A DNA stretch of 30,910 bases, taken from a candidate division Zixibacteria bacterium SM23_81 (GTDB lineage Bacteria; SM23-81). The notes below the pieces were generated by a model, which ran no database searches, had not been told where the DNA came from, and saw only the letters and a program-made list of their open reading frames with translations. A program made the position numbers and the translations under genes. Where the stretch lies: positions 1-30,910 of the forward strand of contig LJUY01000026.1 of NCBI GenBank assembly GCA_001304015.1, written 5' to 3'. Below are positions 1 through 30,910 of the stretch, one piece after another; position 1 is the stretch's first letter, and the number at the start of each line of letters is the position of its first letter.

Positions 1-3000
1 CGAAATCAACCGCCTTCATCCGGCAGAAATAGACGCCGGAGGCCGCCTCTCGCCCCACCTCGTCCCGACCATCCCAGCGCACCTCATAGGAACCAGCCTC
101 CCAATGACCATCTGCCAACTCCCGAAGCAGCTGTCCGGTCACGTTGTAGATGCGCAGGCTCACCTGACCAGCCCGGGGTATATCGAACCAAATGGCGGTT
201 TCCGGGTTAAAGGGGTTGGGATAGTTTTGACTCAATTCAAACTTGTCAGGGACATTTCTAAGATGCCATATTTCAACTCCCACCCGCATAGAAACGCTTG
301 TCGTGTCCTTTGCAGTCAGGCTGTCGTCGTCTGTCACCTTAAGTACAACCTGATACGTGCCTGTGTCCGCGTATGCATGTTTTGGAAACTCACCCGTTCC
401 GGTAGAACCATCGCCAAAATCCCACTCGTAGGAGATAATTGTACCATCAGGATCCTGGGAACCCGAACCATCGAACTGGATAGTATCTGGAAGAGCACCT
501 CCATAAGGGCCATTTGCATTTGCTGTCGGAGGAGACTTAATATCGACAGTGGTGGTATCCTTACCAGTCAAGTCATCATCATCGGTTACCGTCAAAATCA
601 CCTCAAAGGTGCCATAATTGGCATAGACATGGATCGGATTAACACCTGTCCCGGTATTGCCATCCCCAAAATCCCAGTGATAGTAGATAATTGTGCCATC
701 GAGATCCTGGGAACCTGAACCATCGAACTGGGTAGTATCTAGAAGAACACCTGCATAAGGGCCATTTATATCTGCTATCGGCCGAGATCCAATATCGGCA
801 GTAGTGGTATCCTTATCAGTCAAGCCATCATCATCGGTCACCGTCAAAATCACCTCAAAGGTGCCATAATTGGCATAGGCGTGGCTCGGATTAACACCTG
901 TCCCGGTATTGCCATCCCCAAAATCCCAATCGTAGGAGATAATTGTACCATCGAGATCCTGGGAACCCGAACCATTAAAAGCCAACGGCTCATTCATCAC
1001 TCCTGCATAGGGACCGTCGGCATCAGCTACAGGAGGAATTCGTTGGTGGTAATAATATCTTCCAATGTCTGCAATAGTATTTTCAGGATCATGGGGCAAT
1101 GTTGGGTCTCCTGCATCTATACAGGGAGACTTTGTAGAATCAGGTATGGGATCGTTAGCCCAGCTTAGATGAAAATCTCCATTTGCTGCATCTACAAAGA
1201 GTGGGTCGAGAAAGATGTTGAAAAAAGTATCACAGGAATCACCATTGACATTTGTGGAAACACGTTGGCCTAACCCGGATGGAATATCTGAACCGCTAAA
1301 ATCAAGCGGTTCATTACCATAGAAATCACAATATTTCACTTTAGTTCTATTACTACCAGGGCCGAAGTAGATTCCAGAACCGGTTGAACAGGAGCTAATT
1401 ATGGTGCTGTTAATAGCTACGGAACAACTTACACAAGCTATGCCACCACCAGAGTTAGCAGAATTGTCGTATAAAGTACAGCGCACAATGGTGGGTGAAC
1501 CACCATAGTTGGATACTGCGCCTCCGTAACTGGCATTGTTACCTTCAAATATTCCCCTGGAGATATTTGGGGAAGCCTCGGAGTTACTTATTCCACCACC
1601 ATAACCAGTGCACTGATTGCCTTCAAATTCACATTCTGTTATACTTACATTAGCTCCAGAATTGTAAATAGCACCACCTCCTTGAGGGTCAGCAATATTG
1701 TTTATGAAAGAACAGGTGTCTATGGTGGAATTGCTACTCCAGGAGTATCCATAGATTCCACCTCCTCTGTATGCTGTGTTACCTTCAAATATACAATTAG
1801 TTAAATCCATACCACCCCGATAATCAGCCACATAGATTCCGCCTCCTCCATCGCCCTCATACTGTCCAGGTGCACTATTAACAATAAAAGTACAATTACT
1901 CATAGATGCCCACCAACGGTTAATATACATGCCCCCACCGCTTACCATCGCTGAATTATAGCTAAATTCACAGTTTGTTAAGCCAATAGTACTAAGGTAC
2001 AAATGTATGCCACCACCATAATTAGAAGCAGAATTATGGGAAATTGTGCAGTCTGTTATAATGTTATCGCTACTAGAATAAAAAGTAATTCCGCCTCCTC
2101 TATCATTAGCCGAATTGCCTGAAATCTCACAGTTGGTCATATTCAATGATATATTAGAATAAAGAGCAATTCCACCTCCCCAATAAGAATTATAATTTCC
2201 GGTAATATTACAATCAGTCAATATAAGATTACTATTATCAGAATTAATACCAGCGCCATCATCTCCGTAACCCCCCGATAAATGGTTGTTAATAACATCG
2301 CAGGAATCAAGAGTTAGGGAGCTATTATAGCATGTAATACCTCCTCCATCTTCGTTTGCAGCGTAATTCCCGTTAATTTGGCAATTTACGAATTGAACAG
2401 AACTATTTCCGTCACAAAAAACTCCCCCGCCATTGTTTGAAGAGAAGTTGTTGCTGATGGAAGAATTTCTAAAAGCGGGCGAAGAATTGACAATTCTGAT
2501 TGCGCCACCATTATTTGAGGAATTATTGCTAAAGAAACAATTATTCATAATTGGTGAACTATTGTTATGGATAGCTATTCCTCCGCCAAGAGAGTTTGCT
2601 TGGTTGTTCCTAAAAGCACAATGTGTTAAGGTGGGTGAACTATTTGAACAATACACACCACCCCCATCCGCTTCCGGGTTTTGTGCCCATCCATTTTCAA
2701 TACTACAATAGCTCATACTGCATAAGCTGTCAGCATTAGAGAAACGAATACCGCCCCATTTGTTTGGATTTTGAATTAAATCACAAGTGAAATAGATAGA
2801 ATCTGATGCGATGCCATCGGCTAATAATAATCCGTAAACATAAAAACGATAATAATCCATAAATTTTACTACTACAGCCGGTTCAATTGTCAATGTGTCG
2901 CCAGAGACAATAAACAAATCTCCAACCACATCCATGGTGTCGCCCTGCGTCCAGGTACCATTAACAACGCCACTGACCGGAATTCCGGCATAAGACTGTA

Positions 3001-3052
3001 CGCTGATTATCATAATGCATGCGATCGCCAAGCAAATCCATTTTGCTTTCAT
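1..3052 (-). CDS. Secreted parallel beta-helix protein with three PKD domains and a C-terminal sorting domain (3' end beyond window)
   Basis: The frame is open from an ATG at 3052 to the window edge (at least 1017 codons) with no stop. The start has a near-perfect Shine-Dalgarno (GGAGGTGAT, 3 nt before the ATG) and is followed by a signal peptide (MKAKWICLAIACIMIISV, then QSYAG). Next comes a long run of degenerate repeats of the form NCxFxxNSAxxGGGIY, typical of right-handed parallel beta-helix / polymorphic outer membrane-type proteins (about 2900 to 1190). A choice-of-anchor-Q-like end follows (SPCIDAGDPT). Three PKD domains (GPYAG, WDFGDG, DTTT motifs) lie at about 1035-792, 790-540 and 535-290. 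The last part is the sorting domain: QNYPNPFNPET, GQLLREL, then WDGRDEVGREAASGVYFCR. The final roughly 10-20 residues are missing at the edge. It is likely exported and surface-attached or released; the ligand is unknown. Confidence 0.85.
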   Translation of the reverse strand, partial: MKAKWICLAIACIMIISVQSYAGIPVSGVVNGTWTQGDTMDVVGDLFIVSGDTLTIEPAVVVKFMDYYRFYVYGLLLADGIASDSIYFTCDLIQNPNKWGGIRFSNADSLCSMSYCSIENGWAQNPEADGGGVYCSNSSPTLTHCAFRNNQANSLGGGIAIHNNSSPIMNNCFFSNNSSNNGGAIRIVNSSPAFRNSSISNNFSSNNGGGVFCDGNSSVQFVNCQINGNYAANEDGGGITCYNSSLTLDSCDVINNHLSGGYGDDGAGINSDNSNLILTDCNITGNYNSYWGGGIALYSNISLNMTNCEISGNSANDRGGGITFYSSSDNIITDCTISHNSASNYGGGIHLYLSTIGLTNCEFSYNSAMVSGGGMYINRWWASMSNCTFIVNSAPGQYEGDGGGGIYVADYRGGMDLTNCIFEGNTAYRGGGIYGYSWSSNSTIDTCSFINNIADPQGGGAIYNSGANVSITECEFEGNQCTGYGGGISNSEASPNISRGIFEGNNASYGGAVSNYGGSPTIVRCTLYDNSANSGGGIACVSCSVAINSTIISSCSTGSGIYFGPGSNRTKVKYCDFYGNEPLDFSGSDIPSGLGQRVSTNVNGDSCDTFFNIFLDPLFVDAANGDFHLSWANDPIPDSTKSPCIDAGDPTLPHDPENTIADIGRYYYHQRIPPVADADGPYAGVMNEPLAFNGSGSQDLDGTIISYDWDFGDGNTGTGVNPSHAYANYGTFEVILTVTDDDGLTDKDTTTADIGSRPIADINGPYAGVLLDTTQFDGSGSQDLDGTIIYYHWDFGDGNTGTGVNPIHVYANYGTFEVILTVTDDDDLTGKDTTTVDIKSPPTANANGPYGGALPDTIQFDGSGSQDPDGTIISYEWDFGDGSTGTGEFPKHAYADTGTYQVVLKVTDDDSLTAKDTTSVSMRVGVEIWHLRNVPDKFELSQNYPNPFNPETAIWFDIPRAGQVSLRIYNVTGQLLRELADGHWEAGSYEVRWDGRDEVGREAASGVYFCRMKAVDF
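290..1035 (-). repeat. Three tandem PKD-domain repeats, 252-bp period
   Basis: The word GATCCTGGGA recurs at 451, 703 and about 955, giving a spacing of 252 bp (84 codons) both times. Flanking sequence is also highly similar between copies. The repeats encode PKD folds inside the beta-helix protein, so this is coding repetition and not an intergenic element. Confidence 0.85.
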
Positions 3053-3209
3053 AATATCACCTCCGTGATTTTTCAATATACTGTAGCATTTCCCAGCCAA
3101 AGACACTTGGTGCAGAAAAGGCTGGATTTGGTCGAACAGCTACTTGCCGAACCCCAAAAGGACGGAGTTTAACATAGCTCCTTAGGTAAATCCCAACTCC
3201 TATTATCCC

Positions 3210-5168
3210 TTATCTGAGCAACACCATCTTTCTGGTTTGTGTGAACTCAGCAGCCTCCAGCCTGCAGAAGTACAACCCACCAGCGATGTCGCTTGTTGTC
3301 CATTGCACCTTATGTTCTCCAGCTGAAACCTTCTCTGACACAAGGAGGGCAACTTTTTGTCCCAGGACGTTATAGATCGTTAGCGTGACATCGCAGCTGC
3401 GGGGAAGGGAGAATTCAATTGTAGTGGTTGAATTAAATGGATTTGGATAATTTTGGATTAATTTATATTCATAGGGTCTAGTTTTTTCACCTTCTTCAAT
3501 ATTAGTTACATTAACTAATCTCACATCATCTATATACCAGCCATTATCATTATGTGTCCAATTTGAGGTGAAATAGAATGCAATGCGAACAGTTGAATCT
3601 ACGTACGCAGAAAGATCGACATAACCCTGAGTCCACTGAGTGCTATATCCTGAAATTGGACCTACGAGAGTCTGCCATGGTCCTCCATTAACAGAAATCT
3701 GAATATATCCTTGATCATTACCGTGAATTACTTCATTTATTCTAAACCAATGCCAATAATATAGCTCCACAAAACTCCCCTGCTCTGGAATGAGTTTAAT
3801 TTGAGGACTAACTAATCTTGTATTTGCTTCTGTTGGATAATTACCGCCTAGCATAGTTCCCACACAATTCTGGCCTGAATGGCAACTATCAGGTCCAATA
3901 GTTGGAATGCCAACTTCCCACAAACCATTATCCGCACTCCAATCTCCCGTCGCCAGCTCAAAATCTTCGAGCCTATTAAAAACTGGTTCTCCCACTGTTA
4001 TTGAAATATCATCTATATACCAGCCATTATCATTATGTGTCCAGTTTGAAATAAAAAAGAACGCAATGCGAACAGTTGAATCTGCAAATGCAGAAAGATT
4101 AACATAACCCTGAGTCCACGTAGAACTCCACCCTGAAATTGGGCCGGCAAGAGTCTGCCATGGTCCTTCATTAACAGAAATTTGGACATATCCCTGATCG
4201 TTACCGTGAACAACCTCATTTATTTGAAACCAATACCAGAATTTAAGCTTTATATGTTCACCAGGTAAAGAACTGGGTAGTGTTATGTAAGGACTTATTA
4301 ATCTTGTATTTGCTTCTGTTGGATAATTACCGCCTAGCATAGTTCCCACACAATTCTGGCCTGAATGGCAACTATCAGGTCCAACAGTTGGAATGCCGAC
4401 TTCCCACAAACCATTATCCGCACTCCAATCCCCTGTCCCCAGCTCAAAGTCTTCAGGATTATTAAAAATTGGCGCTCCCACCGTTATTGATATATCATCT
4501 ACATACCAACCATTATCATTATGTGTCCAGTTTGAAATAAAGTAGAACGCAATGCGAACAGTTGAATCTGCAAATGCAGAAAGATTAACATAACCCTGAG
4601 TCCACGTAGAACTCCACCCTGAAATTGGGCCAGCAAGATTCTGCCAGGGTCCTCCTTCTACAGAAATCTGGACATATCCCTGATCGTTACCATGAATAAC
4701 CTCATTTATTTGAAACCAATACCAGAATTTCAGTTTTATATGTTCACCTGAGGATATGTTTGGTAAAATAATGTACGGACTAACTAATTTTGTATTTGCA
4801 TCAGTTGGATAGCTGCCGTTTAGTACTGTGCCCGCACAATTCTGGCCTGAATGACAACTATCAGGTCCAACAGTTGGAACACCGACTTCCCAGAGACCAT
4901 TATCCACCCACCAGTTACCTATACCGGATTCGAAATCCTCATAAAAAATGGTTTCCCTTTCTGGTTGGGCAAATAATGTCACACTAGCTACCATTAATAT
5001 AAGTGTACTGAAAACAACTCCCAAAATCGCGTTAGTCATCGCACGCGATAATCTGCAAAAACTAGGAACCATAGGTAATCTTCTCATCATCCTCCTCCTT
5101 TCAATTTTTGTTGCGTAGTATTCAGGGAAAATTGGCATAAATGCAAATACCATAAACACCTTTTTCAT
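3210..5168 (-). CDS. Secreted protein with three near-identical jelly-roll repeats and a C-terminal sorting domain
   Basis: 652 residues in the full frame. Residues 44-68 form a hydrophobic signal segment ending TLFAQ. Three repeats of 162 residues begin at the EDFE motif at residues 77, 239 and 401. Each contains GLWEVG, PDSCHSGQNC, SPYI, DQGYVQIS, GPWQ, STWTQGYVNLSA and SNWTHNDNGWY.DD. The pattern resembles MAM / immune-inhibitor-A-type carbohydrate- or protein-binding jelly rolls (family inference). The C-terminus is a sorting domain (NYPNPFNSTTTIEF, GQKVALLV, GGLYFCRLEA, TRKMVLLR). The start at 5168 has AAGGAG 7 nt upstream. A second in-frame start at 5090 (MMRRLPMVPS) has AAAGGAGGAGG directly before it and would give a shorter signal peptide, so it is a serious alternative. 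Transcription probably starts from the promoter at 5344-5372. Confidence 0.88.
   Translation of the reverse strand: MKKVFMVFAFMPIFPEYYATKIERRRMMRRLPMVPSFCRLSRAMTNAILGVVFSTLILMVASVTLFAQPERETIFYEDFESGIGNWWVDNGLWEVGVPTVGPDSCHSGQNCAGTVLNGSYPTDANTKLVSPYIILPNISSGEHIKLKFWYWFQINEVIHGNDQGYVQISVEGGPWQNLAGPISGWSSTWTQGYVNLSAFADSTVRIAFYFISNWTHNDNGWYVDDISITVGAPIFNNPEDFELGTGDWSADNGLWEVGIPTVGPDSCHSGQNCVGTMLGGNYPTEANTRLISPYITLPSSLPGEHIKLKFWYWFQINEVVHGNDQGYVQISVNEGPWQTLAGPISGWSSTWTQGYVNLSAFADSTVRIAFFFISNWTHNDNGWYIDDISITVGEPVFNRLEDFELATGDWSADNGLWEVGIPTIGPDSCHSGQNCVGTMLGGNYPTEANTRLVSPQIKLIPEQGSFVELYYWHWFRINEVIHGNDQGYIQISVNGGPWQTLVGPISGYSTQWTQGYVDLSAYVDSTVRIAFYFTSNWTHNDNGWYIDDVRLVNVTNIEEGEKTRPYEYKLIQNYPNPFNSTTTIEFSLPRSCDVTLTIYNVLGQKVALLVSEKVSAGEHKVQWTTSDIAGGLYFCRLEAAEFTQTRKMVLLR
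3504..4949 (-). repeat. Three tandem 486-bp coding repeats
   Basis: The phrase ACCGCCTAGCATAGTTCCCA occurs at about 3843 and again 486 bp later, and a diverged copy (GCCGTTTAGTACTGTGCCC) sits another 486 bp on. The two copies nearer the 3' end of the gene are almost identical over long stretches. This points to recent duplication or gene conversion, while the most 5' copy is older. Confidence 0.85.
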
Positions 5169-5591
5169 ATGAGTGCTCCTTGTCCTATAAATCCCACTTA
5201 AGTTTCATCGCAGTCTCCTTCTCTCTGTTAAACAGTCGAAGGATATACCCAAAAGTTCCCTTAATTTTGCAAAACCAGATTTCTAATAAAAAAGCGAAAG
5301 TTCTTAGCTATTGAGAAAGAATGACTTTCCTTTTCCTGCGTCCATGATATCACAAACCCGAAATTTTGTCAAGAAATTTTTTAAAAATAATCAAGTACAT
5401 GAAACCTAAGAAAATCATGGGGAGGAGATAGTGGAGGGCTGCCGTTAGTAACAGTGTTGACATTCATAACTGTTTAAGCATGCTATGTTCATAAAGACGT
5501 CACTCCTCCCATGGTACCCCCTGCCGGGGGGTCGGTTTCGGTGAAAAAATGAGATCAAATACTCGATCTGATTCACCCTGCGGATAGATTG
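5169..5591. other. Intergenic region between the triple-repeat gene and the orphan sorting-domain fragment
   Basis: This AT-rich stretch holds the promoter at 5344-5372. It also has an inverted repeat (catggggaggag at 5416-5427 against ctcctcccatg at 5503-5513) and a GC-rich small hairpin (accccctgccggggggt near 5515-5531). A 15-codon minus-strand reading frame (5492-5445, MNIACLNSYECQHCY) follows a GGGAGGAG motif. No convincing gene was seen. Confidence 0.5.
5344..5372 (-). promoter_or_regulatory. Sigma70-type promoter for the triple-repeat secreted protein
   Basis: On the minus strand, TTGACA (5372-5367) and TATCAT (5349-5344) are separated by exactly 17 bp. Transcription would start near 5337, leaving a leader of about 170 nt before the ATG at 5168. 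Confidence 0.7.
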
Positions 5592-5621
5592 AAAAAAAGG
5601 GGCTATGTCAAACATAGCCCC
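5592..5621 (-). terminator. Rho-independent terminator
   Basis: A perfect 10-bp stem (GGGGCTATGT / ACATAGCCCC) with a 3-nt loop is followed on the minus strand by seven T residues. It lies about 30 nt after the stop of the orphan sorting-domain fragment. It is therefore the likely terminator of the Vps62-barrel transcript. Confidence 0.9.
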
Positions 5622-5652
5622 CATCCTCGAACATCGTGCTGATCCCTGTCTC

Positions 5653-5889
5653 CTATTTCAGCAATATCATCTTTCTGGTCTGAGTGAATTCGCCCGCCTT
5701 CATGATGCAAAAGTAAATGCCAGTGGAAACCTCATAACCATGATACTCCAGGCCATCCCATCGGATTCGGTAATCTCCAGCTACTTGCTGATTATCTACC
5801 AGTATCCGAAGCTGCTGGCCCAGGCGAAGGTATCCATTCGAAGTCAAATTGGGGTTACAGCCAACATTGGTAAAACTCTCACAGAACCC
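5653..5889 (-). pseudogene. Orphan half of a type IX-style C-terminal sorting domain, in frame behind the Vps62-barrel gene
   Basis: 78 stop-free codons lie between the TAG of the upstream gene (5892-5890) and a TAG at 5655-5653, in the same frame. The encoded sequence has the second half of a sorting domain: GQQLRILV, AGDYRIRWDG, STGIYFCIMK, then TQTRKMILLK. The NYPNPFN half is missing. A TTG at 5847 could start a 64-residue peptide, but there is no signal peptide and no obvious ribosome binding site, so it is most likely a remnant. The known alternatives are a decayed predecessor gene whose 5' part was replaced, or a readthrough extension of the upstream protein. The fragment's identity as a sorting domain is clear; its status is inference. 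Confidence 0.7.
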
Positions 5890-7941
5890 CTAAAACCGAA
5901 CGTAGTGGCCGATCCAGAGCGTGTAAAAGCGCAAATCTTCCTCAGTATCGGCCCCCTTGACTGATATCCCCGTCATGTGGTAGCGAAGCGCTACGTCCAG
6001 AGCGACTCTTGGCCTCAGGTAATACTCAATTCCAACACCCGGTGTCCAACCGAGATCCCATCCCGAGGACACTAGTTGACCCTCGCCATCCGACACGTGC
6101 ACGCGCGACTCCCAGCCATATAATCCCCCACCGATGCTCGCGTACGGACGAAAAAGCGCCTCGGGAAGACGAAGGACGAGGTTGGCTGTGATCGGGTAAA
6201 CAAATAGCGACCCCTTGGGCAACGAATCATCTGGACCTCGGTCCCGAGGGAATTTTTGGTAATCTCCTATCAACTCAATTGCGCCAATACGCAGTTTGGC
6301 CCAGAAGTTCCTCCACAACGATATTCCCGTGGAAGAGTTGTAGCCATCGGAGAAATCTCCTCTTGGCAGGCCCAGGTGAACGCCCAAGATGGGCGAACCC
6401 AGTCCTCTTTCCGCCCACCCGCTGCGGGGAGCGAGCCCGATACGCTCAAGTTCCCAACGCCTCAGTCCGCCGCGCGCGTCGTCCACGTAACGCGGAGTGC
6501 GGAAGATGTAGAGGTAGTACCATGGTTGCAGTAAGTCCTCAACGAGGCTACGCACGAAGCTGAGTTTCTTCACGTGATACGCGGGGTAATGCAATCCAGG
6601 CGCGGTACGGTTCCAAGCTGGGTTAAAGGCGGGTCCGAACGGCGCGCGGTTGCCTACATCTACTGACTTAAGCTCGGAACCGACTGAGGTCACGCTGGGA
6701 AAGCCCCACCGCACCGGCAGCAAGAGCCATATCCATTCCTTGAGGATCTCTGGCCGATGGCGGTAGTTGATACGACTCGGCTCGGGCATAAGCAGGATTT
6801 GGAATTGTTGATACGGTACCACTCGGGTGGAATCCTTATCAGCCTTGTGCACGCTCTCGGGAGCCCCTAAGCCCGCGGCGCTTTCCCATTCCCCAGGGTA
6901 CGGATAGGTTCCATGCCCTCCTTCGTTATGCTCTCCAGCAAGCCATCTGATGGGGAAATCCAACACATTATACATCCTTCCGCCAACGTACACGACGGGG
7001 TGCGTGCCATCGACGATCTCAGGTCTATACTTACCCTGCGGTAGCCTGACGCTCCGGAGATGGAAGTAATAATGAATTTCTTCTATGTCGGCGAGATCTG
7101 GCGTAGGCACCACGTTTATGTGTTCCCAATCGCCTTCGTGGTTACCGACTGCATCGTTGAACGGGTAGAAGAACCAGTACTGAATCACTATACGGTTGCT
7201 GGGATCAACGAACGGATGCGCATAGACGGTCGGCTGGCCCCAGCGAGTGCTGTCGGATCCAGTGCGGCATCTGCCGTATGCCTCCCACCACCGTTTTGGC
7301 CTGTCCCCCATCCAATCTAAGTACCACGCCTCCAGCAAATCTGGCTCGCTCTCATAGCGGAGCGACCTCTCCGTCAATGCCAGCAGCGAATCGCTGTCCA
7401 AATCTTCCAGGGAAATGTCGAGGGAATCGTGCATCATATAGGGAACAGCTCGGATTAGATCGATCTGTAATGTGTCGGCGACGAGCTCTGCGTTGATGGG
7501 CACAAGCTGGTACCTACTTCCCTTGACGGTCACATGATCGGCTTTGGGCAAGACCAATGTGGGCGCAAACCGGCGGACCAAGGCTTCGAGATCTGCCCGG
7601 CGAGATTCCGCCACCCCATCAGCCCTCTCACTTTCTTCAGCAGGCCCCCACAGCGAATCCGCCGCAGCTCCTGCGCCCACAAGCGGAGGCCGCTGATCGG
7701 GCCGCATGAAATCCATGTAAACGCCGCGTGGACCATGCCCTGTGGAACATGCCCCAACCATCAGTGGCACCATCAAAACCCATCCTTTTGCCCGCAAAGC
7801 GCTGGTGAGCTGCCCGAGGAGGGGACGTTGAGCAGATATCTGAGCCTTCGGGTTTAAGGATTTTTGAGTCCTTAGACACAAATCTCTAGAGAACATACTT
7901 AGAAAAAAGCAAATACTTGACTGAAACATTATTTTTCCCAT
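5890..7941 (-). CDS. Predicted lipoprotein with Vps62-like domain and C-terminal outer-membrane beta-barrel
   Basis: The full frame from 7950 is 686 residues. The ATG at 7941 is preferred because GGGAG lies 9 nt upstream. A lipobox (LMVGAC) ends at residue 68 of the full frame. The N-terminal extension before it is unusually long, and a TTG at 7797 would give a normal lipoprotein signal but has no visible ribosome binding site. Residues about 125-400 resemble the Vps62 / DUF946 family: FAPTLVLP, then YWFFYPFNDAVGNHEGDWEH at 258-277, then HNEGGHGTYPYPG at 341-353. Residues about 545-686 look like alternating amphipathic strands ending in aromatic F (GHYVRF), a typical outer-membrane barrel end. 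The function of bacterial Vps62-like proteins is unclear to me. Base composition is visibly more GC-rich than in the two secreted genes downstream. It likely has its own promoter at 8229-8257. Confidence 0.75.
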   Translation of the reverse strand: MGKIMFQSSICFFLSMFSRDLCLRTQKSLNPKAQISAQRPLLGQLTSALRAKGWVLMVPLMVGACSTGHGPRGVYMDFMRPDQRPPLVGAGAAADSLWGPAEESERADGVAESRRADLEALVRRFAPTLVLPKADHVTVKGSRYQLVPINAELVADTLQIDLIRAVPYMMHDSLDISLEDLDSDSLLALTERSLRYESEPDLLEAWYLDWMGDRPKRWWEAYGRCRTGSDSTRWGQPTVYAHPFVDPSNRIVIQYWFFYPFNDAVGNHEGDWEHINVVPTPDLADIEEIHYYFHLRSVRLPQGKYRPEIVDGTHPVVYVGGRMYNVLDFPIRWLAGEHNEGGHGTYPYPGEWESAAGLGAPESVHKADKDSTRVVPYQQFQILLMPEPSRINYRHRPEILKEWIWLLLPVRWGFPSVTSVGSELKSVDVGNRAPFGPAFNPAWNRTAPGLHYPAYHVKKLSFVRSLVEDLLQPWYYLYIFRTPRYVDDARGGLRRWELERIGLAPRSGWAERGLGSPILGVHLGLPRGDFSDGYNSSTGISLWRNFWAKLRIGAIELIGDYQKFPRDRGPDDSLPKGSLFVYPITANLVLRLPEALFRPYASIGGGLYGWESRVHVSDGEGQLVSSGWDLGWTPGVGIEYYLRPRVALDVALRYHMTGISVKGADTEEDLRFYTLWIGHYVRF

Positions 7942-7950
7942 TTCACTCAT

Positions 7951-8294
7951 CTCCCTTTCAAGCTTCTTGTGTTAATTTTTGATAAAATACTCCCACCTAA
8001 CTGCAAATTAGACGGAATCATCTCACCACCCAAATACTGCCAGTTTATAAAGTCTTATCTCCCGCACGAATACATAATCCTGGCTATTATGCACCTGCGT
8101 TTCGCGAGAGTTTGATACCAGTAAATGCGACATAGCAAAGGCCTTTTATCCTGCATCATTCCGGAGTATAACTGGCCCTTTGTTCTTCAATGATAGACTA
8201 GGTAATCAAAACGTTGTATTGCGGAATTATAATAACATTCATCTTAAGATTTGTCAAGAAATTTGTCAACCATTATTGGATTTCACAGATCTAC
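7951..8294. other. Long leader and promoter region of the Vps62-barrel gene
   Basis: The roughly 275 nt between the predicted transcription start near 8222 and the ATG contain small hairpins (for example CATAAT / ATTATG around 8075-8095). I could not match them to a known riboswitch. No open reading frame with a ribosome binding site was seen. Confidence 0.4.
8229..8257 (-). promoter_or_regulatory. Sigma70-type promoter for the Vps62-barrel gene
   Basis: The minus strand reads TTGACA (8257-8252), a 17-bp spacer and TATTAT (8234-8229). A second TTGACA lies 12 bp further upstream. TATAAT overlaps the -10 region three bases downstream. Confidence 0.7.
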
Positions 8295-8323
8295 AAAAAA
8301 ACCCTCCGCAATCTGGGGAAGGG
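8295..8323 (-). terminator. Second, back-up terminator downstream of asnA
   Basis: The minus strand gives CCCTTCC, a loop, GGAGGG and then seven T residues. The stem has one bulge. It sits just upstream of the next gene's promoter, so it would insulate it from the asnA operon. Confidence 0.65.
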
Positions 8324-8441
8324 CTATTCTTAATCTCACATTTGCACTTAGAATTTGCCGAGAATTTGCTTCAATGTCATATCTCAAATGGCCAATTTCA
8401 TTCTATTGTATCTTCTGAAATGATCAAAGGAATTGCCTAAT

Positions 8442-8482
8442 AAAAAGGGAGTTACGCAAATTAAAAATCTTGCGCAACTCCC
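8442..8482 (-). terminator. Terminator of the asnA operon
   Basis: The minus strand has GGGAGTTGCGCA paired with TGCGTAACTCCC (one G-U pair) and then TTTTT. It is located about 100 nt after the asnA stop codon. Confidence 0.85.
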
Positions 8483-8580
8483 CCGGGAAGGCTTCTAGGT
8501 TCGGAACTCTCTCTATCTTAGCGATACGTGCACAGATATCAGAAAGCAAAATAAAAAATGTATTGCTTAATGACCTCCCC

Positions 8581-9711
8581 TCACTCCAAAACGTGAATAT
8601 TCTTCTTGGCGCACATCTCCCTGAGTATCCTCGGCCAAACGGTGACGCTGCACTCCCCAAGGTGCGCCTTGCGGAGCAGATACATGTAGGTTCGGGACTG
8701 TCCGATGCCGCCGCCGATGCTCAGCGGGATTTCGTCGTTCAAGATGGCCTGATGATAGGGCAATCTGAGGAAATCAAGCTGGCCAGTCATCTCAAGCTGC
8801 TTCTTGAGCGTCTCTTTGGTGACCCGGATGCCCATGGAGGTAAGCTCGTGACGGCGCCTCGTCACCGGGTTCCAGACGAGAATATCTCCATTCAAGCCAT
8901 GCATCGGTTGGCCATCTTGTGAAGTCGTCTCCGTGACCCAGTCGTCGTAATCGGCCGCCCTCATCTCGTGAGGGTAGCCATCTTTCAGAGTCCAGCCCAC
9001 ACCGATGATAAAGACGGCTGGATACTTCTGCAAAACCCTCGTTTCCCGCTCTTTACGAGGCAGGTCAGGATACATCTCCAGGATGTCCTCGGCGTGAAGA
9101 AAGGTGAGCTCCTCGGGAAAGTCGGGATAACTGTCTGTTTTCATCTGCGGGAAGAGTTCCCTGGCATGCTCCCCAGCACCCCTGACTACCTTCCAGAGTT
9201 TTTTCACCGTGTCCTTGAGGTAATCCAGGTTGCGCTGGTCCTCGGTGATCACCCTCTCCCAGTCCCACTGATCAACATAGGCGCTGTGGTCATGATCCAG
9301 GAAGTAATCCTTGCGCACGGCGCGCATATCCGTCAGCAGGCCTTCCCCCACCTCCATGCCGAATTGTTTTAAGGCAACACGTTTCCACTTGGTGGCGGCC
9401 TGCACGATCTGGGCATCGATGGGGTGTTGGTCATAGTCGTTTGAGATGTGGAACTCGATGGGGGTACGCGATCCATCGCGGTCCAGGTAATCGTTCACCC
9501 CACTCTGCCTATCCACGATAAGAGGACACTCAACCCGAATGAGATTGAGCTCTTTACAGAGGTTTTCCTCGATGTAGAGCTTGATGGCGGTAATCGCTTT
9601 TTGCGTTTCTTTAGGGTTTAATATTGAGGTGTAGTCCCGAGGTAGAATTTTCTCCACATCATCATAATTGCCGATTCCAGGACCAGCCAGATCTGCCTTC
9701 TTGTCTGTCAT
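8581..9711 (-). CDS. asnA: Aspartate--ammonia ligase (AsnA-type asparagine synthetase)
   Basis: This enzyme makes asparagine from aspartate, ammonia and ATP (AMP-forming) in the cytoplasm. It has the class II aminoacyl-tRNA-synthetase-like fold of AsnA. Visible family signatures are RVECPLIV, GVNDYLDRDG, PIEFHI near the N-terminus, WDWERVI, MHGLNGDILVWNP, and the ATP-site GGGIGQSR near the C-terminus. From the ATG at 9711 it is 376 residues, slightly longer than the roughly 330 of the E. coli protein. A TTG at 9726 would add five residues; neither start has an ideal ribosome binding site (AGGAA lies just before the TTG). It lies 54 bp after the phosphodiesterase gene and is probably the last gene of that transcript. 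Confidence 0.95.
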   Translation of the reverse strand: MTDKKADLAGPGIGNYDDVEKILPRDYTSILNPKETQKAITAIKLYIEENLCKELNLIRVECPLIVDRQSGVNDYLDRDGSRTPIEFHISNDYDQHPIDAQIVQAATKWKRVALKQFGMEVGEGLLTDMRAVRKDYFLDHDHSAYVDQWDWERVITEDQRNLDYLKDTVKKLWKVVRGAGEHARELFPQMKTDSYPDFPEELTFLHAEDILEMYPDLPRKERETRVLQKYPAVFIIGVGWTLKDGYPHEMRAADYDDWVTETTSQDGQPMHGLNGDILVWNPVTRRRHELTSMGIRVTKETLKKQLEMTGQLDFLRLPYHQAILNDEIPLSIGGGIGQSRTYMYLLRKAHLGECSVTVWPRILREMCAKKNIHVLE

Positions 9712-9765
9712 CGTGTGACATCCCAAATTCCTGATGGTTGAATATGTAATGTCCTGCGAAGGAAA

Positions 9766-10251
9766 CTACCACTGGAAGATCTCTCCGCGGACCCGATCAC
9801 CTTCGATGGTCAACATGCCACAAGAACGAATAGGTGAGAAAAAATCCCTCTTGGCGCTGCCGGGATTGAAAAGCAAAGTTCCGTGCACGCTTTTCTGCCA
9901 AGCGCGATGAGAGTGGCCGAAAACCACAACCGCCACATCTTGAGAAAACTCTTTCAGGACCCGCTCGGGTAACCCCCGGGGACTTCCCCATCCATGGATA
10001 AGGCCAATGCGTAATTCTTCGGCGGAGACAATCCTTTTGCCGGGCAATGTCTCCTTTACCTGATAGCTATCCATATTTCCAGCCACTGCCTCCACAGGGG
10101 CGAGCTCACGCAGAGCCTCGAGGACATCGAGCACCACCAGATCTCCGGCATGCAGAATAAGATCGACTCCCCTAAGCTTCTCCAAAAGAGCCTCCGGCAA
10201 ACCTTCCCGATGTGAGGAAATGTGGGTGTCGGATATAACCCCTATCTTCAT
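9766..10251 (-). CDS. YfcE/MJ0936-type metallophosphoesterase
   Basis: 161 residues. It is a calcineurin-like phosphoesterase with the complete dinuclear-metal signature: SDTH (residues 7-10), HAGD, AGNMDS, LIHGWG and VFGHSHRA. The short length matches single-domain YfcE/MJ0936 enzymes, which cleave model phosphodiesters; the physiological substrate is not established. The ATG at 10251 is chosen because it starts directly at MKIGVISDTH with AGGAG about 10 nt upstream. A longer frame from 10284 would overlap the upstream mini-gene. It follows the COX24-like gene by about 30 bp and precedes asnA. Confidence 0.92.
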   Translation of the reverse strand: MKIGVISDTHISSHREGLPEALLEKLRGVDLILHAGDLVVLDVLEALRELAPVEAVAGNMDSYQVKETLPGKRIVSAEELRIGLIHGWGSPRGLPERVLKEFSQDVAVVVFGHSHRAWQKSVHGTLLFNPGSAKRDFFSPIRSCGMLTIEGDRVRGEIFQW

Positions 10252-10280
10252 GGAAACCAGGCTCCTGTTGTGGATCACCC

Positions 10281-10376
10281 TCACCGTTTCTTTTTCTTGT
10301 GTCGATCCGCCTTGAGACGCTTTTTCCTCTTATGCGTGGCGATTTTATGCCGTTTCTTCTTTTTGCCGCTAGGCAT
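10281..10376 (-). CDS. AURKAIP1/COX24-domain mini-protein, 31 residues
   Basis: The ATG at 10376 is preceded by a strong GAGGAGG, and the frame encodes MPSGKKKKRHKIATHKRKKR followed by LKADRHKKKKR. The MPSGKKxKRHKxxTHKRKKR pattern is the bacterial form of the COX24/AURKAIP1 domain, in the same family as mitochondrial small-subunit ribosome-associated proteins and found in FCB-group genomes as a tiny separate gene. About half the residues are Lys or Arg, which fits rRNA binding. It was too short for ordinary ORF finding. It is likely co-transcribed with the phosphodiesterase and asnA. Confidence 0.85.
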   Translation of the reverse strand: MPSGKKKKRHKIATHKRKKRLKADRHKKKKR

Positions 10377-10416
10377 CTCACCTCCTCATCCGCTGTTCTT
10401 GTTCTTCTATAAGATT

Positions 10417-10445
10417 ACTAAAATGGAAAACATATCGGAAGACAA
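10417..10445 (-). promoter_or_regulatory. Possible weak promoter for COX24-like/phosphodiesterase/asnA
   Basis: The minus strand has TTGTCT (10445-10440), a 17-bp spacer and TTTAGT (10422-10417), each matching four of six consensus bases. It lies between the hairpin after the HU gene and the mini-gene, which is where a promoter would be expected. Confidence 0.35.
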
Positions 10446-10458
10446 CATTCTGACATAA

Positions 10459-10489
10459 GATGAGCAGGACAAATGGTGCCCTGCTCATC
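10459..10489 (-). terminator. Stem-loop downstream of the HU-family gene
   Basis: A perfect 10-bp stem (GATGAGCAGG / CCTGCTCATC) with an 11-nt loop lies about 40 nt past the HU stop. There is no strong T run after it, so it may be a weak terminator or an mRNA-end stabiliser. Confidence 0.55.
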
Positions 10490-10528
10490 ACATTTCGATC
10501 TTATTTGCAGCAGCGCAAGCCCGAGTCA

Positions 10529-10807
10529 CTAACCCCTGGCTACTTTCTCTTTCAGAAAATTGGAGGGCTGAAAGATGGGTACATTTCTCTCTGGTATGGG
10601 CACAGCAGCCCCCGTCCTGGGATTCCTGGCCACTCGAGCTTTGCGACGCTTGACTTTAAACCTACCGAATCCTCTGATTTCTATATTGTTGCCACTAATC
10701 AGAGCATTGGATATGGCTTTTAGAAAAGCCTCAAAGACCATGGCAGTGTCGGTTTTAGTTAACCCAGTAACACCTGCGACTTCCTCAACGAGATCGGCCT
10801 TGGTCAT
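10529..10807 (-). CDS. HU/IHF-family DNA-binding protein
   Basis: 92 residues, the usual length for this family. The N-terminal helices start MTKADLVEEVA. The family signature FGRFKVKRRKARVARNPRTG lies at about residues 47-66, and NPRTG with the following PIPERNVPIFQPS forms the beta-arm and C-terminal strand that bend DNA. It is a nucleoid-associated protein. Whether it acts as an HU homodimer or as one half of an IHF pair cannot be told from this window. It starts with ATG after AGGGGGG and lies 60 bp behind the zinc-ribbon gene, so it is likely in the same transcript. Confidence 0.95.
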   Translation of the reverse strand: MTKADLVEEVAGVTGLTKTDTAMVFEAFLKAISNALISGNNIEIRGFGRFKVKRRKARVARNPRTGAAVPIPERNVPIFQPSNFLKEKVARG

Positions 10808-10867
10808 GCTTTATCCCCCCTCTGCTCAATGAGTGTGAATGAAAGGGCCAGCAGATATGCGCATGAG

Positions 10868-11089
10868 CTAGCGACAGGTATTACATGTTTTCGTCGAGCA
10901 CGTGCGGCAACCACTGCTAGCTGACCCGTTAGAATTCTTGTGCCCCCCTACTCCGAAGGTGGAAAATATTCGCTGCGCCTTTCGGCCTCCACAGTGACGA
11001 CAGATTACATCTTGATCGTCACTCCAGCTCATGAAAAAGCACTCAAACCGCCCTTGACAGTCCTGACAAATATACTCATAAATGGGCAT
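10868..11089 (-). CDS. FmdB-family zinc-ribbon protein
   Basis: 73 residues. It begins MPIYEYICQDC, the hallmark of the FmdB/CxxC-CxxC-SSSS regulatory family, with a second pair CRHC forming a predicted zinc ribbon. The C-terminus is cysteine-rich (CRTC, then CNTCR). The function is unproven; family members are annotated as regulators on thin evidence. The ATG at 11089 matches the family's first residue, and a GTG two codons upstream is possible. It has its own promoter at 11116-11144. Confidence 0.88.
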   Translation of the reverse strand: MPIYEYICQDCQGRFECFFMSWSDDQDVICRHCGGRKAQRIFSTFGVGGHKNSNGSASSGCRTCSTKTCNTCR

Positions 11090-11115
11090 TCCCACCTAAC
11101 CTCTTCTAAAGCTTA

Positions 11116-11144
11116 AAGATATTTCATAAAAATAAAAAAGTCAA
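11116..11144 (-). promoter_or_regulatory. Sigma70-type promoter upstream of the zinc-ribbon gene
   Basis: The minus strand has TTGACT (11144-11139), a 17-bp spacer that is almost all A/T, and TATCTT (11121-11116). Confidence 0.6.
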
Positions 11145-11155
11145 GTAAAAAGTTA

Positions 11156-12040
11156 TCATGGACTGAGCATATATTCCAAAACTGGATGCTGCGGCACAGA
11201 ACTTCGGAACCGGCCGAGTAGCTGGAAGAGAAAATCGAAAGGACCAATCCTCTTAAGCCGTTCCCGGATAATCCGAGGTTTCCCTTTGATGCCTCCCATT
11301 TGAGCTGCCATCGAGATGGCATCCTGGTACGATCCCATCTCATCCACTAGACCCAACTCTTGAGCCTGTCGGCCAGAAAAAATGCGTCCGTCCGCCAGTG
11401 TCAGAACCTTTTCTCGGGATAGATCTCTTTGCTCAACAATCACCTCCACGAATTGATCATAGGTGTCGTCGATGACCTCCTGTAATAACCTTTTCTCTTC
11501 CTTAGTCATAGGTCGATAAGGTGAGCCAATATCCTTGTGAGGACCGCTCTTTACCACCAAGAAGTCAATGCCGATCTTTTTAAAGAGCTGTTCAGTATTC
11601 GGAAACTGCATCTGCACCCCAATGCTACCGGTCAAGGAAGCGGGGTTGGCGACGATGGAGTCGGCAGCACAGGCCACGTAATAGCCCCCAGAGGCAGCCA
11701 CAGCACCCATGGAGGCGACGACCTTTTTACCCTCCTGGCGAACCTTCTGGACTTGCTCATAGATCTCCTGCGAAGCGGATGCCTCACCTCCCGGACTATC
11801 GATACGCAGAACGATGGCGGGGACACTTTCGTCTTCAGCGTATCTCTTAAGCTGGCGCACCACGGATTCTGATCCTCCGATAACTCCCTTGATCTCCACT
11901 AGGGCCACCCTTTTGCCCAAAGAGGAAAGGGTCAGTGGACGAGAGGCGAAGGTTCCTAAGAAGGCAAGAAGAAGCACCGCGAAGACGAAGAGAACACACG
12001 CGCCAATGATAACCCCAATGACTACATCATGTTTTCTCAC
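11156..12040 (-). CDS. sppA: Signal peptide peptidase SppA (36K type)
   Basis: 294 residues with one N-terminal transmembrane helix (residues about 7-30) anchoring a periplasmic serine protease that digests cleaved signal peptides. Family features are VALVEIKGVI, VLRIDSPGG, the catalytic serine in GAVAASGGYY (Ser117), TGSIGV, and the catalytic lysine in SGPHKDIGSPYR (Lys169), followed by DGRIFSGRQAQELGLVD. The length fits the short single-domain form. It starts 15 bp after mltD ends, so the two envelope genes are probably one transcript. Confidence 0.95.
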   Translation of the reverse strand: MRKHDVVIGVIIGACVLFVFAVLLLAFLGTFASRPLTLSSLGKRVALVEIKGVIGGSESVVRQLKRYAEDESVPAIVLRIDSPGGEASASQEIYEQVQKVRQEGKKVVASMGAVAASGGYYVACAADSIVANPASLTGSIGVQMQFPNTEQLFKKIGIDFLVVKSGPHKDIGSPYRPMTKEEKRLLQEVIDDTYDQFVEVIVEQRDLSREKVLTLADGRIFSGRQAQELGLVDEMGSYQDAISMAAQMGGIKGKPRIIRERLKRIGPFDFLFQLLGRFRSSVPQHPVLEYMLSP

Positions 12041-12055
12041 GTGACCACCCGCACC

Positions 12056-13888
12056 TTAGAGTTTTCTCGACATCTTAATCTTCAATTTCTTCCCAGGCCA
12101 GATACGGGAAGGATTTTTCAATCCATTATCCCGCGCCAGCTCCGCCAAGCTCACCCCGAAGTCGTTGGCGATATCCCACAGAGTATCTCCCCGCCTAACG
12201 GTATAAATCAGCTCGGTATAGCCCTCAGTGGACTCTGAGCTTCCCTCGACCTCGGTGGGCACATAGACGATCAATCTATCGCCGGGATAGATATATTTTC
12301 CGGAACGCAGGTTGTTCCATCGACAAAGCTGAGAGAGGGAGACGCCAAAATTTCGGGCAATGCGGCTGAGATTATCCCCTCGTCTCACCTTGTAGACGAG
12401 CTTCCCACCGCTCCTTTCGGCATTACTGTCAACGCTACGGGAAGGAATCGCCGTGGTTTTCACTGAACTGCCGGAAGCGGCAATGGGGATGAGAAGATGC
12501 TTTCCCGCGATGATTCTATGGCTGCTTCGCAGAGAATTCGCCTCTTTGATAGCGCTTATGGATGTACCATAATGGCGAGCGATGACCGACAATGTTTCTC
12601 CTCGTCTAATCTTATGTCGTTGCCAGCTTATCTTCTCGCTGGCTGGAACCTGGGCATACTTTTGCTGAAACCTGGCCTTTGTCCCCTTCGGGATTTTTAA
12701 CCGGTAGATAGAGCTATTTGGAGGAGTACACCAGCGCCGCAGTTCAGGATTCAAGCTTTTAACTACATCAGAGCTAGAGCCACAGCATCTGGCTGCTACC
12801 CTCAGATCGGTACAATCCGTGATGTCCACCTGATCATATTCCAGAGGATTTTCATACTCGATGGAGAATCCATAGGCCTCAGGAGATTTCGCGATAACGG
12901 TGGCTGCCATAAACAGGGGCACGTAGTTTCTCGTCTGACGGGGAAGTTTGAGTTTCCAAAAATCGGACGTCTTAGCACTTTGCATGGCCCTTTTGACCCT
13001 TCTGGCTCCACAGTTGTAAGCGGCCAGAACCAGAGGCCATGAGTGAAACTCTTCATAGAGATCCACAAGATGTCTGGCGGCTGCCCGAGTGGATTTCACC
13101 GGGTCTCGTCGCTCATCAACCCACCAATCTCTCTTCAAACCATACAACCTACCTGTGCTGGAGATGAACTGCCAAGGACCGGCGGCATGGGCCCAAGAAT
13201 AGGCATTGGGATTGAAGCCGCTTTCGATGAGGGCCATATAAACCAGATCCTCTGGCAGACTATATTCCCGGAAGATGCTACGCATCATGGAGATGTATTT
13301 ACCAGATCGACGGAGCCATACTGAGAAGACATGACGACTCTCCGTCTGAAAGAAACGGATGCTTTGCTGTACCTGGGAATTCCAGTGGATGGGGACATCG
13401 TATGTGACGCTTTCCGTCTCCGCCTGAGCCATTGTGCTCTCGGAGGCCGCAGCGGAAAGGCTATCGCCCCTCAGTTCTCCCAAACGCTCCAGAAGCATCA
13501 CCAGGGAGCTTTCGTCCGGCAGCTCCTCCAGATGCGAGAGGGTCTTTAAATATTCAACCGAAAGCGACAGGAGCAGTTTATCAAAACGCTCAGAGAGTAA
13601 CTCGGCTTCTCCCTCTTCCAAATCTAAAGTGGACAGAATGCTCAAGGCCTCTGCAAAGTGCTGCTGGGCCATAGTCCAATCTTCCGCTTCATTGGCTTCA
13701 GAGCCAACCATATACAAGCTATCAGCTTGTGCCAGAGATTGCTCAATGGTGAACTCCTGTGCCACCAATATGGGTAGAGGCACATCAACAGATTGCAGCT
13801 CTCGCGAGGGCGGGCTGGGCGAACAAGCTGCCAACAGAGCTAATCCCAAGAGTATCGGGAAATAAAGACTCTTAGAGAATTTACGCAT
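12056..13888 (-). CDS. mltD: Membrane-bound lytic murein transglycosylase D with three LysM domains
   Basis: 610 residues. An N-terminal lipoprotein signal ends LALLAAC. The middle carries a family-1 lytic transglycosylase (SLT) domain, with the catalytic glutamate in ALIESGFNP (about residue 222) followed by AGPWQFISSTG and LAAYNCGARRV. Three LysM peptidoglycan-binding repeats follow at about 425-468, 499-542 and 562-605, each with [HY]xVRRGxxLxxIAxxFG. It cleaves glycan strands in the periplasm to 1,6-anhydro products. The ATG at 13888 sits 8 nt after AGAGG; an ATG two codons earlier (13894) is nearly as good. It is downstream of tRNA-Ala and likely shares that promoter. Confidence 0.95.
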   Translation of the reverse strand: MRKFSKSLYFPILLGLALLAACSPSPPSRELQSVDVPLPILVAQEFTIEQSLAQADSLYMVGSEANEAEDWTMAQQHFAEALSILSTLDLEEGEAELLSERFDKLLLSLSVEYLKTLSHLEELPDESSLVMLLERLGELRGDSLSAAASESTMAQAETESVTYDVPIHWNSQVQQSIRFFQTESRHVFSVWLRRSGKYISMMRSIFREYSLPEDLVYMALIESGFNPNAYSWAHAAGPWQFISSTGRLYGLKRDWWVDERRDPVKSTRAAARHLVDLYEEFHSWPLVLAAYNCGARRVKRAMQSAKTSDFWKLKLPRQTRNYVPLFMAATVIAKSPEAYGFSIEYENPLEYDQVDITDCTDLRVAARCCGSSSDVVKSLNPELRRWCTPPNSSIYRLKIPKGTKARFQQKYAQVPASEKISWQRHKIRRGETLSVIARHYGTSISAIKEANSLRSSHRIIAGKHLLIPIAASGSSVKTTAIPSRSVDSNAERSGGKLVYKVRRGDNLSRIARNFGVSLSQLCRWNNLRSGKYIYPGDRLIVYVPTEVEGSSESTEGYTELIYTVRRGDTLWDIANDFGVSLAELARDNGLKNPSRIWPGKKLKIKMSRKL

Positions 13889-13963
13889 AGGCATAACCTC
13901 TTAGCAATTTTGTCTATAGGGAAAACCTCCGCCTTCACATAGCAGGTCTCTATAACGATTTAG

Positions 13964-14037
13964 TGGAGCTGACGGGGATCGAACCCGTGACCTCTTGTCT
14001 GCCAGACAAGCGCTCATCCCAGCTGAGCTACAGCCCC
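13964..14037 (-). tRNA. tRNA-Ala (anticodon GGC)
   Basis: The minus strand begins GGGGCTGTAGCTCAGCTGGG. The anticodon stem CTTGT/ACAAG encloses the loop CTGGCAG, giving anticodon GGC. The T-loop GGTTCGATCCC is standard, and the acceptor GGGGCTG pairs with CAGCTCC (one G-U). CCA is not encoded. Confidence 0.95.
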
Positions 14038-14074
14038 ACTCGATTCTCAAGTGCATCCTGCCATTTTGATTGGT

Positions 14075-14103
14075 AACATAACATCATCGGGGGAAAATGT
14101 CAA
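14075..14103 (-). promoter_or_regulatory. Sigma70-type promoter for tRNA-Ala (and probably mltD-sppA)
   Basis: The minus strand has TTGACA (14103-14098), a 17-bp spacer and TATGTT (14080-14075). The start site would be about 30 nt before the mature tRNA. Confidence 0.7.
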
Positions 14104-14558
14104 GAACTAAAAATGAGCCGGGATGAAAGTCTCCTTGAGACCCTGTTACAGCTTGTTTTTTAGCTCAAGGGGCTTTTCAAGCACATGTGTCAAAAACCTT
14201 TAAATAGCAAATGTAGTGCCAATTCTCCTAAATAGGTGGTCAGACAGCTTATGATTACAGCAGGATTGGGAGTGAGCTTTTGAACGAATAGGAGTTCATG
14301 ACGTACTTGACCTAGCAGGAGATAAGTTATGTTATCTTCTTTGGAAGTTAATGTGTTGGTGAACATCGAAGGTGCGGCGGATTTCAAGACACACCTGAAT
14401 GACGCAGAAGTGGACGTCCAATCTTCTAAGCTGTCGCCATCACTCTATGAAGCCAATGCAAGTTTTAAAGACAGTAGATGAATTTCTTCCAAGTTGTTTT
14501 AAAATTTGAAATTATATAGTAGGTGAACATTCGGTCGAGAAAATAAATAAGAAACTTC
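14104..14558. other. Mostly empty intergenic region
   Basis: Apart from the candidate 50-codon frame at 14329-14481, I see no gene, repeat or strong hairpin here. Confidence 0.5.
14329..14481 (+). CDS. Possible small gene of unknown function, 50 residues
   Basis: An ATG at 14329 with AGGAGA 6-7 nt upstream opens a 50-codon frame ending TGA. The product starts MLSSLEVNVLVNIEGAADF and is mildly acidic, with no signal peptide, membrane segment or recognised motif. It is the only reading frame with a good ribosome binding site in this roughly 615-bp gap. No clear promoter was found close upstream. It could be a genuine small protein or a remnant. Confidence 0.3.
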   Translation: MLSSLEVNVLVNIEGAADFKTHLNDAEVDVQSSKLSPSLYEANASFKDSR

Positions 14559-14587
14559 TTGACAAAGAACCTTCAATCTAAGATATA
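14559..14587 (+). promoter_or_regulatory. Probable promoter for the golvesin-like secreted protein
   Basis: TTGACA at 14559-14564 is followed by a 17-bp spacer and GATATA (14582-14587). The -10 box is only a fair match, but the start would be about 60 nt before the ATG. Confidence 0.5.
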
Positions 14588-14655
14588 TGGAAGTGGGCTG
14601 GGGATCCTTTTTCAATTCCTCGACTAACCTCTTTTGACGAAAAGGCAAATTTAAA

Positions 14656-16269
14656 ATGAGCCTTGCTGTGAAAGTTTACGCACATATCACATTGCTCCTC
14701 TGGCCGCTTATTTGGGACCTCGTCTTTTCCATCCAGGTCTCAGCCCAAATCGTCCAACGAGAAACTCTCTATGTAGACGATAGCGCCGGAGAGCCCTATT
14801 ACGCCGAGACGGGTACTACGTGGGCGACCAGCCAGTTTATCGGTTGGAACGGTTCGCACCGTTACGTAGCACTCGACGATCCCACCAATATCAACCAGAC
14901 AGCACGCTGGACCCCGGAAATCACCACGGCAGGTTACTATGCCGTCGCCTTCTACGTGCCATATACTTCCTATGCCAGAAATCACGTCCTCTACATAGTA
15001 TCCAGCTTAGGAAGCGTCTCTGATTCCTCCTGGCACGACCAGAACTACAATAGCAGCAACTTCATCAACTTAGGTGTCCACTACCTGCCCCAGGGATCAG
15101 GTAGCTTCGTGGAAGTGGTAAACGACAGCACCAGCACCTTCGGCTATAACTTCCGGGCAGACGCTACCAGGTACATCCTGGGTCCTGATGAGAGAGACAT
15201 TGAACCTGGCCGCAGAAACGGCTACGATTACGGCGAGGTGCCTCTGCCTGACTCAAAAGATTGGGTGCTGCGTATCTACAACATCGGCGGGACAGCTCTG
15301 ACAGTGTATGAAATCGCCTTTGGGAGCTCTGGTGCCCACTCCCTTTCTGAACCCAACCTGCCGATAGATATTGAACCGCGGAGTTATGAAGACTTTACCG
15401 TTCGCTTTCGGCCTTTTGCTGAGCAGAATTTTGACGATACTGTGAGGGTCATCAGCAACGACGCGGACGAACCCAGCATTCCCATCCCTTTGAAAGGAAA
15501 GGGGGTGGCTCCCTTCATCGTGGTCAACGACGACAACGGTCCTCCTGGCTATGTCGAAGAGGTTGGCGAGTGGAGAGATAGTGCCGGGAGAGCCGACTGT
15601 CCGGGAATCGCCAACATCGGCAGTCGCTACACCATCCAGGCCACTCATCCCGGGGCTAGGGCCACCTTCACACCAGAGATCCCTATGGCAGGTTCTTATC
15701 GTATCGAGTTCGCTCTGCCGAGGACCTCTGCCGCTAGCGATAATGCACTTCACATCATCTGTCCAGGAGGTGGAGCTGCCCCTGACTCAGTCTGGATAAA
15801 CCAAAATAGCGACTCTGATTGCGAGTGGAGGTTATTGGGCATTTACGATCTTGTTCCGGGAAGAGAAAATAGCGTTTCGGTGATCGACGATGGCACCGGC
15901 TCTGGATATGTTCTGCGGACAGACCTGATGAAATTTTCCCTTTGCTCTGCCGTTCCGGTAGTTTCAGAAATACCTACGAAAGAGGTGCCACAAACTTGTG
16001 CTCTTCTTCAGAACTACCCCAATCCCTTTAACGCTTCCTCCGAGATTCGCTATCGAATCTCGGAAGATGGCTATGTGAGCTTGAGGGTATTTAACATCTG
16101 GGGCCAGGAGGTGCAGAATCTGGTGGGTGCCCAGCAGACGGCCGGGGAGTATAAGGTCAAATGGGACGGACGTGATGACAGAGGTCGAGAGGTAGCCAGC
16201 GGATTGTACTTCTGCAGGTTGAAAGCAGGCGATTTCCCTAAGACTGTCAAGATGGTGTTAGTCAGGTAA
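14656..16269 (+). CDS. Secreted protein with two golvesin/Xly-type domains, an ASH-like domain and a C-terminal sorting domain
   Basis: 537 residues. The signal peptide covers residues 1-31 (ending SIQVSAQ). Residues about 36-173 and 288-430 are two copies of a domain with YVDD, TARWTPEITTAGYYAV, YVPYT and LRTD-type motifs. This resembles the golvesin C-terminal / xanthan-lyase carbohydrate-binding-like family. Between them (about 195-285) lies a choice-of-anchor-D / ASH-like Ig domain (LRIYNIGGTALTV, then DIEPRSYEDFTVRFRP). The last 80 residues are a sorting domain (QNYPNPFNASSEI, GQEVQNLV, WDGRDDRGREVASGLYFCR, KTVKMVLVR). Predicted surface or secreted adhesin-like or carbohydrate-binding protein with no catalytic residues recognised. 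AAAGG lies about 10 nt before the ATG. It is more GC-rich than the secreted genes at 1-5168. Confidence 0.85.
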   Translation: MSLAVKVYAHITLLLWPLIWDLVFSIQVSAQIVQRETLYVDDSAGEPYYAETGTTWATSQFIGWNGSHRYVALDDPTNINQTARWTPEITTAGYYAVAFYVPYTSYARNHVLYIVSSLGSVSDSSWHDQNYNSSNFINLGVHYLPQGSGSFVEVVNDSTSTFGYNFRADATRYILGPDERDIEPGRRNGYDYGEVPLPDSKDWVLRIYNIGGTALTVYEIAFGSSGAHSLSEPNLPIDIEPRSYEDFTVRFRPFAEQNFDDTVRVISNDADEPSIPIPLKGKGVAPFIVVNDDNGPPGYVEEVGEWRDSAGRADCPGIANIGSRYTIQATHPGARATFTPEIPMAGSYRIEFALPRTSAASDNALHIICPGGGAAPDSVWINQNSDSDCEWRLLGIYDLVPGRENSVSVIDDGTGSGYVLRTDLMKFSLCSAVPVVSEIPTKEVPQTCALLQNYPNPFNASSEIRYRISEDGYVSLRVFNIWGQEVQNLVGAQQTAGEYKVKWDGRDDRGREVASGLYFCRLKAGDFPKTVKMVLVR

Positions 16270-16336
16270 GATGACTGTAGTCTCCCAAGAAATAGAGATT
16301 GCTTATGAGTTTGCTAAAAAAAACCGCAAAAAAAGA

Positions 16337-16367
16337 CTTGACAAGGGGCTCGTTTTTGATAATATGA
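16337..16367 (+). promoter_or_regulatory. Promoter of tRNA-Leu
   Basis: TTGACA at 16337-16342 and TATGAT at about 16362-16367 are separated by 19 bp. The tRNA begins about 10 nt downstream of the -10 box, so the primary transcript has almost no leader. Confidence 0.6.
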
Positions 16368-16377
16368 TAATAAACGT

Positions 16378-16462
16378 GCCGGAGTGGTGAAACTTGGTAG
16401 ACGCAGGGGACTCAAAATCCCCCGAGCCTCGGCTCGTGTCGGTTCGAGTCCGACCTCCGGCA
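16378..16462 (+). tRNA. tRNA-Leu (anticodon CAA)
   Basis: 85 nt with the long variable arm of class II tRNAs (CGAGCC / GGCTCG). Acceptor GCCGGAG pairs with CTCCGGC. The anticodon loop CTCAAAA within GGGGA/TCCCC gives anticodon CAA. The T-loop is GGTTCGAGTCC. CCA is not encoded. Confidence 0.96.
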
Positions 16463-16497
16463 TTTTCCCACCCCTCCCTTTTCTAAGGGGAAAAAAA

Positions 16498-16535
16498 GCG
16501 CCGAAGGGTTACTCCAACCCCTCGGCGCTTTTTAG
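16498..16535 (+). terminator. Terminator after tRNA-Leu (bidirectional shape)
   Basis: GCGCCGA, one mismatch, then GGGTT pairs with AACCC and TCGGCGC, followed by TTTTT. There are also A residues on the other side, so it could act on both strands. Confidence 0.85.
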
Positions 16536-16539
16536 TTTT

Positions 16540-16739
16540 CCACAATTCCTATCCCCTCCGCCACGATCTTCGTAAATCGTTTATCGGTTTCGAAGGACGT
16601 AACGTGATTCGTCTCTCGTTCGTTGTAGAGCGTCATTTTGTATCATAAAGATAGAAGGTCGAACGACTAACGAAGTCCGACCATCCACAAACGTAACGAG
16701 CTTCGAGACCGACAAACGACGGTCGATAAACGAAAAAAG
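16540..16739. repeat. CG-word-rich region with a 27-bp imperfect inverted repeat
   Basis: This 200-bp stretch is dominated by words such as cgtt, cgaa, cgtaacg and tcgttcg on both strands. Positions 16578-16604 and 16692-16718 are inverted copies of about 27 bp with 5 mismatches (CGTTTRTCGGTYTCGAAG, then CGTWACG). It lies between two convergent tRNA transcripts. It has no coding potential that I can see. Confidence 0.65.
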
Positions 16740-16811
16740 AGGCGGCACCCGGATTCGAACCGGGGATAGAGGTTTTGCAGACCTCTGCCTTAGCCCCTTG
16801 GCTATGCCGCC
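16740..16811 (-). tRNA. tRNA-Cys (anticodon GCA)
   Basis: Acceptor GGCGGCA pairs with TGCCGCC, and the discriminator is U as usual for Cys. The loop CTGCAAA within GAGGT/ACCTC gives anticodon GCA. CCA is not encoded. A CTTTTTT run follows directly on the minus strand. Confidence 0.95.
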
Positions 16812-16821
16812 ATGAAAATGG

Positions 16822-16894
16822 AGCGGGAAACGGGACTTGAACCCGCGACGTCCACCTTGGCAAGGTGGTGCTCTACCAGCTGAGCTATTCCCGC
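16822..16894 (-). tRNA. tRNA-Gly (anticodon GCC)
   Basis: Acceptor GCGGGAA pairs with TTCCCGC with discriminator U. The loop TTGCCAA within CCACC/GGTGG gives anticodon GCC. It is 10 bp upstream of tRNA-Cys and surely co-transcribed with it. Confidence 0.95.
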
Positions 16895-16935
16895 CCTTTT
16901 ATACTCGGTATTATTTTATGTGCATGAATATACCG

Positions 16936-16963
16936 AATATACCGAAAATCCGCCCCTTGTCAA
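16936..16963 (-). promoter_or_regulatory. Promoter of the tRNA-Gly/tRNA-Cys pair
   Basis: The minus strand has TTGACA (16963-16958), a 16-bp spacer and TATATT (16941-16936). A second copy of CGGTATATT follows 9 bp downstream, so the -10 region is tandemly duplicated. Confidence 0.65.
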
Positions 16964-16978
16964 GACCTTTTTTGGCTC

Positions 16979-18016
16979 TTATTCCTGAGATGCTGTCAAC
17001 CGTATGTGATTGGAGTAAATCCATGCCCTCTTACCCCGAAAAGCCTCCACACGATAGGCTCCAGGCAAGTCGGTGCGGTGAAACAGCTCTCTGCCGAAAG
17101 CTTGATAGATTCGCTGGCCGTCTTTGACCAAGTATATCTGGCAATCCACCGGCATGCGAGCCAATAGATCAACGCCCTGAAGACACGGGATGGACTGACC
17201 CATATAAGCCCACCTATCGTTATGGCTCGCCCAGAAACGAAAGCCCCGAGCGTCTCCCCAGCGATAATTGGACACGAACAAATTGCCTGAACGAAGGGCA
17301 TTGTAAACGGTTCGCTTGTCATCCTCCAGGTCCTGGCTTAAAAGCCGGTCCATCAGCAAGTGTGTACGGATGGACTGAAATTGGACTTTGTAAGGAAAAA
17401 TGGTGAGGGTAAAGGGCCATAGCCGATAGGCATAAGCATGAACGTCGATGGCACCAATGCCCACCACCCTCCGCTGGCTATTGAGCTGATCCCATTTCTG
17501 CAAGGTAAATTTTGTAGGGCCTTTTAGGAGCTTGCGGGGCGAAAGGATCATTTTGATCCGATTCTTTTTGGTGAGTCCCTCCATCCACTCCGACATATGG
17601 TTCCATATCTCTATGCCATCGAATCCATCGATCTCCCAGTGAGTCCAGGGATAAGGGGGATATTTATCAAAGGCATGTCGTACCTCGTCGGGGTGGGCGA
17701 TAAAACCCAACCCTCCCGACTTTCGGATCTGACTGACATATTCGGGAGCAGCGAGATCCCGGGATACCACCTGATCTACATCAAAGGCCAAATAGTGATT
17801 CCGATTGTCCGGGTCCTGGATCTCATAGCCTATGAGCACCAACACTTTGTCATGCCAACCCTCGTGACCGTCTTCCAGGGGCTTCAGTGTCATATGATCG
17901 GCGAAAAGAAGAAAATCTAAGTCCACAGATTGCGCGATCTGAGCGATATCCGGGATGGATTTCGTGCCGTCGGAATAATTGGAGTGAATGTGAATGGCGC
18001 CCACATATTCTTCCAT
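16979..18016 (-). CDS. PHP-domain metal-dependent hydrolase
   Basis: 345 residues. The PHP signature is near-complete: HIHSNYSDGT at residues 9-18, FADHM, an IGYEI glutamate, GGLGFIAHPDE and a late GIGAIDVHAY. These are the His/Asp/Glu ligands of a trinuclear metal centre in phosphoesterases of the CehA/McbA/histidinol-phosphatase-like PHP superfamily. The substrate is unknown. The C-terminal 100 residues resemble the beta-rich tail often seen after such PHP domains. It is the last gene of the long minus-strand operon, 15 bp after xerC. The ribosome binding site is weak. Confidence 0.85.
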   Translation of the reverse strand: MEEYVGAIHIHSNYSDGTKSIPDIAQIAQSVDLDFLLFADHMTLKPLEDGHEGWHDKVLVLIGYEIQDPDNRNHYLAFDVDQVVSRDLAAPEYVSQIRKSGGLGFIAHPDEVRHAFDKYPPYPWTHWEIDGFDGIEIWNHMSEWMEGLTKKNRIKMILSPRKLLKGPTKFTLQKWDQLNSQRRVVGIGAIDVHAYAYRLWPFTLTIFPYKVQFQSIRTHLLMDRLLSQDLEDDKRTVYNALRSGNLFVSNYRWGDARGFRFWASHNDRWAYMGQSIPCLQGVDLLARMPVDCQIYLVKDGQRIYQAFGRELFHRTDLPGAYRVEAFRGKRAWIYSNHIRLTASQE

Positions 18017-18031
18017 ATGTCGTTTCCCGTC

Positions 18032-18943
18032 TTACGCCCTGGGGTGTGCTTGATCGTAAACCTTACGCAGCTTCTCCACAGTCACATGAGTATAAATCTG
18101 AGTTGAAGAGAGACTGGTATGCCCCAGCAACTCTTTCACAGCTCGCAGGTCGGCTCCGGCGTCCAGCATGTGGGTGGCGAAGGTGTGCCGCAGAAGGTGG
18201 GGACTGAGGTGTTCCTCCTCGGATACCTGGTGGAGATATTTATTCACAATGCGACGCACACTACGCCCCGAGATCCTTCCACCCCGATAGTTTAAAAATA
18301 CCGCTTCCGTCGAGCCCTTTTTGCCCTTGGCCACCAACTCCTTTCGCCGTATCAAATAGGCTCGTAACGCCTCCACGGCCTTCCCGCCGATGGGGATGAT
18401 ACGCTCTTTTTTCCCCTTGCCCCGGACTTTAACCACTTCTCCAAGAAGATCCAAGGCCGAGCGATTCAAACTCACCAGTTCCATCAGGCGAATGCCCGTT
18501 CCGTAGAGCAGCTCAAGAATAGCCCAATCACGAAGCCCCAACGCAGTTTCTCGATCGGGGAGATCCATGACCTTGGCCGCCTGCGCCACATCGAGAAAGG
18601 TGGGCAACCTTTTCTCCCAGCGCATGGGCATCAAATGAGCTGCAGGATTGGACTGCAAAAGGCCTTGCCGGCACAGATGCCGGCAAAAAGAACGGATGGC
18701 CGTGAGTTTCCGCATGATGGATCTGCTGTTGTAGCCTTCCAGATGGAGGGTCCCCAGGAAGTGGCGTATGGCTAACCTGTTGATCTCTCCCAAGGAGACC
18801 CTGGGCTGACCAAGCTGCTTTCTGAGAAATTGCTGGAACTGGGCCAGGTCGTTGTTGTAAGCCTTAACGGTGTTTTCAGAGTAGTTCCTCTCCAAGGCAA
18901 GTGAGATGAGAAATTGCTTGACCATCTTCTCTATGGTGGGCAC
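18032..18943 (-). CDS. xerC: Tyrosine recombinase XerC/XerD family
   Basis: 303 residues, normal for Xer. The N-terminal SAM-like core-binding domain contains RNYSENTVKAYNNDL. The catalytic domain has the full R-K-H-R-H-Y set: GTGIRLMELVSL, VRGKGKKERIIPI, HLLRHTFATHMLDAG, LGHTSLSSTQIY. It resolves chromosome dimers at dif together with a partner. Whether it is XerC or XerD cannot be settled from the sequence alone; the position after topA-trmFO matches the Bacillus-type xerC (codV) locus. The GTG start at 18943 overlaps the end of trmFO by 68 bp; an ATG at 18925 is the alternative. Confidence 0.93.
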   Translation of the reverse strand: MPTIEKMVKQFLISLALERNYSENTVKAYNNDLAQFQQFLRKQLGQPRVSLGEINRLAIRHFLGTLHLEGYNSRSIMRKLTAIRSFCRHLCRQGLLQSNPAAHLMPMRWEKRLPTFLDVAQAAKVMDLPDRETALGLRDWAILELLYGTGIRLMELVSLNRSALDLLGEVVKVRGKGKKERIIPIGGKAVEALRAYLIRRKELVAKGKKGSTEAVFLNYRGGRISGRSVRRIVNKYLHQVSEEEHLSPHLLRHTFATHMLDAGADLRAVKELLGHTSLSSTQIYTHVTVEKLRKVYDQAHPRA

Positions 18944-20258
18944 CCTTCTTCATCTCCTCTCTGTCTATCCAATCCGAAAGATCCCTTAACGCTCTTCGAG
19001 CCATTGCTCTGTTCCTCTGTTCCCTTTTCCGGGGAGGGTCATCCAGGGGCGGCAATAGGCCAAAATTGACATTCATGGGCTGAAAATGATCCCCATCGGC
19101 TTGGGAAAGGTAGCGACATAGGGACCCCACCGCCGTTGTCCGGGGCGGAACCACTGGTTCTTGTCCTCGAATCACACGAGTCAGATTTAATCCGGCCAGC
19201 AAGCCTGTGCTTACCGACTCCACGTAGCCCTCACCTCCCGTTATTTGGCCGGCCAGAAAGACCCTCTCGTCCTCTCGTGTCTGCATGGTGGGCTGTAAAA
19301 TGCGAGGACCACAGACGAAGGTGTTCCGGTGAACACTCCCATAACGAAGAAATTCGGCTTGCTGCAGGCCGGGAATGAGCCTGAAAACTCTCCGTTGCTC
19401 CCCCCGTCGAAGACGAGTCTGAAACCCCACCATATTGTAAACGGTGGCTTCGGTGTTGTCCTGGCGGAGTTGAACGATCGCATAAGGCCTGCGCCCCGTT
19501 CGCGGGTCCGTCAATCCCACGGCTTTCATGGGACCAAATGCTAAAGTTCTGGGCCCCCTTCGGGCCAACTCCTCAACAGGCAAGCAAGGCTCAAAAAAAA
19601 GCTTTTCCTCGAAGGAACGCATCGGCACTGTTTGTGCAGATAAGAGCCCATCGTGAAAAGTCAGATACTCGCTTTTATCCATAGGACAGTTCAGGTAGGC
19701 GGGATCACCTTTTTGGTAACGCGAACCGAGAAAAATCTTGTGGTAATCGAGACTGCTGGCAGCTATCAGGGGTGCGATGGCGTCGTAAAAGTATAGGTTG
19801 CTTTCACCCAGCAAACCTTGCATAGATTGGGAAAACACCTTAGATGTCAAAGGGCCACTGGCCACCACCAGGGGGACTCCCCGGGGAAGTTCTCTCACCT
19901 CCTCCCTGACCACCCTGATAAGGTGGTGCCCGCTGATTACCTCTGTGACCCTATCAGCGAACCGTTGGCGATCCACGGCCAGTGCAGATCCAGCGGGGAC
20001 AGCTGTTTCCTCTGCAATACGAAGAATGAGGGAGTCGAGACAGCGAAGCTCCCTCTTCAAAATGCCACTGGCTGTGGTGGGGGAATCTGATTTCAAAGAG
20101 TTACTGCACACCAGCTCGGCCAGACATCCGGTCTTATGTGCCGGCGTCTGCTTTCCGGGGCGCATCTCAAAGAGATCGACGGAAATGCCCCGCTCGGCCA
20201 TTTGCCATGCCGCTTCACAGCCAGCGAGACCTCCTCCTATGACCTGGGCACCAGACAC
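18876..20258 (-). CDS. trmFO: TrmFO, folate/FAD-dependent tRNA m5U54 methyltransferase
   Basis: 460 residues from the GTG at 20258. This start is chosen because it falls directly before the FAD-binding motif VIGGGLAGCEAA and after the topA stop; the frame continues further upstream inside topA, which is unlikely to be translated. The enzyme makes ribothymidine at position 54 of tRNA using methylenetetrahydrofolate and FADH2. Family marks are FEMRP, LVCSNSLKSD, ALAVDR, the conserved cysteine in YLNCPMDKSEY, ETVP-like QTVPMRSFE, GQITGGEGYVES and NVNFGLLPPL. The C-terminal 40 residues are a little longer than usual and overlap the start of xerC. There is no good ribosome binding site, so translational coupling to topA is likely. 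Confidence 0.95.
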   Translation of the reverse strand: MSGAQVIGGGLAGCEAAWQMAERGISVDLFEMRPGKQTPAHKTGCLAELVCSNSLKSDSPTTASGILKRELRCLDSLILRIAEETAVPAGSALAVDRQRFADRVTEVISGHHLIRVVREEVRELPRGVPLVVASGPLTSKVFSQSMQGLLGESNLYFYDAIAPLIAASSLDYHKIFLGSRYQKGDPAYLNCPMDKSEYLTFHDGLLSAQTVPMRSFEEKLFFEPCLPVEELARRGPRTLAFGPMKAVGLTDPRTGRRPYAIVQLRQDNTEATVYNMVGFQTRLRRGEQRRVFRLIPGLQQAEFLRYGSVHRNTFVCGPRILQPTMQTREDERVFLAGQITGGEGYVESVSTGLLAGLNLTRVIRGQEPVVPPRTTAVGSLCRYLSQADGDHFQPMNVNFGLLPPLDDPPRKREQRNRAMARRALRDLSDWIDREEMKKGAHHREDGQAISHLTCLGEELL

Positions 20259-20280
20259 GATTACCGGGACGCGAAGATCA

Positions 20281-22512
20281 CTACTCCCCTTCCACCTCCT
20301 CTGGACTTGATTCCTCTCCGCACTTGAGGCAATGATAGAATTTCCCCTTGGCTTTGGTCTGTCTCTCCACCAGGGGCCTGGCACCGCAGTGGGGACAGAC
20401 TCTATCTACCGGCTTTTGCCAGCTCGCGAAGGTGCAGGCTGGGTACTGGCTGCATCCATAAAATAGCTTGCCAGATTTGGTCTTGCGCTCTATCAGGTGT
20501 CCCTCACAACCCTCCTGAGGACAGCGGACACCGATGCGTAGTGGTTTTGTATTTCGGCAAGTGGGATATTTGGAGCAAGCCAAAAATCGACCGAACCGTC
20601 CGGTTTTGACAACCATAAGAGAGCCACATCTATCACAGACCTCGCTGGTAGCCACCTCTGGTTCCTCTCCGGGCATGGGCTTTGTGTTCCGACACTGAGG
20701 AAAGTTGGAACACGCCAAGAACCGCCCGTTTCGCCCCCACTTGACCACCATTTCCCCACCGCACTTCTCACAGATCTGATCGGTAGGCTCCTGAAGGGAG
20801 CTTTTCAGGTCAGCTTTCTTTTTGTTAGCCTCTTCCAAAACTCGACTGAAGGGCTGATAGAAATCGTCCAGCACCTCCACCCACTTGTATTCCCCTGTCT
20901 CCACTCGATCCAGCTCCTCCTCCATTTTGGCTGTGAATTTCACGCCGAATATGTCCGGAAAATTCTGGACCAGCAGCTTGTTGACAGTTCTGCCCAAATC
21001 GGTGGGCGCAAATCGTTTCTGCTCCATGTGGACATAGGTGCGATTCCTAAGGGTAGTGATGATCTGGGCATATGTGCTGGGGCGTCCGATACCTTCCGTT
21101 TCTAAGGCCTTCACCAGACTTGCCTCGGTAAATCGTGGGGGCGGTTTGGTAAAATGCTGTTCTGGGGTTAAGGTTAACAGCTTAAGGTGCTCGCCCTGGG
21201 ACAGAGGAGGTAACATCCCCTCCTCTTCCTTGGTTTTCTCCTCCTGGCTCTCTTGATAAATAGAAAGAAAACCATCGAAGATGGGCGCAGAGCCTGTTGC
21301 CTTAAAGGCATGGCCGTTCGCCTCTATCAACACTTTGGTGACATCGAACACGGCCGATTTCATCTGAGAGGCCACAAACCGCTTCCAAATGAGCTGGTAA
21401 AGTCTATACTGATCCTTTTCCAGGTGAGGCTTGATGTCCTCAGGCCTACGAGAAACTGAGGTGGGACGGATGGCCTCATGGGCCTCCTGAGCACCGCGCT
21501 TGGACTTATATCGGCGTGGCTCAGCGGGCAGATACGCCTTTCCGAACTTCGCTTCGATGAAACGGCGAACCTCCTGTAGCGCTTCTTGGGCTACCCTGGG
21601 AGCATCGGTCCTCATATAGGTGATGAGACCGACGGGGCTCTGCTGGCCGATGTCTAGGCCCTCATAGAGCTGTTGTGCCACTCGCATCGTTTTGCGAACA
21701 TTGAAGCCCAGGGCTCTGGCGGCATCTTGTTGAAGGCTGCTTGTGATGAAGGGCGGGGGAGGGTGCCGGGACTGTTTCTGATGCTCCACCTTGGTCACGG
21801 TGAAGGATTTTTCCCGCAGCAACTCCACAATTCGCTCAGCCTCTGCCTGATCTGGAACGGCAGCTTTGTGACCATCAATAGTGGCCAACAGGGCGACGAA
21901 CGGGCCACCCTCTTTGCCCCGAAGGTTGGCGGCGATGCTCCAGTATTCCTGAGGAACGAATTGCTCGATGCGCTCTTCACGTTCGCAGATCAGGCGCAGG
22001 GCCACAGACTGAACCCTGCCGGCGCTCAATCCTCTGTAAAGGGTTCGCCACAAGAACGGACTGACCTTATAACCCACCAGACGATCCATGATGCGCCGCG
22101 CCTGCTGAGCATTCACCAGGCTCATGTCGATGGCACGAGGGTGCTTCACGGCGGCTGACACAGCTCTTTTAGTCACCTCGTTGAAGAGGATACGGTGAAT
22201 CTTCTTCCCGTCTACACCCAGCACCTGAGCCACATGCCAGGCGATGGCCTCACCCTCCCGATCCGGATCGGGAGCCAGATAGATCGCTTCCGCTTTTCGA
22301 GCCGAGGTTTTCAGCTCCTTGATCACCTTCTGTTTGCCCTTTACTATGGTATAATGAGGCTGATACCCATGCTGCACATCAACGCCCAATTCTTTCTCAG
22401 GCAAATCTTTGATGTGCCCCATGGAAGCTTTAACCTCGAAACCCTTCCCGAGAAACCTTTTGATTGTACGGGCCTTAGCAGGTGATTCAACTATGACCAA
22501 AGAATTTACCAT
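20281..22512 (-). CDS. topA: DNA topoisomerase I (type IA)
   Basis: 743 residues. The TOPRIM domain starts LVIVESPAKARTIKRFLG and has the DPDREGE metal motif at residues 82-88. The active-site tyrosine is in GLITYMRTDA (Tyr299). Four C-terminal zinc-ribbon-like units follow from about residue 600: CEKCGG...CSNFPQC, CDRCGS...CSKYPTC, CPQEGCEG...CSQYPAC and CPHCG...CLKC. It relaxes negatively supercoiled DNA. The start ATG has AAGGATAAG just upstream. It is 22 bp after rpoZ and 22 bp before the trmFO GTG. Confidence 0.97.
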   Translation of the reverse strand: MVNSLVIVESPAKARTIKRFLGKGFEVKASMGHIKDLPEKELGVDVQHGYQPHYTIVKGKQKVIKELKTSARKAEAIYLAPDPDREGEAIAWHVAQVLGVDGKKIHRILFNEVTKRAVSAAVKHPRAIDMSLVNAQQARRIMDRLVGYKVSPFLWRTLYRGLSAGRVQSVALRLICEREERIEQFVPQEYWSIAANLRGKEGGPFVALLATIDGHKAAVPDQAEAERIVELLREKSFTVTKVEHQKQSRHPPPPFITSSLQQDAARALGFNVRKTMRVAQQLYEGLDIGQQSPVGLITYMRTDAPRVAQEALQEVRRFIEAKFGKAYLPAEPRRYKSKRGAQEAHEAIRPTSVSRRPEDIKPHLEKDQYRLYQLIWKRFVASQMKSAVFDVTKVLIEANGHAFKATGSAPIFDGFLSIYQESQEEKTKEEEGMLPPLSQGEHLKLLTLTPEQHFTKPPPRFTEASLVKALETEGIGRPSTYAQIITTLRNRTYVHMEQKRFAPTDLGRTVNKLLVQNFPDIFGVKFTAKMEEELDRVETGEYKWVEVLDDFYQPFSRVLEEANKKKADLKSSLQEPTDQICEKCGGEMVVKWGRNGRFLACSNFPQCRNTKPMPGEEPEVATSEVCDRCGSLMVVKTGRFGRFLACSKYPTCRNTKPLRIGVRCPQEGCEGHLIERKTKSGKLFYGCSQYPACTFASWQKPVDRVCPHCGARPLVERQTKAKGKFYHCLKCGEESSPEEVEGE

Positions 22513-22534
22513 CTTATCCTTCCCACAACCAGAA

Positions 22535-22783
22535 TTACCCTCCCTCTTGGCGGAACTTGATCTTGCCCTCGACGAGCTCCTTCAAGGCAATAACGGTGAC
22601 CTTTAACTTTTTGTTCTCCTCCTCCAACCCCTCCTCCTCTTCTTCCCCTGCCTTTACGCTCTCCATTTCTCTCAACTTCTTTTCCAACAGGTTAAGCTGT
22701 CGTGCGCGCATGGCGGCCACAACAACCGCCTCATACTTGTTAGTTGCCTTCCCCGCCAGCTCCTCAGCGCTCACATAGTTCAT
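22535..22783 (-). CDS. rpoZ: RNA polymerase omega subunit
   Basis: 82 residues. The omega signature is NKYEAVVVAAMRARQLN at about residues 15-31, preceded by the N-terminal strand MNYVSAEEL. The C-terminal half is a highly charged coiled-coil-like stretch (EEEEEGLEEENKKLK). The ATG at 22783 is chosen because AGGAGG lies 8 nt upstream; a GTG three codons earlier sits inside that site. It lies in the classic yicC-gmk-rpoZ order. Confidence 0.93.
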   Translation of the reverse strand: MNYVSAEELAGKATNKYEAVVVAAMRARQLNLLEKKLREMESVKAGEEEEEGLEEENKKLKVTVIALKELVEGKIKFRQEGG

Positions 22784-22817
22784 AGGCTCCACCTCCTATG
22801 AAAGAGCGTTTCTGCCA

Positions 22818-23408
22818 TCATTCCGATAATTTCACCCGGCTCACTCTGCACAACTCTGCATCGATGATGGCCTGCACCTGTTGTACCGCCAAACCTAATC
22901 GGTCATTGAACACCACATAATCATATTGCGGCCAATATTTCAGTTCGGCCTTGGCATTTTCAAGACGAGTTCTGATGACCTGTTCGTCGTCGGTCTTTCT
23001 AGCTCTGAGTCGTTTTTCCAGCACCTCCATAGATGGGGGCAGGACGAATATCAGCACGCTCTGAGGATAAGCCTTCTTGATGCCAAGCCCTCCCTGGATG
23101 TCTAAATCAAAAAGAGATACCTGAGCATTCCGCAATACTCTATCGACAAAAGCCCTTCGAGTACCGTAGTAGTGGTTATGCACCTGCGCCCACTCAGCGA
23201 ATTGCCCCTCTTGAATACGACGATGGAATTCATCATGGGAGACAAAGCAATAGTGCTGACCATCTATCTCCACCGCACGCCTGGGTCTGGTGGTCACCGA
23301 GACAGAATACTGATAGGAAGGGTTTTGTTTTCTCAACTCATTACAAATAGTGGTTTTACCCCCACCCGATGGCGAGGAGATCACCACCAAGAGGCCTTCT
23401 TTGATCAC
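22818..23408 (-). CDS. gmk: Guanylate kinase
   Basis: 196 residues. The P-loop is SSPSGGGKTT (residues 11-20), and the GMP-binding part has SVSVTTRPRR, DGQHYCFVS, FAEWAQVHNHYYGT and LFDLDIQGGLGI. It converts GMP and ATP to GDP and ADP. The GTG start at 23408 follows AAGGAG by 8 nt and overlaps the stop of the small upstream frame (GTGA), suggesting translational coupling. Confidence 0.96.
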   Translation of the reverse strand: MIKEGLLVVISSPSGGGKTTICNELRKQNPSYQYSVSVTTRPRRAVEIDGQHYCFVSHDEFHRRIQEGQFAEWAQVHNHYYGTRRAFVDRVLRNAQVSLFDLDIQGGLGIKKAYPQSVLIFVLPPSMEVLEKRLRARKTDDEQVIRTRLENAKAELKYWPQYDYVVFNDRLGLAVQQVQAIIDAELCRVSRVKLSE

Positions 23409-23623
23409 CTTGGCTGCTCCTTCAGCAGCTGGTTATCAGGCGTTTGTGGCAGGTTGTGCGCCGACGACCAAGAAAATCGTACGGCAGCCTTCGGTCTGAA
23501 AAAGAGCGTGCATCCTGATGCCTTAGGTAGCATCACTGAGTCGTCTTCGAGAAAAACCTGCTCTTTCAGACATTTCACTGGCAGAGCAACCGGAGCTAGC
23601 GAGATGAAAGGTATGCTGAACAA
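23405..23623 (-). CDS. Possible small ORF between yicC and gmk
   Basis: 72 codons from a TTG, ending in a TGA that overlaps the gmk GTG. The product includes CLKEQVFLEDDSVMLPKASG and has no motif I recognise. Many bacteria have a remA/DUF370 gene at this spot, but this sequence does not show that family's pattern. No good ribosome binding site precedes the TTG. It may be untranslated spacer or a diverged small gene. Confidence 0.25.
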   Translation of the reverse strand: MFSIPFISLAPVALPVKCLKEQVFLEDDSVMLPKASGCTLFFRPKAAVRFSWSSAHNLPQTPDNQLLKEQPR

Positions 23624-23634
23624 TTCACAATCCG

Positions 23635-24513
23635 CTACTCTACGTTCTGGACCTGCTCGCGAATTCGCTCAATTTCCTCCTTAATCTCCACCACCAGATG
23701 AGCCACCTGAACATCATTGGCCTTTGATCCCATGGTGTTCGCCTCTCGATTCATCTCCTGGAGCAGAAAAGTCAGTTTTCGGCCCACGGGACCTGAGTTA
23801 TCCAAGACGGAAAGAAAGAGCTTGTTGTGACTGTGAAATCGCACGCATTCTTCGGTGATATCGACCCTTTCGGCCACCACAGCCACTTCCATGGCCAGAC
23901 GCTGCTCATCCACCTCAGGAGAATTCAGAAGAGCAGCGATTTTGTCCCTCAGATGCGTTCTTACCTGCTCCACTTTCTGGGGATAGAGCTCTTCGATCTC
24001 CGAGACAATCTCCTCCAACCGTTGAATCCGCTGGGCCATGTCTCGATGAAGCTGTTCGCCCTCCATGAGCCGCATGCGCTGCAAATCCTCCACACCTGCT
24101 CCCACGATTTGTTCCACCAGAGCCCAAGCTTTTTCCAGGTCCAATTCCTCTCTCTCCTGCTTGAATATCTCGGAAAAAGTAACCAGATGCTCGAGACGAA
24201 CGTCGTCGGCGAGCCCAAGAACGTCTTTGAGATCAGTGAGGAGTCTATGAAACGCTCTGGCCGCATCCGAGTCTAAGGTCATCCGCGTCGAGCCCTCCTC
24301 AAGTTCCTCCCAAGTCAGAGACAGGTTAATTTTCCCACGCTTAATGGTTTTCTGAACCACATCTTTGACACGCGACTCCAGAGCTTGAAGGAATTTGGGC
24401 ATGCGAATCTGAATGTCTAAGAAACGGCTGTTCACCGAGCGTAGTTCCAACCCAAGCTTCACATTGTCACGCTCCAGCTGACCCTGTCCGCAACCCGTCA
24501 TGCTGGTGATCAT
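23635..24513 (-). CDS. yicC: YicC/YloC-family endoribonuclease
   Basis: 292 residues, the usual size. The N-terminus MITSMTGCGQGQLE and RSVNSRFLDI are family hallmarks, as are RGKINLSL, EVDEQRLAMEVAVVAERVDITEE and the C-terminal KLTFLLQEMNREANTMGSKAND. YicC proteins are endoribonucleases reported to influence small-RNA stability in E. coli. It is first in the yicC-gmk-rpoZ-topA-trmFO-xerC-PHP operon and has its own promoter. Confidence 0.95.
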   Translation of the reverse strand: MITSMTGCGQGQLERDNVKLGLELRSVNSRFLDIQIRMPKFLQALESRVKDVVQKTIKRGKINLSLTWEELEEGSTRMTLDSDAARAFHRLLTDLKDVLGLADDVRLEHLVTFSEIFKQEREELDLEKAWALVEQIVGAGVEDLQRMRLMEGEQLHRDMAQRIQRLEEIVSEIEELYPQKVEQVRTHLRDKIAALLNSPEVDEQRLAMEVAVVAERVDITEECVRFHSHNKLFLSVLDNSGPVGRKLTFLLQEMNREANTMGSKANDVQVAHLVVEIKEEIERIREQVQNVE

Positions 24514-24542
24514 ATCCGCCTCCAGTTTTTTAACAAACTCAA

Positions 24543-24571
24543 TATATACAAAAGATGTTATTGATTGTCAA
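24543..24571 (-). promoter_or_regulatory. Promoter of the yicC operon
   Basis: The minus strand has TTGACA (24571-24566), a 17-bp spacer and TATATA (24548-24543). It is back to back with the rqcH promoter. Confidence 0.7.
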
Positions 24572-24618
24572 TTCAAATCTTGACTTCTCTTAAAAATTCC
24601 CCTTTGGGAAGGAAAATA

Positions 24619-24647
24619 TTGACAAGAGGCGAGTATGTCGATATTAT
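24619..24647 (+). promoter_or_regulatory. Promoter of rqcH
   Basis: TTGACA at 24619-24624, a 17-bp spacer, and TATTAT at 24642-24647, one of the best matches in the window. The leader would be about 90 nt. Confidence 0.75.
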
Positions 24648-24743
24648 ATGCACATCTCCTTCAAAATTGGCCGCCTTTTACAAGAGACGTGAACTTCGTG
24701 ACATTACCTGTCTCCTGAACTGTTTTGGAAACGTAAGATTCAA

Positions 24744-26510
24744 ATGAACCTTCCCTTACTCACCATCACTGCCCTAGCCGGAGAATTGCGAAAGAGCTGG
24801 GTTGGCGGCATCATCACAGGAGTGGAATCTCTTTTCGGGACGGGACTGTGTTTGCAGGCTGCCAGAGCTTTGCAGACCACCTTCCTCTGCGTGGGCACTC
24901 ATCCCAGCTGTTTTTTCCCTTTTCTCTGCACCAAGCCCCATCTCGCTGGACGGAAGAGTCCCTTCGTGCGGAGCCTCCGACGACTCCTGGATGGCTACAC
25001 CATCACCTCTGTTGAACAGTGGCGATATGACAGAATTCTGCGCATTGAGTTTCGAAAGATCGAGGAAATTCATGGAGTTCGCCAGCGGGCCCTGATCCTG
25101 GAGCTTATTCCTCGTCGCCAAAATATGATCATGGTGGACTTGGCTAGCGGAGTGATCACGGAGGTCCTTCGGCAGGTTACCGGAGAGATGAGCCGCGTTC
25201 GACACGTTCTGCCCAACCACCCCTATCAACCACCTCCCAGGCTCGGGGGAGTTCACCCCCGGACAAGTTCTCCGGAAGAATTCCTGAAGGCAGCCCGTCT
25301 TCATCCTCGAGAACAACTAGAGAAGGCACTTATCAGATGTCTCCCGTGGGCGTCCGGCTTTCTCTTGAACGAGCTGTTCTTACGGAAAAGCCTCGATATA
25401 AGCATGTCCATATCGAAGGTGAGGGAAACTGAGCTTTTGAATCTCTGGAAGATCGTGGACACATGGGTACGAGAATTGGAAAGCGGTCCTCCCCGCCCCA
25501 CGCTGATCTTGGGCCTAAAGAACCACAGCCAGACCCTGCTCCCTTACGAACCGGAATCGGTACCCCATGGTCAAAAGCGCTTCTTTGCCACCCTGAGCCA
25601 GGCACTGGAGTACCTCTTTGGTAATTTCACAGAACGGTGGGCTGGAGAAAAAGACAGAAGGGCCATGGCCGCCGCCATGAACAGGGCGCTGCGGAGAGGC
25701 CGAAGGGCCTTGAAGAAATTGGAGGTCGGTCTCTCCGATTCTCGAAGGGCCGAGGAATATAAGAAACTTGGCGAGGTCATCGCTGCAAATATGGCTCGAT
25801 TGAAAAAAGGCATGTCCCAAGCACATTTGCCCGACCCCTACTCCACAGGAGGCAAGGCGATTCTGGTCCCTCTGGATCCCAGGTTAAGCCCAGCGGATAA
25901 CGCTCAGCGGTATTTCAAACGGTTTCGCAAGGCCAAAGCGGGGCTGCCTAAAATCGAAAGTCGGTTCCAGGAAGTAGACCTATTTCTTCAAAAGCTGGAA
26001 GGCCTCAGACAGGCCCTTCGGGCTTCCTCCCAGAGGGACAAAATGGAGGAGATCAAAAGCCAACTCAGCCAGCTAGGCATTCAAATCTTCTCGGAAGGCG
26101 CCGGAAGATCGTCCAGAGATCGAAGATCCAGGAAGCAGCCATTGACCTTCACTTTGGGCGACGGGTGGACTTTATGGGTGGGGCGAAACAACCGGGAGAA
26201 TGAGTTGCTTACCCACAGGATGGCCGATCACCGGGATTTGTGGTTTCATGCCCAAGGAGTTTCTGGCTCTCACGTGATCCTTCGCCGGGAAGGGCGCAAG
26301 GAGGCACCTAGCAAAAAAGTCCTTGAGGAAGCTGCCTCGGTGGCCGCCTATTTTAGCCGCGCCCGCCATTCCAAAACGGCGCCTGTGGTCTACACAGAGA
26401 AACGATACGTGCGTAAACCGAGGGGCGCAAAACCCGGCTTGGTGGCCATAGAGAGGGAAAAGACACTGTTTGTCGCGCCCAAATTGATCCCACGAGATGT
26501 CGAGAAATAA
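24744..26510 (+). CDS. rqcH: NFACT-family ribosome quality control factor RqcH
   Basis: 588 residues. The N-terminal NFACT-N domain has the DR pair (WRYDRILRIEF, Asp96-Arg97), which in B. subtilis RqcH is needed for Ala-tRNA recruitment. A central predicted coiled coil (about 305-450) and a C-terminal NFACT-R domain follow, with WTLWVGRNNREN and DLWFHAQGVSGSHVIL at about 490-512. In bacteria RqcH binds obstructed 50S subunits and adds C-terminal Ala tails to stalled chains. The presence of DR suggests an active tailing enzyme rather than only an adhesin (FbpA). The ribosome binding site is weak. It is divergent from yicC and ends 5 bp before the next promoter. Confidence 0.93.
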   Translation: MNLPLLTITALAGELRKSWVGGIITGVESLFGTGLCLQAARALQTTFLCVGTHPSCFFPFLCTKPHLAGRKSPFVRSLRRLLDGYTITSVEQWRYDRILRIEFRKIEEIHGVRQRALILELIPRRQNMIMVDLASGVITEVLRQVTGEMSRVRHVLPNHPYQPPPRLGGVHPRTSSPEEFLKAARLHPREQLEKALIRCLPWASGFLLNELFLRKSLDISMSISKVRETELLNLWKIVDTWVRELESGPPRPTLILGLKNHSQTLLPYEPESVPHGQKRFFATLSQALEYLFGNFTERWAGEKDRRAMAAAMNRALRRGRRALKKLEVGLSDSRRAEEYKKLGEVIAANMARLKKGMSQAHLPDPYSTGGKAILVPLDPRLSPADNAQRYFKRFRKAKAGLPKIESRFQEVDLFLQKLEGLRQALRASSQRDKMEEIKSQLSQLGIQIFSEGAGRSSRDRRSRKQPLTFTLGDGWTLWVGRNNRENELLTHRMADHRDLWFHAQGVSGSHVILRREGRKEAPSKKVLEEAASVAAYFSRARHSKTAPVVYTEKRYVRKPRGAKPGLVAIEREKTLFVAPKLIPRDVEK

Positions 26511-26514
26511 AGGC

Positions 26515-26544
26515 TTGACATCAAGTCCCGTGACCAATTATACT
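26515..26544 (+). promoter_or_regulatory. Promoter of the SH3-M48-cyclase operon
   Basis: TTGACA at 26515-26520, an 18-bp spacer, and TATACT at 26539-26544. It starts only 4 bp after the rqcH stop codon. Confidence 0.7.
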
Positions 26545-26613
26545 TGAAGTGCCGCTGAATCGACACGGGCACATTTCAACTCTCATCAAACTCATCTCAC
26601 AAGGAGGTGCCGC

Positions 26614-27093
26614 TTGACCAAGAAAATCCTTTTCATCGCGTTGTCGGCACTGCTGCTCTCCGCAGGCCTGCTGATGGCCGCCACGAGCTTGAAGGTCCGG
26701 GTCAAATCAACCAAGCTGCGGAGAAGCCCGAAGTTCTACGCCAGCTCCATGGCCACCCTCCGGTTTGGGGAATCGCTGGAGAAACTGTCGGAGCAGGATG
26801 GCTGGATTCATGCCCAGACCTCAGCAGGAACGACCGGCTGGATTCACTCCAGCGCTGTGACGACCCCTAAGTTCACCGTAACAGCCCAGAGAACAGCCCA
26901 GGAAGAGACCAGCGCCGACGAGGTAGCCCTGGCAGGCAAGGGTTTTAATGAGCAGGTGGAACAGGAGTACCGCAAGTCCACGGAACTGGACTACACATGG
27001 GTAGATCGTATGGACCAGATGGTGGTCACCGAGGCCGAGATGGAGCGCTTCTTCAGGGAGGGTAAGCTCGGAGAATACGGGGGTGGGAGATGA
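26614..27093 (+). CDS. Secreted bacterial SH3-domain protein
   Basis: 159 residues from a TTG start that has a strong AAGGAGG 6 nt upstream, so the unusual start is well supported. A signal peptide (residues 1-23, ending LLMAA) is followed by an SH3b domain at about 25-85: VRVKSTKLRRSP, LRFGESLEKL, GWIHAQ and GTTGWIHSSAV. Such domains usually bind peptidoglycan or proteins. The last 70 residues are a charged helical tail (EVALAGKGFNEQVEQEYRKS). The stop overlaps the next ATG (ATGA), so it is translationally coupled to the M48 protease. Confidence 0.85.
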   Translation: MTKKILFIALSALLLSAGLLMAATSLKVRVKSTKLRRSPKFYASSMATLRFGESLEKLSEQDGWIHAQTSAGTTGWIHSSAVTTPKFTVTAQRTAQEETSADEVALAGKGFNEQVEQEYRKSTELDYTWVDRMDQMVVTEAEMERFFREGKLGEYGGGR

Positions 27094-27992
27094 AGGCTAT
27101 GAGAAAGAATATGACCATGTTCCTGGTGATGCTTCTGCTCCTTTCCTGCGCCAGCGTGAGCCAAATGGGCACCAAAATCTTGGAAGAAGAGGGCGTCATC
27201 GATGAGCAACAGAAGGAGTCCATCGACAGGGTAACCGCAGCCGTGGAGCACAGCTTTGCCGACCTCACCGGGGAGCAGGAGTATTACCTGGGCCGCTCGG
27301 TGGCGGCCAAAATCCTGACTTCCTACCAGGTTTACGAGAACACATCGCTGACGACATATATTAACCGGGTGGGCAACGCCGTGGCGTATGCCTCTGACCG
27401 ACCTGAACTTTATGGCGGTTACCATTTCCTATTGTTGGATACTGAAGAGATCAACGCTTTCGCCTGCCCGGGCGGTTTCATCTTCATCACTCGAGGACTC
27501 CTGGGCACCTGCAGGAACGAGGAAGCCCTCGCCAACGTACTGGCCCACGAGGTGGGACATGTTTGCGCCAAGCATGGTCTCAAGGCCATCAAGAAATCGA
27601 GGCTTATGGAGGCCTTCGACGTGCTGCTCAAAGAAACTTCCAAACACTACACCCAGGAGCAACTAAACAGGCTGACCGAGGCCTTCGATGGAGCCTTGGG
27701 GGACATCGTCGACCAACTGGTAATAAAAGGTTACAGTCGCCAGCAGGAGTACGAGGCCGATCGCCTGGGCCTGAAATATTCACATTTAGCCGGCTACGCC
27801 TGCTCTGGCATGGTGCAATCCCTCCAGGCCATGGTCACGAGCGCTCAGAAGACCACGGGGCTGGGATTCTTCAAAACCCATCCGGTTCCTCAGGATCGCC
27901 TGGAGAAGGTTCAGCAGGAGATCGCCTCTAAGAGCTATAGTCGAGCAGTGGAGCCAACCAGAACGAAGCGCTTTCAGATGACTGTAGGATAA
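27090..27992 (+). CDS. M48-family zinc metalloprotease, lipoprotein
   Basis: 300 residues with a lipoprotein signal ending LLLLSC (Cys20). The catalytic motif is HEVGH (His153-His157), and the third zinc ligand is predicted in QEYEADRLG (Glu220). Other family marks are NAFACPGGFIFITRGLL and HPVPQDRLEKV. It resembles BepA/LoiP-type periplasmic M48 proteases that act in outer-membrane quality control, but without the TPR half of BepA. The start overlaps the SH3 gene; the cyclase follows 5 bp after the stop. Confidence 0.93.
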   Translation: MKAMRKNMTMFLVMLLLLSCASVSQMGTKILEEEGVIDEQQKESIDRVTAAVEHSFADLTGEQEYYLGRSVAAKILTSYQVYENTSLTTYINRVGNAVAYASDRPELYGGYHFLLLDTEEINAFACPGGFIFITRGLLGTCRNEEALANVLAHEVGHVCAKHGLKAIKKSRLMEAFDVLLKETSKHYTQEQLNRLTEAFDGALGDIVDQLVIKGYSRQQEYEADRLGLKYSHLAGYACSGMVQSLQAMVTSAQKTTGLGFFKTHPVPQDRLEKVQQEIASKSYSRAVEPTRTKRFQMTVG

Positions 27993-27997
27993 GTCGC

Positions 27998-30127
27998 ATG
28001 GCGCAAGTCCGAACAGAGAAGATTATCCGGGGAGGGATTCTGGGCCTATGTGTAGGCCTGGTCATTCTGCTGCTCCACGTGGCGGGCCTTTTCCATAGCC
28101 TGGAATGGAAAAGCTGGGACTGGCGGCTGCGAAGATTCTCCCGCCCGGGCCGAGCCAGTACAGAGATCGTCATCGTGTTGGTAGATCAACAGAGCCTTGA
28201 TTTCTACGAGGCCGAGGGCCTGGCGTGGCCCTGGCCCCGGCAGCTCTATGCAGCGGCCGTTCACTACTTCCGGTCTGGTGGAGCACGAGCGATAGTCTTC
28301 GATGTGCTCTTCTCAGAAAGCTCTGTCTACGGCATGGAGGATGACCTCTCCTTCGGCCAGTCCATCTCTGAGGCGGGAAATGTGGCTTTGGCCTTGTTCC
28401 TGAGCGGCCAGGAAGCAGCCGCTCGAGACACCGTGGGAGAGAACATCCTCAAAAGGCACGCCATTGAGATGGCCGACTTTCCTCAGGAAAAGACAGTTTT
28501 CCAGCGCTCCGCGACGCTTTCGGTGGAGGAGATTTTGAGCGCAGCGCGCTCCGTGGGAAATGTCCGCTTCGATCCAGACGGCGACGGGATCTTCCGTCGC
28601 CTGCCCCTGATTTTCTCCTACCAAAACGCCCTTTATCCGGCCCTTCCCCTGGCCGTGGCGCACCAGGTCCTGGGCGGGGCTTTTTTAGTCAGGGGCGATG
28701 GAAATCTGGAGCTCTCCGGCAGAAAGGTGCCCCTGGATGAAAATGGCCGCCTGATCATCAAGTACTACGGTCCAGATGGCACCTATCGAAGCGTCTCCAT
28801 GGCCAGCGTCATCCAGTCACAGCTTCAGCTGGAAGAGGGCCTGGAGCCCCAGCTGAATCCATCCATGTTTCAGGACAAAATCGTTTTAGTGGGTTTCAGC
28901 GCCCCTGGTCTGTTGGACCTCCGCCCCACTCCCTTCAGCTCCGTTTATCCCGGTGTGGAGGTACACGCCACGGTCATCGACAATCTCCTTCAGCGCGACT
29001 TCTTCTCCTGGGTTCATCCTCTAGCAACGGCGCTTCTGATCGTCTTGTTGTCCCTGGTCACGGCTCTGGCCGTCTCCCTGCCCAAACAGATCTGGCAGAT
29101 GTCCTTGTGGTCCCTCATCTGCCTGGCTATTCCCTTTGTCGCGGCCATCTCCGCTTTCGGTGAAGGCTTCTGGCTCCCCTTTGTGGCCCCTCTGGCCGGA
29201 GGGCTGATCTCATTTGCCGGGGGCTCCGTGCTCAACTATGCCCTGGAGGGTCGGCAGAAACGCTTCGTCAAGAAAGTATTCCGCCATTACCTGAGTCATC
29301 AGGTCATAGATCAGATCCTCAAGGATCCCAGCAAGCTGAGTCTGGGTGGTCAGCGACGTGAGATGTCCGTCTTCTTCTCCGACGTGGTCGGATTCACCTC
29401 CGTGGCCGAGAGCCTGAGTCCAGAGGATCTCACCGAGCTTCTCAACCTCTATCTCTCCGAGATGACCCAAATTATATTCGCCCAAGGTGGCACCGTGGAT
29501 AAATACATCGGAGACGCCATCGTGGCCTTTTGGAACGCGCCCCTGGATCAGCCGGACCATGCCAAAAGAGCCTGTCTGGCGGCCCTGGATTGTCAGCATC
29601 GTCTGGCGCAGTTGAGGGATCAAATTCGCCAGAAAAGCGGCCGGGAGCTGTTCATGCGCATCGGTGTCAACACGGGCCCCATGGTGGTGGGTAACATGGG
29701 CTCCCGGGATCGGTTCGACTACAGCGTGCTGGGCGATTCCGTCAATCTGGGAGCTCGCCTGGAGGGGGCCTGTAAACAGTACGGGATCTACATCCTTGCT
29801 GGCCAGGAGGCTTACCAAGAGGCCCAGGAGTTCATAGAGGCTCGTGAGGTGGACCTGATCCGGGTGGTGGGCAAGACCGAGCCGGTGCGAATCTTTGAGT
29901 TGTTGGCTCGGAGGGGAGAATTGGATGAGCAGCGCCTTCAGAAACTGGAGAGATTCCGCAAAGGTCTGGACCTGTATCGTCACAGAAAGTGGACTGCGGC
30001 CGTGGAGATCTTCCGGGGCTTGCAGCAAGATCCAGTGGCCCAGGTGTACATGAAGCGCTGCAAAGAGTATCAAACTTCTCCCCCACCCGACGATTGGGAT
30101 GGGGTTTGGGAGCTGACCAAGAAGTAA
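27998..30127 (+). CDS. CHASE2-domain class III adenylate/guanylate cyclase
   Basis: 709 residues. One N-terminal transmembrane helix (about 12-33), then a periplasmic CHASE2 sensor (about 40-335: FDVLFSE, GNVRFDPDGDGIFRRLPL and KIVLVGFSAPGLLDLRPTPF). Three C-terminal transmembrane helices (about 341-361, 368-387, 391-415) precede a cytosolic cyclase domain. The catalytic residues are intact: metal Asp462 (FFSDVVGFT) and Asp506 (YIGDAIVAF), Lys502 and Asp574 (purine selection, adenine-type), and Asn583 and Arg587 (transition state). It should make cAMP in response to a periplasmic signal. The C-terminal 80 residues form a helical tail. Third gene of its operon. Confidence 0.95.
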   Translation: MAQVRTEKIIRGGILGLCVGLVILLLHVAGLFHSLEWKSWDWRLRRFSRPGRASTEIVIVLVDQQSLDFYEAEGLAWPWPRQLYAAAVHYFRSGGARAIVFDVLFSESSVYGMEDDLSFGQSISEAGNVALALFLSGQEAAARDTVGENILKRHAIEMADFPQEKTVFQRSATLSVEEILSAARSVGNVRFDPDGDGIFRRLPLIFSYQNALYPALPLAVAHQVLGGAFLVRGDGNLELSGRKVPLDENGRLIIKYYGPDGTYRSVSMASVIQSQLQLEEGLEPQLNPSMFQDKIVLVGFSAPGLLDLRPTPFSSVYPGVEVHATVIDNLLQRDFFSWVHPLATALLIVLLSLVTALAVSLPKQIWQMSLWSLICLAIPFVAAISAFGEGFWLPFVAPLAGGLISFAGGSVLNYALEGRQKRFVKKVFRHYLSHQVIDQILKDPSKLSLGGQRREMSVFFSDVVGFTSVAESLSPEDLTELLNLYLSEMTQIIFAQGGTVDKYIGDAIVAFWNAPLDQPDHAKRACLAALDCQHRLAQLRDQIRQKSGRELFMRIGVNTGPMVVGNMGSRDRFDYSVLGDSVNLGARLEGACKQYGIYILAGQEAYQEAQEFIEAREVDLIRVVGKTEPVRIFELLARRGELDEQRLQKLERFRKGLDLYRHRKWTAAVEIFRGLQQDPVAQVYMKRCKEYQTSPPPDDWDGVWELTKK

Positions 30128-30290
30128 TGCTGGATCCTGGATGCTTGATGCTGGTGGAAAAAGGTCGGCAGGAAGCAGTGGCAATGGCAATAGAAATGAC
30201 AGTGGCAGTTGGCAATGAAAAGAGAGTAGGCAGTGGGCAGGAGGCAGTAAAAGACGATTGGCAGTTGACAGTTACAGTTGGCAGGTTTTT
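30128..30290. repeat. Degenerate low-complexity block of TGGATGCT-like and GGCAGT-like words
   Basis: The first 25 bp read as TGGATCC/TGGATGC/TTGATGC variants. The next roughly 120 bp contain about ten variants of GGCAGT, GGCAAT and GGCAGG at irregular spacing. No two units are exact tandem copies. It is untranslated sequence downstream of the cyclase. Confidence 0.7.
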
Positions 30291-30295
30291 CACGA

Positions 30296-30395
30296 GTCAT
30301 GAGTCTCGAATCTCGAATTTCTGGTCTCGGCTTTCCACGGTTCTCGGATCCCGGTTTTCTCAGGATTCTCGAATCCCGAGTCTCTAATCTCGGTT
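30296..30395. repeat. Degenerate low-complexity block of TCTCGAAT-like words
   Basis: About ten variants of TCTCG[A/G] (TCTCGAAT, TCTCGG, TCTCGAAT, CCGAGTCTC) in 100 bp, directly after the GGCAGT block and ending at the terminator hairpin. Confidence 0.7.
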
Positions 30396-30398
30396 AAC

Positions 30399-30430
30399 AA
30401 AGGCCCTCCTCATTAATTGGGGAGGGCTTT
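30399..30430 (+). terminator. Terminator of the cyclase operon
   Basis: AAAG, a bulged G, then CCCTCC pairs with GGAGGG and CTTT around a loop of about 10 nt, followed by CTTGT. The T run is weak. Confidence 0.65.
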
Positions 30431-30465
30431 CTTGTCAGCTTTGTCTTTACTACGCCCACTTTATC

Positions 30466-30494
30466 TTGACTGTGCACTAGCTTTTTGCTATTAT
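30466..30494 (+). promoter_or_regulatory. Strong sigma70-type promoter facing the integrase remnant
   Basis: TTGACT at 30466-30471, a 17-bp spacer, and TATTAT at 30489-30494. Only a 16-codon frame (30525, MRLHKLQSFRW) and the truncated recombinase lie downstream. Confidence 0.65.
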
Positions 30495-30576
30495 TAGGAC
30501 GCAAAAAAACATTTGTCTGCCGAGAATGAGACTGCACAAGTTGCAGAGTTTTAGGTGGATAGGCTGGTTTGTATAA

Positions 30577-30910
30577 TTAATAATTCGGCGAGCCAGTTGT
30601 CATACATTTCGCCACTCCTTCGCGACCAATTTGCTTGGTGAGGGATACGACAACCGAACCGTACAGGATCTGATGGGCCATAAAGACGTGCGAACAACCA
30701 TGATCTACACTCATGTGCTTAGTCCCGTGGTGGTAGGGGAGTTAGAAGCCCCTTTGATTCCTGTGAGAAAGGACATTTATCCATGCATGTTATATGGTTT
30801 CCAGATAATACGTAGCCATAAACTCGAATCGACCATAATGTGTTTGAAATATGAAGATTACAAGCATAGCAATTCGCGTGTTATATGGATAATTTGCAGT
30901 ATGAAGACTT
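30577..30910 (+). pseudogene. Truncated integron-integrase-like tyrosine recombinase (C-terminal fragment)
   Basis: The frame opens after a TAA at 30574 and has no start codon, signal or N-terminal domain. From 30595 it encodes [17 protein letters not shown], then [20 protein letters not shown] and VL. This keeps the HxxR, the GH and the catalytic Tyr of tyrosine recombinases, and the wording is typical of integron integrases. The expected next motif (about RGGxGVRSPLD) is replaced by [12 protein letters not shown], after which the sequence is not recognisable; the frame stays open to the edge. The N-terminal two thirds, including the first catalytic Arg, are absent, so it should be inactive. 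Confidence 0.75.

Follow-up and report, generated by a model that had tools for sequence, protein, structure and literature searches.

A conserved SH3–M48–CHASE2 cyclase gene unit points to a possible envelope-to-channel signalling circuit

In the genome of candidate division Zixibacteria bacterium SM23_81, three consecutive genes encode a predicted secreted SH3 protein, an M48 lipoprotein protease and a CHASE2 adenylate cyclase. The question raised by this locus is whether the three proteins form one functional unit and, if so, what signal such a unit could carry. To address this question, we analysed the DNA around the genes (30,910 nt of contig LJUY01000026.1, assembly GCA_001304015.1; the window), the conservation of the trio in other genomes, and the cyclic-nucleotide proteins encoded by SM23_81.

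Gene arrangement and predicted proteins

The three genes lie on the forward strand (Table 1). The SH3 and M48 genes overlap by 4 bp (ATGA) and a gap of 5 bp separates the M48 and cyclase genes, exactly as the original prediction, an earlier reading of this DNA, had placed them. That prediction also assumed one shared promoter. The promoter-like site listed in Table 1 is the sole candidate on the forward strand between positions 24647 and 30466, and a strong predicted terminator (inverted repeat I1) follows the cyclase gene. However, the upstream NFACT gene ends at position 26510 and no terminator was predicted between it and the SH3 gene, so that read-through from NFACT may occur. Transcription of the trio from a single promoter is therefore likely rather than certain. 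No RNA elements were recognised by Rfam in positions 24400–30910.

Table 1 Predicted features of the locus in the window
Feature	Position	Strand	Details
Promoter-like site TTGACA-18-TATACT	26515..26544	+	11/12 consensus matches; basis: consensus match alone
Shine-Dalgarno AAGGAGG	26601..26607	+	6 nt 5' of the SH3 TTG start; basis: sequence
Secreted SH3 protein (predicted), 159 aa	26614..27093	+	TTG start; Pfam SH3_3 1.3e-8
M48 metalloprotease, predicted lipoprotein, 300 aa	27090..27992	+	Peptidase_M48 1.8e-31
CHASE2 adenylate cyclase (predicted), 709 aa	27998..30127	+	CHASE2 3.7e-60; Guanylate_cyc 1.8e-20
Intrinsic terminator closing the unit (predicted)	30400..30433	+	Hairpin and U-run; dG -22.9 kcal/mol, z -5.2

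The SH3 protein consists of a signal peptide, an SH3 domain (residues 24–82), a linker and a conserved C-terminal helical module (residues 102–150) with the motif EVALAGKGFN..VE. Its structure model (pLDDT 83) contains the signal helix, the SH3 domain and the helical module, and matched SH3 domains of NlpC/P60-type wall peptidases in a structure search; the C-terminal helices were not clearly covered among the structure matches listed. Residues F111, E116, F146 and G150 are invariant and lie outside the search anchor, whereas EVALAGKG lies within it and the invariance of this motif partly results from selection by the search. A hydrophobic N-terminus is present in 84 of 87 SH3 proteins; the homologues at L058, L069 and L092 have no obvious signal peptide, given the start codons chosen. 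Assignment to the SH3_and_anchor family TIGR04211 was rejected (31.6 bits against an equivalog cut-off of 65).

The M48 protein carries a lipobox cysteine (Cys20), the zinc-binding motif HEVGH (153–157), a third zinc ligand (E220) and an HPx4R motif (264–270), which has been described as the active-site plug of BepA (PMC7950410). H153, E154 and H157 were found in all 52 homologues and E220 in 51; within the plug motif, H264 and R270 are retained in 51/52 and P265 in 49/52, and 47/52 proteins have a cysteine in the lipobox column. Assignment of the protein to BepA (NF052400) was rejected (99.7 bits against an equivalog cut-off of 570); it comprises 300 residues and has no TPR match. In one further genome (G026), a related SH3-M48 protein is encoded as a single chain.

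Both Pfam domains of the cyclase score far above their cut-offs (CHASE2, 204.1 vs 26.3 bits; Guanylate_cyc, 73.7 vs 21.9 bits). A first transmembrane helix is followed by the CHASE2 domain, predicted to be periplasmic, three further transmembrane helices (about 341–428), a class III catalytic domain (449–640) and a helical tail ending in Lys709. The AlphaFold model (pLDDT 91) has one transmembrane helix, CHASE2 between transmembrane helices, three transmembrane helices and the catalytic domain. The catalytic domain matches CyaB and CyaC and filled the whole-model Foldseek and VIA matches. All 41 homologues retain the metal-binding residues D462 and D506, the substrate-binding K502 and the transition-state residues N583 and R587, and position 576 is occupied by Thr or Ser. 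Class IIIb adenylate cyclases typically combine a Lys with Thr or Ser in this way. Judged from these residues, the trio cyclase is a class III adenylate cyclase with cAMP as the predicted product. The catalytic residues are thus intact, as originally claimed, and the view that all three parts face the periplasm holds at the level of prediction, given the hydrophobic N-termini, the lipobox cysteine and the position of CHASE2 between transmembrane helices.

Recurrence and joint inheritance of the trio

Using the M48 protein as the query, we searched a sample of 116 diverse genomes and inspected the best neighbourhoods. In this sample, several unrelated genomes encode the SH3 protein, the M48 protease and the CHASE2 cyclase together, and for 6 of the 7 SH3 homologues of full length, CHASE2 lies within 4 kb. 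We next scanned about 85,000 species with the SH3 protein as the sole anchor and analysed the best 80 loci. M48 adjoins SH3 in 77 of these loci and the cyclase is present in 68. The loci without M48 or cyclase are mostly explained by contig ends: the contig ends at the SH3 gene itself (L081, L123) or before there is room for a cyclase (L047, L082, L089), and at L106 it starts 0.6 kb before SH3, so that an upstream cyclase would fall off the contig. One locus (L057) was rejected as an intact locus because it is a decayed copy. L104, L108 and L113 are truly without a linked cyclase, and L118, L121 and L125 probably are as well. SH3-M48 pairs without a linked cyclase occur at L033, L104, L108 and L113.

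The best 80 loci span 14 NCBI phyla as well as Aminicenantes and unnamed lineages, although many of them come from metagenome bins and the lineage names are thus provisional. The phyla include Thermodesulfobacteriota, Planctomycetota, Verrucomicrobiota, Myxococcota, Krumholzibacteriota, Elusimicrobiota, Gemmatimonadota, Spirochaetota and Acidobacteriota. The commonest spacing of SH3 and M48 across the loci is a 4-bp overlap, as in LJUY01000026.1. The original prediction had named a lack of recurrence in other genomes as one outcome that would speak against it. The search for recurrence did not refute it, as the three genes are neighbours in at least a dozen phyla.

The trio also appears to be inherited as one piece. 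Among 62 complete loci, the order SH3-M48-cyclase was found 52 times and cyclase-SH3-M48 10 times, with two order changes on either the M48 or the cyclase tree. Distances in the two trees are correlated (r = 0.87, compared to a maximum of 0.25 in 2000 permutations), to which shared organism history contributes. The 116-genome sample supplied a background set of 33 other CHASE2 cyclases, whose flanks we read for SH3 and M48 genes. Compared to this set, the cyclases of the trio fall into essentially one subfamily (4 label changes vs 29 on average after shuffling). In the flanks read, no SH3 or M48 neighbour was found for any of the 33 background cyclases. Such neighbours are therefore not a general property of CHASE2 cyclases, and the SH3-anchored survey together with this background led us to reject a chance neighbourhood, with recurrence far in excess of chance. 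In G066, the SH3-M48 pair lies about 10 kb from the cyclase on the opposite strand, and the cyclase still falls inside the trio subfamily. The cyclase subfamily occurs almost only with the SH3-M48 pair. Together, recurrence, tight spacing, correlated trees and the dedicated cyclase subfamily strongly support a single functional unit made up of the three genes.

A linked channel and hydrolase

Clustering of the neighbouring genes revealed two further recurrent members, an MBL-fold hydrolase, present in 35 of the best 80 loci, and, in 30 loci, an MscS channel in which Pfam recognises a cyclic-nucleotide-binding (cNMP) domain. All five genes are present in the order SH3-M48-cyclase-hydrolase-channel in 26 of the best 80 loci, while at L053, L064, L070 and L119 the channel is placed differently or the hydrolase is absent. 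An apparent channel at L124 was removed from the count, as it is a SulP-STAS-cNMP transporter. The trio proposed originally thus stands, but the proposal had overlooked the channel and the hydrolase that often complete the operon.

The HxHxDH metal residues of the hydrolase are invariant in 15 rows. Its score against the cyclic-nucleotide-degrading phosphodiesterase NF041851 (66.2 vs 400 bits) is below the equivalog cut-off, and it also matches RNase Z below cut-off. A phosphodiesterase substrate is therefore a guess, and the hydrolase is a possible cAMP phosphodiesterase.

The presence of the channel changes about 10 times on the tree, indicating that its linkage was gained or lost repeatedly. 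Its position differs among the channel-bearing loci, and several trio loci, mostly from Desulfobacterota, have no linked channel. Within the 116-genome sample, 6 of 9 trio genomes encode the channel compared to 13 of 116 genomes (p = 4e-5; p = 2e-4 without the linked G061; both values uncorrected for shared ancestry), and a full-length channel is absent from the remaining 3/9.

In SM23_81 itself (3.07 Mb, 93% complete), we detected, at the thresholds used, one class III cyclase, which is that of the trio, one CHASE2 protein and one cNMP-binding protein, counts to which divergent cyclases, other receptors (e.g., GAF-type) or the missing 7% of the genome could add members. The single cNMP-binding protein is an MscS-cNMP channel encoded on another contig than the trio (C18:12802-14259). 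It combines PF00924, PF21082 and PF00027 in one protein and contains a phosphate-binding cassette (GEMSL...RRSAT). A CRP-like regulator was not detected at the thresholds used, and a search of this genome for a close homologue of the MBL-fold hydrolase found none.

A possible envelope-to-channel circuit and related systems

The make-up of the operon suggests a circuit that would carry a signal from the envelope to an ion channel. In the reading that we consider somewhat more likely than not, the CHASE2 cyclase is under the periplasmic control of SH3 and M48, and cAMP gates the MscS-cNMP channel. This reading builds on a gene unit with intact catalytic and metal residues, a dedicated cyclase subfamily, repeated linkage of channel and hydrolase, and a genome with one detected cyclase and one detected receptor; we infer from them what stimulates the circuit, what the protease cleaves, which proteins touch and which way control runs. 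The tightest link is that of SH3 and M48, which overlap by 4 bp, persist without a linked cyclase and form a single chain in G026. Considering that members of the cyclase subfamily hardly ever occur apart from this pair, the simplest order runs from the pair to the cyclase, cAMP and the channel. The original notion of an envelope-sensing unit is thus borne out as far as the unit is concerned, while the place of SH3 and protease upstream of CHASE2 stays conjectural.

In the proposed circuit, the SH3 protein and the M48 lipoprotein would act as a periplasmic pair, with the SH3 domain probably docked on the wall and the C-terminal helices probably holding the protease or gating it. The pair would set the activity of the CHASE2 sensor, either via cleavage or via binding that depends on the state of the envelope. 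cAMP could then bind the cyclic-nucleotide domain of the MscS-type channel and alter its gating, so that ions or solutes move under envelope stress; this step is suggested by gene linkage and by the single cAMP receptor detected in the genome. Where present, the MBL-fold hydrolase would probably degrade cAMP and end the signal, a role suggested by its fold and operon position. If true, the circuit would be an envelope-stress response via cAMP and a channel, found in lineages whose envelope systems have seldom been studied. A more specific version, which we put forward tentatively, is that the pair reads cell-wall or outer-membrane damage, that proteolysis or release switches the cyclase and that cAMP gates the channel without transcription. 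Many uncultured phyla would then possess an envelope-stress response that works through a second messenger and differs from sigma-E, Cpx and Rcs.

The same genes could also be held together for other reasons. SH3 and M48 might be a maturation or quality-control pair that folds, trims or degrades the CHASE2 cyclase or the channel and carries no signal. The nearest characterised M48 relatives, BepA, LoiP and YcaL, do perform envelope-protein quality control (PMC7950410; NCBIfam matches), and dedicated co-inheritance would suit a client-specific chaperone or protease as well. However, the 33 background CHASE2 cyclases have no such neighbours, and the SH3 domain, together with the retention of the HPx4R plug, points to an activity that is both regulated and localised, which makes this explanation unlikely in our judgement. 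We give somewhat less credence still to co-regulation alone, whereby a quality-control pair for the outer membrane would share an envelope-stress operon with an independent sensor-cyclase, without direct coupling. While all parts are predicted to face the periplasm and the SH3-M48 pairs without a linked cyclase would fit such an arrangement, shared regulation does not usually preserve as much as a cyclase subfamily specific to its partners, correlated trees and a unit that persists in many phyla.

Finally, control could run in reverse, with cAMP and the channel governing export or activity of SH3-M48 as an envelope-remodelling effector. That the pair can stand without a cyclase, and so may be the ancestral working part, speaks for this direction. 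Given that the sole cNMP-binding protein found in SM23_81 is a channel rather than a transcription factor, and that the pair, located in the periplasm, lacks any cytoplasmic part that binds cAMP, we consider it improbable.

Like BepA, LoiP and YcaL of Escherichia coli (PMC7950410), the M48 protein has the HExxH motif, a third Glu ligand and the HPx4R plug, and LoiP and YcaL are lipoproteins, as predicted here. It differs in having no TPR domain, in NCBIfam scores far under the cut-offs, and in sharing an operon with an SH3 partner and a cyclase. In the NsrA-CyaD1/CyaD2/CyaK-Clr pathway of Sinorhizobium meliloti (PMC13001267), an envelope component likewise feeds CHASE2 adenylate cyclases. There, however, the partner is the outer-membrane beta-barrel NsrA instead of SH3 and M48 proteins from the same operon, the output is the transcription factor Clr, and no M48, SH3 or channel is described. 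The Burkholderia BiofilmReg operon (LysM-FecR and a CHASE2 histidine kinase; PMC5192318) also places a wall-binding-type secreted protein beside a CHASE2 sensor, but its output is a histidine kinase/response regulator system and it has no protease, cyclase or channel.

All components are of known kinds, while their combination appears to be undescribed. Of the four components CHASE2, M48, adenylate cyclase and SH3, no open-access paper was found to combine three or more, and the open-access papers listed contained no description of the trio or the five-gene unit, in agreement with the original prediction, which knew of no such system. The MscS-cNMP channels presumably correspond to the bacterial cyclic-nucleotide-gated (bCNG) channels of the MscS family, with which they share the MscS beta and C-terminal domains and a C-terminal cNMP-binding domain. 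We know of no report linking bCNG channels to an operon with a dedicated CHASE2 cyclase and a periplasmic protease, and the control of cAMP-binding MscS channels in bacteria is, to our knowledge, unclear. The ligands of CHASE2 were not known as of 2016 (PMC5192318). The unit supplies candidate partners for both CHASE2 and cAMP-binding MscS channels in one conserved operon, which makes both questions testable.

Flanks of the trio in the window

Transcription from the NFACT/RqcH-like gene could possibly run on into the trio of SH3, M48 and CHASE2 cyclase genes. Imperfect direct repeats (TGGCAGTTGGCA-like 12-mers and a 49-nt pair) lie in the stretch from the cyclase stop to the terminator. Beyond them, a recombinase-like fragment is truncated by the contig end.

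Positions of features in the window and at the compared loci
Sequence	Positions	Feature
Window	24619-24647	Promoter-like site belonging to the NFACT/RqcH-like gene
Window	24744-26510	NFACT/RqcH-like gene, immediately 5' of the trio
Window	30130-30400	Direct repeats
Window	30631-30909	Fragment resembling tyrosine recombinase C-terminal end
L032 (G061)	10237-11732	MscS-cNMP channel gene
L057	5929-6999	Decayed copy
L124	7488-9716	SulP-STAS transporter, immediately 5' of a trio
L127 (G031)	7298-11890	Divergent cluster
L128 (G026)	8223-9455	SH3-M48 chain

Neighbours with cyclic-nucleotide-binding domains

The channel gene of G061 is broken into two frames, reflecting either a frameshift or an assembly error. 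The SulP-STAS transporter carries a C-terminal cNMP-binding domain and is a possible alternative cAMP effector. Background CHASE2 cyclases at L149, L177, L179 and L180 are adjoined by other cNMP-binding proteins: genomic association with cNMP receptors may extend more widely.

Variant loci

In the decayed copy, a residual piece of the cyclase catalytic domain comes after SH3, and neither M48 nor CHASE2 was found. The divergent cluster, from a 9-Mb genome, has the order cyclase-SH3-M48 and falls outside the main subfamily. In G026, a single 410-aa chain holds both SH3 and M48, a natural fusion of use in modelling their interface.
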